Below are positions 1 to 64,000 of a stretch of 64,000 bases of DNA, one piece after another. Each line of letters starts with the position of its first letter. Position 1 is the first letter of the stretch. Position numbers and translations under genes: made by a program. The notes beneath the pieces were generated by a model. It had not been told where the DNA came from. It saw only the letters and a list, made by a program, of their open reading frames with translations, and did not search any database. The stretch lies in assembly GCA_013178015.1 (NCBI GenBank), contig JABLXR010000009.1:1-64000 (forward strand). Reading direction: 5' to 3'. The DNA comes from Anaerolineae bacterium. GTDB lineage: Bacteria > Chloroflexota > Anaerolineae > DRVO01.

Positions 1-443
1 ACGTCCGATCGCTCCTCTCGCGGTACTACATCGTGCGCCTGGCCTGGCTTTTCAGCCCCGGGGGGAACAACTTCCCCGCCAAGATGCTCAGCCTGGCCCG
101 CGAGCGGGACGAGCTCGCGGTGGTGACAGACGAGGTTAGCAGCCCCACGTACGCCCCTGACCTGGCCGATGCGGTGGCGGCGCTCGCTGCTAGCGGGCGG
201 TATGGCATCTACCATCTGGTGAACGAAGGCATTTGCTCGCGGCACGAATTCGCCCGGGCGGTGCTGGAGGGAGCGGGGCTGGGGTCGGTCAGAGTGCGGC
301 CCATCTTGCTGAAGCAATTCCGCCGGGCTTCCACTCCGCCTCCTTATGCTCCCTTGCGCAACTTCGCCGCGGCCGAGGCGCTGGGGATCCGGCTACGCCC
401 CTGGCGGGAGGCCTTGGCGGAGTACTTGAGCCGTGAGCTCTGA
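1..443 (+). CDS. rfbD: dTDP-4-dehydrorhamnose reductase (RmlD/RfbD), C-terminal part
   Basis: The 5' end lies outside the window; the frame is open from base 3. The visible protein has YYIVRLAWLF, then GGNNFPAKML, VTDEVSSPTYAPDLA and YHLVNEG, in the order found in the C-terminal half of RmlD, the SDR that reduces dTDP-4-keto-rhamnose to dTDP-L-rhamnose. The NAD-binding N-terminus and the YxxxK active site are not visible. The stop at 441-443 overlaps the start region of the next glycosyltransferase, which suggests translational coupling in a rhamnose-glycan operon. A related NAD-dependent sugar epimerase is the main alternative. Confidence 0.85.
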   Translation, partial: VRSLLSRYYIVRLAWLFSPGGNNFPAKMLSLARERDELAVVTDEVSSPTYAPDLADAVAALAASGRYGIYHLVNEGICSRHEFARAVLEGAGLGSVRVRPILLKQFRRASTPPPYAPLRNFAAAEALGIRLRPWREALAEYLSREL

Positions 444-1386
444 AGTGACGGTGCGAGCCAGCGTCGTTATCCCCAACTGGAACGGCGCCCGCCTACTGCC
501 CACCTGCCTCGACTCGCTCCGCGCCCAGACCGAGCCCTCGTTCGAAACCATCGTGGTAGATAACGCCTCTGAGGATGACTCGGTTGCTCTGGTGCGCCGG
601 GACTACCCGGAGGTCCGCCTGATAGCCCTCGACCGCAACCGCGGCTTCACCGGCGGTGTCAACGCCGGCATCATGGCCGCCCAGGGCGAGGTGGTGGCCC
701 TACTGAACACCGATGTGGAGGCGCACCCGAAGTGGCTGCGGGCGCTGCTGGCCGCGTTCGAGGTGGACCCGCAGGTGGGTATGGTAGCGTCCAGGATCAT
801 GCTGTTCGACAGACGAGACGCGTTCCACTCGGCAGGGGACCAGTACGGTCGCGATGGAATTCCCCGGAACCGGGGGGTGTGGGAGCAGGACCGAGGCCAG
901 TTCTCCCAGAGGGCATATGTCTTCGGCCCCTGCGGCGGTGCGGCTGCCTACCGCAAGTCGCTATTGCTCGACGCCGGCCTCTTCGATGAGCGGCTGTTCA
1001 TGTACCTGGAGGACGTGGACCTGGCCTGGCGGGCGCAGCTACTCGGATACCGGTGCCTGTACGAGCCCCAGGCGGTGGTCTACCATCGCCTCAGCGCCAG
1101 CGGAGGTGGGACGCTCTCCAGCTTCTTCACCGGTCGCAACACGGTGGCTGTGGTGGTGAAGGACTTGCCGGGTCCGCTCCTACGGCGCCACTGGCGCTGC
1201 ATCGTACGGGCCCAGGGGCGGGTCGCCGGGGACGCTCTCCGGGCTTGGCGGGGAGCCGCCGCTCGGGCCCGACTCCGGGGCCTGCTGGCCGCCATCCCCT
1301 TCTCGCTCCGCCTCCTTTCCGCCCGCCGGCTGGTACAGAGGCGTCGGCGGGTTCCTCTGGAGTATCTGGAGTCCTTGTTGGTCTGA
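433..1386 (+). CDS. family 2 glycosyltransferase, rhamnosyltransferase-like
   Basis: About 317 residues with a GT-A fold. The N-terminus has SVVIPNWNG and VDNASEDDSV, then NRGFTGGVNAGI, and the metal-binding region LLNTDVEAHP (DxD-like). The acceptor-side motif is FDERLFMYLEDVDLAWR, typical of dTDP-rhamnosyltransferases of family GT2. The C-terminus is rich in Arg, consistent with association with the inner membrane face. GTG at 433 overlaps the rfbD stop by 11 nt; GTG at 445 is an alternative. Sitting directly behind an RmlD gene, it probably transfers the dTDP-rhamnose made by that pathway to a surface glycan; the donor is inferred from context. Confidence 0.85.
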   Translation: MSSEVTVRASVVIPNWNGARLLPTCLDSLRAQTEPSFETIVVDNASEDDSVALVRRDYPEVRLIALDRNRGFTGGVNAGIMAAQGEVVALLNTDVEAHPKWLRALLAAFEVDPQVGMVASRIMLFDRRDAFHSAGDQYGRDGIPRNRGVWEQDRGQFSQRAYVFGPCGGAAAYRKSLLLDAGLFDERLFMYLEDVDLAWRAQLLGYRCLYEPQAVVYHRLSASGGGTLSSFFTGRNTVAVVVKDLPGPLLRRHWRCIVRAQGRVAGDALRAWRGAAARARLRGLLAAIPFSLRLLSARRLVQRRRRVPLEYLESLLV

Positions 1387-1559
1387 CCAGGGCTACGGGC
1401 CGGGTGACGCGCACTCGCGACAAGGCTTGCTTGCCCCGCAGCCAACCCAGGTGGTTCCCTGGTTGAGGGGGTTTGCCTCCGGACCTGCCCTGAGTCACAC
1501 TGGAGTCGCGCCTGTGCAGCGATGGGAGGACGGCACAGGCCAGGCAGGAGTGGCAGGCC

Positions 1560-3044
1560 ATGGCAGACCGACCCAACGTGCTCCTCATCATGACCGACCA
1601 GCAGCAGTGGCAGACCATCGCCGGAAGGAGCCCCGCCAGAGCGCCCAACGTCCAGCGCCTGGTCGATGGGGGTATCCTCTTCGATCGGGCCTATACCCCC
1701 TGTGCCCTCTGCTGTCCCGCCCGAGCCATGCTCCTCTCCGGGGCCTACCACTGGCACAATGGTGTCTTCAACCAGGTGCACTCCTCGCCCTCCGTGCGCC
1801 GGGACATGTTCGGCGACGTAGTCACCTATCCCCAGCGCCTGAAACAAGCAGGCTACAGGCTGGGCCACGTGGGGAAGTGGCACGCAAGCCACGAGCGTGG
1901 TCCCATGCACTTCGGCTTCGACCATGTGGCTGGGCTCTCTCCCCACTTCGAGGCCATGGTCCGCCCGGGAGCCGTGGCATCGGAAGATCGCTGGGAGAAC
2001 CATCCTCGGCGGGACGAGGTGGTGGAGGTCTCGGCGCGCATGTTCCGATGGCCGGGCAGCCGGCCTTTCGCCATGTGGGCTTGCGTGGAGGGGCCGGAGG
2101 AGGCCACGCACATGGCCTTCATCGCTGGATGCGCCGAGCGTATGCTCGATCGCCTGGTGGGGCAGGGAGGACCGTGGCACCTGGAGGTCCACTTCCCTGA
2201 ACCCCACGACGCCTATCGCCCCCTCCGGAAGTACCTGGACCGGTACCCCTTGGAGGACATCCCCCTCCCGCCGTCCTTCTACGACACTTTCGAGGGCAAG
2301 CCGGGGATGCATCGGCGCGAGTCCCAGACCTGGGGTGAGGTGGACGAGGCCACGGTGAGGGAGGGCCTTGCCCACTACTTCGCCTGCTGCGAGCAGTTGG
2401 ACGCCCAGGTCGGGAGGGTGCTAGACCGCCTGGACGCTCTGGGACAGGCCCAGGACACGCTGGTCATCTTCTGCACCGACCACGGCGATATGGTGGGGGC
2501 GCACCGGATGTGGATCAAGGGCTGGATCCCTTACGAGGAGTGCTACCGCATCCCACTGGTCATCCGCTGGCCGGGACGGATCGCGCCCGGCTCCGTGTCT
2601 CCCAGGCTAGTGCAGCTGCATGACATCGCACACACGCTGACCGACGCGCTGGGGCTAACGCCGTTGCCCTACCAGGACGGCCGCTCTCTGCTGCCGCTGT
2701 TCCAGTCTCCCGAAAGGGAGGATTGGGAGGACGAGGTGCTCTGTGCCTGCTACGGAGGCGAGTTCCTCTACACCCAGCGCATGGTGATCACGGACCGGTA
2801 CAAGTACGTGTTCAACGGGTTCGACTTCGACGAGCTGTACGACCTGGAGGCCGACCCGCACGAGATGCACAACGTCGTCGAGGATCAGGCCTACGCCGGC
2901 GTGGCCGAGGATATGCGGGATCGGATGTACCGCCTGATGAACCGGTTTGGCGACCCGTATGGGGACGACACGGAAGCCTACACCGGTGGTGGAGAGAGGC
3001 CGAACCGATACGGGGCGCCGCGGTATCTGATGCGTGACACGTGA
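1560..3044 (+). CDS. sulfatase (type I, Cys-type formylglycine)
   Basis: 494 residues. The N-terminus RPNVLLIMTDQQQ supplies the metal ligand D13. The sulfatase signature is C51-C52-P53-A54-R55, where C51 fits the Cys converted to formylglycine (family motif CxPSR/CxPAR). GKWH at 105-108 and TDHGD at 306-310 complete the active-site set. There is no signal peptide, so a cytoplasmic enzyme, or export by another route, is implied. It probably removes sulfate from a carbohydrate or choline-like ester; the substrate is unknown. AGGAG at 1546-1550 precedes the ATG. The last residues (MRDT) and the stop codon are encoded inside a heptameric repeat that begins at 3031. A phosphonate monoesterase is the main alternative family assignment. 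Confidence 0.88.
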   Translation: MADRPNVLLIMTDQQQWQTIAGRSPARAPNVQRLVDGGILFDRAYTPCALCCPARAMLLSGAYHWHNGVFNQVHSSPSVRRDMFGDVVTYPQRLKQAGYRLGHVGKWHASHERGPMHFGFDHVAGLSPHFEAMVRPGAVASEDRWENHPRRDEVVEVSARMFRWPGSRPFAMWACVEGPEEATHMAFIAGCAERMLDRLVGQGGPWHLEVHFPEPHDAYRPLRKYLDRYPLEDIPLPPSFYDTFEGKPGMHRRESQTWGEVDEATVREGLAHYFACCEQLDAQVGRVLDRLDALGQAQDTLVIFCTDHGDMVGAHRMWIKGWIPYEECYRIPLVIRWPGRIAPGSVSPRLVQLHDIAHTLTDALGLTPLPYQDGRSLLPLFQSPEREDWEDEVLCACYGGEFLYTQRMVITDRYKYVFNGFDFDELYDLEADPHEMHNVVEDQAYAGVAEDMRDRMYRLMNRFGDPYGDDTEAYTGGGERPNRYGAPRYLMRDT

Positions 3045-3134
3045 TGCGTGACACGTGACGCGTGCCCCCTGAGGCATGAGACTTGTCACATATCACGCGT
3101 CACGTATCACGTATCACGCATCACGTATCACGAG
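3031..3134. repeat. heptameric inverted repeat element, copy 1
   Basis: The left arm is five tandem 7-mers of type (T/C)(G/A)CGTGA from 3031 to 3065. The right arm is seven tandem 7-mers of type TCACGTA/TCACGCG/TCACGCA from 3086 to 3134. The arms are complementary, so the 20-base middle would be the loop of a long hairpin. The sulfatase stop codon (3042-3044) lies in the second heptad, and the Shine-Dalgarno sequence of the next gene starts right after the last heptad. It may act as a transcription terminator. Related elements occur at 44623-44748 and 63569-63694. Confidence 0.85.
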
Positions 3135-3146
3135 CGGGAGGTGCGA

Positions 3147-5375
3147 ATGAATCAGCGGGCCGGTGCCGTGCCATCCGATCATCGTGCCGCCGACCTCGAG
3201 ACGTTGCGGGAGCGGGCCCTGCCGCCCATGATCTTTCTGTACGGGGCCTCGGCGGCGGTGGGTGCGTGGGCCTATCTGCCTGGCGCGGAGTTCCGCTGGA
3301 GACCGTTCGCAGTGCTGCTGGCGGCTACCCTCGGGTGCCTCCTGGCCTGGTGGGTCTGCCGCAGGAACTTGAGGGCGGGAACGGTGGCGCTGGTGGTGGC
3401 GGCCTACCTGTTGGCGGGGCTGGCGGCGCTTTGGCTACCCGGGCCAGTGGTGACGGCGGTGCTGGCTCTGTCGGTGGCGGCCAGCGCCAGCCTCTTCGTC
3501 CCTTGGGCCCCCATCGCCGCTGCAGCCGGGGCGGCAGGCAGCCACCTGGCCCTGCACCTCTTTCTGGTTCCCGATCCCGGTTTCCCCGTGGCCGCCGGCC
3601 TGTACGCTCTCCTGGGTGGGGCCCTGGCCGCCACGCTGAACGCCTCGCATCAGACCCTGACCTGGTCCTGGCAGCGCCACGACGAGGCCCGCCGTCTGGC
3701 CGATCAGCTGAGGGACCGGCAAGGCCAGCTCAACCGCACCATCAAGGCCCTGGACCTGGCCTACCGGCTGCTCCAGCGCACAAACCACGAGCTGTCTGTC
3801 GCCCGCGAGGAGGCGGAGGAAGCCCGGCACCTGAAGGAGCAGTTCGCTGCCAACATCAGCCACGAGCTCCGGACGCCGCTGAACCTGATACTAGGCTTCA
3901 GCGAGATGATGTACCTGTCGCCCCACGTCTACGGTGAGATGGAATGGAGCCCCTCCCTGCGGCGGGATGTAGCTCAGGTGTATACGGCCAGCCGTCACCT
4001 GTCTCAGCTGGTGGACGACGTGCTGGACCTGTCCCGGCTGAACGCGGAGCGGATGCCCCTGCGCAAGGAGCTGTGCGACGTAAACCAGATCCTGCGGGAG
4101 GTGGCCGACACCGCGGGCAACCTGGCGCGCGGCCGGCCCCTGGCGCTGGTGCTGGACCTGGCTGAGGACGTACCCCGGCTGCTGCTCGACCGCACCCGGA
4201 TGCGGCAGGTGTTCCTGAACCTGGTGAACAACGCCATCCGCTTCACCGAGCGAGGCGAGGTGAGGGTGGTCTCCCGGAGGACCGAAGAGGAAGTCCTGGT
4301 GTCGGTGGAGGACACTGGGGTGGGCATACCGGAGGAGGAGCTGGAGCGGATCTTCGATGAGTTCTACCAGGCCGGCTCTGCTGCTGCCAGAGCGGAGGCC
4401 GGCATGGGACTGGGACTGGCCATAAGCAGACGGTTCACGCAACTTCACGGCGGTAGGGTGTGGGCCGAGAGCACTATGGGGGTGGGGTCGCGCTTTCACG
4501 TCTCGCTCCCCCTGAAGACGGACGGGCCGCGCACTTCCCGACTGCGGGTCTCGCGGCCCCTACCGACCCCCGATAATCCTTACGAGGACGGCGTGCTGGT
4601 GTTGGGAGGAGGCCCGGATGCTGCCGGCCTGTTGCGCCGTCATCTCGAAGGGCACGAGGTCTGGGGGGTGGATGGATCCTCGGGCGTGGCCGATGAGGTG
4701 GAGGAGCATCATCCTCGGGCCGCCATCGCCCCACTCTCGCTGGCAGCTACGCGGCGACTGGTGAACGAGCTGGTGCCCCGCGACCTTCCCGCCGACGTCC
4801 CGCTGTTGTTCGCGGCGGTGCCCAACACCGCCTGGCGGGCGGAGTTGCTCGGGGTGCATGCCTGCCTGCAGAAGCCCATCCAGGCCGAGGACCTGATCGG
4901 CGTCCTGGCGACGCTGCCGCGGGCGCAGCGAGTGCTGGTGGTGGATGACGACAGGGGATTCGTGCAGATGGTGACCCGTATGCTGGAGACTGCGGAGCAG
5001 CGCTACGCGGTCAGCTGGGCCTACAGCGGGGCCGAGGGCCTGGAGGAGATGCGGCGCCACCGGCCGGACGTGGTAGTGCTGGACTTACTCATGCCGGGGG
5101 AGGACGGCAAAGCGGTCCTGGCGGCCATGCGCGCCGACGCCGACTTGTGCCAGATCCCGGTGGTGCTGGTCACAGCCATGGATGTGGAGGAGGACCTGGG
5201 CGGGCCGGCGGTGGGCCTGGTGGGGATGGTCCAGCGAGGACGGTGGGGTGTGGGTGACACTCTGGCAGCACTGAACCGTCTCCTAGTACTGGCCAAGCCG
5301 CGCTATGTCACCGCGAGTGACTCGACGGCAGGCATGCCAGTGACTGCAGAGCCGTCAGAAGCGCCGCCCGGCTGA
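3147..5375 (+). CDS. membrane hybrid histidine kinase with two C-terminal receiver-like domains
   Basis: 742 residues from ATG 3147, chosen for GGGAGG at 3136-3141. About six hydrophobic segments span residues 28-166, followed by a coiled coil (180-235). The kinase core has the H-box NISHELRTPLN with H239, the N-box around N358-N362, DTGVGIP at 389-395 and GMGLGL at 419-424. A receiver-like domain (about 480-590) keeps a Lys-Pro (CLQKPI) but has no acidic pocket or phosphoacceptor Asp. A second receiver (595 onward) has VVDDD and the acceptor D646 (VLDLLMP) but no clear conserved Lys. It senses an unknown signal through the membrane region. The 3' end overlaps the convergent response regulator gene by 68 nt, and the two probably act together. 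Confidence 0.9.
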   Translation: MNQRAGAVPSDHRAADLETLRERALPPMIFLYGASAAVGAWAYLPGAEFRWRPFAVLLAATLGCLLAWWVCRRNLRAGTVALVVAAYLLAGLAALWLPGPVVTAVLALSVAASASLFVPWAPIAAAAGAAGSHLALHLFLVPDPGFPVAAGLYALLGGALAATLNASHQTLTWSWQRHDEARRLADQLRDRQGQLNRTIKALDLAYRLLQRTNHELSVAREEAEEARHLKEQFAANISHELRTPLNLILGFSEMMYLSPHVYGEMEWSPSLRRDVAQVYTASRHLSQLVDDVLDLSRLNAERMPLRKELCDVNQILREVADTAGNLARGRPLALVLDLAEDVPRLLLDRTRMRQVFLNLVNNAIRFTERGEVRVVSRRTEEEVLVSVEDTGVGIPEEELERIFDEFYQAGSAAARAEAGMGLGLAISRRFTQLHGGRVWAESTMGVGSRFHVSLPLKTDGPRTSRLRVSRPLPTPDNPYEDGVLVLGGGPDAAGLLRRHLEGHEVWGVDGSSGVADEVEEHHPRAAIAPLSLAATRRLVNELVPRDLPADVPLLFAAVPNTAWRAELLGVHACLQKPIQAEDLIGVLATLPRAQRVLVVDDDRGFVQMVTRMLETAEQRYAVSWAYSGAEGLEEMRRHRPDVVVLDLLMPGEDGKAVLAAMRADADLCQIPVVLVTAMDVEEDLGGPAVGLVGMVQRGRWGVGDTLAALNRLLVLAKPRYVTASDSTAGMPVTAEPSEAPPG

Positions 5376-6522
5376 CTGGCTTCGGCACGAAGGCGCTGGC
5401 CCCTAGGGCCTGGGCCAGGGCCGGATCGTTGAAGACGGAACAAACAACCACAGGCACGGAGGCGGTGGCAGGATCGGCTTTGAGTCGGGTTAGCAGCTCC
5501 CAGCCGTCGGTGTCGGGCATAAGGATGTCGAGCACGATGGCATCGGGGGCCCGCTCTCGAGCCAGGCGCAGGCCCTCCGATGGGTCCTGGGCACCGACGA
5601 CGCGGCAGTCGGCATCGGCCAGGTAGCGCTCGAACAGCTCGACCAGCCCTTCGTTGTCGTCGATGACTAGGACAGTAGCCGGGGTAGCGGCGGGCAGGTC
5701 GAGCTCCAAGGAGAGGCCTGACGCCTCCTGGGCGCAGCTCAGCCGCGCGCCAGTGGCCCGGGCCAGAGCCGATGCCGTGTCCCAAGGGCCGGCGGGGGGT
5801 GGGGAGGTGGGACCGCCGGCGCCCTCGCACCGCACCTTCACGCAGACCGCTCCGGGCGTCCCTTTCACCTGCAGCGAGGTGCGGTTCGCCCCGGACTGAA
5901 GGGCACAGCTGAGCAGGGCGATCAGGCACTGGCGCAGGGCGGTGGAGTCGGCGCTGACCGCGGCCGGGGTGGGCGCGGCGGCGGGAAGAGCACATCCGAG
6001 CCTGCGGGCCAGGGGTGCCACGGCAGCCAGAGCCTCAGCGACGATGGGCTGTAGAGGGGTGTTGACGGGCCGTAGCTGAAGGCGCCCCACCTCGGCCTGC
6101 AGGCCCTGGTCGGCTGCCGGTGCCTGCTCTGGGTGCCGGGGCCGGTGGCGGGCCCAGAGGATGGCGGCTACGTCGGATTCGCCCTTGCGGATGTCCCGGT
6201 ACGCCTGCCGCTCGGACACGGCCAGCTCGCGAGCGACCTCTTCCACGGTGCGGGTCTCCACGTAGCGTAGGCGGAGGGCGTCGTAGGAGCGAGAGGAGGG
6301 AGAGCGGAAGGGCACTCGGGGTCCGGGGTTGAGGGACTCGATGGCTTCGAGGAGGGCGGTGCGCAGGAAGCGGGCCCGGTGCTCGGGGGGAAGACCAGGG
6401 GCAGGGAGCAGGTCAGCCAGGGGGCTGCGCAGGAGGCCGGGCGGGTCGTAGAGGTGACGGAGGGCCTCGGCGACCTGGTCGGCGAAGGGGGAGGGTATGG
6501 GGGAGGCGGGTTGCTCGGTCAT
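5308..6522 (-). CDS. response regulator with sigma-like HTH, degenerate ATPase-like middle and C-terminal receiver
   Basis: 404 residues. The N-terminal part (about 15-125) contains SYDALRLRYVETRTVEEVA followed by ELAVSERQAYRDIRKGE, a sigma region 4-like helix-turn-helix. The middle (about 145-275) resembles a HisKA/HATPase core without a phosphorylatable His, the N-box Asn or a DxGxG loop. The C-terminus is a full receiver: VIDDNEG from 285, acceptor D332 (VLDILMPD), and Lys381-Pro. It probably binds DNA when phosphorylated, with the convergent hybrid kinase as a likely partner. No Shine-Dalgarno precedes ATG 6522, and a candidate -10 box lies about 10 bases upstream, so the mRNA may be leaderless. 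Confidence 0.82.
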   Translation of the reverse strand: MTEQPASPIPSPFADQVAEALRHLYDPPGLLRSPLADLLPAPGLPPEHRARFLRTALLEAIESLNPGPRVPFRSPSSRSYDALRLRYVETRTVEEVARELAVSERQAYRDIRKGESDVAAILWARHRPRHPEQAPAADQGLQAEVGRLQLRPVNTPLQPIVAEALAAVAPLARRLGCALPAAAPTPAAVSADSTALRQCLIALLSCALQSGANRTSLQVKGTPGAVCVKVRCEGAGGPTSPPPAGPWDTASALARATGARLSCAQEASGLSLELDLPAATPATVLVIDDNEGLVELFERYLADADCRVVGAQDPSEGLRLARERAPDAIVLDILMPDTDGWELLTRLKADPATASVPVVVCSVFNDPALAQALGASAFVPKPVSRAALLTALQSLACLPSSHSR

Positions 6523-6524
6523 CT

Positions 6525-6542
6525 TGTCAGGATTGTGTCAGG
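6525..6542 (-). promoter_or_regulatory. 7-bp direct repeats overlapping a candidate promoter of the response regulator
   Basis: TGTCAGG occurs at 6525-6531 and again at 6536-6542 on the plus strand, an 11-bp spacing or one helical turn. On the minus strand a candidate -10 CACAAT (6537-6532) lies between and across them, with TTGCCT 17 bp further upstream. The start codon at 6522 follows almost at once. The layout fits an autoregulatory site, which is an inference. Confidence 0.4.
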
Positions 6543-6640
6543 TTCTTGGCGGAAAGGCAATGCAGGCGGGGCGCCGGCGGGCTATGATTGAGTAAGTGGG
6601 TCCATCCGTTCTTTCGCTGCCAGGAGTGCGGAGGAGGGAA

Positions 6641-8008
6641 ATGGAGAAGCGGGCTATGACGAGACGGCGGTTCATGACCGGGGCTCTGGCTGGCGCATCC
6701 AGTGCAGTCCTTGCCGCCTGCGCGGTCACGCCACAGGTGGTAGAGAAGGAGGTGGAGAAGGTAGTCAAGGAGACCGTGGTCGTTGAGGTAGAGAAGCTGG
6801 TGACGGCCACGCTTTCCCCCGAACTGGAGGGGAACATCATTTACACCTGGTGGGGCAGCGGCACGCGCAAGGTGGCCCGAGACAAGGCCTTGGAGCTCTT
6901 TGCCGACAGGTACCCGAGGATCACGGTCCAGTCCGTTCAGATAACTGCGAACTACAAGGACAAAGTTCTGACCATGATCGCTGGCGGTACCCCGCCAGAC
7001 GTGATGCAGACAGACAACTACGATATCACGGCGTACGCTGCCAAGGGGACTGCCAGACCGCTGGATGACCTGGTCCAGAGGGACAGCTTCGACCTTTCCA
7101 TCTTCTGGCCACAGAGCCTGGAGGAGCCCACGTGGGAGGGGAAGCTGTATGGCTTGCCATTCATGGGAAGTCCCAGAATCGTGTATTTCAATAAGGACCT
7201 CTTCGATGCAGCAGGGGTCACGACGCCCGATCAACTGTGGGAGGCGGGTGAGTGGACCTGGGACGCTCTCATCGAGACTGCCAATGCACTGACGGGGCGT
7301 GATGCTTCCGGGAACATCACCCAGTTTGGCTTCCAGGCGGACACCTGGCACGCCGCGCTGGCGCCGTGGATCTGGCAGAACGATGGCCAGATGCTAAGTG
7401 AAGACCACAAGGTCTTCAGGGAGAATGAGCCAGAGGCCGTTGAGGCAGTCGCTTTCCAGCAAGGCCTGATCCACAAGCACAGGGTTGCACCGAAGGCGGA
7501 GGAACAGGAGGGAATCGACCTCTTTGCCACCGGCAAGCTGGCAATGCTGGTGAGCTGGCGGGGCTCTTGCATCGTCTATCGCTCCTACAAGTTCAACTGG
7601 GAGGTCGCGCCCATGCCGGTCGGCCCGCAGCGCAAGGTCACCCTATACAAGGGTAACTGCATGGCGATGACTTCCGACTCCAAGCAGGTAGATGCTGCAT
7701 GGACCCTCATGAAGTTCCTTGAGAGCAAGGAAGCGGACCTCCTCTGGGTGATGGCAGGAGATGCAGTGCCCACCCGGATCAACCTGGATGTCTTCATGAG
7801 CAGCACTCCTCCCACGAACAACCAGTACTTCTTCGAGCCGTTCGAACAGGACTATGCCCAGTTCTTGCCTCTCAACCCACATTGGCCAGAGTGGGACACA
7901 GTAGTCAATCAGAAGCTGTCGCGGGTCTTCCTCGAAAACGAGGATGTTGGTATTGTGATGGACGAACTGAAGCCCGAAGTGGAAGCTATTCTGGCCCAAC
8001 CCTTCTGA
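6641..8008 (+). CDS. extracellular solute-binding lipoprotein, family 1 (carbohydrate ABC transporter)
   Basis: 455 residues from ATG 6641 (GAGGAGG at 6631-6637; ATG 6656 is an alternative). TRRRF followed by a hydrophobic stretch and LAAC gives a Tat-like lipoprotein signal with lipidated C27. A charged linker, VEKEVEKVVKETVVVEVEK, follows; linkers of this style are common in Chloroflexota sugar-binding proteins. The mature part has the UgpB/MalE-type pattern, including GGTPPDVMQ, YGLPF, and a hinge region rich in aromatic residues. It should capture a sugar or glycoside outside the membrane and deliver it to the two permeases encoded downstream. The sugar is not predictable from the sequence. 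Confidence 0.92.
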   Translation: MEKRAMTRRRFMTGALAGASSAVLAACAVTPQVVEKEVEKVVKETVVVEVEKLVTATLSPELEGNIIYTWWGSGTRKVARDKALELFADRYPRITVQSVQITANYKDKVLTMIAGGTPPDVMQTDNYDITAYAAKGTARPLDDLVQRDSFDLSIFWPQSLEEPTWEGKLYGLPFMGSPRIVYFNKDLFDAAGVTTPDQLWEAGEWTWDALIETANALTGRDASGNITQFGFQADTWHAALAPWIWQNDGQMLSEDHKVFRENEPEAVEAVAFQQGLIHKHRVAPKAEEQEGIDLFATGKLAMLVSWRGSCIVYRSYKFNWEVAPMPVGPQRKVTLYKGNCMAMTSDSKQVDAAWTLMKFLESKEADLLWVMAGDAVPTRINLDVFMSSTPPTNNQYFFEPFEQDYAQFLPLNPHWPEWDTVVNQKLSRVFLENEDVGIVMDELKPEVEAILAQPF

Positions 8009-8126
8009 GTTCGCTTCGCGCACGAAGCCGCGTGAGCAGACAGCTAGGCAGGCCTGGTCACGCGGCGTGCCTACCGCAGCCACGTGGTGAGTTGCTTGTC
8101 TGCAGAGTCAACGCTCTGCGACCTTC

Positions 8127-8142
8127 CGGTGTGTACACACCG
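8127..8142. promoter_or_regulatory. 16-bp perfect palindrome upstream of the DUF3604 gene
   Basis: CGGTGTGTACACACCG is a perfect 16-bp palindrome located 8 bp before the Shine-Dalgarno (8151-8156) of the next gene. It could be an operator half-site pair or a small mRNA hairpin between the binding-protein gene and the rest of the operon. Confidence 0.4.
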
Positions 8143-8164
8143 CGTATCACGGAGGGGGCTACGC

Positions 8165-9571
8165 ATGCTTGTGTCCGAGTTCAGCGGCGCATTTCCCACT
8201 GTCACTGTGACAGCACCATCCGTGGTGAAGCCAGGGGATCCCTTTCGCGTTAGTATTCTATGTTCGGAGATCAGTGGGTATCCTGACAACAACGTGAATG
8301 GATCTCTTGACTTCTCATGCACCGATTCAGGAGCCGGCCTGCCCGGTGGTGGCGCAGTGTCAGTGATGGGCGGAGTCACCCGCCTGGAGCCGGTCATGCT
8401 CACGCAGGAGGGTGTCCACTACCTTGTGGCTAACGATGGGCGCAAAGCCTACCGGAGCAACCCAATCATGTGCAGCAGTGCTGCCAGAGCGAAGCTCTTC
8501 TGGGGAGACATACACGTCCACTCCCAGATGTCTCGGTGCTGGGAGCATCTGTCTCGCCCTCCCGACTTGGGCTACCGCTACGCCCGGGACGTAGTAGGGC
8601 TGGACTTCGCTGCGCTCTCCGATCACTCCCGATCACTAGACGAGCCGAGCTGGCGGGCCGTTCGGGAGGCTACGCAGCGGCACAATTCGCCAGGGCAGTT
8701 TGTGACCTTCCTTGGGTTTGAATCCAGCCATGCTACCGGCAGGGGTGGCGACGTATGCGTCTACTATGACACCGATGACGGTGAGCCATACGACCTGCTC
8801 CCGCGGCGAGGCCACGTGGGGGAATTGTTCCAGCTGCTTGAGGGGAGAGACGCGCTTGTCATTCCGCACCACATGTCGCGGGATGAGAAGAGAGTGTCCT
8901 GGAAGCCGGAGTTCTATGGCGGGCCTGAGCGCGAGCCAGTGGCTGAGGTGTACTCGAAATGGGGAGCATCGGAGTTTGAGGGGAACCCTCGACCCCTCAT
9001 GCGAGCGGCGCACGGGCCCTTCTACTGGCAGGATGGACTTGCGCGTGGCTGGAGGCTCGGCGCCATAGGGGGAACTGACAGCCATGCGACGGTCGCAGGT
9101 GGGTACGGCGTGGAGCCGACCCAGTTTCACCCCCAGCCCGGTCTGACTGCCATCTATGCAGAACAGCTCACCAGAGCGGCTCTCTGGGATGCACTGAAGG
9201 CGCGCAGATGCTACGCGACCAGCGCGCGGCGCATACTCCTCGACTTTCAGGTGAACGACCGCTGGCTGGGCCAAGAGGTCTACGTGGATGAGGACAGCAC
9301 GGCCCGGCTGCGGCGTCATCTCAAAGTGCGGGCCGCAGGCACGACCCGGATAGGCGACATAACGGTAGTACGGAACAACGTTCCGGTGTTCACTCACCGA
9401 GGGAGCGAGTTGATCGAGGAGTTTGAGTGGGTGGACGATGAGCCATTTGAGCGTATCGCCTTGAGAGGGGAGGTCGCGAACAAGGCGCCTTTCCTTTACT
9501 ACTACGTCAGGGTGACTCAAGCCGACGGGGAGCGAGCCTGGTCATCGCCAATATGGCTGAGCGAGAAGTGA
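8165..9571 (+). CDS. PHP-like metal-dependent hydrolase of the DUF3604 type
   Basis: 468 residues from ATG 8165 (GGAGGG at 8151). The N-terminal 100 residues look like a beta-sandwich (TVTAPSVVKPGDPFRV). The rest carries PHP-type metal motifs: GDIHVHS at 114-120, LSDHS at 151-155, GFESSH at 184-189, IPHH at 233-236 and GGTDSHA at 302-308. These fit the DUF3604 and PHP phosphoesterase families, whose biological substrates are poorly known. No signal peptide is evident. The gene lies between the binding protein and the permeases and overlaps the first permease gene by 19 nt, so it probably works on the imported compound or a derivative. Confidence 0.8.
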   Translation: MLVSEFSGAFPTVTVTAPSVVKPGDPFRVSILCSEISGYPDNNVNGSLDFSCTDSGAGLPGGGAVSVMGGVTRLEPVMLTQEGVHYLVANDGRKAYRSNPIMCSSAARAKLFWGDIHVHSQMSRCWEHLSRPPDLGYRYARDVVGLDFAALSDHSRSLDEPSWRAVREATQRHNSPGQFVTFLGFESSHATGRGGDVCVYYDTDDGEPYDLLPRRGHVGELFQLLEGRDALVIPHHMSRDEKRVSWKPEFYGGPEREPVAEVYSKWGASEFEGNPRPLMRAAHGPFYWQDGLARGWRLGAIGGTDSHATVAGGYGVEPTQFHPQPGLTAIYAEQLTRAALWDALKARRCYATSARRILLDFQVNDRWLGQEVYVDEDSTARLRRHLKVRAAGTTRIGDITVVRNNVPVFTHRGSELIEEFEWVDDEPFERIALRGEVANKAPFLYYYVRVTQADGERAWSSPIWLSEK

Positions 9572-10530
9572 GGACAGACGAAGCGGCAATCGCCCGGTGG
9601 TTCCAGAAGCACGGGCTCGCCGCCGGGCGGCGGACGAGAAGGGGGCTGTTGGCCTCGGAGAACCGAGATGGATGGCTGTTCGCTAGCCCCTGGATCGCTG
9701 GATTTGTGCTGTTCACGGCGGGGCCGATGGTGGCCTCTTTCGTGATGGGTCTCATGCAGTGGGATCTCCTGAGTCCGCCTCAGTTTGCCGGCTGGTCGAA
9801 CTACACTCGCGCCCTTCGGCAGGATCCCCTCGTCTGGCAAGCCCTGCGCATTACCACGGCGTACGCCCTCGGTTCTGTACCCCTCCAGATGGTCTCAGGC
9901 TTCTCCCTGGCGCTGCTCCTGAACACGGGTGTCAGCGGGTTGAGGTGGTACAGGACTGTCTACTATATGCCCGCGGTGCTCGGTGGAGTGGAGGTGTCCC
10001 TTCTATGGATCTGGGTGTACCAGCCTCAGTTCGGCCTGGCGAACTGGATGCTGTCCCTGGTGGGCATTGCGGGACCGCCGTGGCTCGCAAGCCAGACTTG
10101 GGCTCTGCCCTCCCTAGTCATCATGAGCGTCTGGGGCGTGGGGCAGAGCATGGTGATCTACCTGGCCGGGCTACAGGGTGTGCCCACCACGCTGTATGAG
10201 GCGGCGAGTGCCGACGGAGCCAACTGGTGGGGAAGGTTCCGCCACGTCACCCTTCCCATGGTTAGCCCGGTGCTGTTCTTTCAGTTGGTGATGGGTATAA
10301 TCGGTGCTCTCCAGGTCTTCACGGCCGGATACGTGATGACGGCGGGCGGCCCGAACAACGCAACCCTGTTCTTTGTGCTGCATCTCTATCGCAATGCTTT
10401 CCAGTACTTCAAGATGGGGTATGCCTGTAGTCTGGCGTGGCTGCTGTTTCTGTATGTGTCCGCGCTGACGCTACTCACGTTTCGGAGCTCGAGCGCCTGG
10501 GTCTACTACGAGACCGAGCTCAGAACCTAG
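9553..10530 (+). CDS. carbohydrate ABC transporter permease (MalF/UgpA type)
   Basis: 325 residues with a cytoplasmic N-terminus (about 45 residues) and six hydrophobic segments. The ATPase-coupling EAA loop reads EAASADGANWWGRFRHVTLP. This is the first inner-membrane subunit of a CUT1-type sugar importer. The ATG at 9553 lies inside the end of the DUF3604 gene, a 19-nt overlap that implies coupled translation. The partner permease follows after about 20 nt. Confidence 0.93.
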   Translation: MAEREVRTDEAAIARWFQKHGLAAGRRTRRGLLASENRDGWLFASPWIAGFVLFTAGPMVASFVMGLMQWDLLSPPQFAGWSNYTRALRQDPLVWQALRITTAYALGSVPLQMVSGFSLALLLNTGVSGLRWYRTVYYMPAVLGGVEVSLLWIWVYQPQFGLANWMLSLVGIAGPPWLASQTWALPSLVIMSVWGVGQSMVIYLAGLQGVPTTLYEAASADGANWWGRFRHVTLPMVSPVLFFQLVMGIIGALQVFTAGYVMTAGGPNNATLFFVLHLYRNAFQYFKMGYACSLAWLLFLYVSALTLLTFRSSSAWVYYETELRT

Positions 10531-10550
10531 GGAGCAACGGTGGCGAAGAT

Positions 10551-11417
10551 ATGACATCAGCGGTGGGCCGGCACGTGGCGCCTCCCAAGTTCAGGCGCCG
10601 AGCGCAGAGGGCGGCGATCCACTTCGTTCTCGTATGTGGGGCATGCGTGGTTCTGTTGCCCCTGGCCTGGATGGTGTCGACTTCGCTGAAGGACCTGGGA
10701 GACGTCTTCCTGTTCCCGCCCAAGTGGATTCCGACCCCGCCGAGGTGGTCCAACTACCATGAAGCGCTGACGTCGCTCCCGTTCGGGGTGTTCTTCCGGA
10801 ACACCGCCTTTTACACGGGGGCGTGCATTGCCGGACAGCTCGTCACGGTCTCGCTGGTTGGCTTCTCCTTCGCTCGTCTGAGGTGGCGAGGTAGAGACAT
10901 CGTCTTCATGGTTCTCCTGGCCACTATGATGCTGCCGGGCCAGGTCACGATGATACCTCGGTTCCTGATCTTCCGGTCCTTGGGCTGGATCAACACCTTC
11001 CTCCCCCTAATCGTGCCCTCCTGGATCGGGGGCGGGGCCTTCTACATCTTCCTCATGCGGCAGTTCCTTCGGACGATCCCTCTGGAGATGGACGAGGCGG
11101 CCAGGATAGACGGATGCAGCAACTTCAGGATCTACTGGCAGATAGTGATGCCACAGGTCAAGGCACCTCTCATCGCGGTGGCGATCTTCTCATTCCAGGG
11201 CCACTGGAACGATTTCATGGGCCCCCTGATCTACCTGCACACAACTGACCGATACACCGTCTCGCTAGGGCTTCGGATGTTTCAGGGGGAGTTCGGAACC
11301 GAATGGCATCTCATGATGGCGGCTTCTGTTGTAGCGATGCTGCCCATATTGATGCTCTTCTTCCTTGCTCAACGGTACTTCATCCAGGGCGTGGTTTTCA
11401 CTGGGCTCAAAGCATAG
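10551..11417 (+). CDS. carbohydrate ABC transporter permease (MalG/UgpE type)
   Basis: 288 residues from ATG 10551; an earlier in-frame start at 10437 would lie inside the upstream permease and lacks a ribosome site. There are six transmembrane segments and the coupling loop EAARIDGCSNFRIYWQIVMP. It pairs with the upstream MalF-like subunit. No ATPase gene of the MsmK/UgpC kind is present in the window, so the importer probably uses a shared ATPase encoded elsewhere, as is common for CUT1 systems. Confidence 0.93.
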   Translation: MTSAVGRHVAPPKFRRRAQRAAIHFVLVCGACVVLLPLAWMVSTSLKDLGDVFLFPPKWIPTPPRWSNYHEALTSLPFGVFFRNTAFYTGACIAGQLVTVSLVGFSFARLRWRGRDIVFMVLLATMMLPGQVTMIPRFLIFRSLGWINTFLPLIVPSWIGGGAFYIFLMRQFLRTIPLEMDEAARIDGCSNFRIYWQIVMPQVKAPLIAVAIFSFQGHWNDFMGPLIYLHTTDRYTVSLGLRMFQGEFGTEWHLMMAASVVAMLPILMLFFLAQRYFIQGVVFTGLKA

Positions 11418-11428
11418 GAGTGAGCGCA

Positions 11429-12490
11429 ATGGAACGTGGACAGGGCACGATGGCCACTGTGGAGGCTCAGATCGAGGAGATCCTGCGGAGTAGGCCCAAG
11501 TTCGGGTATGTGCCGAGCAGAGAGGAGTGGCCGGCGTTCTGCAGTATCCTGAGGCAGAAGATCAGAGAGCTATCCGGCATGAACGGCCTCTCGGACTGTG
11601 CCCTTGAGCCGGAGATCATCTCCACGCGTGACGCCGGCGAGTACCTGGTCGAAGAGGTCATCCTGCATACTCGGCCGTACACAAGGGTGCCGTGCACTGT
11701 GATGATCCCCAAGTCGCTGGCCGCCCCAGCACCTGCAGCAGTGTGCCTGCATGGCCACGGAGGGAGGTTCGACCTGGGCCGGGCGTGGCCGGCGGGCGAA
11801 GCAAGCTCTGATGCTTACGAGAGGACGGCGCCCTACGCTCTTGACCTGGTGCTGCGAGGCTATGTCACCGTCAGCGCCGATGCGCCTTACTTCGGCGATC
11901 GGGCCCGACGGGACGAGACAGGCGCGGTGATACCGTGGGACGAGGCAGTCTGCATGATGCACGAGCTCTTGCTCGGCCGCACGTCATTCGCGACCATGAC
12001 CTGGGATGACATGAGAATCGTTGACTATCTGTGTAGCCGCGACGATGTGGACGCAGGCCGAGTGGCGGCCATTGGGCTATCCATGGGCGGTAGCAGGACA
12101 ATGCACCTGGCTGCCCTTGATGAGCGCATCAAGGTTGCCTGTCCCTGCAACCACCCTGCCACCTACAAAGGACGGATAGCAAACCAAGCCTGGTTCGGAT
12201 TCCACACGACCATCCCCGGGATCCTCAGGTACGCGGATCAGCCCCAGATACTGGCTCTAGTAGCTCCCAGACCGCTGCTGGTCATGAACGGGAAGGACGA
12301 CTTCACCTACGGCGATGACGAATGCCAAGCCTATGTGCGGCAGGTGTACGAGATGCTGGGCGTGCCAGAGCGGTTCGACTTCTACAAGTCCCCCTACGGA
12401 CACGCCTTCATCCGTGAGATGCCACCGAAGGCCTACGAATGGATTGATCGCTGGTTACGACCGGACGACGGGCGGGCCTCTCTGACCTGA
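11429..12490 (+). CDS. alpha/beta hydrolase, acetyl-xylan-esterase/dienelactone-hydrolase-like
   Basis: 353 residues from ATG 11429 (AGGAG at 11416-11420). The catalytic triad is readable: nucleophile S218 in GLSMGG, an acid in MNGKDD (D290/D291) and H325 in SPYGHAF. The oxyanion region is LHGHGG at 108-112. There is no signal peptide, so it acts in the cytoplasm. It lies 11 nt after the second permease and is probably the last gene of the uptake operon. An esterase removing acyl groups from an imported sugar is a sensible guess. A peptidase or lactonase of the same superfamily cannot be excluded. Confidence 0.82.
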   Translation: MERGQGTMATVEAQIEEILRSRPKFGYVPSREEWPAFCSILRQKIRELSGMNGLSDCALEPEIISTRDAGEYLVEEVILHTRPYTRVPCTVMIPKSLAAPAPAAVCLHGHGGRFDLGRAWPAGEASSDAYERTAPYALDLVLRGYVTVSADAPYFGDRARRDETGAVIPWDEAVCMMHELLLGRTSFATMTWDDMRIVDYLCSRDDVDAGRVAAIGLSMGGSRTMHLAALDERIKVACPCNHPATYKGRIANQAWFGFHTTIPGILRYADQPQILALVAPRPLLVMNGKDDFTYGDDECQAYVRQVYEMLGVPERFDFYKSPYGHAFIREMPPKAYEWIDRWLRPDDGRASLT

Positions 12491-12558
12491 GCACGTAGCT
12501 GCGATCGTCGTGAAGTATGGGGATGCCACGAATCACCCTTGCCCCCTAGAGCGGCGCC

Positions 12559-12890
12559 ATGCCCTGGGGGCTTCGACGCGATGGCACCTTGAGCCCCGCC
12601 GAGCGGGACCGGGTGGAGATGACACCGCTCTCGGCCAGCGGCTGGTCGGGGCCCAAGAGCGCCTCCCGGGTTGCAGTGTGCCAGGCCACGGTGTACCGCC
12701 TCTCTCACCGTTTCCGGCGCGAGGGCCCCAATAGCCTGTGCTGTCTTCGTCGCTACCGGCGAAGCCCCTCGCCCGAAGGGAGCAGGTGACCAGCCTCCTG
12801 GAGGCCTGTGGCATCCACTTGAGCCCGTGCCAGGTACGTTGCTGCCTCAGCGGCATGCGGGCCCGGTGTGGGCGCACGCGGGGCATGACC
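12559..12890 (+). pseudogene. remnant of an IS630-family transposase (N-terminal HTH part)
   Basis: From 12559 one frame reads LSPAERDRVEM, LSASGWSGPKSAS and CQATVYRLSHRFRREGP, the HTH arrangement of IS630-type transposases. Near 12750-12775 the similarity moves to another frame: REQVTSLLEACGIHLSPCQV then CLSGMRARCGRTRG. No DDE catalytic domain follows, because the UroD-like gene begins at 12916. The element is therefore frameshifted and truncated. No terminal inverted repeats or TA duplication could be assigned by eye. Confidence 0.7.
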
Positions 12891-12915
12891 GACCATGGCG
12901 GGAGGGAAAGCGGCG

Positions 12916-14064
12916 ATGCGACGCACACGAAGGCTGGCCGACTACCACGCCGCTCTCGCCGTCTCGCAGAGCATGGAAGCCCGCCGCGAGGAGTACCTGG
13001 ACTACATGACCTTCAGGGAGAACCGGCGGCCGCTGTTCACCGAGATCTTCGGTCCCCTCCTGGGCCTCAAGGAGGAATGGGCGGCCCAGGGCGCCACTCC
13101 CCAGGAGCTCGACCTGTCCGCCTTCCGCTACCGGCGCCCCGCCTTCGGAAGCGTGCCGGTCTCGACCGGCTGGATGGACCCCTACCAGGAGGAGATCCTG
13201 GAGGAGAGCGATGACTTCGTCATCGCGCGGGACCGTTACGGCCGGCGAGTGAAGCTGAGCAAGAAGGCGGCCACCCTGCCTCTGCCCCTCGAGTATCCGG
13301 TCCGCGACATGGACGACTGGATGCGGGTGAAGCACCACTACCAGTTCTCCCCCTCGCGGCTGGCCGGTGACTGGGAAGCGACGGCCCGGGCTCATCTTGC
13401 GGCCGACAGAGTGGTCACCGTGTCCATTCCAGGGGGCTTCGATGAGCCGCGTCAGCTCATGGGCGAGGAAGCGCTGGCCCTGGCTTACTACGACCAGCCG
13501 GAGCTGGTGCACGACGTCCTCGACACCATCGCCGAGACGGCGGTCCAAGTGCTAGACCGGGTGTCGCGCACGGTCCAGGTGGATCAACTGATGGTCCACG
13601 AGGATATGGCGGGCAAGAGCGGGCCCCTGGCCGGGCCGAGACAGGTTCGGGAGTTCATCGCCCCCTACTACCGTCGGGTGTGGGAGGTGCTGGAGGCTCG
13701 CGGAGCCCGCGTCTTCGGCCAGGACTCGGACGGGAACATGAACCCCGTCATGGACGAGTTCCTCGAGGCCGGCCTCAACTTCATGTACCCCATGGAGCCT
13801 GCGGCGGGCATGAACGTAGTGGCCCTGCGGGAACGGCACGGCACTCGCCTGGCGTTCATGGGCGGGATAGACAAGCACGTCCTGCGGGGCACTCGACAGG
13901 AGATCACGGCCGAGCTGGAGTACAAGATACCCCCGATGGTTCGCACCGGGGGCTGCATCCTCGGCCTGGATCATCGCATACCCAATGGTACGCCCCTGGA
14001 CAACTACCGGTTCTACGTGGCCAAAGCGTGGGAGATCATGGATCGCGAAGCTGCCCGTCTGTAG
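12916..14064 (+). CDS. uroporphyrinogen decarboxylase-family (UroD-like) protein
   Basis: 382 residues from ATG 12916 (GGGAGGG about 10 bases before; GTG/ATG alternatives at 12895 and 12973). The fold signature is visible in the C-terminal half: GQDSDGNMNPVMDEFLEAG, FMGGIDK and GGCILGLDHRIPNGTPLDNY. The N-terminal RxNRRPLF replaces the typical HemE substrate-binding segment, so this is not a housekeeping HemE but one of the UroD-like methyltransferase or unknown-function proteins often found in sugar and corrinoid gene clusters. No corrinoid protein is nearby. Its role beside the transporter is unknown. Confidence 0.8.
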   Translation: MRRTRRLADYHAALAVSQSMEARREEYLDYMTFRENRRPLFTEIFGPLLGLKEEWAAQGATPQELDLSAFRYRRPAFGSVPVSTGWMDPYQEEILEESDDFVIARDRYGRRVKLSKKAATLPLPLEYPVRDMDDWMRVKHHYQFSPSRLAGDWEATARAHLAADRVVTVSIPGGFDEPRQLMGEEALALAYYDQPELVHDVLDTIAETAVQVLDRVSRTVQVDQLMVHEDMAGKSGPLAGPRQVREFIAPYYRRVWEVLEARGARVFGQDSDGNMNPVMDEFLEAGLNFMYPMEPAAGMNVVALRERHGTRLAFMGGIDKHVLRGTRQEITAELEYKIPPMVRTGGCILGLDHRIPNGTPLDNYRFYVAKAWEIMDREAARL

Positions 14065-14683
14065 GTCTACCCGGCGCGCCGTGAAGTCTGCTGTCCCAAA
14101 GGGTCAGCTCAAGCCGGCTTTGCCGCCCCGTCCGCGGCCTGTGAGAGTGTAGGCTCAGGCGCCGTCGCCTATGCGGCCGGCGCCGGTGCCTTCGTGGTCC
14201 CCGCGGTTACTCTACCGGTGTGTGGTTGTTGCGTGCGAGCTAGACCCCGAAAGGGCTGACTCCGGCTCGCTCTCAGCAGCGCACCGTTCACGGTGCGGGT
14301 TCGCTTACTGCCGCCTGGTAGAGGGTGCGACCCTCTACGAGCATCTCGCTGAGGGACTCCTTCCTGCCCAGCGGCGCCATCCCCTGCCTGACGACCAGCG
14401 GCGCAGGCAAATCTGCCGGGCTGCTGCAAGTAGGTCCCACTGGAAGCAGAATGCGCGGATGCCAAGGCCGATCGCATTCGCGTTGGTGGCCCGAAGATGT
14501 CGCTCTCACCGTTGCAGGCGTCACCACACCCGGTACCCGCCGGCTCATGCCGCCCCAGTCCCCGCTGTCCCCGTGCCCACTAAGCCCGTCGGCTGCCACC
14601 AGTATACCGCATAGGTAAGATAATGTGCCTACTATCACGCCCGGTTGCAGTACTGCTCGTAGTGTGGTAGAAGTTGCACATGG
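14065..14683. other. long intergenic stretch with small hairpins, no convincing gene
   Basis: The gap to the flavoprotein gene is about 850 bp. Two short hairpins stand out: 14281-14296 (7-bp stem, 2-base loop) and 14318-14338 (GTAGAGGGT paired with ACCCTCTAC across GCG). A minus-strand reading near 14290-14400 gives LGRKESLSEMLVEGRTLYQA, which looks protein-like and may be a gene remnant, but I do not recognise it. No tRNA or riboswitch is evident. Confidence 0.4.
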
Positions 14684-14697
14684 GGCTGTATACAGCC
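14645..14697 (+). promoter_or_regulatory. candidate promoter and palindromic operator of the flavoprotein gene
   Basis: TTGCAG (14645-14650), 17 bp, then TAGAAG (14668-14673) preceded by TGG, which resembles an extended -10 promoter. The predicted start would fall near 14680. Immediately after it, GGCTGTATACAGCC (14684-14697) is a perfect 14-bp palindrome, well placed for a repressor. The regulator is unknown. Confidence 0.45.
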
Positions 14698-14920
14698 TCG
14701 CGAAGGCTGGGCGACCCGCCGACTGGTCTTAGGGCTGGCACGGCCTGCAGGGCCCGGTCCCTACGACACTGGAGCGGCGCACCGAACCGCCCAGTAGGTC
14801 GAGAACCGACAGGCAGCGAAGTCGGAAGGGCAAGCGTAAGGAGGGTGCTATCGAGTAGCCAGAGGGCAGCACGCAAGACGTCGGTGGAGCAACTGCTTCA
14901 AAGAAGAAGAGGTGATCCAA

Positions 14921-16561
14921 ATGTCTGACCACAAGTTCCGTGTAACCCGTAGGTCATTCGTTATGGGCGCTGCAGCCAGTGCAGCGGCGGTGGCAGGCTC
15001 CGGCATCCTCGGAGCGGCAGCCCAGACCTCGGAGGCCCAGGAGGCCCCGCAGTATGAGTGGGAGACTCCCCCCGAGCCGATCCCCGATGCCGACATCACC
15101 GAAACCGTAGACGCCGACGTGGTCGTCGTCGGGGCCGGTTGCGCCGGTGTCCTGGCCGCGCTGGCGGCGGCCGAGGGGGGCGCTGATGTGGTCGTGCTGG
15201 AGAAGACGGACAGGGCTCAGGGCCGCGGCGGAGACAACACTGCCATAGACAGCCGCATACAGCGGGAGCTAGGCATCGAGCTCGACAAGGACGAGATCGT
15301 GTACAAACTCTGGCACTGGGGGCAGGGCCGGATCAACATGGACCTGCTCTACCTCTGGGCCGACAGCAGCGGCATGGTCATGGACCGCATCGAAGAGGTC
15401 ATGGCGGAGAACGACCTCGAGGTCTATCTCGTGGTGCCGGACCGGACCGATGACGAGGCCGCCGTCATTGATAGCTGGCCGCGACCCGAGTCGCTACACG
15501 GCTGGAACTACCGCACTGAGACCATAGTGGAGTATCCCACGTGCCACCGAATCGGAGCCATCCACACCGACCAGAGCGCCTGGCTCAACCTGGTCCTAGG
15601 GAAAGCCGTGGATCTGGGGGCTCAGGTGTACTTCAACACTCGGGCCCAGCAACTGATCCGGGAAGAAGGCGGGCGGGTCACCGGCGTGGTGGCGCAGAAC
15701 GAGGATGGTGACTACATCCGGTTCAACGCGGCCAAGGCGGTCATCCTGTGCACGGGCGACTACGGCGCCGATCCCGAGATGGTGGCCAAGTACACTCCCG
15801 AGAAGCTACTCCCCGGCATGGTCCGGACCAGCACTGGTGACGGGCACAAGATGGCTATGTGGGTAGGCGCGGTGATGGAGGAACTGCCCCACTGCCCTAT
15901 GAGCCACCTGTTCCACGCCATGGGCACCGATGCTTTCCTTCAGGTGAACAAGTGGGGCAAGCGCTTCTACAACGAAGACGCCGACACGGAGAGCATAGCT
16001 AACCAGTACTACGAGCAGGGTGGCGCCTGGGTAGTCTTCGATTCTAGCTGGGAAGAGGACGTGGAGAAGATGGGGCCCGGTTTCTTCCGTATCCACCGGG
16101 CGACGGATGCGGTGAGAGCCGACTTCCAGGCCAAGCTCGACAGCGGCCGGCTTATCCAGGCCGACACCATCGAGGAACTGGCTGAGAAGATGGAGGTGCC
16201 GGCGGACACCCTCCAGGCCACCATTGACCGCTACAACGAGCTGGCCTACCTAGGCGAAGACCGGGACTACGGCAAGCGCGCCGACCGGCTCACGCCGGTG
16301 GACACGCCGCCGTACTACGCCGGCTGGTCGGGGAAACCGGCCTTCGCCCTCGTGGTCTTGGGTGGCCTCCTGACGAACGAGAAGCTGCAAGCCCTGGATG
16401 CAGACCACAATGTCATCCCGGGGCTATACCTGGCGGGCAATACCGTGGGCCGACGGTTCAAGGGTGGCTACCCGGTGATCTGCCCCGGCCTCAGCCATAG
16501 TATGGCCTGGACGCACGGGTACCTGGCCGGGAAGTGGGCAGCGGAAGAAGAGGAGGAGTGA
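14921..16561 (+). CDS. Tat-exported FAD-dependent oxidoreductase, fumarate-reductase-flavoprotein-like
   Basis: 546 residues from ATG 14921 (AGAGGTGAT upstream; GTG 14912 is less likely). R10-R11-S-F starts a twin-arginine signal that ends near AQTSEAQ, so the folded, FAD-loaded protein should be exported. GAGCAG at 71-76 is the dinucleotide-binding loop, and GRGGDNTAID follows. The C-terminus has GLYLAGNTVGRRFKGGYPV, the FAD closure of the FAD_binding_2 family (fumarate reductase, 3-ketosteroid dehydrogenase, urocanate reductase). There is no heme motif and no neighbouring cytochrome. The substrate is unknown. A strong hairpin at 16621-16647 ends the unit. Confidence 0.85.
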   Translation: MSDHKFRVTRRSFVMGAAASAAAVAGSGILGAAAQTSEAQEAPQYEWETPPEPIPDADITETVDADVVVVGAGCAGVLAALAAAEGGADVVVLEKTDRAQGRGGDNTAIDSRIQRELGIELDKDEIVYKLWHWGQGRINMDLLYLWADSSGMVMDRIEEVMAENDLEVYLVVPDRTDDEAAVIDSWPRPESLHGWNYRTETIVEYPTCHRIGAIHTDQSAWLNLVLGKAVDLGAQVYFNTRAQQLIREEGGRVTGVVAQNEDGDYIRFNAAKAVILCTGDYGADPEMVAKYTPEKLLPGMVRTSTGDGHKMAMWVGAVMEELPHCPMSHLFHAMGTDAFLQVNKWGKRFYNEDADTESIANQYYEQGGAWVVFDSSWEEDVEKMGPGFFRIHRATDAVRADFQAKLDSGRLIQADTIEELAEKMEVPADTLQATIDRYNELAYLGEDRDYGKRADRLTPVDTPPYYAGWSGKPAFALVVLGGLLTNEKLQALDADHNVIPGLYLAGNTVGRRFKGGYPVICPGLSHSMAWTHGYLAGKWAAEEEEE

Positions 16562-16620
16562 TGCGCGAATGGCGAGGCACAGAAGCTTCGCCGTTCACGT
16601 CTCATCCCTAATGCATCGCA

Positions 16621-16647
16621 GCGGGGACCCGACTCTCGGGTCCCCGC
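16621..16647 (+). terminator. hairpin terminator after the flavoprotein gene
   Basis: A 12-bp perfect stem (GCGGGGACCCGA paired with TCGGGTCCCCGC) with a 3-base loop lies 60 bp after the stop codon, followed by a weak CCTTTG tail. Confidence 0.7.
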
Positions 16648-16915
16648 CCTTTGCTGTCCGTCTTCAGCTGCCGCGGCAACAGCGTAGCCACCAGTTGCGC
16701 GATCTGACGGAGATGATGCCTCCCGCCTCGGCCAGCGCCCCGAGGGTGCCGTCTTCTGAGGTGGAGCCGATCGAGCGCGCGAGGCGCGATGTCACTGCCG
16801 GGGGTGTCTGTCCCCTGCGCACCGTTCCGTAAGCAACTCACACGCGTGCTCCCGCTCTGGCTAGACAGCACTTGCCCGGCTCGCGTCCCCGCCTTAGCAT
16901 CAAGGCCACGCAGTC
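16648..16915. other. intergenic region, nothing recognisable
   Basis: Between the hairpin terminator and the ribosome site of the next gene I see no supported gene, RNA or repeat. The short open frames have no family motif and no ribosome site. Confidence 0.5.
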
Positions 16916-16927
16916 AGGAGGCGGCAA

Positions 16928-18106
16928 GTGCGCACAGGCATCGGCATAGGCGTCGTCGGCCTCGGGGGACGGGGCCGCTACTTCTGCGAGCTCTACGGGA
17001 ACAACCCCCGCTCCCGGCTGGTCGCCGTGTGCGACCTCTCGCCCCAGCGCCTGGATTTCGTCCGGCGCCGCTGGGGCGACTCGCTCGCCTACTTCACCAA
17101 TCTCGACCACATGCTGGCTCTGCCCGGCCTGGACGCCGTCATCGTGGCCACGGACGACCCGCACCACACCGAACCCACCGTCGCCGCCCTGCGCGCCGGC
17201 AAGCACGTGATGGTAGAGAAGCCCATGGCCCAGACGGTGGCCGACTGCCGCCTCATGGCAGAGACGGCGCTCAACGCGCCGGGCGTCTTCATGATCGGCC
17301 TGGAGTTGCGGCACTGTGTGCTCTTCGAGCGGGTGCGCCAACTCCTGGACGATGGCGCCATCGGAAGGGTGCTGCTGGGCTGGGGCATAGACAACGTGTC
17401 TGTGGGCGGCAACTACTTCTACCACGGCCGTGCTCGCCGCCGAGACTACATCAAGAGCTTGCTCATCCAGAAGGCCTGTCATTCTCTCGACCTGCTGAAC
17501 TGGTACATGGGCGGCCGGCCCAGGCAGGTCTTCGCCTGCGGCGGCCTGGACTACTACGGCGGGGATGAGCCTAACGACAAGCGCTGCCGCGATTGTGACC
17601 GCGCCGCGACCTGCCCCTTCTTCGTCCGGCACGACCGGTTCATCATGGACTACGGCGCCGCGGTGGAAATGGACGACCGATGCGTGTGGGCGCAGGAGTG
17701 CGATGTGCCCGACAACTCCGTCCTGGCCGTGTCCTACGACAACGGCACCCGCGCCACCTTCACCGAGTGCCACTTCACCCCGGAGTACACCCGCGAATTC
17801 ACCTTCGTCGGGGAGACGGGCAAGCTCTACGCTCTCTACAACAACGAGGGCAACTTCCTGATTCGCATTCAGCACCGCTTCAGCGACCACGTGGACGAGT
17901 ATCGGCCGGTGTACACTGGCGGGCACCACGGCGGTGGAGACCTGCGCATCATGGAGGAGTTCCTCGATTGCATCGAGGAGGGGCGCCAGCCCCGGGCCAG
18001 CCTCCAGGCTGCCTACGACTCCACCGTGCTGGCCATCTGCGCCGAGGAGTCTATCCAGACTGGCCGGCCCGTGGACGTGCCCCTAGTGGAGGTCGTGCGG
18101 GCCTGA
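16928..18106 (+). CDS. Gfo/Idh/MocA-family NAD(P)-dependent oxidoreductase
   Basis: 392 residues from GTG 16928 with AGGAGG at 16916-16921. The Rossmann motif is GVVGLGGRGRY, then VAVCDLS, and the catalytic-site signature VEKPMAQ. A cysteine-rich insert, CRDCDRAATCPFF, in the middle of the C-terminal domain is found in a subset of this family and may bind metal or be structural. Family members oxidise or reduce sugars and inositols or act as glycosidases. The gene ends 3 bp before the convergent GT-C gene. Confidence 0.88.
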   Translation: MRTGIGIGVVGLGGRGRYFCELYGNNPRSRLVAVCDLSPQRLDFVRRRWGDSLAYFTNLDHMLALPGLDAVIVATDDPHHTEPTVAALRAGKHVMVEKPMAQTVADCRLMAETALNAPGVFMIGLELRHCVLFERVRQLLDDGAIGRVLLGWGIDNVSVGGNYFYHGRARRRDYIKSLLIQKACHSLDLLNWYMGGRPRQVFACGGLDYYGGDEPNDKRCRDCDRAATCPFFVRHDRFIMDYGAAVEMDDRCVWAQECDVPDNSVLAVSYDNGTRATFTECHFTPEYTREFTFVGETGKLYALYNNEGNFLIRIQHRFSDHVDEYRPVYTGGHHGGGDLRIMEEFLDCIEEGRQPRASLQAAYDSTVLAICAEESIQTGRPVDVPLVEVVRA

Positions 18107-18109
18107 GGC

Positions 18110-19564
18110 TCAGGGCAAGCGGAACAGATAGAGCCGCACCCGGGCCAACTCCCACAGGCCCTGTCGATCTCCGTGCTGAAGGAACCATGCCTCGGTCAGC
18201 CCGGGCTGGTCCCACATGTCGGCTTCGGAGAGCAGCAGCCAGGCCCTCTCAAGCCCCTCGACCTTCGAGCGAAGATAGCGGTCCACCTCCTCCGCCGAGG
18301 CACCGTCGTTGGTGTAGGGACCCTCAATGAAGGTGTAGCCCTGGCCTAGGTAGTAGTCCAGGGAGTGCCTGAGGTAGGGGATCTGCATCACCAGGGCGTC
18401 CCCTGGCTGCCAGTGGCGGCGGATGATGTCTGCTGCCCCCCGCGCATCCGTCTTGATGCTGTAGGAGCTCTGCAGGTGCACGCCGTACAAAGATGCCGCC
18501 AGGAGGGCGGTCCCCACCGCCACGCCGACCACGCGAGAGCGAGCGTGAGCTCGGTGTAGACCTAGCGCCAGGAGGAGGAGCAGCGCCGGTAGGGAGGCGA
18601 TGAGGTAGCGGTCGGTGAAGATGGGTGAGCGCAGCGAGATCAGGTGCACGAGCAGGACCGGCACCGCTAGCCAGCAGAGCAGGAAGCGAACCTCGGCGGT
18701 GGCCCGCGGGGGCAGGACCAGCCCTACAGCCGCCAGGGCGAACGGGACCAGCAGCAGGGGCTGGGCGCTGGCGAGTATGCCCAGGGTCCATCCGCGTGAC
18801 AGGATGGAAAGCACTTGGGGCAGGGGGTAGTAGGGGTGGCCGGTCCGAAACGCCGACAACAGGAGAGGCGCCTGCCAGGCGGCCAGAGGCACGTAGGGCA
18901 GCACCATCAGCCCCACCGCGAGGGCGAACGGCACTCCTCTGGGCCGGCGTCGGGGCCAGGCCACCAGGTACGCCAGCACTTGGGCCGGGACGAGCAGCAC
19001 CCCCAGGACGTGGACGTAGGGGGCAGTCGCGGTCACCAGCACATACGTTGCCCAGCGCCGGGCGCCACCCCGCTCGAGCACCGCTAGCAGCGTGGCGGTG
19101 GAGACCGCTCCCAGCAAGCACAGCAGGGAGTACATCTTGAGCTCCTGGGAGTACCAGACCAGGTAGGGCGAGCATGCGCCCAGCGCCACAGCAAACAGAC
19201 CCGTCCCATCGGAGGTCGAACCGTGGTGCCGCCCTAGGCTGCGGCGACCGCCGCCCGCCGGCGGGGCCAAGCGTCGCCCCAACTGGAGCAGGACCGGCAG
19301 CAGGAGTACTCCCGGGATCACCGACGAGAACCTCAGGGCGAACTCGGTGGTGCCGGCCACCCGGACCCAGGCGGCCAGAAGCCAGGTGTAAAGGGGCCCG
19401 TTCCATCCCAGCTGGCTCAGCGACGTGACGGCTCCCGACTGAGCGAAACGCAGAGCGTCCACCTCGTCCCTCCAGAGACTCTGGAAGGTAAGGCCGTGGA
19501 GCCGCAGGGCTAGGCCAGCCAGGATGAGAAGGTAGGGAAGAACCCGAGACCAGTTACCTCTCAT
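18110..19564 (-). CDS. GT-C superfamily membrane glycosyltransferase (GT39/ArnT-like)
   Basis: 484 residues with about ten hydrophobic segments. The first periplasmic loop carries FQSLWRDEVDAL, matching the acidic active-site loop of GT-C enzymes that use polyprenyl-phosphate sugars, followed by WNGPLYTWLLAAW. The hydrophilic C-terminus (about 110 residues) starts after the last membrane segment near YGVHLQ. It should transfer a sugar from a lipid carrier outside the membrane; the acceptor is unknown. The ATG at 19564 overlaps the cutA stop region by 11 nt, so the two are cotranscribed. Confidence 0.82.
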   Translation of the reverse strand: MRGNWSRVLPYLLILAGLALRLHGLTFQSLWRDEVDALRFAQSGAVTSLSQLGWNGPLYTWLLAAWVRVAGTTEFALRFSSVIPGVLLLPVLLQLGRRLAPPAGGGRRSLGRHHGSTSDGTGLFAVALGACSPYLVWYSQELKMYSLLCLLGAVSTATLLAVLERGGARRWATYVLVTATAPYVHVLGVLLVPAQVLAYLVAWPRRRPRGVPFALAVGLMVLPYVPLAAWQAPLLLSAFRTGHPYYPLPQVLSILSRGWTLGILASAQPLLLVPFALAAVGLVLPPRATAEVRFLLCWLAVPVLLVHLISLRSPIFTDRYLIASLPALLLLLALGLHRAHARSRVVGVAVGTALLAASLYGVHLQSSYSIKTDARGAADIIRRHWQPGDALVMQIPYLRHSLDYYLGQGYTFIEGPYTNDGASAEEVDRYLRSKVEGLERAWLLLSEADMWDQPGLTEAWFLQHGDRQGLWELARVRLYLFRLP

Positions 19565-19895
19565 CTCCGGCAGCCGTCGTGCTTTCCGCGATCCAGTCCA
19601 GGTAGGGCGCGCTGCCTTCGGAGAGGGCGAGGGCGATGATCTCGGGCACGTCGTAGGGGTGCAGATCCCCGATGCGTTCCTCCAGGCGGGGCAGGAGGTG
19701 GGCGCTCGTCTTGATCAGGAGAAGCGTTTCTTGGTCCTGCTGGACCTCCCCCTGCCAGCGGTAGGTCGAGCGCAGCCCGGGCAGGGCATTGACGCAGGCG
19801 GCCAGGCACTCGGCGACCAGGCGCTCGGCGATCAGTGCCGCGGCCTCCTCGGGTGCCGTCACCAAGACCAGTCGGAAGGCAGTTCCGTCTCTCAA
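19554..19895 (-). CDS. cutA: divalent-cation tolerance protein CutA
   Basis: 113 residues, the usual size for this trimeric PII-like protein. Family landmarks are ECLAACVN, STYRWQGEV, the IKT motif in LLLIKTS, and HPYDVPEI. I chose the TTG at 19895-19893 because GGAGGT (19906-19901) sits 5-6 bases upstream; there is no nearby in-frame ATG that would keep the family N-terminus. CutA has been linked to copper tolerance, though its exact role is unsettled. It overlaps the downstream GT-C gene by 11 nt. Confidence 0.92.
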   Translation of the reverse strand: MRDGTAFRLVLVTAPEEAAALIAERLVAECLAACVNALPGLRSTYRWQGEVQQDQETLLLIKTSAHLLPRLEERIGDLHPYDVPEIIALALSEGSAPYLDWIAESTTAAGDER

Positions 19896-19974
19896 GGCAT
19901 ACCTCCGTGGGGATCGGTGCCGCAATCGTCGCCCCCATGTTAGCGGGGCCCGTCTCGGAGTGCATGTCCTTACC

Positions 19975-20004
19975 TTGCTGGTGCCGTTGCCGCTGGCGTA
20001 GACT
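19975..20004 (+). promoter_or_regulatory. candidate sigma-70-type promoter of the MFS gene
   Basis: TTGCTG (19975-19980), an 18-bp spacer and TAGACT (19999-20004) precede the ATG at 20035 by about 30 bp. Confidence 0.45.
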
Positions 20005-20034
20005 TGCGGTTCAGTCGGCCGACAGAGGAGCTGG

Positions 20035-21201
20035 ATGAGCCGGAAGCGAGTGGTGCGCACGCTCCTGGTGAGCAACTTCTTCATGGGCGTGGGCTTCAAC
20101 ATCTGGATGGCGGTGTTCAACAACTTTGCGGTGGAAGAACTCGCCATCGGGCCGGCGCAGATGGGGATATTGCAGTCCCTCCGCGAGGTGCCCGGGGTGC
20201 TGGGATTCGCCACCAGCTACCTGGCCCTGTTTGCCTCGGAGCTCACGCTGGCTACGGCGAGCGTGGTGGCCACGGGCGTAGGCCTGGCCCTGATGGGGTT
20301 GGCCACTGGCATGCTCAGCCTTCTGGCATACTTGATGGTCTTCTCCACCGGGTTCCACATCTACCATCCGGCCAGTTCGGCCGTGGCCCTGATGGAGTCC
20401 GAGGGTGGGGACACGCCCCGGCTGCTCGGGCGCATGGGCTCGGTGAACGCGGCGGCTGCTGTGCTGGCCACCGCGTTCGTGTTCTTCGCCGTGGGCCCGC
20501 TGGGGTTCCGCCACACCCTGATGCTCACCGGGCTACTAACGGCTCTGGGCGGGCTCTTCTGCCTGCGCAGCGGCCATCGGGTGCAGGTGCGGCAGAAGCA
20601 GCAGAAGGTGGTCTTTCGGGCCAGATACTGGGTCTTCTATGCCCTCACTTTCCTCATGGGCAGCCGGCGCCACATCTTCAGCACCTTCGCCATCTTCCTG
20701 CTGGTGAACACCTACGGCATCCGGACGCAGACTACCGCAGTCCTGTTCCTAGCGAGCAGTCTGCTGGTAACCTACGTAGCCAGCCTTCAGGGGAGGCTGG
20801 TGGCACAACTGGGTGAACGAGTCACCATGACGGCGTACTTCGTCACCATCGTGCTCATATGCCTGGGCTACGCCTACGTATCCTGGCTGCCCTTGCTGTA
20901 CGTGCTCTTCGTGGGCGACAGCGTGATGGCGGGGTTCGGAATCGCCGTCAACTCCTACTTCCGGAAGATCGCTCCGGCGTCGGAGGTGACGGCGAACATG
21001 TCCATGTCGCAGACTATCAACCACATCGCGGCGTTGTTCGTGCCGGCGCTGGGCGGGCTGATGTGGCAGCGCTTCGGCTTCCAGTCCACTTTCTTGTTCG
21101 GTGCCGCAGTGGCCGGCATCTGCCTGGTGGTCAGCCAATGGCTACGGGTGGTGCCGGCACCAGCTGCGACTGTGGCGGAGGGTGTCTCCGGCGCTACATA
21201 G
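20035..21201 (+). CDS. major facilitator superfamily transporter
   Basis: 388 residues with about 11-12 hydrophobic segments. The N-terminus LLVSNFFMGVGFNIWMAVFN and the repeated GxLG/RLGxxG-type loops between segments 2 and 3 (LREVPGVLGF) and between 4 and 5 (TPRLLGRMGSVNAA) fit the MFS fold. GAGGAG precedes the ATG. The substrate is unknown. The 3' end overlaps by 8 nt the stop of the convergent small membrane protein gene. Confidence 0.85.
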   Translation: MSRKRVVRTLLVSNFFMGVGFNIWMAVFNNFAVEELAIGPAQMGILQSLREVPGVLGFATSYLALFASELTLATASVVATGVGLALMGLATGMLSLLAYLMVFSTGFHIYHPASSAVALMESEGGDTPRLLGRMGSVNAAAAVLATAFVFFAVGPLGFRHTLMLTGLLTALGGLFCLRSGHRVQVRQKQQKVVFRARYWVFYALTFLMGSRRHIFSTFAIFLLVNTYGIRTQTTAVLFLASSLLVTYVASLQGRLVAQLGERVTMTAYFVTIVLICLGYAYVSWLPLLYVLFVGDSVMAGFGIAVNSYFRKIAPASEVTANMSMSQTINHIAALFVPALGGLMWQRFGFQSTFLFGAAVAGICLVVSQWLRVVPAPAATVAEGVSGAT

Positions 21202-21523
21202 ACGAGCGGCCCGACATGGCCACGGCGGTCAGTCGAGTGTTCTCTTCGATGGAGAGGATGACGTAGATACCCTCGGCGGCGGCGTACAGGACCAGGAACC
21301 AGACGACTCCTGCCAGCAACGTGCCGGCGCCGGTGACGATGGCGGCCAACACGCCGCCTATGGCTACCCCTGGAAGGTCGCGGCCGAGAGTCTGGCCCAA
21401 GGAGCCAACGGAGCCTCCTATGACCAGGAAAATGGAGATTAGGATCACCACTACCAGCTCGATCCAAGCTAGGATCTTGAGCAGGGTGCCGATCGTTCGC
21501 AGGGCCCGGAAGCGCTTCTCCAT
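21194..21523 (-). CDS. small conserved-looking membrane protein, function unknown
   Basis: 109 residues from ATG 21523, chosen for GGAGGAG just upstream. Two hydrophobic segments (about 17-38 and 55-85) are separated by a Gly-rich loop (GGSVGSLGQTLG). The C-terminus IYVILSIEENTRLTA resembles small four-helix or YiaA-like membrane proteins often annotated DUF4282 or hypothetical; I do not assign a family. Its stop overlaps the MFS gene by 8 nt. Confidence 0.65.
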   Translation of the reverse strand: MEKRFRALRTIGTLLKILAWIELVVVILISIFLVIGGSVGSLGQTLGRDLPGVAIGGVLAAIVTGAGTLLAGVVWFLVLYAAAEGIYVILSIEENTRLTAVAMSGRSSM

Positions 21524-21699
21524 GTGTGACTCCTCCAGTGACGGCTGTGTGCTCGCCCGGCACGATACGGGGCGTTTGTAGCAGACACACCGATGCACTG
21601 CAAGCGCTGGGCCAGCGGCGGAGGCGAGGTCCACGGACACCGGAGTCGGTGCTGCCCGTGGCGGGAGCCAACGGTGACGTCGTTGTGAGGAGGTGCCAA

Positions 21700-22776
21700 G
21701 TGGCAGGAGACAGGATGAAGGCGGTGGTGTGTCACGGGGTGGGCGACTACCGGCTGGAAGAAGTGCCCATGCCCGAAGTGGGTCCGGGAGAGGTCCTGGT
21801 CAAGGTGACGGCGACTGGCGTGTGTGCCAGTGACGTGAAGGCAGCGCACGGAGCGGCGCGGATCTGGGGCTCGGATGTGTTCCCCCGTTACATCCAGCCG
21901 CCGGTAATTCCCGGGCACGAGTTTGTGGGCACTGTGGTGGCCCTGGGCGAAGGGGCGCAGGAGCGGCACGGCGTCCGCGTCGGCGACGCCGCCGTGGCGG
22001 AGCAGATCGTGCCCGACTGGACCTGCCGATACTGCCGCCGCGGCCAGTACTGGATGTGCGAGCAGCACGACATCTTCGGCTTCCGGCAGCGAGCCCAGGG
22101 CTCCTGGGCCCAGTACATGAAGTTCCCGGCGGATAGCATCGTTCACAAGGTACCCCAGGAAATGCCGGCCCCGGTGGCCGCTCTGATCGAGCCCCTGGCG
22201 TGCGCCATTCATGCTGTGGAGCGGGCCGACATCCAACTGGGAGAGACGGTAGTCATCGCTGGCATGGGCCCGATCGGGCTGTGCATGTTGCAGGTGGCGC
22301 GGATGAAGTCCCCCGGCATGCTCATCGGATTGGACGTGCGGGAATCCAGGGTGGAAGTCGCCCGGAAGCTAGGCGCCGACCTGGCTCTCAACCCTGCCCG
22401 GGAAGACGTCATCGCCAAGGTGATGGACCTCACCCATGGGTACGGCTGCGATGTCTACATCGAGGTCACCGGGTCACCCAAAGGTGTGTACCAGGGACTG
22501 CAGATGATCCGGAAGCTGGGCCGTTTCGTCGAGTTCAGCGTCATGGCCGAGCCGGCATCGGTGGACTGGTCCATCATTGGGGATCAGAAGGAACTCGATG
22601 TACTGGGGGCGCACCTGGGTCCGTACTGCTACCCCAACGCCATCCGTTTCCTGCAGGAGGGGAGCGTCGATGGACGAGCCTTGGTGACCCACACTCTGCC
22701 TCTGGAGCGGTTCCAGGAGGCGCTGGAGCTGGCGGAGCGCGGCGAGGAGTCGCTCAAGGTGGTGCTGCTACCGTAG
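21700..22776 (+). CDS. zinc-dependent medium-chain dehydrogenase (threonine/polyol dehydrogenase-like)
   Basis: 358 residues from GTG 21700 (GAGGAGGTG ahead); ATG 21715 would give 353. Numbered from the ATG, catalytic zinc ligands are C37 (GVCASD) and H68-E69 (PGHEF). The structural zinc site is C104-x2-C107-x7-C115, with Asp in place of the usual first Cys. The Rossmann loop is GMGPIGLCMLQVA. It probably oxidises an alcohol group of a sugar alcohol, threonine or a similar compound with NAD. Together with the two Gfo/Idh enzymes nearby this suggests polyol or sugar-acid catabolism, which is inference. Confidence 0.87.
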   Translation: MAGDRMKAVVCHGVGDYRLEEVPMPEVGPGEVLVKVTATGVCASDVKAAHGAARIWGSDVFPRYIQPPVIPGHEFVGTVVALGEGAQERHGVRVGDAAVAEQIVPDWTCRYCRRGQYWMCEQHDIFGFRQRAQGSWAQYMKFPADSIVHKVPQEMPAPVAALIEPLACAIHAVERADIQLGETVVIAGMGPIGLCMLQVARMKSPGMLIGLDVRESRVEVARKLGADLALNPAREDVIAKVMDLTHGYGCDVYIEVTGSPKGVYQGLQMIRKLGRFVEFSVMAEPASVDWSIIGDQKELDVLGAHLGPYCYPNAIRFLQEGSVDGRALVTHTLPLERFQEALELAERGEESLKVVLLP

Positions 22777-22888
22777 GCACGAGGGGCGCGTTGTAGGGGG
22801 CCAGGTCGAGTCGGGCGACGAACGCGAGCGATGCCTGTGATATATGGCCGGGCTCAGGCGGTTGGCTACGAGTTCAAGGAGGCAGGCG

Positions 22889-23116
22889 GTGGATTACGAT
22901 CGGCGAGGCGGATGCCTGGGAGGAATCATCCAGCTGCTTCTGCTCTCGTGGCTTTTCGACTGGCTGCAGCAGCGGTTCGGCTTCGGTCGAGGCTGCTCCT
23001 GCACCGGGATTGGATGTGGGCTCATCATGCTCCTGGTGTTCCTTCTGCTGGCCTGCAACATCATCACGGGGACCGACTGGTTCCGACTGACGCAGGTGGT
23101 GCTTCCCTTCGTCTAG
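22889..23116 (+). CDS. small membrane protein with CSCTGIGCG motif, function unknown
   Basis: 75 residues from GTG 22889 with AAGGAGG at 22876-22882, a strong ribosome site that decides the start. The N-terminus is DYDRRGGCLGGIIQ, then a first hydrophobic segment, WLQQRFGFGRGCSCTGIGCG, a second hydrophobic segment and TDWFRL. The motif-like Cys/Gly loop between two membrane helices looks conserved rather than random. I do not know a function. Confidence 0.65.
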   Translation: MDYDRRGGCLGGIIQLLLLSWLFDWLQQRFGFGRGCSCTGIGCGLIMLLVFLLLACNIITGTDWFRLTQVVLPFV

Positions 23117-23200
23117 CCGCTGCCCGAAGGGCGGCTTCCGTGGCCGCGAGGACGTCATGAGCGCCGCTTCATCATCACACTGCTGACACGCGAGGTAGGC

Positions 23201-24241
23201 ATGGGAGAAGATCGGGTGAGGTTCGCGGTCATCGGCCTGGGAGCCGGTCGCCATCACGCGGAGCGCCTGCGCTCCGCGCCACACGCTGAGCTCGTGAGCC
23301 TTTGCGATGCGGACGAGGATCGGCTCGGCCGCGTGGCCGACCAGTTCGGTGAATGCGAGCGGACTACCATCTATGAGGTACTGCTGTCTCGGCCAGACAT
23401 TGATGCCGTCGTGGTGGCCTTGCCCAACTTCCTCCACGCGCCGGTGACGATAGCCGCCTTGCGGGCGGGGAAGCACGTGCTTTGTGAGAAGCCCATGGCT
23501 CGGACGGCCGCCGAGGCCGCGGAGATGCTTCAAGCTAGCCGCGAGACGGGCCGCAAGCTCATGATTCACTTCAACTATCGCTTCACCCCGGCAGCAGTCG
23601 CTCTCCACCGCTTCGCCAGTGAAGGGGGTCTGGGAGAGGTCTACCACGCCCGATCGTGGTGGCACCGCACCCGCGGAATCCCAGGGTTGGGAGGCTGGTT
23701 CACTTCTAAGGAGCTGGCCGGCGGTGGGCCTCTGGTGGACCTGGGAGTGCATCGGCTCGACCTGGCCCTCTGGCTCATGGGCTACCCGAAGCCGGAGTCC
23801 GTCTGCGGGGCTACGTACTCGGCGCTTGGTCGCGAGATTGCCGCCCGACAGGGTAAGTCGTTCGACGTAGAGGACATGGCCTCGGCCTTCGTGCGTTTCG
23901 AGAACGGGGCCACCCTAGTGCTGGAAGCGAGTTGGGCCGCCAACGGCGAGCTGCGGGAGGAGATGTTGACCCAGATCTACGGCACCCGGGCTGGCATCCT
24001 GCACCGCAACGTGGATGCCGGGTATCAGTTCGAGGCCCGCATCTTCCGGGAGCGGGAGGGCGAGTATGTGGCCGTCGCGCCCAAGCTGCCGGCAGAGGTG
24101 GAGACGCCGCAGGAGCACTTTGCCCGCTGCATCCTGGAGGATCGCCAGCCTTCGGCGACTGGCGAGCAGGGTCTCGAGGTGATGAGAATCCTGGATGCGA
24201 TCTATCAGTCGGCCGAGCGAGGAGAGGAGGTGCGCCTGTAG
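23201..24241 (+). CDS. Gfo/Idh/MocA-family oxidoreductase
   Basis: 346 residues. The Rossmann motif is FAVIGLGAGRHHAERL, followed by LVSLCDADEDR, the signature CEKPMARTA and, in the C-terminal sheet domain, WWHRTRGIPG then GGGPLVDLGVHRLDLALW, which contains the conserved HxxD (VHRLD). It should be an NAD(P)-dependent sugar or inositol dehydrogenase. GAGG lies about 8 bases before the ATG. Its stop is followed at 24271-24294 by a hairpin shared with the convergent rnpB gene. Confidence 0.88.
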   Translation: MGEDRVRFAVIGLGAGRHHAERLRSAPHAELVSLCDADEDRLGRVADQFGECERTTIYEVLLSRPDIDAVVVALPNFLHAPVTIAALRAGKHVLCEKPMARTAAEAAEMLQASRETGRKLMIHFNYRFTPAAVALHRFASEGGLGEVYHARSWWHRTRGIPGLGGWFTSKELAGGGPLVDLGVHRLDLALWLMGYPKPESVCGATYSALGREIAARQGKSFDVEDMASAFVRFENGATLVLEASWAANGELREEMLTQIYGTRAGILHRNVDAGYQFEARIFREREGEYVAVAPKLPAEVETPQEHFARCILEDRQPSATGEQGLEVMRILDAIYQSAERGEEVRL

Positions 24242-24270
24242 CGCGTCGCCCTGCTGGTCGGAAGAAGAGA

Positions 24271-24294
24271 CGGGGGCCAGCTGCCTGGCCCCCG
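24271..24294. terminator. bidirectional hairpin between a Gfo/Idh gene and rnpB
   Basis: CGGGGGCCAG pairs perfectly with CTGGCCCCCG (10-bp stem, 4-base loop). On the minus strand it follows the end of rnpB and is trailed by the pyrimidine-rich TCTCTTCTTCC. Confidence 0.75.
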
Positions 24295-24299
24295 GGCGC

Positions 24300-24672
24300 G
24301 GGAGTCGGTCTGTAAGCCGAGTTCTGTGCCCCCAGCATGCCGGGGCGGCGGTCATCTATCTGGGCCGGCAGTCACCTGCCGGCTCTAGCGGCCTACCTGG
24401 AGCCTCAAGGACGAGCAGCCCCCGGCCATCTAGGGCCTTGCTCCGGCTTGGCCTTGCTCCCGGTGGGGTTTGCCTGGCCACGCCGGTCACCCGGCGTGCC
24501 GGTGGTCTCTTACACCACCTTTTCACCCTTGCCGCAACAAGGGCTGCGGCGGTATGTCTCTGTGGCACTTTCCGTCGGGTCACCCCGCCTGGGCGTTACC
24601 CAGCACCGTGCTCTGTGGAGCTCGGACTTTCCTCGGGCATCACCGTGCCCGCGACCGCCCGACCGACTCCGC
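24300..24672 (-). ncRNA. rnpB: RNase P RNA, bacterial type A
   Basis: Read on the minus strand the RNA begins with GGAGTCGGTC, which pairs with GACCGACTCC at the 3' end to form helix P1. The conserved 5' block GAGGAAAGTCCG and the 3' block ACAGAACTCGGCTTA are both present at the proper ends, and the total length is about 372 nt. This is the catalytic RNA that matures tRNA 5' ends. TATAAT at 24685-24680 with TGA ahead of it fits the promoter, and the hairpin at 24271-24294 fits the terminator. Confidence 0.95.
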
Positions 24673-24679
24673 TATGTCG

Positions 24680-24708
24680 ATTATATCATGGTTCGATGCG
24701 TAGCCGAA
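24680..24708 (-). promoter_or_regulatory. rnpB promoter with extended -10
   Basis: TATAAT (24685-24680, minus strand) is preceded by TGA and lies about 8 bp before the predicted 5' end of RNase P RNA. The -35 region (TTCGGC at 24708-24703, 17-bp spacer) matches weakly. Confidence 0.6.
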
Positions 24709-24797
24709 CTCCGGCGAGAGCTCAAGATCAGAGGGACGGGTCTTCCAGCGAGCTCGGGTCTCCGGCGCCGGGACGGAGACGTGTGTCGCCGGGTCCA

Positions 24798-25062
24798 TTC
24801 GCGCGTGGGCGCGCGAACTCCTCGGAGGTTGTTGATTGTCTCCCTTGAGGCGTCCGCACCCCCCCCCCGCGGCGCGACGGCGCTCGAAGTAGAAGCGCTG
24901 CTGCCAGAGCTCCTTCGCGCGTGGGCGCGCGAACTCCTCGGAGGTTGTTGATTGTCTCCCTTGAGGCGTCCGCACCCCCCGCGGCGCGACGGCGCTCGAA
25001 GTAGAAGCGCTGCTGCCAGAGCTCCTTCGCGTGTAGGCGCGCGAACTCCTCGGGAGTTGGCG
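24798..25062. repeat. tandem duplication, 116-bp and 112-bp copies plus a partial third copy
   Basis: Copy 1 starts at 24798 and copy 2 at 24914. They look identical except for a homopolymer of 10 C in copy 1 and 6 C in copy 2. A third, diverged copy of about 37 bp starts at 25026. Every copy begins with the dispersed core TGGGCGCGCGAACTCCTC (24806, 24922 and, with changes, 25034). A minus-strand reading gives EEFARLHAKELWQQRFYFE, repeated, but stops and frame changes argue against a functional gene. The flanks 24709-24797 and 25063-25114 hold nothing recognisable. Confidence 0.85.
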
Positions 25063-25114
25063 TAGCGGGCAGGCGGCGGGGCACCGCAACTCGCGGCCGG
25101 TGGCTACGTCAGGG

Positions 25115-26071
25115 TCACTCCTGCGCTGGGCAGGGATACCAGTCAAGGCTCTGGGGCTGGGGCCGGTACACGCCTTCCTCCCGCCGCCAGCCTGCCGCCT
25201 GTATGGTCGCCAGGGCGGCCGCGACCACTGCCTCCCGAGTGACGCGGGGGCCCGCCGCGGCGACGGCTTCCAGCGCCCAATGAGTCGCTGAGGCCACCAG
25301 GGAGGCAGCGGACGGGGCAGGCCCGGTGGTGGCAGCGTGGAAGGTGATCTCCGGGAAGGTCTTGACCAGCGCCGCTGGGCAGTACCCCAGGGGGAGTGAC
25401 ACGTCACGAGGTGGGTGAGGATCAGTGCTCAGCCGGTAGGCCAGTTCGAGCAAGCCGCAGTCGGCGGCGACCTTCTCCGCATCTGCAGGGGCGGGGGCCA
25501 GGTTGAGGCCAGTTCGGAGGATACCCTCAGAGCGAAGCGCGCCCTCCACCTGCGGGGTGAGCAGCTCCGCCAGGTCCGACAGCGATGGGGCCAAGCTGAC
25601 CACCAATCCGGGTTCCTGACCGCTGGCTGTCGTGGCCAGAGGCACGGGCGAGACCTGCAGGAGTCCGGAGGCCAGGTAAGTCGGGGCAGCCGTGGAGCTC
25701 GTCTCCGGGGCCAGGTGCCCCACCACCGCCACCAGATGCGGGTCGGCAGCCAGCTCCAGTGCCCGCAGGCGGGCCTGGTCCGCATCATTGCTGTCGTCCA
25801 CTGCCCATACCTGTACCTGGAAGCCGGCGGGGCGGTAACGATCGTTCCATTCCTGGATTTGAGAGCGGGCGGCCTCCAGGGCCTCGTACCCAGTGGCGGC
25901 GAACAGCCCCTCAAAGGGAGCCACGAGGCCCAGCCGGTACAGCTTGGGTGGGCGGCGGGGGAAACGAATGTCTAACCTCCCTCCACAGCCGGCGGTGACA
26001 AAAAGGCCAGCGAATAGGGCTCCGGCGCCGGCCAGCAGCCGTCGTCTACCCGCCCTGATAGCGGGCGACAT
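25115..26071 (-). CDS. periplasmic branched-chain-amino-acid-type binding lipoprotein, shortened
   Basis: 318 residues from ATG 26071. RRRLLAGAGALF and TAGCGG give a lipoprotein signal. The mature part begins KLYRLGLVAPFEGLFAATGYEALEAA and continues with VVGHLAPETSSTAAPTY, the type I periplasmic fold of LivK-like proteins. The region between the first lobe and the final helix (AALVKTFPEITFH) is much shorter than in normal LivK proteins (about 370-400 residues), so part of the second lobe seems missing. No permease is nearby. The start overlaps the end of mltG by 26 nt, suggesting a role in the envelope operon other than transport. Confidence 0.72.
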   Translation of the reverse strand: MSPAIRAGRRRLLAGAGALFAGLFVTAGCGGRLDIRFPRRPPKLYRLGLVAPFEGLFAATGYEALEAARSQIQEWNDRYRPAGFQVQVWAVDDSNDADQARLRALELAADPHLVAVVGHLAPETSSTAAPTYLASGLLQVSPVPLATTASGQEPGLVVSLAPSLSDLAELLTPQVEGALRSEGILRTGLNLAPAPADAEKVAADCGLLELAYRLSTDPHPPRDVSLPLGYCPAALVKTFPEITFHAATTGPAPSAASLVASATHWALEAVAAAGPRVTREAVVAAALATIQAAGWRREEGVYRPQPQSLDWYPCPAQE

Positions 26072-27257
26072 TGGCCAGGTGCTCGTCGAAGGTGAGGCTG
26101 AATACGTGGGAGCCATCGCCCCGAGCTACGAAGTAAAGGTAGTCGGTCTCTGCCGGCCACAGGACGGCCTCGATCGAGGCCAGGCTGGGGCTGCAGATGG
26201 GTCCCGGTGGCAAGCCCGGGCTCAAGTAGGTGTTATAGGGGGAGTGAGTGGATCTGAGGTCGGCGAGGAGCAAAGGCACTTTCCACCAACGTCTGGTGTC
26301 CTCCTGCCAGCCCAGCGCGTACTGCACCGTGGGATCCGCCTCGAGCAGCATGTCGGCCTCGAGCCGGTTAAGGAACACCCCGGCGATTAGGGGCCTCTCC
26401 TCGGGGACTACAGCCTCCCGCTCCACGATACTGGCGATGATGAGCACCTGGTAGGGCGTGAGCCCCATCTCTGCCGCCCGGGCGCGGTGCTCCGGCCCGA
26501 AGCGTTGCTCAAAGTTGCCGACCATCGTACTAAGGATGGTCTCCGGCGTGGCATCAGGAGAGAGACGGTAGGTGTCGGGGAAGAGCATGCCCTCTACGCT
26601 GGCCACTTCGGGCGGCCGCCCTACCCAGAAGGGGACGAAGTCCGCGGCCCGGGAAGTAGCCAGGGACAGGAACTCATCGCCTGCTCCAAAGGCCTCCTGC
26701 ACTGCTGCAGCGACCTGCTCCAGCCTCCAGCCCTCCAGGGTGACCAGCACGGTGTCGTGACCCTGAGCGCTCAGGAGCGCGGTGGCAATCTCCCTGCTGC
26801 TCATGGCTGGGGAAAGCTGAAACCGCCCCGCCTCGATGTGACGGTCCAGGCCATGGTGCTGCAAGAGCAGCTTGAACGCGGATGCATCCCGAATCAGGCC
26901 GACGTTCTGGAGCCGGATGGCGACGTCCGAGGCGGACTCGCCCGGGTGGACCTCAAAGGCGACGGGAGGCGCGTCGGGGTCGTCCGACACCGGTACCAGC
27001 TCCTCCTCCTTGGTGGCAAGGAGCAACTGTACCGCCAGTCCTTTGAGGCCTTCACTCGGGACGGCCTCGGTGCGCTCTGCCAACGGTGAGGAGTTCTCCC
27101 GGGCGGGCGCAACCACGCAGCTATAGAGGGCAAAGAGCAGGGCTGCTGTGAGGGCCAGAGCGAACAGCAGGTAGAAGGCGCCCCCCAGGAGGCGTAGCAG
27201 CAGGGGGCGGGAGACCGGGGCAGATGGTCGGCGACGCGAGGCGCTGCGGGAGGGCAT
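26046..27257 (-). CDS. mltG: endolytic transglycosylase MltG
   Basis: 403 residues: cytoplasmic basic N-terminus, one membrane helix (about 22-45), a LysM-like region with VHPGESASDVAIRLQNVGLI, then the YceG catalytic domain. LIIASIVEREAV contains the catalytic Glu, and EGMLFPDTYRL, DPTVQYALG and SPYNTYLSPGLPPGPI are family blocks. It cuts nascent peptidoglycan strands at the membrane and so sets glycan length. The ATG overlaps the ruvX stop by one base, the classic ruvX-mltG pairing. Confidence 0.95.
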   Translation of the reverse strand: MPSRSASRRRPSAPVSRPLLLRLLGGAFYLLFALALTAALLFALYSCVVAPARENSSPLAERTEAVPSEGLKGLAVQLLLATKEEELVPVSDDPDAPPVAFEVHPGESASDVAIRLQNVGLIRDASAFKLLLQHHGLDRHIEAGRFQLSPAMSSREIATALLSAQGHDTVLVTLEGWRLEQVAAAVQEAFGAGDEFLSLATSRAADFVPFWVGRPPEVASVEGMLFPDTYRLSPDATPETILSTMVGNFEQRFGPEHRARAAEMGLTPYQVLIIASIVEREAVVPEERPLIAGVFLNRLEADMLLEADPTVQYALGWQEDTRRWWKVPLLLADLRSTHSPYNTYLSPGLPPGPICSPSLASIEAVLWPAETDYLYFVARGDGSHVFSLTFDEHLANVARYQGG

Positions 27258-27694
27258 CAGCTGCCTGCCCCAGTGGTGCGGCAGCCTGTCGAATCCAGGT
27301 AGCTCTGCAGGATCACGGCTGCCGCAGCTGCGTCCTCCAATTCGCGGCGCCGACGACGCCCGGCCCCGCTCTCTCTCAGCAGCGCCTGAGCGTCCTGCGT
27401 GGAGTAAGCTTCGTCACGGAACTCTACGGGGAGGGGCAGAGAGGGGATCATGCCTTCCACGTAGCGGCGGACGCGCTCCGCCTGCGGGCTGGGCGTGCCG
27501 TCCGACTGCAATGGCAGCCCGACCAGCAGTAGATCGGCACCGGTCTCGGCGGCTAGCTCCCGTATCCGCATCGCGTCTCGCTCCCGTCCGTGGCTCTGCC
27601 ACACAGCGTAAGGCCGGGCCAGCCCGCTCTCGGTGCTGCCCACGGCGGCTCCGATGCGTCTCTCACCCACATCGAGGGCCAGGATGACGGCCAT
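27257..27694 (-). CDS. ruvX: putative Holliday junction resolvase RuvX (YqgF)
   Basis: 145 residues, normal for YqgF. LALDVGERRIGAAVG is the first acidic strand of the RNase H fold, LLLVGLPLQSDGT the second block and FRDEAYST the third acidic motif. The family processes pre-16S rRNA 5' ends and has been proposed as a Holliday junction resolvase. ATG 27694 lies 1 bp after the stop of the upstream gene, and its stop overlaps the mltG start. Conserved order and tight packing support one operon. Confidence 0.93.
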   Translation of the reverse strand: MAVILALDVGERRIGAAVGSTESGLARPYAVWQSHGRERDAMRIRELAAETGADLLLVGLPLQSDGTPSPQAERVRRYVEGMIPSLPLPVEFRDEAYSTQDAQALLRESGAGRRRRRELEDAAAAAVILQSYLDSTGCRTTGAGS

Positions 27695-27695
27695 C

Positions 27696-29180
27696 CTAGT
27701 AGACCAGGTCCACGTGGACGCGGAAACCGAAGCGGGGCACGCTGGCGGCCCACCCGGGCCTGGTGGAGACACGGGCCGGCTCGGCGAGGGCGAAGGCCTG
27801 GTTGAGCCGGCTTTCCGCCTCCTCGCGCGGCAGACCCAGCACCAAGTCCCTAACTTGGCCGGGATCCACGCGAGCGCGAACGATGCCGCTGGCCACCACG
27901 GTGACGAGCAGGGTGCCATTGTCGCTTCGTTCGGTGGAGGTGATCTGGAACCGCAGCCCCTCGGCGAGCAACTGGTAGCCCTCCGGGACAGCGCCCTGGA
28001 GCCCGGCCAGAGCGATGCGGTTAGCGTCGCCCTCGGCAAAGGCGATCTCTTCGAACTCGGCCCGGATGGTCAAGGTGATCTGCTCGGCAGCCTCCCCGAG
28101 CATCTTGTCGTAGCCCTCGCCGAGGATGCGGGTCCGCCGTAGGCTCTCGCGGATGGCGATGTCTCCCGGTTCGAGCATGGACTGCACTACCGTGTGAGCT
28201 TCCTGCTCCAGGCGCTGCAGAAGCGCCTGGCGGAGTCGCTCCCGGTCGGCCTCGGTGACGGCCCCTACCTGGCGGACCGAGCCTCCCTGGGTAGGCTCCT
28301 CATTGACGACGCTGATCTGGCTGGCCAGGGTGCCCTCCACCCGGTTGATGAGGTAGGCACCCACGTTACCCTGGGGCCCAGGATCTACTGCCTCGACGGG
28401 GACGGGAGCGGAAGAGCCGCGCACCCCGGGCAGCTGCACCTCAACGGTAGTGCGGAAGCGCACGGGCACCCCGGAAGCGGTGGTGACGATGGTCCCGGCG
28501 GGCACGGTCACGGGCAGGGCACGCTGGTTCACCAAGACGACGGTGCCGGTGGCACGAGCATCGGGAACGTCGCGCCGAGAGGTGGTGGCTTGGCTGCCCG
28601 TGCCGGTGAGGACGGCGGTGATGCTGCGTCCGGGGATGGCCACTGCCTCATAGTCTACCTGCTCCAGCCCCGGCACCACCGAGAGACGCACCTCGGCCGC
28701 CAGTTCCTGCGACGCCGGCCTGACCCTGACTGTGGCTTCGGGGAGCAAGAACGCCGTCCCCCCGCCCACGGCAACGAGGAGGGCTACCAGCAGGCTCAGC
28801 CCCAAGAGCCGCTCTGCCCAGGAATGCGTATCCGGAGCGACCGCGGCATCGGACTGTGCCGGGCGGCGCCGCTCAGCGATGCTGGTGGGCCGGGACGGGG
28901 TGCGCCACCTGCGAGCTGTCTCGGCCCGCTCCAGGCTGGAGAACACCGACAGGCCCGCATCGCGGGCATGGCGGTAGGTAGCACTGTCGTGGGTGACTAT
29001 TGCCAGGCGGAGCCGGTGGTCCAACACTGCTCGCGCCACTACCTTGGCCCCCACTGCGGTCTGCATCGAGCGGGTCCCGCGAGGCACCACCAGTATGACG
29101 TCGCGCTCAGTGGCGGCGAGCAGCTTGGAGCGGATCGCCGAGAGCGGTTCATCGGGTAACGCCTCTACGATTTCAGCCAA
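27696..29180 (-). CDS. baseplate J/gp47-like single-pass membrane protein, function unknown
   Basis: 494 residues from TTG 29180, chosen because GAGGT lies 9 bases upstream and longer versions would run far into the previous gene. The N-terminal 110 residues look like a soluble alpha/beta domain (VILVVPRGTRSM, LAIVTHDSATYRHARDAGL). A membrane helix follows (LLGLSLLVALLVAVGGGTAFL) and then a large external domain with VPAGTIVTTASGVPVRFRT and GPQGNVGAYLINRVEG, which resembles the baseplate J/gp47 fold. It overlaps the FtsA-like gene by 16 nt, suggesting that the two proteins form one complex, perhaps at the cell envelope. Confidence 0.72.
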   Translation of the reverse strand: MAEIVEALPDEPLSAIRSKLLAATERDVILVVPRGTRSMQTAVGAKVVARAVLDHRLRLAIVTHDSATYRHARDAGLSVFSSLERAETARRWRTPSRPTSIAERRRPAQSDAAVAPDTHSWAERLLGLSLLVALLVAVGGGTAFLLPEATVRVRPASQELAAEVRLSVVPGLEQVDYEAVAIPGRSITAVLTGTGSQATTSRRDVPDARATGTVVLVNQRALPVTVPAGTIVTTASGVPVRFRTTVEVQLPGVRGSSAPVPVEAVDPGPQGNVGAYLINRVEGTLASQISVVNEEPTQGGSVRQVGAVTEADRERLRQALLQRLEQEAHTVVQSMLEPGDIAIRESLRRTRILGEGYDKMLGEAAEQITLTIRAEFEEIAFAEGDANRIALAGLQGAVPEGYQLLAEGLRFQITSTERSDNGTLLVTVVASGIVRARVDPGQVRDLVLGLPREEAESRLNQAFALAEPARVSTRPGWAASVPRFGFRVHVDLVY

Positions 29181-30418
29181 TCCGCGTCTACCTCGAAGCC
29201 TGCTGCACTGGCCATACGTGCAACCCTCACCACCTGAGCTCGAGCGTCTGGCTCGACCCCGAGGCGCACCCACCAGTCAGCCACAGTCAGAGCGACCGCG
29301 TGGGCGGGACCCAGTCGCTCCGGACCCGCTACCAGGTTCCGGCAGGCGTCGTCAAGCGCCAGGGGCTGCAGGACTGGGTATCTATGGAGCGGTAAGATGC
29401 TATCACTGGCCAAGAGACCGGGCAAGAGGGACAGGTCGGGCAGGGAGGAGCCGGCACCGGTGGCGAGCCACCGGCCGGGCAGGGGCTGGCCAACCGCGGC
29501 CAGAACCGTCACGAGCCGCCGAGTCCACGTGCGCAAGGCATGGCGGATGACCTGCCGGGTGCGCTGTTCCGATGGAGACCGAAGACGGCCCCCTGAGTAG
29601 GCGAGCTTCAGGCGCTCGGCTCGCGAAGGAGAGACTCCGGCTGCCAAGGAGAGATACCGAGTGAAGTAATGGCCTCCAATGGGGAGCTCGGCCCGGCACA
29701 ACCCCCCCTCGCTCCCCTGAAGGTAGATGTGAGTGCGGTGCCCCCCTAGGTCGAGGAGCAAGCAGCCGGGATGACGAGGCAGGACCTGACCGACCCACAG
29801 AGACTCCGGTACCAGTATGGGCCGAACGCCCAAGGAGTGGCCCCAGTCCCGCCAGAAAGACGCCGAAGCGTCGACCGTGGCCACGCCAACCTCAAGGTGG
29901 ACATCGGTGCCCCGGAATCCCTCGAGGGCCGTGACCGGACGGCCGTCCACCGAGGCCGCGTGCCAGGCCGTTCCCAGCCAGAAAGGCGTGGCTCCTGCTC
30001 CCTGCTGAGGGGAACTAGCGCGGGCGCCTTCGATGGCGGCCCGCTCGATGGCCATCGTTCGCGAAAGCGCTTCCTGAGGCCCGATGGGGGCCAAGGGCCG
30101 GGGCCGGACGACCTTCCCACTGTGAACAGTCAGCAGGGCAGGAGGCATGGGGATGGAGATGAGAACGCAGGCCGGAACCAGCTCGCGGCCGGCCAGTCGG
30201 AGCGTCCTCTGAGTAGCCCGGCGCAGCGCCTCGCTGGCAGCCTGCGCCTGGCTGGGGTAGAAGCTCCCCTCTCCGCAGCGCCGGCGGGGGTAGGACACAA
30301 CCCCTGCTCCGGCCACGACCCACCTGCCGGCTGGGCCGCGATGCACGATCAGAGCCTTAGCATAGGCCGTGCCCGGGTCCAGCACGGCAAAGGGGCGACC
30401 GGAGCGCAGGTACTCCAT
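29165..30418 (-). CDS. FtsA/PilM-like actin-fold ATPase
   Basis: 417 residues. FAVLDPGTAYAKALIV is the phosphate-1 motif, LLLDLGGHRTHIYL phosphate-2 and WLATGAGSSLPDL the adenosine motif of the FtsA/PilM/MreB superfamily. No C-terminal amphipathic FtsA helix is evident. The partner encoded just downstream is a single-pass membrane protein, the arrangement seen for PilM and PilN in type IV pilus loci, although the partner is not PilN-like in sequence. It may organise an envelope or pilus-like structure. It lies 12 bp after alaS on the same strand. Confidence 0.75.
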   Translation of the reverse strand: MEYLRSGRPFAVLDPGTAYAKALIVHRGPAGRWVVAGAGVVSYPRRRCGEGSFYPSQAQAASEALRRATQRTLRLAGRELVPACVLISIPMPPALLTVHSGKVVRPRPLAPIGPQEALSRTMAIERAAIEGARASSPQQGAGATPFWLGTAWHAASVDGRPVTALEGFRGTDVHLEVGVATVDASASFWRDWGHSLGVRPILVPESLWVGQVLPRHPGCLLLDLGGHRTHIYLQGSEGGLCRAELPIGGHYFTRYLSLAAGVSPSRAERLKLAYSGGRLRSPSEQRTRQVIRHALRTWTRRLVTVLAAVGQPLPGRWLATGAGSSLPDLSLLPGLLASDSILPLHRYPVLQPLALDDACRNLVAGPERLGPAHAVALTVADWWVRLGVEPDARAQVVRVARMASAAGFEVDADWLKS

Positions 30419-30430
30419 GGAGCCCGCTGA

Positions 30431-33169
30431 TCAGGCCCCGGAACCGCCCTGTATGCTGGTGTGGACCAACGCGGGCACGCCCGCTAGCGCATCGCTCACT
30501 TTGCTTGGATCCCGGCCGCCGGCCTGGGCCATGGTATCTCGGCCGCCACCGCCACCGCCGACCACCCGAGCCACTTCCTTCACCAACCGGGCGGCGCTGA
30601 GGCCGCGACCCACCAGGTCCCGGGTGACCGAGGCCACGAATGCCGGCTTTTCGTCTATGACGGCGCCGAGGATGACCACGCCAGACTGGAGCCGATCGCG
30701 CAGGAAGTCGGTCATCTCCCGCATGGTCTCCACGTCGGGAGCCTCTACCTGCATGGCAAGTACCTTGACTCCGTCTACTTCGGCCACGTTCTGCAGTGCC
30801 CCGGAGAGCCGCGCTGTGGCGGCCTCCCGTTGCAGGGCGGCCACCTCTCTCTCCAGGCTTTGCACCCGCTCCATGAGCTGGAGGACCCGCCGGTCCACCT
30901 GTTCGGGCTTGGTGCCGAGGAAAGTGGCGGCGCTCTCGATGGCCTGAAGGCGCTCCAGCGCCAGGGTGTGCGCTGCCCTGCCGGTCACGGCTTCCACTCG
31001 GCGCACTCCGGCGCCGACGCTGCCTTCAGAGATGATGTGAAAGAAGCCGATCTGGCTGGTGTGCTCGACGTGGGTGCCGCCGCACAACTCCTTGCTGAAC
31101 TCGGCCCCTGCTTCACCGATGGCGACCACCCGCACTCGATCGCCATACTTCTCGCCGAAGAGAGCCATGGCTCCTTCCTCGAGAGCCTCCTGGTACTCCT
31201 GCACACGGCACTCAATCGGGTAGTCGGCCAGGATAGCTTCGTTGACCAGCCGTTCGACCTCGGTTAGCTCCTCTTGAGTCAGCATGCCGGAGTGGGTGAA
31301 GTCGAACCGGAGGCGCTCCGGTGTGACCAGCGAACCGGCCTGCTGCACGTGTTGACCGAGCACGTAGCGAAGCTCGCTGTGAAGAAGGTGGGTGGCGGTG
31401 TGGTTGCGGGCTATGTCCATGCGCCGCTCGTAGTCCACCATAGCCCAGACGGTCTGTCCGACCTCCAGCCGCCCGCGAACCACTTCGCCCCAATGGACAG
31501 GCAGCCCGGGTATGAGTGCCCTCACCTCTTGGACTTCCAGAGCGGCCATGGGTTCCTCATCGAGGTCATCGCTCTGGTAGACTCCGATGATTCCCGTGTC
31601 GCCTATCTGGCCCCCGCTCTCGACATAAAAGGGGGTCTCTCGCAAGACGACACCCACATGGTCGCCCTCGTGGGCAGAATTGACCTCGCCGTCGTCGGTG
31701 AGAAGGGCGAGGATCTCGGTCTCGGCGAAAGTCGTCTCGAGGTGGAGGCGTGTCGTTCCCTGCTCCGACAGCTTGCCAGCTCGGACGAGGTTCTGCAGGA
31801 GTCGGCGGTGGCGCTCAAGCTCCGGGGCGGCTGCAGCAAACGCCTGAGCTGCCCGAGCGCGCTGGCGCTGCTCCTCCAGAGCGGCCCGGAAACCATCCAT
31901 GTCCACCGAGAGACCGGCGTCTCGCGCCACCTCGAGGGTGAGATCTATGGGGAACCCATAAGTGTCGTAGAGGCGGAAGGCTTCCTCGCCCGGAATCTCG
32001 CTAAGGCCGCGGGCCTCAAGGTTCTGAGCCAGCTCGGACAACCGCGCCAGCCCGGTGGACAAGGTCTGCTGGAACCGTTCCTCCTCCTGCTCTACCACCT
32101 GACGGATGTAATCCCGGCGAGCGGGCAGCTCGGCATAGTGGGGGCCCATTTGCTCGATGACGATGTCGGCTATCTGAGCGAGGAAGGGCTGCGTGAAGCC
32201 GATGAGCCTCCCGTGCCGGGCCGCACGGCGCAGGAGCAGGCGGAGCACGTAACCTCGCCCCTCATTACCGGGCTGAATGCCGTCGGCGATCATGAAGGTC
32301 ACGGCGCGGGCATGGTCGGCGATGACGCGATAGGAGACGGTGTGCCGCCGGCGCTCCTCCTCGCTATGACCCAGGAGTCGCTGCACTTCGTCCATGAGAG
32401 GCAGGAAGAGATCGGTGTCGTAATTGGTGTTTGCCCCCTGGAGGATGGCCGCCACGCGCTCCAGGCCCATGCCGGTGTCCACCCCCTTGGCGGGAAGCTC
32501 GGACAGCGACCCGTCCACTTCCATGTTGTACTGCATGAAAACCAGGTTCCAGATCTCTGGCCAGCGGTTGCAGCCGTTGTCCAGGGCAGGAGAGCACGCT
32601 GGATCGCCACAGGTGCAGTAATCCGGCCCCATGTCGTAGAAGATCTCGGTATTCGGCCCGCAGGGGCCCGTATCGCCCATGGTCCAGAAGTTCGATTTCG
32701 CGCCCAGGCGGAAGATACGGTCGGGACCCACGCCGGCGATCTCCTGCCAGAGGTTGAAGCTCTCATCATCTTCCTGGTACACGCTGAAGCTGAGCCTCTC
32801 CGGGGTCAGCTTCAGCACCCCGGTCACATACTCCCAGGCAAAGGCGATGGCCTCGCGCTTGAAGTAGTCTCCGAAGCTGAAGTTACCCAGCATCTCAAAG
32901 AAGGTGTGATGCCGGGGCGAAGGGCCCACATTCTCCAGGTCATTGTGCTTGCCGCTGACGCGCAGGCATTTCTGGGAGGTCACGGCTCGGGCGTAAGGAG
33001 CCTTCTCCGCCCCGAGGAAGATGGCCTTGAACTGCACCATTCCGGCATTGGTGAAGAGCAGCGTCGGGTCGCCGGCCGGAACCAGAGGCGAGCTGGGAAC
33101 GACGGTGTGGCCGCGATCCTGGAAGAATTGGAGGAATGAGCGCCTGAGCTCGGCGCTGCTCATCGCCAT
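30431..33169 (-). CDS. alaS: alanyl-tRNA synthetase
   Basis: 912 residues from ATG 33169 (AAGGGG upstream; ATG 33163 possible). It opens with SSAELRRSFLQFFQDRGHTVVPSSPLVP, continues with LFTNAGMVQFK and the class II motif 2 and 3 regions, and carries the editing-domain zinc motifs HTATHLLH and CGGTHVEHT. The C-terminal DHHA1 region ends with GGGGGRDTMAQAGG. Length is normal. It charges tRNA-Ala and clears mischarged Ser and Gly. It heads the minus-strand operon that continues through the FtsA-like, gp47-like, ruvX and mltG genes. Confidence 0.97.
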   Translation of the reverse strand: MAMSSAELRRSFLQFFQDRGHTVVPSSPLVPAGDPTLLFTNAGMVQFKAIFLGAEKAPYARAVTSQKCLRVSGKHNDLENVGPSPRHHTFFEMLGNFSFGDYFKREAIAFAWEYVTGVLKLTPERLSFSVYQEDDESFNLWQEIAGVGPDRIFRLGAKSNFWTMGDTGPCGPNTEIFYDMGPDYCTCGDPACSPALDNGCNRWPEIWNLVFMQYNMEVDGSLSELPAKGVDTGMGLERVAAILQGANTNYDTDLFLPLMDEVQRLLGHSEEERRRHTVSYRVIADHARAVTFMIADGIQPGNEGRGYVLRLLLRRAARHGRLIGFTQPFLAQIADIVIEQMGPHYAELPARRDYIRQVVEQEEERFQQTLSTGLARLSELAQNLEARGLSEIPGEEAFRLYDTYGFPIDLTLEVARDAGLSVDMDGFRAALEEQRQRARAAQAFAAAAPELERHRRLLQNLVRAGKLSEQGTTRLHLETTFAETEILALLTDDGEVNSAHEGDHVGVVLRETPFYVESGGQIGDTGIIGVYQSDDLDEEPMAALEVQEVRALIPGLPVHWGEVVRGRLEVGQTVWAMVDYERRMDIARNHTATHLLHSELRYVLGQHVQQAGSLVTPERLRFDFTHSGMLTQEELTEVERLVNEAILADYPIECRVQEYQEALEEGAMALFGEKYGDRVRVVAIGEAGAEFSKELCGGTHVEHTSQIGFFHIISEGSVGAGVRRVEAVTGRAAHTLALERLQAIESAATFLGTKPEQVDRRVLQLMERVQSLEREVAALQREAATARLSGALQNVAEVDGVKVLAMQVEAPDVETMREMTDFLRDRLQSGVVILGAVIDEKPAFVASVTRDLVGRGLSAARLVKEVARVVGGGGGGRDTMAQAGGRDPSKVSDALAGVPALVHTSIQGGSGA

Positions 33170-33247
33170 GGTGAGACCCCTTGCAGCAAAAACTATGGCC
33201 GCGGCTGCCATCGTATCACTACAACCAAGCACCGCGTGCCGCATTGC

Positions 33248-33277
33248 ATTGTAGGGGGAGGGCCGGACCGGTGTCAA
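33248..33277 (-). promoter_or_regulatory. strong sigma-70-type promoter of alaS
   Basis: On the minus strand TTGACA (33277-33272), an 18-bp spacer, and TACAAT (33253-33248). The start codon is about 79 bp downstream. No T-box or other leader structure was recognised. Confidence 0.7.
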
Positions 33278-34035
33278 AACCTCCCGACCGCAGGGCGAAG
33301 CCCAGTGCGGTGGGCGAGCGGCCGGGACACTGCTGGTGCTGGCGGCTCTCACTATCGGCGTCATCTATTCAGCCCGGTACCGATACAGCGTTCGGCTCAA
33401 CGAGCCCGGTGTCGAGGCTGAGCCGGCCGGAGGCAGGGCCCGGAAGGACCTCATCATCAACAGCCTACTGCTGCTTTCAGGGCGTCCTGGCGCCAGGCGA
33501 GCCGGCTTGACGGCCCACGGCTGCCGCCGAGAGCGGGCGAGATCGAGTGAGGTAGATGATGTGGTCGGCGACTCCCGGCCGCACAGTATCGAGCTACGGC
33601 GCCGCGGGAGGCCCCTGACGGTGGTTGCCTGCACCTCAGGCATCTACGAGGAAGTGCTGGCGAAGGCCCGGCTTCTGGCCGACTCTTGCGAGCAGGCAGG
33701 AGCAGGCTGAGCGGGACGTTCCACTGTGGTGGACGCGGGAACGAATCCGCGGCCAGTGGCATGCGTCGCGGATGTATGATCGTCCCCGCCGCCGATGGCA
33801 CCCGTCGTGGACGCGGTGGCGCGCCTGTGGCTGGTGGCACCGTCGCCTACGTAGGGGCGAACCTTGTGTTCACCCGCCGGTGGTCGGGATGCGTTACCCC
33901 GGCCGAACACAAGGTTCGCCCCTACCGGGGGCGGCACTTGGGTCGAGCCGTGGCCGCGGAGGCTTGCCGCAGGCTGCCGTCGCCCCCGGCCGCGCGGGCC
34001 GCGCCAGCAGAGGGCCGTGAAGCGACCGGCTGTGC
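33278..34035. other. intergenic region between alaS and tyrS with a possible decayed small gene and repeats
   Basis: The plus-strand frame 33336-33710 (GTG start) reads LAALTIGVIYSARYRYSVRLNE at its N-terminus, like a membrane anchor. An adjacent frame from GTG 33271 gives SKPPDRRAKPSAVGERPG, which would join well in front of it if one base were changed near 33327. This may be a frameshifted small membrane-protein gene; no family is recognised. 33711-33850 holds GC-rich imperfect repeats of GTGGACGCGG and GTGGCA types, followed by the inverted repeat at 33851-33925. Confidence 0.35.
33851..33925. repeat. 21-bp perfect inverted repeat (GTAGGGGCGAACC type)
   Basis: The left arm 33851-33871 begins GTAGGGGCGAACC and the right arm 33905-33925 is its exact reverse complement, with a 33-base loop. 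Short palindromic elements with this kind of sequence are scattered in many GC-rich environmental genomes; there is no coding capacity. It may be a REP- or MITE-like element. Confidence 0.8.
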
Positions 34036-34041
34036 TATAAT
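34036..34041 (+). promoter_or_regulatory. extended -10 promoter of tyrS
   Basis: TATAAT at 34036-34041 with TGC directly before it. The -35 region is weak. The ribosome site GGAGG (34073-34077) and GTG 34083 follow. Confidence 0.6.
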
Positions 34042-34082
34042 CGCAGGTCTTGGGACTACGAAAGCGAATCGCGGAGGAAGTG

Positions 34083-35261
34083 GTGGACCTGGAGCAGTTG
34101 CTCACACGGGGGGTGGCCGAGGTGATCGTCCGGGAGGAACTAGAGGAGCGGCTGCGCTCCGGGGAGAAGCTTCGCCTGAAGCAGGGCTTCGATCCGAGCA
34201 AGCCCGACCTGCACATCGGGCACGCGGTCGGTCTGCGCAAGCTGCGCCAGTTCCAGGACCTAGGACACGTGGTGGTGCTGGTGGTAGGCGACTGGACGGC
34301 CCAGATAGGCGACCCCTCCGGCCGCGATGAGAGCCGCCAGATGCTCTCCCGCGAAGAGGTCTTGGCCAATGCCGAGACCTACATGAACCAGTTCTTCAAG
34401 GTGGTCGACCGCGAACGTACCGAAGTGCGCTGGCAAAGCGAATGGTACGAGGGTTTCAGTCTCGCCGACGTCCTCGATCTGACCTCCCGTTTCACCCTGG
34501 CGCAGATGATGGCGCACGACACGTTCCGGCGCCGCTACGAGAACGGTCTGCCCATCACGCTGATGGAGCTCATGTACCCTCTGTTGCAGGCGTATGATTC
34601 GGTGATGATTCGCGCCGATGTGGAGTTCGGGGGTACAGATCAGAAGTTCAACAACCTGGCCGGCCGCGAACTGCAGGCCGCCATGGGTCAACGTCCTCAG
34701 GACGTGCTCCTTGTGCCGCTCCTGCTGGGCACCGACGGGCGCAAGATGAGCAAGAGCTTCGGCAACACCATTGACTTGGACGATCCGCCAGAGGAGATGT
34801 ACGGCAAGGTGATGTCCCTTGCCGATGGCGTGCTGTTCGACTACTTCTGGCTGGTCACCGACGTCCCCGAGGAGGAGATCGCGGCCATGAAGAAGGCGAT
34901 CTCCGAAGGGGCCAATCCACGGGACCTGAAAATGCGGCTGGCAAGGGAGATCGTGACCCAGATGCACTCCGCTGAGGCAGCACAGAAAGCCGAGGCGGAG
35001 TTCGTGCGGGTGTTCCAGCGGCAGGAGCTGCCCGAGGACATGCCTGAGGTGCGCGTGCCCCAAGGTGCCACCGTAATGGATGCGATCGTGACCGCCGAGC
35101 TGGCCGGCAGCCGTAGCGAGGCGCGCCGGCTGATTGAGCAGGGGGGCGTGTACCTAGACGGAGACCGAGTCGAGGCGCTCGATACCGCCGTATCCTTCGC
35201 CGATGGGAGCCGGGTGCTGCGGGTGGGCAGGAGAAGGTTCGTGCGGCTGCTGCCAGCCTAG
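34083..35261 (+). CDS. tyrS: tyrosyl-tRNA synthetase
   Basis: 392 residues from GTG 34083, which lies 5 bases after GGAGG; TTG 34050 and GTG 34080 are less well placed. Class I signatures are HIGH at 44-47 (PDLHIGHAVG) and KMSKS (DGRKMSKSFGN), with the tyrosine pocket around EFGGTDQKFNNL. An S4 RNA-binding domain ends the protein (SRSEARRLIEQGGVYLDG). The sequence resembles the TyrZ-type branch of bacterial TyrRS. The stop overlaps by 4 nt the stop of the convergent bPH-domain gene. Confidence 0.96.
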   Translation: MDLEQLLTRGVAEVIVREELEERLRSGEKLRLKQGFDPSKPDLHIGHAVGLRKLRQFQDLGHVVVLVVGDWTAQIGDPSGRDESRQMLSREEVLANAETYMNQFFKVVDRERTEVRWQSEWYEGFSLADVLDLTSRFTLAQMMAHDTFRRRYENGLPITLMELMYPLLQAYDSVMIRADVEFGGTDQKFNNLAGRELQAAMGQRPQDVLLVPLLLGTDGRKMSKSFGNTIDLDDPPEEMYGKVMSLADGVLFDYFWLVTDVPEEEIAAMKKAISEGANPRDLKMRLAREIVTQMHSAEAAQKAEAEFVRVFQRQELPEDMPEVRVPQGATVMDAIVTAELAGSRSEARRLIEQGGVYLDGDRVEALDTAVSFADGSRVLRVGRRRFVRLLPA

Positions 35262-36931
35262 GGCAAGTCGGCCCGGGCAGGATGGCTGCCGGCCTTGCCG
35301 GCGTCGCTCCGGAGGCGCTCGTAGGCAGCGAGGATGTCGGCCAGGGCTTCGCTCTGCGCCGCCTGCTGACCTGCCTGTAGCCTCTCGCGACTGGCCTCCA
35401 GGTAACGGAACACGTCGGCCTGGACTTCCGCTGGCGCGAACACCGATTCGAAGGTGAAGTTGCCTACCTGGCCCGCGGTCTCGATGGTGACATGGCCGTA
35501 GTTGAGAAGGCCGGCGAGTAGGCCCGGCACTACGTAGGTCACATTCTGGATGTTGAGCAGGTTGCCCTCACGCTGGGACGCGTGCAGCCGCAGCGGCAGG
35601 CGCTTGATGTCAATGACTCGGTCCGGCGTGAGCACGTACACGTCATTGCGCCAGTTCTCCCACTGCCACCAGACCCAGGCCAGGAACAGACCGGCCGTTC
35701 CCAGGGATACCGGTTGAGGCAGGCTAACTCCAGCCAGCAGAGGAACGCCTGCCAGGGCAGCCGCCGTCACCACCGGCCAGGCCAGGCTCCGCAAGAGCAC
35801 CACCCAGTGCTTGCGCCAGAGCACTACGTCTCCTTCCTGGCGCCGTAGTCGGGGCAGGCCGTCGTTGATCAGGTGAGTGAGCCTGAGGGCGGCCGCGTCC
35901 AACGCTCCCTGAGGCTGGGGAAGGGAGGGACGGGACACCGCTTCCGGCTCGTCCGGGTCCGTCGCCGGCACCAGCCCCAGTTGCCGGCGCAGTTCCTGCT
36001 CCAGGTTGTACCGCCGCCAAGCGCGCTGCAGGCGGTTGAATCGGCTGGTCTCGGCGAAGATGGCGTCTTTGATCGCCTCGGGTCTAGGGGCATACGAGAA
36101 GGTTATCTGGCCGGTGGCGCCGGCGGTCTGCACCGTGAGGTGGCCGAAGCCCAACACCGCTGCGGCTAGGCCGCGGCGCACCACGCTGACGTCCTGAATC
36201 TTGTCCAGAGCGGCCTGCTCTTGACGCTCGTAGAAGAGCAGCTGCTTCTCCACCCGGACTATCCGGCTGGTGGTGAGGACGAGGGCGTCATTGCGCCACT
36301 CGAGCCACAGCCAAGTCACCCAGGCGACGGCGATGAGCGCGGCCGAGAGCAGGTACTCGAAAGAAAGGCCGAGGAATTGGATCGTTGGGGGCGTCAGAGC
36401 GCCGAACAAGAAGGGCCAGAACAGGGAGCGCCAGAACACCCACGGGTGCCGCCGCTCGTACAGGGTGACGCGCTCGTCCGGCTCCTGCCAGCGCAGTCGG
36501 GGTGCCTCCAGGGCGACGCAGATGTCCTCCCGAGGCCGCAGCGCGGCCGAGAGCGAGGGACGACTGCGGGCCAGCGCCTGGAATTGGTTGCGGTGGAGGA
36601 CCAGGAGGCGAGAGGGTACCAGTGCTGTGAGGGTGGCGTCGTGGGCGTCGCCCAAAAGAAGGGAAGTCTCCCCGCTGGCGGAGCCGACCACCAGGCGGGC
36701 CAGCGGCTCCAGGTGTCCGTCTACGTTGACCCGGGTGGCTTCCAGCTGACCGCGGAGGACCACTATCAGCCGATCCCCCGGATCGCCTTGCCGCCAGACT
36801 CTTCGCCCCGCCGGGACGTCCTGGATGATGGCGATCGAGGCCAGGGCGGCCATATCCTCGCGAGACAGGTCGGCGAAGAGAGGCAGGCGCCGCAGGTAGC
36901 GACTCCAGGATGGGGCGCGTTCGGCAGGCAT
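35258..36931 (-). CDS. cyclic-nucleotide-binding domain protein with two bacterial PH-like membrane modules
   Basis: 557 residues. Residues about 10-130 form a cNMP-binding domain (LPLFADLSREDMAAL, GDRLIVVLRGQLEA, GETSLLLGD), lacking a clear RxA cyclic-nucleotide clamp. Two modules follow, each with a pair of membrane helices and a bPH2/DUF304-type domain: WRNDALVLTTSRIVRVEKQ with LDKIQDVSV, and WRNDVYVLTPDRVIDIKR with LLNIQNVTYV. AGAGGT precedes the ATG. The role is unknown; the layout suggests a membrane-bound regulatory protein. It lies 25 bp after uvrC on the same strand. Confidence 0.82.
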   Translation of the reverse strand: MPAERAPSWSRYLRRLPLFADLSREDMAALASIAIIQDVPAGRRVWRQGDPGDRLIVVLRGQLEATRVNVDGHLEPLARLVVGSASGETSLLLGDAHDATLTALVPSRLLVLHRNQFQALARSRPSLSAALRPREDICVALEAPRLRWQEPDERVTLYERRHPWVFWRSLFWPFLFGALTPPTIQFLGLSFEYLLSAALIAVAWVTWLWLEWRNDALVLTTSRIVRVEKQLLFYERQEQAALDKIQDVSVVRRGLAAAVLGFGHLTVQTAGATGQITFSYAPRPEAIKDAIFAETSRFNRLQRAWRRYNLEQELRRQLGLVPATDPDEPEAVSRPSLPQPQGALDAAALRLTHLINDGLPRLRRQEGDVVLWRKHWVVLLRSLAWPVVTAAALAGVPLLAGVSLPQPVSLGTAGLFLAWVWWQWENWRNDVYVLTPDRVIDIKRLPLRLHASQREGNLLNIQNVTYVVPGLLAGLLNYGHVTIETAGQVGNFTFESVFAPAEVQADVFRYLEASRERLQAGQQAAQSEALADILAAYERLRSDAGKAGSHPARADLP

Positions 36932-36956
36932 GACTACCTCTTGGGTGGCGCCGGGC

Positions 36957-38783
36957 TTACAGGCTTTGTCTGAGCGCTTCCGCCACCTTCCTGGTCATGC
37001 CAGGAGCAGCGGCGAGTTCGTCCACCGAGGCTTGCTTGACGGCTTCCAGACTGCCAAAGTGTCTGAGCAACGACCGACGCCGTTTCGGCCCGATGCCGGG
37101 GACATCCTCCAGCACGGAGCGCGTGGCAGCTTTGCTTCGAAGTCCTCGGTGATAGCTCACCGCGAAACGGTGCGCTTCGTCGCGGATGCGCTGCAGCAGG
37201 AACAACCCCTGCGAGCCGCGTGCCAACTGCAGCGGCTCCGGCCTGCCGGGCACGTAAATGTCCTCGTGCTCCTTGGCCAGCCCGATGACAGATACGCCCT
37301 CAACCCCTGCTTCCTCCAGGGCCTGCAGCGCCGCATGGAGCTGACCCTTCCCCCCGTCCACCACGACGAGATCCGGACGGGCGGCGAACGACTCATCGCA
37401 AGCGGACTTGTCCCGAGCCCCGAAGCGACGGCGCAGCACCTCGGCCATCATGGCGAAGTCGTCGGCGCCGGAAACGGTGCGAATGCGAAAGCGACGGTAG
37501 TCGCTCTTCCGCGCCACTCCTTTGACGAAGGCGACCATACTGCCCACGGCGTGGCTTCCCTGGATATTGGAGATGTCGTAGCACTCGATGCGCGCCGGTA
37601 TCTCCTTCAGGTTCAGCGCCTGGCGCAGCTCTTCCAGCGCTTGCACCGAACGGCCCTCGTCGGCCTCCCACTCGGCGCGCAGTGAGTTGAGGGTGGCGGC
37701 GGCGTTCTCCTGGGCCAGCTTCAGCAGCTGGCGCTTCTCCCCGCGCTTGGGCACCCGCACGCTCACCCGCCGGCCTCGCTTCTCCCTGAGCCAGGACTCG
37801 ATGACCATCATGGACTCCGGGGCCTGAGGAACGATCACCTCGCTGGGGACGTGAGAAGCCTCGCTGTAGAACTGCTCCAGGAACGAAGCCAGTATCTCCT
37901 TGTCCTCTTCTTCGGTGGTGCCTTCCAGCACGAAGTACTCCCGACCGATCAGGTAGCCCTCGCGCAGGAAGAACACCTGCACGCAGGCGGAACCGTTGGA
38001 GCGGGCGAAGGCGACCACGTCGTGATCCTGGAGCGAGGACGACACCACCTTCTGCCTTTCTACCACCCGTTCTAGGGCCTGGAGCTGATCCCGCAAGGCA
38101 GCAGCCCGCTCGAACTGCAGCTGCGCCGACGCCTCCTCCATCTTGTCCCGCAAGTCCCGGATCACCTGATTGGACTTGCCCTCGAGGAATAGGCAAAGGC
38201 GCTCGATCCCCTCGCGGTACTCCTCCGGTGTGCAGGCACCGACGCACGGGCCCGGACAGCGGCCGATGTGGTAGTAGAGGCAGGCGCGCCGACGGGCCCC
38301 GTCCATAGCGTCCTTGCAGGTGCGGTAGGGGAACAGGCGGCGGAGGAGGTCCAGCGTCTCACGCATGGCCCAGGACGAAGTGTAGGGGCCGAAGTAGCGG
38401 GCGCCGTCGTCGGCGATCCTGCGCACGGTGGAGACGCGCGGGTAGTCCTCCTCCCATCCCACCCGGATGAAGGGATAGCGCTTCTCGTCCTTGAAGCGCA
38501 CGTTGTAGCGAGGCCGGTACCTCTTGATCAGCGTGCACTCGAGTATCAGCGCCTCCAATTCGGTGGAGGTCACTATGAACTCGATGTCGGCCAGGCTCTC
38601 CATCAGCCGCAGCACCTTCGGGGCGTGGGCATTGGACGCCTGGAAGTAGGACCGCACCCGGCTGCGCAGGTTGACGGCCTTGCCCACGTATATGACATGC
38701 CCGTCCCCGTCTCGCATGATGTACACGCCCGGCTGACAGGGAAACTGCGCTGCTTTGGCTCCCAATTCGCTGATATCGGCCAT
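36957..38783 (-). CDS. uvrC: excinuclease ABC subunit C
   Basis: 608 residues. The N-terminal GIY-YIG nuclease starts PCQPGVYIMRDGDGHVIYVG, followed by the Cys-containing CPGPCVGACTPEEYREGI, a UVR domain (LRDKMEEASAQLQFERAAAL), the RNase H-like second nuclease (ECYDISNIQGSHAVGSMVAF) and a C-terminal helix-hairpin-helix pair (LEDVPGIGPKRRRSLLRHFG). It makes both incisions in nucleotide excision repair. Upstream, TATAAT at 38843-38838 and an 8-bp hairpin at 38804-38821 lie in the leader. Confidence 0.97.
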   Translation of the reverse strand: MADISELGAKAAQFPCQPGVYIMRDGDGHVIYVGKAVNLRSRVRSYFQASNAHAPKVLRLMESLADIEFIVTSTELEALILECTLIKRYRPRYNVRFKDEKRYPFIRVGWEEDYPRVSTVRRIADDGARYFGPYTSSWAMRETLDLLRRLFPYRTCKDAMDGARRRACLYYHIGRCPGPCVGACTPEEYREGIERLCLFLEGKSNQVIRDLRDKMEEASAQLQFERAAALRDQLQALERVVERQKVVSSSLQDHDVVAFARSNGSACVQVFFLREGYLIGREYFVLEGTTEEEDKEILASFLEQFYSEASHVPSEVIVPQAPESMMVIESWLREKRGRRVSVRVPKRGEKRQLLKLAQENAAATLNSLRAEWEADEGRSVQALEELRQALNLKEIPARIECYDISNIQGSHAVGSMVAFVKGVARKSDYRRFRIRTVSGADDFAMMAEVLRRRFGARDKSACDESFAARPDLVVVDGGKGQLHAALQALEEAGVEGVSVIGLAKEHEDIYVPGRPEPLQLARGSQGLFLLQRIRDEAHRFAVSYHRGLRSKAATRSVLEDVPGIGPKRRRSLLRHFGSLEAVKQASVDELAAAPGMTRKVAEALRQSL

Positions 38784-38803
38784 TTCCTAGGGCTCGCACG
38801 TGA

Positions 38804-38843
38804 GGCGGAGGTCCCTCCGCCGGCATCTTACATAACCATTATA
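38804..38843 (-). promoter_or_regulatory. uvrC promoter and leader hairpin
   Basis: TATAAT (38843-38838, minus strand) is preceded by TGC (extended -10). Downstream, GGCGGAGG pairs with CCTCCGCC across a 2-base loop at 38821-38804, inside the predicted leader. No SOS box was recognised. Confidence 0.5.
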
Positions 38844-39091
38844 GCAGACGGTGGGCCGGATGCGCCTGTACGCTGCTGCTGATAGGAGCTCGGGATCGGG
38901 GACGAGTGTTCAGCCGCGAATCCGCTAAGGTGCTTCCCTGCCCTGCCCATAGCGCGCCGGCCCGTCGAGCGCGAGGTCCCCGAGTGCACGCGCGTGGGCT
39001 GAGGACGGTTGTGCCGGATCGCCCCTGGGCAATCGGGCGTCACTGCGTCGGAGCGTGCCAACGCGGCGCGGGCCTGGAGGCAGGGCACGCA

Positions 39092-39118
39092 TGGGCGCGT
39101 GCACTCCTCGGAGGAAGG
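39092..39118 (+). repeat. dispersed intergenic repeat (TGGGCGCRYGCACTCCTC core)
   Basis: TGGGCGCGTGCACTCCTC followed by GGAGGAAGG. CTCC and GGAG halves form a small palindrome, CTCCTCGGAGG. Confidence 0.7.
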
Positions 39119-39155
39119 TGCCCTGGGCGCGGTAGGTACGTGGGGACAGCGCGCA

Positions 39156-39182
39156 CGGGTAGGTGCACTCCTGGGAGGAAGG
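39156..39182 (+). repeat. dispersed intergenic repeat, diverged copy
   Basis: CGGGTAGGTGCACTCCTG followed by GGAGGAAGG, 64 bp after the previous copy and in the same orientation. Confidence 0.6.
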
Positions 39183-39505
39183 CAGGCGCGGACGACGATC
39201 GAGGCTTGCTCTCCAGACCTCGTGTTCCTCTGAGTGGCGCGTGGTGCCAGAGGTCCCTTCGAGGATGGGTGCGCGACCTCCCTGGGAGTATCGTGGTCCA
39301 ATCTCTACATCCTGGGAAGCCAACCGAGAGACCCGCTGGGAGAGATCCTGGTGCACGCGGAGCCTGCCCCTTTGCTCTGGTCTCCGCAGGCTCTGAGCCG
39401 GCCGAAGGGCGGGCCTAGCCTTGTCCTGGCCCGACCATTCATGGCGGAGCGGGCCGGCTCGACAGTGTTGTCTCTAGTCTTGTGCGCTGGCGCCGATGGC
39501 GGTGA

Positions 39506-39534
39506 TTGAGCGGGGTGGAAGGCGATGGTAGAAT
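39506..39534 (+). promoter_or_regulatory. promoter of the HIT/acyl-CoA carboxylase operon
   Basis: TTGAGC (39506-39511), 17 bp, then TAGAAT (39529-39534) preceded by TGG. ATG 39562 follows after 27 bp. Confidence 0.6.
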
Positions 39535-39561
39535 GCCGTGACTCTCAGGAGTAGGTGGCAA

Positions 39562-40083
39562 ATGGATCGCCTGTGGACGCCCTGGCGGATGCCGTATCTC
39601 ACGGCAGACAAGCCATCGGGCTGCATTTTCTGCCAGGCACTGGCCGAAGGGCTCGATAGCAGCAACCTGGTGGTACACCGAGCCGAGAGGGCCTTTGTCA
39701 TGCTGAACCGATATCCGTACAACAACGGTCACGCGATGGTGGTCCCCAACCGTCACGTGGGCTCCCTCGAGCTGCTGCAGGAGGCCGAACTGCTTTCGAT
39801 CATGCAGCTGGTGAACCTGACCCTGGCCGGTCTCCGAAACCTGGCATCGCCCGACGGGTTCAACATAGGTGTGAACCTGGGCAAGGCGGCCGGGGCGGGG
39901 ATCGAGGCTCACGTGCACGTGCACGTGGTACCGCGGTGGCAGGGGGATACCAACTTCATGCCCATCCTTGCCCATACCCGGGTCATTCCTGAGAGCCTTA
40001 CCGACACCCGCAGCCGGCTTCAGGGGGCAATCGAGAGAGTGCTAGCAGGCCAGACAGGTGGGGAGTGCGGGCGCGATGGATAG
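39562..40083 (+). CDS. HIT-family nucleotide hydrolase/phosphorylase
   Basis: 173 residues from ATG 39562. The histidine triad is H117-V-H119-V-H121 ([12 protein letters not shown]). C21-I-F-C24 near the N-terminus is the zinc CxxC found in the Ap4A-phosphorylase-like branch that starts [10 protein letters not shown]. It probably cleaves diadenosine polyphosphates or other AMP conjugates. The gene overlaps the carboxyltransferase start by 8 nt and is first in the operon. A link between this enzyme and carboxylation is not obvious. Confidence 0.92.
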
Positions 40084-41650
40084 CGAGGCGGTTGGCGAGC
40101 AGCAGGAGTGGCGAGACCGCCTGGAAGCGCTTCGGGCGGAGTCCCTTGCCGGTGGCGGTCCCGAGAGGGTGGCAACCCAGCACGCCAAGGGGAAGCTCAC
40201 AGCGCGAGAGCGCATCGCCGTCCTCCTCGATCCCGATACGTTTGTCGAGATAGGGCCGTTCGCACGGTCCCGCGGCGCCGCATTCGGCCCCGATGGCGTG
40301 GGCCCGTTGGGGGACGGGGTGGTCACCGGCTACGGCAGCATAGAGGGGCGGCTGGTGTACGTCTTCAGCCAGGACTTCACCGTCATGGGCGGGTCTCTGG
40401 GCCAGGCACACGCCGACAAGATCTGCCGACTGATGGACCTAGCCACCCAGAACGGTGCCCCGGTGGTGGGGCTCAACGACAGCGGCGGCGCCCGCATTCA
40501 GGAAGGGGTGGAGTCACTGGCGGCGTATGCCAGAATCTTCCTCCGGAACACGCTGGCGTCGGGCGTAGTGCCCCAGATATCGGCCATCATGGGCCCCTGC
40601 GCCGGGGGAGCGGTGTACTCCCCTGCTCTTACCGACTTCGTGATCATGTGCCAGGACACGTCCTACATGTTCGTGACTGGCCCCGACGTGGTCCGCGCGG
40701 TGACTCACGAGGAGGTAACCTTTGAGCAGTTGGGTGGGGCGGCTGTGCACGCGGGGCAGAGCGGCGTGGCTCACTTCCGAGTGGAGGGGGATGAGGAGTG
40801 CCTAGCCCTGATACGGCTGTTGCTGAGCTATCTCCCCCAGAACAACCTGGAAGACCCACCGTACCTCGAGCCCGAAGATGACCCCGAGCGTCAGGACGAG
40901 GCGCTGGACTCGATAGTGCCGGAGAGCCCCTCGCAGCCCTATGACATGCACGAGGTCATCACCAGGGTTATGGACGACGGCCAGTTTCTGGAGGTACATG
41001 CCGACTACGCTCAGAACATCGTAGTGGGCTTTGCCCGGCTCGATGGGCACCCCGTCGGCGTGGTGGCCTCTCAGCCTCTGGTGCTGGCCGGAGTGCTGGA
41101 CATCAACGCCTCTGAGAAGGCGGCCCGGTTCGTGCGCTTCTGTGACTGCTTCAACATCCCCCTAGTAGTCTTCGAGGACGTCCCCGGCTTCCTGCCCGGG
41201 CTGGATCAGGAGCACGGCGGCATCATCCGCTCGGGAGCCAAGCTGCTCTACGCCTTCTGCGAGGCGACGGTCCCTCGCGTGACTGTCATCACCAGGAAAG
41301 CATACGGTGGAGCCTACTGCGTTATGAACTCCCTCCCTACCAGGGGCGACCTGACCGTAGCGTGGCCCATGGCCGAGCTGGCTGTGATGGGAGCGGAGAG
41401 CGCGGTCAATATCATCCATCGCCGGACTCTGGCGAGCGCGCCCGAGGAGGAGCGCGAGGCCCTGCGGGCGCGACTGGTAGTGGAGTACAGAGAGCGGTTC
41501 GCCAACCCCTTCGTGGCAGCTGAGAGGGGGCTGATAGACGACGTCATCGAACCGAGACAGACTCGACCCTGGCTGATCCGAGCTCTGCAGATGCTGCGGA
41601 ACAAGAGACAGAAGAATCTACCGCGTAAGCACGGCAACATCCCTCTTTGA
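40076..41650 (+). CDS. acyl-CoA carboxylase, carboxyltransferase subunit (propionyl-CoA carboxylase beta-like)
   Basis: 524 residues from ATG 40076 (GTG 40058 possible). Both crotonase-fold halves are present: [15 protein letters not shown] and [16 protein letters not shown] in the first, and ENIVVGF-like [39 protein letters not shown] and [11 protein letters not shown] in the second. The C-terminus RKHGNIPL matches the family ending. It transfers the carboxyl group from carboxybiotin to an acyl-CoA, most likely propionyl-CoA, or acts in the reverse decarboxylation. Biotin carboxylase and carrier genes follow. Confidence 0.93.
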
Positions 41651-41669
41651 CACTCACCCATCCGAGCTG

Positions 41670-43163
41670 ATGATCAGAAAGGTACTCATTGCCAACAGAG
41701 GCGAGATCGCGGTGCGCATCATCCGGGCGTGCCGCGAGCTGGGCATGAGGACGGTCGCCGTCTACTCCGATGCCGACCGAACCGGCCTGCACGTGCGCCT
41801 GGCAGATGAGGCCTACCGGATCGGCCCGGCGCCTTCTCGGGAAAGCTACCTGAGCATCGCTCGCATCGTGGACGCGGCGGTGCGCTCCGGGGCCGATGCC
41901 GTGCATCCCGGGTATGGGTTTCTGGCCGAGAACGCGCTGTTCGCTCAGGCCTGTGTGGAAGCTGGGCTTATCTTCGTGGGGCCCGACTACGAGACTATTC
42001 GGCTCCTGGGCGACAAGGTGGCAGCCCGTCGGTTCATGCGGGAGGCGGGAGTGCCCATCGTCCCCGGGAGCGATGAGGACACGGGCAGCGACCTGACTTC
42101 GGCGGCCGAGCGTCTTGGCTTCCCTCTGCTGATCAAGGCAGCCGCCGGAGGCGGCGGCAAGGGCATGCGACTAGTGCGCAGGCGAGAAGAGCTCGAGCCG
42201 GCCTTGGAGGTGGCCCGGCGAGAGGCACGGGCTGCCTTCGGGGACGATACGGTCTACCTGGAGCGAACGGTTCAGGGGGCACGGCACATTGAGTTTCAGA
42301 TACTGGCCGACAGCTACGGCAATGCCATACACCTGGGCGACCGTGAGTGCTCGATCCAGCGCCGACACCAAAAGGTCATAGAGGAGACGCCTTCCCGCGC
42401 CCTCACGGACGACTTGCGGCAGAGGATGGGCGAAGTAGCCCTGCTGGCTGTGCGGTCAGCCCAATACTGCTCGGCCGGGACGGTAGAGTTCCTGCTGGAC
42501 TCGACGGGGAGTTTCTATTTCCTCGAGGTAAACCCGAGGCTGCAGGTGGAGCATCCGGTGAGCGAGATGGTCACCGGCGTAGATATTGTGAAGGAACAGC
42601 TGCGGATCGCGGCCGGAAGACGGTTGCGGTACCGGCAGTCAGACATCCAGCCACGGGGCTGGGCCATCGAGTGCCGCATCCTGGCGGAGGATCCATACTC
42701 CAACTTTGCCCCCAGCACTGGCCGAATCACCGGGTTCTCGGAGCCGGCGGGCCCGGGGATCAGGGTGGAAAGCGGCGTGTACGACGGTTTCGAAGTCACC
42801 CCGTACTACGACAGCCTTATTGCCAAGGTGATCGCTTGGGGGGAGACGCGAGGCGATGCCATCATGCGCATCCTGCGCGCCCTGGAGGAGTGTCGCATCT
42901 CGGGCATCAAGACCAACATCCCCTTCTGTCACCAGCTGTTCAACAGCCCCAGCTTCATCGGTGGTCAGTTTGACACCACGTTCTTGGAACAGCGCTTCTC
43001 TCTCAGCACTGAAAGCAGGCAGGCGCACGAGCTCATTGCCGCGGTGGCGGCTGCATATGTGGAGAACACGAAGAGAGGACGGCGGGCAGCGGAGAGGCGC
43101 GATTCCTCTCGCGCCGATGGCGCCTGGCGGCTTGCAGGGCGGTCGGAGGCCATGGGCGACTAG
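41670..43163 (+). CDS. accC: biotin carboxylase subunit
   Basis: 497 residues. It begins [25 protein letters not shown], has the ATP-grasp glycine loop [12 protein letters not shown], then [17 protein letters not shown], and [16 protein letters not shown]. These are the ATP, bicarbonate and biotin sites of AccC/PccA-type enzymes. The last 45 residues are basic and rich in Arg, possibly a linker to the carrier. The stop codon is directly followed by the ATG of the carrier gene. The symbol denotes the family; the complex may be a propionyl-CoA carboxylase. Confidence 0.93.
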
Positions 43164-43712
43164 ATGAAGTACGTGGTCGAGGTCGAGGGGCGTCAGTACC
43201 GCATCGACGTCGAGGGTGGCCGCATCGCGGTAGATGGCGAGTGGCTGGAGCTCGATGTGAAACAGATTGGCGACTTGCCCCTCTATTCTCTCCTCGTGGA
43301 CAGCGCCTCAGTCGAGGTAAGCGTGGAAGAGGAGAGCCGTTTCCACTACAGCGTGATGCTGGCCGGGGAGATGTACAGCGTCACCGTCCGCCCGGAAGGG
43401 CTTAGTGGAGCGAGCGAGGGCGGACGCGGTCGGCGGACCGACGAAGTGGTGCGTGCGCCCATGCCCGGGTTGGTGGCGTCTCTGCCAGTGTCGGTGGGGC
43501 AGCAGGTGCGGCTGGGACAGACCCTAGTGGTGGTCGAGTCCATGAAGATGGAGAACCCACTCCAGGCCCCTGCTGCCGGCGTCGTGACGCAGATTCACGT
43601 AGGACCGGGGGACTCGGTGGAGAAGAACCAGCCCATCGTGACCCTGAAGTTCGACGGGGCTGCCGCAGGTGAAGGCCGCCCCGACAGTGACGGAGGTTCG
43701 GAGGATGGCTAG
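43164..43712 (+). CDS. biotin carboxyl carrier protein
   Basis: 182 residues. The C-terminal biotinyl domain has RAPMPGLVASLPV, ESMKMENP with the biotinylated K128, and VGPGDSVEKNQPIV. The N-terminal 90 residues are a beta-rich region (KYVVEVEGRQYRIDVEGGRI) typical of stand-alone carriers that dock to a separate carboxyltransferase. The start codon abuts the accC stop. An unusually charged tail (GEGRPDSDGGSEDG) ends the protein and overlaps the next gene by 8 nt. Confidence 0.93.
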   Translation: MKYVVEVEGRQYRIDVEGGRIAVDGEWLELDVKQIGDLPLYSLLVDSASVEVSVEEESRFHYSVMLAGEMYSVTVRPEGLSGASEGGRGRRTDEVVRAPMPGLVASLPVSVGQQVRLGQTLVVVESMKMENPLQAPAAGVVTQIHVGPGDSVEKNQPIVTLKFDGAAAGEGRPDSDGGSEDG

Positions 43713-44631
43713 GCTGCGCATCGGGCACGTTGACCTCGATACCTCGCACCCGCAGAACTGGATCCCCATCGAGCGCGAGTTGGGGCACGAAGTGGTGGGG
43801 GTCTATGACGGCGGGGGCGTTTGGCCGCAAGGATACGCCCGTGAGTTCGCCGATAAGCTGCAGGTTCCCAGGGTGTTCGACTCGCCCGAGCAGATGGCGG
43901 ACGAGGTGGACCTGGCCATAGTGCACACGGCCAATTGGGACCTTCACGTGGAGCGAGCACGCCCCTTCGTGGAGGCGGGGAAGGGCGTGTTGCTCGACAA
44001 GCCCATCGTAGGGAACCTGAAAGACATCCACGTGCTGCGGGACTGGGCCAGGCAGGGGGCTCGAATCAGCGGCGGCTCGTCCCTGCGCTTCGCCTACGAG
44101 GCCCGGGAGTACCTCGCCCGGCCGGTGGAGGAGCGGGGCGAGCCCCAGTTCGCTTTCGTGGGTTGCGGGGTAGACGAGTTCAACTACGGCATCCACGCCT
44201 ATGCCCTTCTGGTGGCCCTCATGGGAACCAAGGTGGAGAGCGTCAAGTACCTGGGGGCCAAGGGCCAGCGACAGATAGAGGTTGTGTGGCAGGACGGACG
44301 CCGAGGGATCCTGACCATCGGCAAGCCGATCGGGGGAAGGTGGCTGCCATTCTACGCCACGCTAGTGAGTGACCGCGGCATCACCCAGATGATTGCCGAG
44401 AGCGGCAGGTTGTACCGGGCCCTGCTGGAGGCGCTATTGCCGTACTACGCCGGGGAGGCTGAGGTGCCCATGGGAATCGAGGACCTGCTGGTGCCCGAGT
44501 TGCTGGCCCTGGCGGCGCGTCAGTCCTGGCTCAACGATGGGGCCCGCCGCTACCTCAGTGACCTCAGGCTCGATGACCCAGGCTACGACGGGGCTGCCTT
44601 CGGCGCCGAGTACCGTCTGAGTAGGTTATAG
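43705..44631 (+). CDS. Gfo/Idh/MocA-like oxidoreductase, divergent
   Basis: 308 residues from ATG 43705, with GGAGG 8 bases upstream. The N-terminus IGHVDLDTSHPQNWIPIERE departs from the usual GxGxxG Rossmann loop. The later DLAIVHTANWDLHVERARPF and LLDKPIVGNLKD still align with the family (the usual EKP is DKP), and GVDEFNYGIHAYAL resembles the C-terminal sheet domain. NAD binding is therefore uncertain. It overlaps the biotin carrier gene by 8 nt, so it belongs to the carboxylase operon. The final residues and stop are inside heptameric repeat element 2. Confidence 0.75.
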   Translation: MARLRIGHVDLDTSHPQNWIPIERELGHEVVGVYDGGGVWPQGYAREFADKLQVPRVFDSPEQMADEVDLAIVHTANWDLHVERARPFVEAGKGVLLDKPIVGNLKDIHVLRDWARQGARISGGSSLRFAYEAREYLARPVEERGEPQFAFVGCGVDEFNYGIHAYALLVALMGTKVESVKYLGAKGQRQIEVVWQDGRRGILTIGKPIGGRWLPFYATLVSDRGITQMIAESGRLYRALLEALLPYYAGEAEVPMGIEDLLVPELLALAARQSWLNDGARRYLSDLRLDDPGYDGAAFGAEYRLSRL

Positions 44632-44748
44632 GTTGTAGGGAATAGGGTAGAGGTTACAGGGGACGGAGACAGGCGCCGGACGTAGCGGGCGTTCGGCCGC
44701 AACCTACCCCTGTAACCTGTTCCCCACAACCTGTAACCTATTCGACAG
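44623..44748. repeat. heptameric inverted repeat element, copy 2; likely bidirectional terminator
   Basis: The left arm is six tandem 7-mers of AGGnnnn form (AGGTTAT, AGGTTGT, AGGGAAT, AGGGTAG, AGGTTAC, AGGGGAC) at 44623-44664. The right arm has the complementary AACCTGT/AACCTAT series at 44700-44741. AGGTTACAGGGG at 44651-44662 pairs exactly with CCCCTGTAACCT at 44707-44718. Stop codons of both convergent genes (44629-44631 plus, 44740-44738 minus) lie in the arms. Confidence 0.85.
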
Positions 44749-46534
44749 AGAGCAGGGCCATGAAGGCTTCTTGGGGCACGGAGACGCTACCGATCTGCTT
44801 CAGGCGCTTCTTCCCCTCCTTCTGGCGCTCCAGGAGCTTTCGCTTGCGGGTGACGTCGCCGCCGTAACACTTGGCGGTGACATTCTTGCGCAGAGCCTTG
44901 ACGTTGGCCCGGGAGATCACCCTCTTGCCCACGGCGGCCTGTACCGGGACGGTGAAGAGCTGCCGTGGTATGAGCTCCTTGAGCCGGGAGACCAGCGCTG
45001 ACCCTTTGCGGTAGGCGTCTTGGCGATGCACGATCATGGAGAGCGCGTCTACGGGCTCGTCGTTGACCAGGATGTCCACTCGCACCAGGTCAGCGGCCCG
45101 AAAGCCGATCAGCCGGTAGTCCATGCTGCCGTAGCCCCGGGTGCGGGATTTGAGCTGGTCATGTAAGTCAATGATGAGCTCGGAAAGGGGCATTTCGTAG
45201 GTGAGCAGGGCGCGGCTCTCGTCTAGGTACTCCATGTTCTTCTGCACCCCTCTCCGCCCGGTGACGAGCTCCATCACCGACCCTATGTACTCGGTAGGCG
45301 TGACCAGAGTCACCTCGGCCCAGGGCTCTCGGATCTCCTCGATGTCGCCCTCCGGGGGCAGGTCCGCCGGGCTGTCCACCAGGACAGTGTGCCCCTGACG
45401 GGTGAGGACCTCGTATTCGACGTTGGGTGCGGTGAAGACGATGTCCAGTCCGTACTCCCGCTCCAGCCGCTCCTGTATGATCTCCATGTGAAACAGGCCT
45501 AGGAAACCGGCCCGGAACCCGAAACCCAGAGCCTGGGACGTCTCTGGCTGCCAGGTGAGAGAGGCATCGTTGAGGGTCAGCTTCTCTAGTGAGTCCCGCA
45601 GGAGGGCGAAGTCCTCGCCCTCGGAGGGGTAGAGGCCAGCGAACACCATGGGCTTGGCCGGCCGGTAACCGGGCAGAGGTCGAGATGCCGGGGAGCTGGC
45701 CAGAGTGATGGTGTCTCCTACGGCGCAATCATGGGCGCTCTTGAGGCCGGTGGCCACGTAGCCGACTTCGCCAGCAGTGAGCTCGTCGGTGGGGGTCATG
45801 CCTGGGGCGAACACCCCCACCTCTATGGGTTCGAACCGCTCTCCGGTGGCCATGGCGAGGAGGACGCTTCTGCGGGGCAGAGCGCCGTCGAAGACACGTA
45901 TGTAGGCCACCACTCCCTTGTAGGGGTCGTAGTGAGTGTCGAACACTAGCGCTCGCAGCGACTCCGTCTCCGCCGGCCTTGGCGGTGGCACCCGGGCCAC
46001 CACTGCCTGGAGCACCTCGTCGCAACCCCGTCCGTCCTTGGCCGACGCCAGGATGACGTCCTCCTTGTCGAAGCCGAACAGGTCGGACAGCTCATGGGCC
46101 ACGGCTTCCGGATGGGCGCTGGGCAGGTCTATCTTGTTGACCACCGGTACGATGACCAAGTTGTGGTCGAGCGCCTGGTAGAGATTGGCGATGGTCTGCG
46201 CCTCCACCCCCTGAGAGGCGTCCACCACCAATAGGGCGCCCTCGCAGGCCGCCAGCGCTCGCGACACCTCGTAGGAGAAGTCCACGTGGCCGGGCGTGTC
46301 TATCAGGTTGAGCTCGTAGCGCTGGCCGTCGGGCGCGTCGTAGTACATGCGGACCGCGGAAGCCTTGATGGTTACCCCCTTCTCGCGCTCCAGTTCCATG
46401 GCGTCTAGCACCTGCTCCGTCATGTCTCTCTCGGAGATGGTGCCGGTGCGCTCCAGAAGACGGTCGGCCAGGGTGGACTTGCCGTGGTCCACGTGGGCTA
46501 TGATGCAGAAGTTGCGGATGTTGTCTCGTTCCAT
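44738..46534 (-). CDS. lepA: elongation factor 4 (LepA)
   Basis: 598 residues from ATG 46534; upstream ATGs at 46552 and 46549 would lie on the -10 box. G1 is [10 protein letters not shown]3 DTPGHVDF and G4 NKID. The C-terminal LepA-specific domain is complete ([22 protein letters not shown], then [10 protein letters not shown]). It is a ribosome-associated GTPase that acts on stalled or mistranslocated ribosomes. The predicted mRNA leader is only about 10 nt. Confidence 0.96.
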
Positions 46535-46550
46535 AGTGATCCAAACCATC

Positions 46551-46579
46551 ATTATACCGCAAGGGGCGACTGTGGTCCA
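46551..46579 (-). promoter_or_regulatory. candidate lepA promoter close to the start codon
   Basis: TATAAT (46556-46551, minus strand), 17-bp spacer, TGGACC (46579-46574). The start at 46534 leaves a very short leader with only a weak ribosome site. Confidence 0.5.
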
Positions 46580-46966
46580 TCAGGATAAGGAGCCGCATCG
46601 AGGGGACGAGCGTCTCCGGGCGGCAGTCTCACGGGATGTGCCCGCGTGGGTGCTTTCCTCACTGGCTCTCAGGGTAGGCTCCTGGGCCGGCCACGAGGGC
46701 GAGGCGAGGGCGCTCGCATCCCCCTGAGGAGTGAGCGCCCCCAGCCGCGGTGGGCACTTCGGCACAGGGCGCGCGTGGGCGCGCGCACTCCTCCAAAGAA
46801 GATGTGCCTGGAATGCAGTCGGGGTCTGCTCTCGCACTCTGAGCGCAGTGAAGGACCTTGGTGGCGGTGCTCGCTGGAACCGGTCCCTCCGCTCCTGAGC
46901 TCTTGCCATTCGGATTGGCGACTACGATAGGAAGCACCGGCCTCGCCGCGCCAGTGGTACTGACTT
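46580..46966. other. intergenic region with dispersed repeat copies
   Basis: One direct copy of the dispersed core lies at 46776-46793, and a partial inverted copy at about 46724-46740 (CTGAGGAGTGAGCGCCC). A tract reading CTCTGAGCGCAGTGAAGGACC (46837 on) resembles scattered intergenic sequences of other environmental genomes. No gene is supported. Confidence 0.5.
46776..46793 (+). repeat. dispersed intergenic repeat (TGGGCGCRYGCACTCCTC core)
   Basis: TGGGCGCGCGCACTCCTC, followed by the diverged CAAAGAAG. Confidence 0.65.
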
Positions 46967-48862
46967 TCAGTCTTTGGGCGGGCGGATCTCCAGAGGGCCC
47001 AAGTCCAGAGCCCGGCCGTACGTCTGGAGCGAGGGGTACTCGTACATGCCAGCCAGGAGGCGGTACGTCCCGGGCGGGGCGTCCTCTGGCACGGCCAAGT
47101 GGTGTTCGTCCCGTATCACCTGGCCAGGGACCCAGAGGTCAGCGGGATAGTACACGCCCCCAGGGCGGTGGTCGCTGCCGGGCCATGCCGGCCGGCCCTC
47201 GGCGTCCAGCACGTGGATGTAGGACGAGTAGGGGTAACTGAGGGCCTCCAGCGGCCGCCAATAGAGGACCACGGTCACTTCCTCGCCCGGCACCACGGCC
47301 TGGGCGGGTGCTTCCCAGCCCAGCAGCTCCAGTTCCTGCGACAGGTGCTGCGAATCGGCAGCTGCTGGGTTCATCTGCCACGGCCCCAGCACCCTGACCA
47401 GAGGGGGAGTGGCAGGCTCCAACTGGAATCCTACCTCGAGGCCGGGCATATCCTTGATCAGGTAGACCTCGCGGCCGGTGGGCAGTACCCGGTGCGCAAG
47501 CGCGCCGATGTGGGCGTAGGGGGGCTCGGGCGAGATGAGCGGAAAGAGGCCCAGCAGGTCGGGCCGAGCCCCCAGTACGTACTGGTGATACCATAGGGGC
47601 ACGATCTCGTTGCGGTCATTGGACAGCAGGATGGCGCCCCTCGGTGCCCGGTCGAGAACGGCGGGCCACCGGTCGGCGGGTGGCTCGGGCACCGATGCCA
47701 AGGCGAGGGCCCTGGCGCCCGGCAGCCTGAAGAGAACCACGATCACCACGACGCCGGCGAGGAGAGGCGCCACGATCCGATGGCCGCGAGCCAGAGCGGA
47801 GGAGGCGATGGCCGTCCCCGCCAGTATGGCTCCGATCTGGTACACGGGCAGGTAGAAGACGCGGATGTCTCCGATGCTGTACACGAGATTGAATGCCACA
47901 TTGAGCGCAAAAGAGCCAGCCAGGAGGACGGCGGCCTCCCTACGGTGTCGCATGAGCCAGATGACCCCAGCCAGGGCCAGAGCCCAGACGAGCAGGCTCA
48001 GTTCCGCGGCGGCCCAGCCGACGGCTTCCTGGGCGCGGGCCGGCAGGCCCACGAGCGTGACGGCAGTCCCGAAGGGCTGCCCCGACACGAAGGTGAGGAA
48101 ACCGGCAAGGTCGTTGCGGTACAGGATGAGCTCGTCCCCCGGAGCCAGCTCCAGGTGCAGGTAGGGCGTGTGGGACGCTCGCAGGGGGAGATAGGCATAG
48201 AAGAGCAGTGGCAGGAAGGCGGCCAGAGCCGCGCGGGCGATGTCCGACCGCGCCGGGCGGGGTGGCCGCGCCAGCGCCAGGGCCAGGAGGGTTGGGGGGA
48301 GGTAGAGAAGGGTCATGCGGTGATGCGCCAGACCCAATCCCAACAGCAGCCCAATTACCCACCACCTGCCCGGCTGGTGGGTGTACCTTAGCCCCAGCAG
48401 GACCAGGCCGGCCAGCAGTAGAGCATGAAGGCTGTACACTTCGGCCACGATGCTCTGCGACCAGAATGTAGGCGAAGCCGACAGGGCTAGCCCGGCGGAG
48501 ACCCCTGCCGGCCAGGCAGCCCACCAGGGTGATCGGCTGGCCAATGCCAGCACTACCAGGCAGGTGAGTCCGACCGCTGCCGCCCCGAACAGGGCCGACA
48601 GCAAGTTCAGGGCGTGCGCGGGGGAGCCAATCGGGGCGACCCGGGCCCAGAGCCACCCGATGGTGAGATAGAGGGGATAGCCCGTTGGGTGGGCGAGGCC
48701 GCCGATGGCAGCAGCCATCTGGAACTCGCCCGGGTCGCCCTCGAGGACCCCGGTGGCCACCGTGGGCAGGAACAACGCCAGAGCCCCCAGCCCGACGGTC
48801 AGGCTCAGCAGCGCGTCGCCAAGCGGGGTGCGTCCCTGGGTGCCGCGGCCGTGCGAGCCCAT
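46967..48862 (-). CDS. DUF2723-type membrane protein (GT-C-like), with C-terminal extracellular domain
   Basis: 631 residues with about 11 hydrophobic segments. The first external loop reads LEGDPGEFQMAAAIGGLAHPTGYPLYL, the conserved acidic GD-GEF block of DUF2723, a family related to GT-C and O-mannosyltransferases. The hydrophilic C-terminal 250 residues contain a beta-rich region (EVTVVLYWRPLEAL, SYIHVLDAEGRPAW, PEDAPPGTYRLLAGMY). It may glycosylate exported proteins or lipids. It follows the next larger membrane-protein gene by 3 bp. Confidence 0.8.
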   Translation of the reverse strand: MGSHGRGTQGRTPLGDALLSLTVGLGALALFLPTVATGVLEGDPGEFQMAAAIGGLAHPTGYPLYLTIGWLWARVAPIGSPAHALNLLSALFGAAAVGLTCLVVLALASRSPWWAAWPAGVSAGLALSASPTFWSQSIVAEVYSLHALLLAGLVLLGLRYTHQPGRWWVIGLLLGLGLAHHRMTLLYLPPTLLALALARPPRPARSDIARAALAAFLPLLFYAYLPLRASHTPYLHLELAPGDELILYRNDLAGFLTFVSGQPFGTAVTLVGLPARAQEAVGWAAAELSLLVWALALAGVIWLMRHRREAAVLLAGSFALNVAFNLVYSIGDIRVFYLPVYQIGAILAGTAIASSALARGHRIVAPLLAGVVVIVVLFRLPGARALALASVPEPPADRWPAVLDRAPRGAILLSNDRNEIVPLWYHQYVLGARPDLLGLFPLISPEPPYAHIGALAHRVLPTGREVYLIKDMPGLEVGFQLEPATPPLVRVLGPWQMNPAAADSQHLSQELELLGWEAPAQAVVPGEEVTVVLYWRPLEALSYPYSSYIHVLDAEGRPAWPGSDHRPGGVYYPADLWVPGQVIRDEHHLAVPEDAPPGTYRLLAGMYEYPSLQTYGRALDLGPLEIRPPKD

Positions 48863-48865
48863 GCC

Positions 48866-51553
48866 TCAGGGTAGGGGCTGGAGCGTGAGCTCAGAGAGGG
48901 CTGCCGACAGGGAGCGGAAGTCGGGGCTGAGCCTGAGGTAGGCGCTGTCGCCTCCCGCCTCGAGGGCCGAACCCGCGGTGGCACCGGTAGCTCCGATCAG
49001 GGCGTACCCCGGGGAACCGGCCGGAGGGCACCAACTCGCACCGGCGCTCTGGAGGGCTCGGCAGATGGCCTCGTCCGGGTGGTCGGGGACGCCACCCGAG
49101 ACCGCGGCGATCACGCCGGTGCCGAGGTCAGCCTGGTCTAGGAACCGAACCATCACCTCGCCCTCCTCCCAGGTGAAGTGGGCTCGAGCCAGGACGGCCC
49201 CGCTGCTGGGGTGGAACAGAGCCAGGTTGATGCCTTCCGCGTGTAGGGACCCGTCTTCGGTGCCCACGGTGATGTAGGCCAGCTCCGGGCGGCTGTTGGC
49301 CTCCAAATGCACCGGCGCCCGAATGCCGGTGCCACCGATCATGTAGCCATCCGCGAGGACGTCCACGGGCCTGCGGGCGTGGGCCAATCGGATCTGCACC
49401 CGATTCAGGCCCTCCCTGAGCGTCTCCCCGGGCACCGAGATGGAGTACTGCTGCCAGTTGGGGGCCATTCCCAGGCGGGCCACCTCCTGCCCGTTGACCG
49501 CCACCGTGAGGCGCTGCTCGGGAGCACCCGGGAAGGTGAACGGCGCCGCGCTGAAGGTGAGAATGCGATCCGAGGGGTCGCTCGCCGGGAGGTAGACCTC
49601 GGCCACGGTGCCCTCGATCCACCGGCCCGGCACACCGGCGATGACCTCGGGGCGGGACCAGCCGCGGCCCAGGTACATGCTCCGGTCGCTGTCCGCTAGC
49701 TGCAGCGAGACATTCTGGGGCGTATCGGGCCGGCTGACGCGGTACGCCACTAGCCGACCCTCCGGGTCGCGGTGAACCTCCGTGAGGTCGAAGATGCGGG
49801 AGACGTAGGCGAAAGCCTCGTCGTAGGTGTCGGCGTAAGGCAGACGCCCAGGGATGGGTGCGTGCACGACCAGGTAGCGCAGGTCCAGGACGGTGGCCAA
49901 CTCGGCGGCCAGCTGGCGCTCCCGCTCCAGATCCATTGGGGGCAGTTCTTGGTACGACTCGACGGCCAGCAGGCGGGCTAGTGGCGTCGCCGTTCGGTAG
50001 TAGTCGAAGTTGATGTCGGGCGCGCGGGAGATGTTGCCCCCGATGAAGCGCTTCTCGTGCACCGTCTGGTAGTATTGCAGCTGCGTCCGCTCTGCCCCAA
50101 GGGTGCCGAAGGAGCTGCGCACCCCGAAGGGAAGAGTCAGGATGGAGAACTCGCCTTCCTCCTGGGCCAGGGAGGCATAGAACTGAGGCACGGAGGCGTC
50201 GGTGGTGGGCAAAGGCAGCGAGATGCCGTCCCACATCAGCACCAGGGCGCCCGCCGTCGCCAGGATGCCCCCTAGCCACCAGCGCCGATAGTGCTGTGCC
50301 AGCCAGTGGACCCCCATGCCGACGAGCGGCGCCAATGCCATCACCGCCAACACGCTAAAGCGGTTCGGCGCTCGGCCGGCGCTGGCCAGAGGGATGTAGT
50401 GCAGGAGGACGAAGGGCAGCGGCACGGTGGTGGATAGGCCGTCCAGGTCGAAGACGTAACGACCGTTGATCTGGAGGAGCGGACCCAGGGCCAGCACTAC
50501 CGAGCCCGCTGCGGTAACGAGCCAGGGAAGGACACGGCGGGCGTAGACCACCGCCGCCACCGCCGCCAGGACCAGGGTGCCGTAGCCGAGGAAGAGAGTA
50601 TGGACGTCGCTGAACCGTCCGGTCCCGGTCATCACGTCGCGCAGGTGTCGGGACCAGTCGGACCCCCAGAGTGGGTGTAGGGCCGTCGGGGTAAGCAGGC
50701 CCACCAAGTCCGCCGACAGCCGCAGAGCGTCTCCCCAGCCTGTGATAGCATAGTCCCCGCGCGTAGTCTCCCGGAGGATAGGCCCTAGCAGCGGACCGTA
50801 GAAGAGGGCCGAAGCGGCACCGGTAAGGCCCACTCGGGCGCCAAGAGACTTCAGGCCCAGGCCGCGATAGCGGAACGTCGCTAGGACCAGCAGCAGAAGC
50901 ACCATGAGTAGCCCAAGCGTCATCTCCACCAAGGCGGTCATGGAGAACGCCAAGCCTGCCAGAATGGCGTAGAGTTGCCAGCGGATGCGCTCGTCCAGCG
51001 CCCGCAGGCCGAAGTAGGCGAAGAGGGGCAGGGTAGCCACCATGACGTAGATGTAGTGGCCCAGGGCAAGGTAGACGAAGCGACTAGCGGGGAAGGCATA
51101 GGCCAGGCCGGCGACGAAGGGACCCACTTGCCCGGCGGCCGCCTCCTTCCGACCTGCCACCCGGAAGGTGAGGTAGCGGGTGAGCAGGTAGGTCGAGTAC
51201 CCAGAGAGGGCCAGCATGGCCCAGAGCACGACGTTGGTGGCGAGCGGCAGGTTGCTAACCAGATAGACTGGCAGGCTCAGGGCGGACCCGGTGAAGTTGA
51301 AGGTGTAGAGCACGAGAGGCACGCCGAGGGGATAGAAGATGTAATCCGTGGTCAGTGGGTTGACGCCAAGGTCGAGGGCGGAGTGCTTCAGCCACCAGGT
51401 GTTCCACAGGAAGGTATACTCATCGTAGGCCCAGATGTCTGTCCCTGGCACAAGCCGGGCCGGTTGGGTGGCCACGGGGTAGGTGAAGGCCAGCGACAGC
51501 AGCACATACGCCAGCAAGACGAGCAGGTGCGAACGTCTGGCAATGGGGGGCAT
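48866..51553 (-). CDS. large membrane protein, GT-C/YfhO-like, with extracellular beta domain
   Basis: 895 residues from ATG 51553, chosen for AGGAGG a few bases upstream. About 12-13 membrane segments fill residues 8-480. The first external loop, PGTDIWAYDEYTFLWNTWWLKH, has the acidic residues of GT-C enzymes. The C-terminal 400 residues are hydrophilic and rich in beta strands; a part (LTFSAAPFTFPGAPEQRLTV, GLNRVQIRLAHARRP) resembles a carbohydrate-binding sandwich. It probably handles a polyprenyl-linked sugar, but the reaction is unknown. It forms a two-gene unit with the DUF2723 gene. Confidence 0.78.
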   Translation of the reverse strand: MPPIARRSHLLVLLAYVLLSLAFTYPVATQPARLVPGTDIWAYDEYTFLWNTWWLKHSALDLGVNPLTTDYIFYPLGVPLVLYTFNFTGSALSLPVYLVSNLPLATNVVLWAMLALSGYSTYLLTRYLTFRVAGRKEAAAGQVGPFVAGLAYAFPASRFVYLALGHYIYVMVATLPLFAYFGLRALDERIRWQLYAILAGLAFSMTALVEMTLGLLMVLLLLVLATFRYRGLGLKSLGARVGLTGAASALFYGPLLGPILRETTRGDYAITGWGDALRLSADLVGLLTPTALHPLWGSDWSRHLRDVMTGTGRFSDVHTLFLGYGTLVLAAVAAVVYARRVLPWLVTAAGSVVLALGPLLQINGRYVFDLDGLSTTVPLPFVLLHYIPLASAGRAPNRFSVLAVMALAPLVGMGVHWLAQHYRRWWLGGILATAGALVLMWDGISLPLPTTDASVPQFYASLAQEEGEFSILTLPFGVRSSFGTLGAERTQLQYYQTVHEKRFIGGNISRAPDINFDYYRTATPLARLLAVESYQELPPMDLERERQLAAELATVLDLRYLVVHAPIPGRLPYADTYDEAFAYVSRIFDLTEVHRDPEGRLVAYRVSRPDTPQNVSLQLADSDRSMYLGRGWSRPEVIAGVPGRWIEGTVAEVYLPASDPSDRILTFSAAPFTFPGAPEQRLTVAVNGQEVARLGMAPNWQQYSISVPGETLREGLNRVQIRLAHARRPVDVLADGYMIGGTGIRAPVHLEANSRPELAYITVGTEDGSLHAEGINLALFHPSSGAVLARAHFTWEEGEVMVRFLDQADLGTGVIAAVSGGVPDHPDEAICRALQSAGASWCPPAGSPGYALIGATGATAGSALEAGGDSAYLRLSPDFRSLSAALSELTLQPLP

Positions 51554-51624
51554 CCAACCTCCTAGGCCGCGCCATGCTAGCATAGGGGGACGGTGCCCCA
51601 CAAAGGCCGGATGCCCGCGGATGC

Positions 51625-53472
51625 CTACTGGAAGTAGTGACGGAAGAAGGCGAACGCCTGCTGGCCGGCTGCTTCCCAGTCACGAGTGGTCTCCAGGGAC
51701 TCCATCCACTCGATGCGTTTGTGGGTGGTGCCGAGGCGCTCGAGGACGTAGCGCATGTCCTCGGGACTGGCCATCTCCGGCTTCTCGGTGTGGACCAGGA
51801 GCACGGGGCAGGTGACGCTGGCGAGCTCCCGGTGCGTCCGTTCCTGGAGGCGTGCCGTCTCGCTCTGCGTGCGATCCGGACGGAGACGGGTCGGGTGGGC
51901 GAGGAGCACGGCGCTGGACAGCCCGGCCGTCGTGGCGCCCGATTCTGCGTACCGCCCGTCGCGAGTGAGTGGCAGAGAGAGTGCTGCTACCCCGGCGACA
52001 GGCAACTCCGAGGCCGCGTGGAGGGCCAGAACGGCACCCAACCCCTGACCGACGATGAAGACCTGGTTGCAGTCCCGCCACAGCCGGTCCAGGGCGAGCA
52101 ACACCGAGGAGTACCAGTTCTCCCAGGACCCCTCGGGCTCCGGCCGGTACGGATCCACGCCCAGTGAGGTGATCCCGCGGCTGGCCAGGTAGCGTCCCAC
52201 GGTGTGCAGCCCGTCGGAGGGGGGGCCCAGCGTGGGGACAAGCAGGCATCCTGGACCCATGGCAGGCAGGTAGAAGGTACCTTCGGTGGCCGCACCCTCC
52301 GAACTCCTCGGCAAGCTCTCCCGACGGATCTTGCTCTGCTCCAGGTAGGTGACGCTGAGGGCATAGATAACGCCAGCCAGAGGGATCCCGAAGACGAGGC
52401 CCCAGAAGCCCACTAGCCTCATGCTCACCATTATGGCCATGAGCACTAGCAGTGCCGGCATACCGAGGACGTCAGCCATAACCCGGGGGGCGAGCACCTG
52501 AAGCAGGATCTGCTGGTACACGGTCATCACGATGAGTAGCCAGAGGGCGCTCTGAGGGGCCTGAACCAACGCCGTGAGAGCGGGCAGGACCATGGCAATG
52601 GGAGCGCCTATCAGGGGGATCAGCATGAGGAATCCGCTAAGGGCGCCGATCACGATGGCCAGGCCGATGCCGGCGAAGGCCATCACGATGGTGGCAGGCA
52701 GTCCGTAGAGGAGCGCGATGAGGAGTTGGCCGCGCATGAAGCCCCCGAAGGTCCGGGAGATGGACTGGCCGAGGAGGTTGATCTGGCCGTGATAGTGGTC
52801 GGGGATGACGGCGTGGAGCTGCCGAGCCAGGCGCGGTCCGTCCAGGTTCATGTACAGACTGAGGGTGAGCACCAGAAGGACGCTCACTAGGATGGAAGCC
52901 AGCCCAGCCGCCCAGGCGAAGGCCTGCTGGACGATCTGGGCCCCGAACGCCTCCGCTCGCTGCACCAGCTGGTTGGGCTCGTAGAGCTGGTTGATGTCCA
53001 CTTCCACTCCGCGAGCCGCCAGCTCCGCCTGAAGGCGGACAAGGAGGTCTGGCACTGCCTCGATGAGCCTCGGCGCCGCCCGCCCCAGGTCCACAAGCTG
53101 GGTCACCAGAGTGGGCACCGCTACCAGCAGCAGCACCGCCAAGCCCAGGAGGACTCCCAGGTACACTAGGACCACCGCCAGAGTGTGGGGCAGGCGGAAC
53201 CGGTCCAGTCGCGAAGCCAGTTGCGGCCGAGAATGACGTGCGGCAAAGGCGACCACGACGCTGGGTATGGGGTGCCGGTTTAGGTAGTTGATGATGGGTG
53301 TGAGCAGGAAGGCCACCAACCAAGCGCCGGCGAAAAGAAGCAGTATGTCCAAGAAGCGGCGGGCCACCTGGAATATCTGCCCGCCGATGAAGATGACAGC
53401 GGCAATGAGCAGCGCTATGATGAGCGCGCGCAGCAGCTTGCTGGAAGCTTGTGACGTACCCCGTTCGTCCAT
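51625..53472 (-). CDS. AI-2E-family (PerM/YdiK-like) permease fused to an inactive-looking alpha/beta hydrolase
   Basis: 615 residues from ATG 53472 (GGAG upstream). Residues 1-390 are the eight-helix AI-2E/PerM family, with the typical FGGFMRGQLLIALLYGLPAT, PLIGAPIAMVLPAL and APRVMADVLGMPALLVLMAI. Residues about 405-615 look like a small carboxylesterase or dienelactone hydrolase: DGLHTVGRYLASRGITSLGVD, then VFIVGQGLGAVLALHAA. The nucleophile elbow is G475-Q-G-L-G479, so the catalytic Ser is Gly, and no His is found where the triad His belongs. The permease substrate is unknown. The fusion is in one continuous frame. Confidence 0.85.
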   Translation of the reverse strand: MDERGTSQASSKLLRALIIALLIAAVIFIGGQIFQVARRFLDILLLFAGAWLVAFLLTPIINYLNRHPIPSVVVAFAARHSRPQLASRLDRFRLPHTLAVVLVYLGVLLGLAVLLLVAVPTLVTQLVDLGRAAPRLIEAVPDLLVRLQAELAARGVEVDINQLYEPNQLVQRAEAFGAQIVQQAFAWAAGLASILVSVLLVLTLSLYMNLDGPRLARQLHAVIPDHYHGQINLLGQSISRTFGGFMRGQLLIALLYGLPATIVMAFAGIGLAIVIGALSGFLMLIPLIGAPIAMVLPALTALVQAPQSALWLLIVMTVYQQILLQVLAPRVMADVLGMPALLVLMAIMVSMRLVGFWGLVFGIPLAGVIYALSVTYLEQSKIRRESLPRSSEGAATEGTFYLPAMGPGCLLVPTLGPPSDGLHTVGRYLASRGITSLGVDPYRPEPEGSWENWYSSVLLALDRLWRDCNQVFIVGQGLGAVLALHAASELPVAGVAALSLPLTRDGRYAESGATTAGLSSAVLLAHPTRLRPDRTQSETARLQERTHRELASVTCPVLLVHTEKPEMASPEDMRYVLERLGTTHKRIEWMESLETTRDWEAAGQQAFAFFRHYFQ

Positions 53473-53526
53473 GGACGCTCCGGTCCAGTGGGATGGACCT
53501 TGGTGCGGTAATAGGCCAGCACCCAT

Positions 53527-53555
53527 AGTCTAGCACCGGCCGAGGGTTATCTCAA
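53527..53555 (-). promoter_or_regulatory. promoter of the AI-2E-family gene
   Basis: Minus strand TTGAGA (53555-53550), 17 bp, TAGACT (53532-53527). The start codon at 53472 is about 55 bp downstream. Confidence 0.6.
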
Positions 53556-53639
53556 TTGGACCTAGCGTGGTTGCGCCCAGCTTGTGGCAGGCGCGGACGA
53601 TGCTCGGCGATACACTTCGAACTCCGAGGTGACGGCCTG

Positions 53640-55019
53640 ATGGCAAAGGTACGAACCACCATATACGAGAGCTACTGGGAGCGCTTTCCCCGGTCGCGCG
53701 AGTTGGCCGAGGAGGCCGGACAGGTCATTCCCCGTCGGGTGACCCACGACGCCAGGCACATGTTGCCCTTCCCCCTTTACATGAGCCACGCTCTGGGGTC
53801 GCACAAGTGGGACGTGGACGGGAATGAGTACATAGACTACGCCGGAGGGCACGGTTCTCTCCTGCTCGGTCACAGCCACCCGGACATCGTGCGGGCGGTG
53901 CAGGCCCAGGTGGAACGAGGCACTCATCTGGGCTTCTGCCACGAGAAGGAGCTCCGCTGGGCCGGCCTGGTCACCGAGCTAGTCCCTTGCGCCGACCGGG
54001 CGGAGTTCACCATGAGCGGCACGGAGTCGGTGATGCTGGCTCTGCGCATCGCCCGAGCCTATACCGGCCGGGAGCGGATCATCAAGTTCCAGGATCACTT
54101 CCACGGCTGGTATGACCAGGTGTACCACGCGCTCTCGGTTCCCTTCGATGCGCCGGCCAGCCAGGGGATTGCGCCCAGTTGCCTCGAGCCCGTCACGGTG
54201 CTGCCGCCTAACGACATTCTGCCCGTGCAGGCTGAGCTGGCCCGCGGGGACGTGGCCGCTGTCATCCTCGAGCCCAGCGGGGCTCGCGCGGGGCGCCTTC
54301 CCGTGGACCGAAGGTACCTGGCCCAGCTGCGGGAGGAGACCGAGCGCAACGGGGTGGTGCTGATCTTCGACGAGGTGATCACGGGGTTCCGCTATCGCCC
54401 CGGCGGCGCTCAGGAGTACTACGGAGTCACGCCGGATTTGGCCACGTTCGGGAAGATCGTGGGCGGCGGGTTGCCGGCGGGAGCCGTGGGCGGCAAGGCC
54501 GAGATCATGGCGGTGCTCGAGTACGGGCGGCAAGGGAGGGTAGGAGGGCCGAGCCGAGTGGCGCACACGGGCACGTACAACGCCAACCCGCTGGCCGCGG
54601 CCGCTGGGGTCACCATGCTGGAGCACGTCTCCACTGGCCTGCCCACCGCCAGGGCCAGCGAGATCGGTGCTGCCATCAGAAGCGAGCTGAACGCCGTCTT
54701 GGCTCGTACTGGCGTGAGCGGCTGCATCTACGGGGACTGCTCCATCGTGCACTTCCTTCTGGCCCCGCCCGATCGCTGCCCCCCGCTCACCGAGGACGGC
54801 CTGATCCCGCCCGACTTCCCCCTGACCCGGCTGCTAGAAGGCAAGTCGGAGATGACCGGTCACCTCAAGCGCGCCCTGCTGCTCGAAGGGGTGGACATCC
54901 TGGGCGACCACGCCTGGGTGTCGGCCGCCCACGACGAGGACGACGTAGAGGAGACGGCACGGGCTTTCGAGCGGGCTATCGGCCGCCTCCTGGTCGAGGA
55001 CTTGGTGGCCAAGAGGTAG
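53640..55019 (+). CDS. class III aminotransferase (glutamate-1-semialdehyde-aminomutase-like)
   Basis: 459 residues from ATG 53640 (GAGGTGAC upstream). PLP-site landmarks are SGTESVMLALRIARA, DHFHGWYD, D244 in LIFDEVITGFR and the Schiff-base K272 in ATFGKIVGGGLPAGA. The scaffold is that of HemL and omega-aminotransferases; HemL itself has a shorter C-terminus and a different tail, and no tetrapyrrole genes are nearby. A sugar or amino-acid aminotransferase is more likely. A strong hairpin at 55025-55060 follows the stop. Confidence 0.85.
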   Translation: MAKVRTTIYESYWERFPRSRELAEEAGQVIPRRVTHDARHMLPFPLYMSHALGSHKWDVDGNEYIDYAGGHGSLLLGHSHPDIVRAVQAQVERGTHLGFCHEKELRWAGLVTELVPCADRAEFTMSGTESVMLALRIARAYTGRERIIKFQDHFHGWYDQVYHALSVPFDAPASQGIAPSCLEPVTVLPPNDILPVQAELARGDVAAVILEPSGARAGRLPVDRRYLAQLREETERNGVVLIFDEVITGFRYRPGGAQEYYGVTPDLATFGKIVGGGLPAGAVGGKAEIMAVLEYGRQGRVGGPSRVAHTGTYNANPLAAAAGVTMLEHVSTGLPTARASEIGAAIRSELNAVLARTGVSGCIYGDCSIVHFLLAPPDRCPPLTEDGLIPPDFPLTRLLEGKSEMTGHLKRALLLEGVDILGDHAWVSAAHDEDDVEETARAFERAIGRLLVEDLVAKR

Positions 55020-55024
55020 GCGGA

Positions 55025-55060
55025 GGAGGGAGCGGAGCGCCGTTGGGCTCCGCTCCCTCC
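55025..55060. terminator. bidirectional hairpin terminator
   Basis: GGAGGGAGCGGAGC (55025-55038) pairs perfectly with GCTCCGCTCCCTCC (55047-55060); the loop is 8 bases. It lies between convergent genes. There is no strong U tract on either side. Confidence 0.75.
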
Positions 55061-55078
55061 GTCTAGTGAAGAAACGGC

Positions 55079-55858
55079 CTACCGCCGGGCCAGATCGTTG
55101 TAAGCGTCCCAGAGAGCGCGGTAGTAGCCCATGATGCGTTCGGGCTCGGGCGACTCTGGTATCTCGGCCAGGCAGAAGCCTTGGTAGTTGATGCTCTGGA
55201 GGAGCGACACCAACTCCCGCCAGGGATAGTCAGGGATGTATATGTCACGCATGTGGACCAATCCAATGCGGTCCGCCATGCGGTCGAAGTTGGGCTTGAT
55301 GGAGCCGGACGCGGTCACATCGGGCGGGTTGGAGTTCCAGCAGATCCTGGCATTGGGGTGCTCGACGTACTGCATGATCTGCATGAAGTTATCGGGTTCC
55401 TGAGTGACGCGCCCGTGCACCTCCATGCGCACTTCGACGCCGTAGTCGGCGGCGAAGGCGGCGCATTCGTCGAAGGAGCGGCCGATCTGCTCGTAGGTCC
55501 TCTCCCGCGGAATGCCTTTGTCGTCCTGAACCCCGTTGGGCCGGACCTTGATCCCTTGGGCGCCCACGTCCGCAGCCAGACGAGCGTACTCCTTGGTGCC
55601 TTCGATGTTGGCCCTAAGTTCCTCAGGGTCGGCGGAGTGGTACTCGTAGGTGCTTCCCAGGCCCACCAGAGTCACCGGTGAATCGGCAAAGCGACGGCGA
55701 ACGTCGGCCCGTTCGGCGGGCGAGAGCGACAGCTCCACTCCGTGGGCGTGGGTGGTGCGCAGTTCGACCCCCTCGAAACGGTTAGCGCTCAGCTTCTCGA
55801 TGATAGTGGGTATGTCCCAATCCTTGGCCAGGTTGTAGGTGACCGTGCCCAGCTTCAT
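55079..55858 (-). CDS. sugar phosphate isomerase/epimerase (xylose-isomerase-like TIM barrel)
   Basis: 259 residues; GGAGGG precedes the ATG. MKLGTVTYNLAKDWD starts the first barrel strand. Metal-site acidic and His residues are in FEGVELRTTH, VEVRMEVHGRV, ICWNSNPPD and GLVHMRDIY, and GFCLAEIPESPEPER ends the barrel. The family interconverts keto and aldo sugars or epimerises them with a divalent metal. It may serve the same carbohydrate pathways as the Gfo/Idh enzymes in the window, but it stands alone here. Confidence 0.88.
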   Translation of the reverse strand: MKLGTVTYNLAKDWDIPTIIEKLSANRFEGVELRTTHAHGVELSLSPAERADVRRRFADSPVTLVGLGSTYEYHSADPEELRANIEGTKEYARLAADVGAQGIKVRPNGVQDDKGIPRERTYEQIGRSFDECAAFAADYGVEVRMEVHGRVTQEPDNFMQIMQYVEHPNARICWNSNPPDVTASGSIKPNFDRMADRIGLVHMRDIYIPDYPWRELVSLLQSINYQGFCLAEIPESPEPERIMGYYRALWDAYNDLARR

Positions 55859-55899
55859 GATACCCTCCGGTGGAATGCCTCAGTGTGGTTGCCCCGTAG

Positions 55900-56250
55900 T
55901 CTAGTGACCTGGCGGCCGGGATTCAAGCGAGCCAGGACGCTTCCGTCCGGGCGGGATGACCGCGTCTCCCAGGGCCGAAGCCGGGAGCGAGCACTTGCCG
56001 ACCGCCTAGGCAAGGGCAGTCCGACGGCGCTTCGGCTGGGATCCGAGGTGCGGCGTGGCTCCTCCCATGCTCATTGCGTCTTCGCTGGCTCAGGTGCGCC
56101 CTTGACTAGTCCGCTCCCCCAGGCGCGTTGATGCCCTTCCACATCGCCAAGCAGGGCCCTGGTGCGTGTGGGCGCACGCACTCCTCAGCGATCTGGGGCG
56201 TCCGAGGCAGAAGATGCTATCGCCCTGGCTCCTCTTCGCTGGCTCGGGCG
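55900..56250. other. intergenic region upstream of secA with a dispersed repeat copy
   Basis: No supported gene. A dispersed repeat copy lies at 56169-56186. The motif CTTCGCTGGCTC occurs at about 56079 and again at about 56234, which may be a further short repeat. Confidence 0.45.
56169..56186 (+). repeat. dispersed intergenic repeat (TGGGCGCRYGCACTCCTC core)
   Basis: TGGGCGCACGCACTCCTC; the GGAGG half that follows in other copies is replaced by AGCGATC. Confidence 0.65.
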
Positions 56251-56266
56251 GTTGCTGCTTTGATGG

Positions 56267-56272
56267 TATAAT
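56267..56272 (+). promoter_or_regulatory. extended -10 promoter of secA
   Basis: TATAAT with TGG before it; the -35 region is weak. ATG 56327 lies 54 bp further on. Confidence 0.55.
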
Positions 56273-56326
56273 GAGCCTTATGACTGCAGACGACAGAATG
56301 GGTCCAAGTGACTGGATGGTTCGAGC

Positions 56327-59230
<2,904 letters not shown>

Positions 59231-59283
59231 ATGCCCGGAGACGAGTGAGCCTCAGTACGAAGGCTGAACGTGCTTGGCGCCGA

Positions 59284-60102
59284 TCACCCTGCCAGGATGA
59301 GGATTCTTACCCCGACCAGCAGGAGGGCGATGGCGAGACCGCGCATGATCCATGTCCCGTGCACGCGCCTGGAGAGCGCCGCTCCGACCTGTGCCCCCAC
59401 GAGTGCTCCTGCCGCGAGGAGTATCGTGCGCCGGATGCCAACCGAGAAGGCGCCCGTTGCGATGTGGGTGGCAGTGCCCGCGAGAGCGGTCATCGCTAGG
59501 ATGAAGTGTGAAGTGGCACAGGCGATGTGCGTGGGGAAGTGCAGCAAGTAGACCAGAGCGGGCACATGGATGATGCCGCCGCCGATCCCCAGCAGGCTGG
59601 AAACGTACCCCACGACCATGCTCAGCATGACCCCGACCACGGGGTCATACCCGAAGGCGTGGCTGGTACCGTCTGCTTCCACAAGGTGGCAAGCCAGGTG
59701 ACGCCTGGGCAAGGGGCCCGCAGCTTCCTGCTCGGCGTTCGGCCGTAACAACAGGAAGACCGACCCCAGGATCAGTACCACTGCGAAGATGAGATTGAAC
59801 TCCTGGCGAGGGATGAACGAGGTAGTGAGGGCTCCCAGGATCGCGCCAGGCACTGTGGCGGCCGAGAACAGCAGGCCTGAGCGGTAGTGGACGCGTCGCA
59901 TCCTGCCATACGCCACAGAGCCAGACAGAGCGTTGAAGAAGACAACGGCCAGAGAGATGCTGGTGACGACCTCCGGCTTCTCATTGGGATAGAGGAGGAG
60001 GAGCGCTGGCACTAGCACAAACCCGCCACCAGCGCCGATCAGCGTGCCATAGGCCGCAACAACGAATCCCAGAGGGATGAGCCACCAGTAGTGCCAGATC
60101 AA
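59284..60102 (-). CDS. TSUP-family (TauE/SafE) anion permease
   Basis: 272 residues from TTG 60102, chosen because AGGAG (60115-60111) is 8 bases upstream. About eight hydrophobic segments; two repeats carry the family signature GTLIGAGGGFVLVPALLLL and SSLLGIGGGIIHVPALVYLL. The family exports sulfite, sulfoacetate or other sulfur-containing anions, and some members take up small organic acids. The direction and substrate are not readable. The presence of a sulfatase in the window is suggestive but they are 56 kb apart. Confidence 0.88.
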   Translation of the reverse strand: MIWHYWWLIPLGFVVAAYGTLIGAGGGFVLVPALLLLYPNEKPEVVTSISLAVVFFNALSGSVAYGRMRRVHYRSGLLFSAATVPGAILGALTTSFIPRQEFNLIFAVVLILGSVFLLLRPNAEQEAAGPLPRRHLACHLVEADGTSHAFGYDPVVGVMLSMVVGYVSSLLGIGGGIIHVPALVYLLHFPTHIACATSHFILAMTALAGTATHIATGAFSVGIRRTILLAAGALVGAQVGAALSRRVHGTWIMRGLAIALLLVGVRILILAG

Positions 60103-60266
60103 AGTGCTTGCTCCTGAAGTCGAGGGTTGAGAACGGCATCTTGCGCGTGCGGCTGCAACTGCACGCGTGCTGGTACCGCGCTCGCGCCAAGCGAACCGCG
60201 GTGTGGTCAACCAGAGGTTGGCTTCCGCGGGGTTTCGCCGCCCGCCTGCGTCGGCGGCGCCAGCTG

Positions 60267-61796
60267 CTAATGTAGAAGGTGGCGCATGCCGGTGAAGACC
60301 ATGGCCAGGCCGTGCTTGTCAGCCGCGGCGATCACGTCCTGGTCCCGCACTGAGCCGCCGGATTGGATCACCGAGGTCACTCCCGTCCCGGCTGCCACCT
60401 CGATGCCGTCGGCGAAGGGGAACATGGCATCGGAGGCCATGGCGGCACCTCTGGCCCTCTCGCCAGCCTTGCGAGCGGCTATCCACACGGAGTCGATGGG
60501 ACTCATTTGCCCAGCGCCGACGCCCACCGTGGCCATCCCCTGGGCGAGCACGATGGCGCTAGACTTTACGTGCTTGGCCACCTTCCAGGCAAACCGCAGG
60601 GAGCGCATCTCCTCTTCGGTAGGCTGGCGCCGGGTGACCACCTTTAGTTCGGCCGCGTCGCCGTGATCCGGCGTTTGCACCAGCCCGCCGCCAACGATCT
60701 TGCGCAAGTCGCAGGCCGGCCTGGTCGCCACTTCGGGCACGACGAGCACCCGCAGGTCGGCCCTCCTGGCCAGGCGCCCCAGAGCCTCCTGGCTGTAGCC
60801 GGGGGCCAGCAACACCTCCACGAAGAGATCATCCAGGGCCTCCACGAAGTCGGCCGCCACTGGGCGGTTCACGGAGATTACGCTGCCGAAGGCGGAGACG
60901 GGGTCGCTGGCCAGAGCCTGCTTAAGGGCGGTCACCGGATCCGCGGCCACCGCCGCCCCGCAGGGGTTGTTGTGCTTAATGACGGACACCGCCGACTCCT
61001 GGAACTCCTGGGTGACGGCCAGGGCGGCCGCTGCGTCTATGATGTTGTTGTAAGAGAGTGGCTTCCCCTGAACGACCTGTGCCTGAGGCAGGCCACAGCG
61101 AGCGCCACTCTCCCGATACAAGGCCGCCTTCTGGTGCGGGTTTTCGCCATAGCGCAAGTCCTGCACCTTCTCGAAGGCAAAAGAGATCGCCTCAGGGAAG
61201 CCGCTGCCCGCGAATCCGGCATCATAGAGATGGCGCGAGATGACAGTGTCGTAGCTGGCGGTGTGAGTGAAGGCCTTCTGGGCCAGCCGACGGCGGATCC
61301 GTTCGCTCACCTCGCCCCGCTGCCGCAGCTCATCCAACACCATCCCGTAGTCCCTGGGGTCCACCAGCACGGCCACCCGGGCAAAGTTCTTGGCGGCGGC
61401 TCGCAGCAGAGCTACGCCACCTATGTCTATCTGCTCCACGATGTCGTCCAGCGAAGCCCCGGGTGTGGCGATGGTCTGAGCGAAGGGATACAGGTTGACC
61501 ACAACCAGGTCTATGGGCTTGATCCCCAGCTGGCGTAGCTCCTCCATATGCTCAGGCGTCGGGCGCGCCAGCAGGCCGGCGTGTATCACGGGGTGCAGGG
61601 TCTTTACCCTGCCTCCCAGCACCTCAGGGAATCCGGTCAGGTCGCTTACCTCCAGGACCGTCAGGCCGGCCTGGCGCAGAGCGCGCGCGGTGCCGCCGCT
61701 GCCAATCAATTCCACGCCCAGGTCCGACAGGGCCTGGCCCAGCTCAACCAGGCCGGCCTTGTCATAGACACTCAACAGGGCTCTCTTGACCTTCAT
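60267..61796 (-). CDS. purH: bifunctional AICAR formyltransferase/IMP cyclohydrolase
   Basis: 509 residues from ATG 61796 (AGGAGAG upstream). The N-terminal MGS-like cyclohydrolase domain has RALLSVYDKAGLVELG and SGGTARALRQAG; the transformylase domain has RYGENPHQKAALY, VIKHNNPCGAA and, near the end, SDAMFPFADGIEVAAGTGVTSV. It performs the last two steps of IMP synthesis. It is the promoter-distal gene of the purD-purM-purN-purH order on this strand. Confidence 0.97.
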   Translation of the reverse strand: MKVKRALLSVYDKAGLVELGQALSDLGVELIGSGGTARALRQAGLTVLEVSDLTGFPEVLGGRVKTLHPVIHAGLLARPTPEHMEELRQLGIKPIDLVVVNLYPFAQTIATPGASLDDIVEQIDIGGVALLRAAAKNFARVAVLVDPRDYGMVLDELRQRGEVSERIRRRLAQKAFTHTASYDTVISRHLYDAGFAGSGFPEAISFAFEKVQDLRYGENPHQKAALYRESGARCGLPQAQVVQGKPLSYNNIIDAAAALAVTQEFQESAVSVIKHNNPCGAAVAADPVTALKQALASDPVSAFGSVISVNRPVAADFVEALDDLFVEVLLAPGYSQEALGRLARRADLRVLVVPEVATRPACDLRKIVGGGLVQTPDHGDAAELKVVTRRQPTEEEMRSLRFAWKVAKHVKSSAIVLAQGMATVGVGAGQMSPIDSVWIAARKAGERARGAAMASDAMFPFADGIEVAAGTGVTSVIQSGGSVRDQDVIAAADKHGLAMVFTGMRHLLH

Positions 61797-61866
61797 GGGA
61801 CGCGTTCTCTCTCCTCGATAGGGTATGCTGGCGACCAAGTGAGATGGCTGGCGGGCCGCGGCCCGG

Positions 61867-62499
61867 TCACCCCGAGACGGTCACCTCGCCCGTCACCAGG
61901 CGGCGCAGGGCCTCCACCAGTGCCTCGTGCTCAGCGCGGTGCACCCGCTCTTCCAGGTCCTGCAGGGTATCTTCAGGCTGGATGGGGATGCGACGCTCCA
62001 GGATCACGGGACCGGCATCCACGTCCTCATCGGGCACCAGGTGCACCATGAGCCCGGTGTGGGCGATCCTACCTTGGCGGAAGGCTTCGTGAGCGCGCTG
62101 GATGGCATGCGTTCCGGGGAACTGCCCAGGCAGGGCGGGGTGCAAGTTGATGACCCGATTAGGGAAGTGGCGGAGGAACTCCATGCTCAGCACGTGCATC
62201 CAGCCGGCCAGGACAAGCCAATCGGGCTTGTAGGACTGCACTAGCCGGGCCAGGTCGGCGTCGTACTCCTCGCGGGACTTCCCGGCCTCGCGATAGGGCT
62301 TCAAGGGGAAGTACTCCACCGGTATGCCGGCGGCGCGGGCCCGCTCCATGGCGTAAGCATCCCTGCGGTTGGAGACGACCAGGCATACCTCCGCATCAGG
62401 TATGCGCCCGTCGCGGACGGCATCAATGATGGCCTGGAGATTGGAGCCATAGCCACTGACCAGGACGGCGATGCGGGCCGGGCGCGAAGCGACGGTCAT
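61867..62499 (-). CDS. purN: phosphoribosylglycinamide formyltransferase, folate-dependent
   Basis: 210 residues. IAVLVSGYGSNLQAIIDAV is the phosphate-binding start, NLHPALPGQFPGTHAI holds the catalytic Asn-His pair, and HTGLMVHLVPDEDVDAGPVI includes the catalytic Asp. It transfers formyl from 10-formyl-THF to GAR. The gap to purM is 27 bp and to purH 70 bp, consistent with one operon. Confidence 0.96.
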   Translation of the reverse strand: MTVASRPARIAVLVSGYGSNLQAIIDAVRDGRIPDAEVCLVVSNRRDAYAMERARAAGIPVEYFPLKPYREAGKSREEYDADLARLVQSYKPDWLVLAGWMHVLSMEFLRHFPNRVINLHPALPGQFPGTHAIQRAHEAFRQGRIAHTGLMVHLVPDEDVDAGPVILERRIPIQPEDTLQDLEERVHRAEHEALVEALRRLVTGEVTVSG

Positions 62500-62526
62500 T
62501 GGGGGTGGCCTCCTGCGACTGGATAC

Positions 62527-63555
62527 CTAGATGAGCTCAACCTGATCCTTCTCCCGGGCTTTGATCTCTCCGATGTGAGCCGCCCCCGGGCCGGCCAGCG
62601 ACATGGCCCGGCGCAGTTCGTCGGCGGCGACCACGGCTACCATGCCCACGCCCATGTTGAAGACGCGATACATCTCCCGCTCCTCCACTTGACCTAACCT
62701 CTGTATGAGGCCAAAGAGAGGCGGGACGCCCCAGGAGCCCTTGCGCACTACAGCACACACGCCGGGAGGCAGCACGCGGGGAATGTTGTCGTAGAACCCT
62801 CCGCCGGTGATGTGAGCCAGGGCCTTGACGTGGACGCCCCGGCGGAGGCGCCGGACCTCGGGCAGGTAAGAGCGGTGAGGGGCAAGAAGGGCATCCGCCA
62901 GGGGGAGGCCCAATTCCGGGAATACGTGATCCAGGTCGTAGTCAGCGAAGACGCTGCGGATGAGGGTGTAGCCATTGGTGTGGGGCCCGGACGAGGGCAG
63001 GCCGATGAGCTGATCCCCGGGCACGACGGACTGGCCGTCAATGATATCGTCCCTTTCCACCAGCCCCACGATGGCCCCCACTACGTCGAACTGCCCCTCC
63101 TGGTAGACGCCGGGCAGCTCGGCTGTCTCCCCGCCGATGAGGGCGCAGCCCGCGACTCGGCAGGCCATTGCCATGCCGGAGACAAGCGCGGCAATCACCT
63201 GGGGGTCCAGCTTGGGGGCAGCTAGGTAATCGAGGAAGAAGAGGGGCTCGGCCCCCTGCACCAGGATGTCATTCAGGGAGTGATTGACGATGTCCTCGCC
63301 CAGTCCCTCGTAGCGGCCCGCCCGAGCGGCGAGCATGGTCTTGGTGCCCACGCTGTCGGTGGAGGCGACCAGCACTGGGTGCTGCATCCGGGTGAGGGCA
63401 GCGGCCGAGTACAGGCCCCCGAACTGCCCCATGCCGGCCAGTACCTCCGGGCCGTAGGTGGAGCGCACTGACGCGGTCATCAACTCCAGCGCCTTCATCT
63501 TGGTGTCAATGTCCACGCCCGCGCGGCTGTAGGCGCTCTCCTGGCGGCTGTCCAT
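62527..63555 (-). CDS. purM: phosphoribosylformylglycinamidine cyclo-ligase
   Basis: 342 residues from ATG 63555 (GAGGGAGAC upstream). The start SAYSRAGVDIDTKMKALELM, the ATP-site VASTDSVGTKTMLA, NDILVQGAEPLFFLDYLA and ALIGGETAELPGVY are the PurM blocks, and ALAHITGGGFYDNIPRVLP lies in the C-terminal half. It closes the imidazole ring to give AIR. The 132-bp gap to purD is filled by heptameric repeat element 3. Confidence 0.97.
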   Translation of the reverse strand: MDSRQESAYSRAGVDIDTKMKALELMTASVRSTYGPEVLAGMGQFGGLYSAAALTRMQHPVLVASTDSVGTKTMLAARAGRYEGLGEDIVNHSLNDILVQGAEPLFFLDYLAAPKLDPQVIAALVSGMAMACRVAGCALIGGETAELPGVYQEGQFDVVGAIVGLVERDDIIDGQSVVPGDQLIGLPSSGPHTNGYTLIRSVFADYDLDHVFPELGLPLADALLAPHRSYLPEVRRLRRGVHVKALAHITGGGFYDNIPRVLPPGVCAVVRKGSWGVPPLFGLIQRLGQVEEREMYRVFNMGVGMVAVVAADELRRAMSLAGPGAAHIGEIKAREKDQVELI

Positions 63556-63568
63556 GTGTGTCTCCCTC

Positions 63569-63694
63569 TGATACGTGACAAGCGACACATGACCCGTCAT
63601 AGGCGACATACGATACGTGGTGTCGCACGCATCACGCATCACGTATCACTCTTCACGCATCACGTATCACTCTTCACGCGTCACGTGTCAATCA
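63569..63694. repeat. heptameric inverted repeat element, copy 3
   Basis: The left part is seven degenerate 7-mers from 63569 (TGATACG, TGACAAG, CGACACA and so on). The right part is nine 7-mers from 63632 to 63694 (TCACGCA, TCACGTA, TCACTCT, repeated). The right arm shares exact heptads with element 1. The purD stop codon (63690-63688, minus) lies at the edge, in the heptad TCAATCA, and the element fills the leader between purD and purM. Confidence 0.85.
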
Positions 63695-64000
63695 CACTCT
63701 GGCCTCGGCGTGTAAGCCAGGCCCTTAGCCCCGATGTCGGTGCGGTAGTAGGCACCCGGGAAGCAGATGGCCTCCACCCCTTCGTAGGCAGTGGTGATGG
63801 CAGCACTGAGGTCGGGCCCCGTGGCCGTGACGCCTAGAACGCGTCCCCCCGCGGTTACCAGGCGACCGTCGCGGATGCGGGTGCCGGCATGGAAGACTAG
63901 ACAACCCCGGCGCTCGGCTTCTTCGATGCCATCAATGGGGTACCCCGTCTCGTACGGGCCCGGGTACCCGCCTGACGCCATCACTACGCACACGCAGGCG
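63688..64000 (-). CDS. purD: phosphoribosylamine-glycine ligase, C-terminal part
   Basis: Only the last 100 or so residues are in the window; the frame continues past base 64000. VVMASGGYPGPYETGYPI, CLVFHAGTRIRDGRLVTAGGRVLGVTATG and RTDIGAKGLAY are the C-terminal (GARS C) domain of PurD, which completes glycinamide ribonucleotide synthesis. It lies upstream of purM on the minus strand. Confidence 0.93.
   Translation of the reverse strand, partial: ACVCVVMASGGYPGPYETGYPIDGIEEAERRGCLVFHAGTRIRDGRLVTAGGRVLGVTATGPDLSAAITTAYEGVEAICFPGAYYRTDIGAKGLAYTPRPECD

Follow-up and report, generated by a model that had tools for sequence, protein, structure and literature searches.

A hairpin of heptads at the end of a sulfatase gene

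The window analysed here is a stretch of 64,000 nucleotides from an Anaerolineae bacterium (contig JABLXR010000009.1, positions 1 to 64,000). Near its start, a gene for a sulfatase (PF00884, SGSH_C; positions 1560 to 3044, plus strand) is followed on the same strand by a gene for a hybrid histidine kinase with a response-regulator domain (3147 to 5375). The junction is occupied by a left arm of CGTGANN heptads (3026 to 3065, plus strand), a 20-nt spacer (3066 to 3085, no strand) and a right arm of inverted TCACGNN heptads (3086 to 3132, plus strand), with the units in strict 7-bp phase. Perfect cores lie at 3033, 3040, 3047 and 3054 in the left arm, which also has a degenerate outer unit (TCTGA, 3026) and a degenerate inner unit (CGTGC, 3061), and at 3093, 3100, 3107, 3114, 3121 and 3128 in the right arm, where the unit at 3086 is degenerate (TCACA). 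The spacer, which forms the loop and contains no ORF, bears no sequence resemblance to the loops of other copies. Over 37 to 40 nt the arms are 83 to 86% complementary to each other, and the RNA fold of the element on either strand is far more stable than that of shuffled sequences (z about -5). The sulfatase gene ends CTG ATG CGT GAC ACG TGA (L-M-R-D-T-stop); the heptads supply the stop codon (TGA, 3042 to 3044, plus strand, in the third heptad of the left arm) along with the four residues that precede it. The ribosome-binding site (RBS) and start of the kinase gene (3136 to 3149, plus strand) come directly after the element, the RBS (GGGAGG, 3136 to 3141) beginning 4 nt past the right arm and the ATG lying at 3147. 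An earlier note on this DNA, made from its letters alone, had described phased and mutually complementary heptads that are not derived from coding sequence, a sulfatase stop codon and four terminal residues made by the repeat, and a kinase ribosome site right after it. These observations are borne out, and the hairpin stands with its limits corrected from 3031-3134 to about 3026-3132.

This element is the sole strong lag-7 array of the window, in which no comparable arrays of period 4 to 6 or 8 to 12 were found. A second, decayed copy (63574 to 63685, no strand) has a right arm of 8 units (63632 to 63685), 2 of which read TCACTCT, and a degenerate left arm that is nearly gone.

Copies at gene ends in the genome, genus and class

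A genome-wide search with the heptad pattern, as the earlier note had proposed, revealed many copies: TCACGNNTCACGNNTCACG has 185 matches in the 4.57-Mb genome as compared to 0 for the reversed control, and the heptad family is therefore not a product of chance. By a hand tally, 31 elements in 812 kb of DNA, mostly regions picked for TCACGNNTCACGNNTCACG matches, carry about 158 of the 185 matches, which leads to an estimate of roughly 35 to 40 elements in this genome. Their arms comprise 3 to 9 units and their loops 11 to 47 nt, and the loop sequences are mutually unrelated except in one local pair. The commonest unit is CGTGA+TR, the variable dinucleotides are TA, TG, CA or CG, and the order is always CGTGA-loop-TCACG. 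When the two arms were aligned from the inside, the variable dinucleotides matched in 24 of 80 cases (0.30, as compared to 0.315 in shuffled pairings), a repeat analysis agreed, and reliable pairing is thus confined to the invariant 5-nt core. The expectation that the arms covary as complementary pairs consequently fails at the variable positions; as judged from these alignments, each arm turns over on its own while the core stays paired throughout. In other genomes covariation was weak or reached significance in just a single mixed set, and it was negative in genome G198, where the left units (AA-type) and right units (CA-type) differ systematically. Unit order common to both arms was slightly above chance (p 0.005 to 0.035), hinting at copying in a way that is too weak to build on.

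Genes were called with an in-house codon-model caller. Despite 86% of the sequence being coding, no element lies inside a gene; 10 lie in convergent gaps, 17 in co-directional gaps and 1 in a divergent gap. Per intergenic bases, divergent gaps are depleted (p 0.002) and convergent gaps enriched (p 0.0004). CGTGA arms are faced by 34 gene ends, and every one of these terminates between -25 and +30 bp from its arm, so placement relative to genes is non-random, as the earlier note had supposed. The stop codon is in heptad phase at 27 of these 34 ends and is TGA at 30 of them, as compared to about half of all genes. Since 7 mod 3 = 1, three successive heptads offer TGA in all three frames, and the fixed polarity of the element turns the TGA-bearing CGTGA side toward both neighbours. 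Exceptions are G198 and part of G277, in which hairpins occur away from stop codons.

The earlier note had also envisaged terminator activity. An intrinsic terminator, a GC-rich hairpin followed by a U-tract, is rejected since neither a U-tract nor a terminator-like site was found at the elements; moreover, in typical co-directional gaps the next RBS follows 14 to 25 nt downstream. Searches of Rfam returned only sub-threshold microRNA-precursor look-alikes, that is, "a hairpin".

Within the genus, the element is present in a second genome (G001) at an orthologous convergent site (L152/L209) with flanks 77.6% identical; the stop codon and the core are kept, the dinucleotides and the loop differ, and the G001 copy has fewer units. 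At two further orthologous sites G001 lacks the element. At the first (L155), the convergent genes nearly touch in G001, whereas in the genome studied here the element supplies both stop codons; at the second (L172), 44 bp in G001 stand in place of about 180. The sulfatase of the relative ends ..ARYLPR-stop without heptads, as compared to ..PRYLMRDT-stop in the window, and synteny is lost downstream there. These comparisons suggest that the element comes and goes at individual sites in this genus, with the direction of change not polarised, so that the empty sites could be losses. No clear target-site duplication was seen at the TCACG copies at the identity of about 75% between the two genomes.

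Among 298 genomes of the same class, CGTGA-loop-TCACG pairs occur at 1856 places in 79 genomes, and the reversed control of this search gave 0 matches in the same 298 genomes. The opposite order, TCACG-loop-CGTGA, is 48 times rarer (39 places in 15 of the 298). One genome of the set (G011) matches "Thermoflexia bacterium J88" without a difference over 4.6 kb (L223 = L101), which suggests that the class is Anaerolineae in a broad sense (Chloroflexota). Further named matches come from Desulfococcaceae, Verrucomicrobia, Bacteroidetes, Oscillochloris, and Gammaproteobacteria, and only nine exact four-unit matches were found among 2.9 million viral contigs.

Several variants of the pattern were seen along the way. 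In G198 (L331 to L349), the heptad hairpin is one module of a dispersed mosaic repeat of about 250 bp, the copies of which are about 80% alike and which also has CAGTAAT heptads among its modules. In G277, copies are short and have several loop families. A metagenome-assembled genome of Oscillochloris (L049, L053, L089) carries CGTGATNN arrays that reach about 35 units and stand opposite a short TCACG arm, and the loop between those arms, TCGGTCAGnnTGCGnCCCGG, is conserved. In G056, G134, G171, G199, and G247, reversed control patterns matched AGTGCNN...GCACTNN or GCACTNN heptads, another family with inverted pairs. Other class members have degenerate period-7 arrays with the cores GAGGGCA and CAGTNNN (L254, 6935 to 7021; L258, 18350 to 18402).

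Four-helix-bundle genes between heptad arms

At locus L157 of the same genome, a gene for a four-helix-bundle protein lies between two complete TCACG hairpins. The protein matches PF05635, the "23S rRNA-intervening sequence protein" family (S23, 23S_rRNA_IVP), with an E value of 5.7e-13, and TIGR02436 with 2.7e-16. Six four-helix-bundle genes were present among all loci examined, and in five cases arrays of TCACG or related heptads flank the gene: one in the genome studied here (L157), two in Thermoflexia J88 (L227, L231), one in Verrucomicrobiales (L068), and one in Bacteroidetes (L062). In L157, L227, and L068 the gene stands between arms of window-type heptads, the Verrucomicrobiales locus reading 27 CGTGA units, gene, and 6 TCACG units. 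The Bacteroidetes locus has the order hairpin-gene-hairpin; that one TCACG-type arrangement is of this kind and not a gene in a loop counts against the explanation favoured below. The sixth gene (L157:16641-17042) lies between inverted arrays built from a different heptad (CAGGTTA.. / ..TAACCTG). A second heptad family of this genome (AGGTTAC / AGGGGAC) is found at L187 (16333 to 16379), L184 (4511 to 4552), and L157 (16560 to 17060), the last being an inverted AGGTTAC-family pair that encloses this sixth gene. No relatives of the four-helix-bundle protein were found in viral contigs or phages. A link with S23 genes lies beyond what the window sequence could show the earlier reader.

It should be noted that five of the loci with these six genes had been picked for TCACG heptads, and an unbiased test that starts from the protein only was therefore needed. 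The sixth protein was used as a tblastn query against plasmids, and in 16 matches arrays of period 7 or 8, with a lag identity of 70% or more across 28 nt, were sought up to 160 bp from the gene. Such an array accompanied 15 of the 16 plasmid S23 genes as compared to 9 of 91 controls, which were other genes on only three of those plasmids (Fisher p 2.5e-11), and with the same controls arrays stood on both sides of 8 of the 16 genes as compared to 0 of 91. The arms are inverted rather than direct in 14 of the 16 loci; direct arms occur at L382 and L386. The units vary by site (TAGGGAG, CAGGTGA, GTCAGGA, AAAAGGG, and GGACAGA, among others), some are 8- or 9-mers, and the upstream arm is usually purine-rich. 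Most of nine further plasmid matches agree, one having 9-mers and one no array. In a cyanobacterial-plasmid subgroup (L394, L396, L397, L398), the genes adjoin tyrosine recombinases and have 8- or 9-mer arms, with no heptads.

Sites occupied by plasmid S23 genes include those between nrdB and nrdA, cas6 and cas4, and cas10 and cmr3, the elements inside cas operons (cas6-cas4, cas10-cmr3) being at L371, L378, and L382. A screen for CRISPR association lists 23S rRNA IVP proteins (PMC10910872), and the repeat arrays of S23 genes together with insertions into cas operons could explain that link.

One plasmid case resolves the insertion to the base. In Trichormus plasmid C, a four-helix-bundle gene lies between two conserved plasmid genes, and it is absent at that site in Tolypothrix PCC 7712 and five other listed records, with flanks 97 to 98% identical. 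The Trichormus insert (arm, gene, and arm) measures 423 bp and is accompanied by a 5-bp duplication, GTAAT, which spans the stop codon of the upstream gene. The empty Tolypothrix site contains no heptads, and the inserted arms pair at both ends of the element. In the Scytonema copy of the same insertion, the left arm is shorter by exactly 14 bp, or two heptads. These comparisons indicate that arms and gene arrive together and that the arms then change by whole units; insertion of a gene into a pre-existing heptad hairpin is ruled out for this case by the same empty site. In Calothrix, the span from nrdB to nrdA is about 480 bp shorter. Anabaena 90 and Dolichospermum were considered as a second empty-site pair and rejected, as the difference is not a clean insertion. 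The Trichormus/Tolypothrix comparison is thus the only one in which an arm-gene-arm insertion with a target-site duplication was found.

Known systems, competing explanations and implications

The closest parallel is the intervening sequence (IVS) of 23S rRNA. That of Coxiella burnetii has terminal inverted repeats that form an RNase III-cut stem, and tandem GACAGAT heptamers precede its S23 ORF (PMC4990558). As in an IVS, terminal inverted repeats of the window element form a long, stable stem; in the proposed complete form an S23 ORF would lie inside, with heptamers beside it, and the distribution is patchy. Unlike IVSs, the elements described here sit between protein genes, mostly at stop codons, and not in a 16S or 23S rRNA helix (helices 9, 25, and 45 in 23S rRNA); their arms consist wholly of heptads, and the window copy lacks the ORF.

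The earlier note held the arrangement to be no named element, but inverted pairs of heptamer arrays near stop codons were already known from Xanthomonas, where 70 and 75 pairs of GGGAATC arrays were described (Rehm 2015, PMC4692102). Those pairs likewise consist of tandem 7-mers, are intergenic and present in many copies, and place opposite arrays of fixed polarity next to stops. Additionally, Xanthomonas campestris encodes a four-helix-bundle protein, XCC0516 (PDB 2GSC), which the protein of this study matches at 9.8e-23. Compared to the GGGAATC / GGGGAYT repeats of Xanthomonas and Nostoc, the unit here is different and offers a stop codon in every frame, and since CGTGANN / TCACGNN lack G-runs, G-quadruplexes cannot be the general reason for such arrays. 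TAACTGA repeats of Beggiatoaceae also provide stops in all three frames (PMC4679880); they share with the present elements intergenic heptads, overlap with upstream gene ends, and occurrence in unrelated phyla, but TAACTGA arrays are direct, lie ahead of start codons, and are almost never inverted. REP/BIME elements and RAYT-mobilised REPINs are likewise short, intergenic, non-autonomous palindromes in many copies, whereas the elements here have a heptad structure and no GTAG/CGTC tag. A RAYT/Y1 transposase was rejected as the motor: the genome has a single Y1_Tnp gene (C21:22580-22912), with the nearest element about 12 kb away. As for MITEs, the loops are unrelated and target-site duplications are not clear at about 75% identity. 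PF05635 resembles Avd of diversity-generating retroelements (PMC10053308), which belongs to the same protein superfamily (NF033474 match, 4e-7), but no reverse transcriptase or variable repeat lies beside the elements inspected.

We regard it as probable that the window copy represents, in gene-less ("solo") form, a small IVS-like insertion element that is linked to a four-helix-bundle protein and resides between protein genes. The complete form would consist of a heptad array, a four-helix-bundle gene (S23 / 23S_rRNA_IVP, PF05635), and an inverted heptad array, and would insert at or beside stop codons. The protein may recognise the arms and move gene-less copies in trans; RNase III would cleave the hairpin in the transcript, as it does in rRNA IVSs, so that the mRNA would be processed at little cost; and unit number would shift through slippage by whole heptads. 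Two bodies of evidence bear on this proposal. For a relative with other heptads, comparison of occupied and empty sites shows that the unit, arms included, arrives whole with a 5-bp target-site duplication. For the CGTGA/TCACG family itself, the alignments establish polarity, location at gene 3' ends, three-frame stops, presence and absence in one genus, and a few four-helix-bundle genes between arms. We infer that solo copies of the TCACG type also spread in this way, in trans. Against the proposal stand the hairpins away from stop codons in G198 and part of G277, the direct arms at L382 and L386, the units of 8 or 9 nt, and the TCACG copies themselves, for which no mobilisation was seen, the two empty sites being unpolarised and target-site duplications unclear; the association with four-helix-bundle genes, moreover, draws on six genes in loci mostly picked for heptads and on plasmid controls from three plasmids.

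A less likely explanation, to which we nonetheless give some weight, is that these are ordinary heptameric SSRs: slippage makes the arrays, hairpin-templated copying inverts them, they survive only at gene 3' ends since the TGA-bearing arm ends any frame harmlessly, and four-helix-bundle genes simply favour sites of this kind. Bacteria contain heptamers in excess, which has been attributed to polymerase slippage (PMC4692102), and both the change of unit number by whole heptads and the missing arm covariation fit this account. However, an identical unit at dozens of unlinked sites with strict polarity needs a step of dispersal or selection, and the base-precise empty site without any heptads means that the arms came with the gene. 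We consider it improbable that the element is a selected 3'-end RNA hairpin (a bidirectional terminator, an attenuator, or a protector of mRNA 3' ends) whose long stem is conveniently assembled from heptads. The very stable fold on both strands, the 3'-end location, and the preference for convergent gaps speak for it, but the lack of a U-tract, the closeness of the next RBS in co-directional gaps, the absence of arm covariation, and the absence of the element from orthologous gene ends argue against it, and hairpin stability does not explain polarity. It is very improbable that the arrays are sites to which a DNA- or RNA-binding regulator attaches, with seven bases per unit in two orientations: the TCACG core is fixed while two positions vary among YR, and the core was retained at L152/L209 where the rest was replaced, but divergent (promoter) gaps are avoided, no common neighbour function is evident, and other genomes use other units.

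On the favoured reading of a solo, four-helix-bundle-linked element, a broader and more tentative picture can be drawn, which we consider less likely than not. Tiny insertion elements with arms of 7- to 9-nt repeats and an S23/Avd-like four-helix-bundle protein as their sole gene may be widespread in bacteria, inserting at stop codons without a known transposase and possibly moving via the processed hairpin RNA; rRNA IVSs would be a special case, and the cyanobacterial, Xanthomonas, and Anaerolineae heptamers would be gene-less offspring. In the openly available papers examined, no link between the PF05635 family and heptad arrays in general was found. Heptamer repeats have so far been explained only by slippage and, for some, by G-quadruplexes, and no role has been known for the S23/four-helix-bundle family. 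Should they prove connected, a single set of experiments could put both puzzles to the test. Many genes annotated as "four helix bundle protein" would then gain a context, transposase-free insertion at gene ends would need explaining, and S23 genes in cas operons would acquire another reading.
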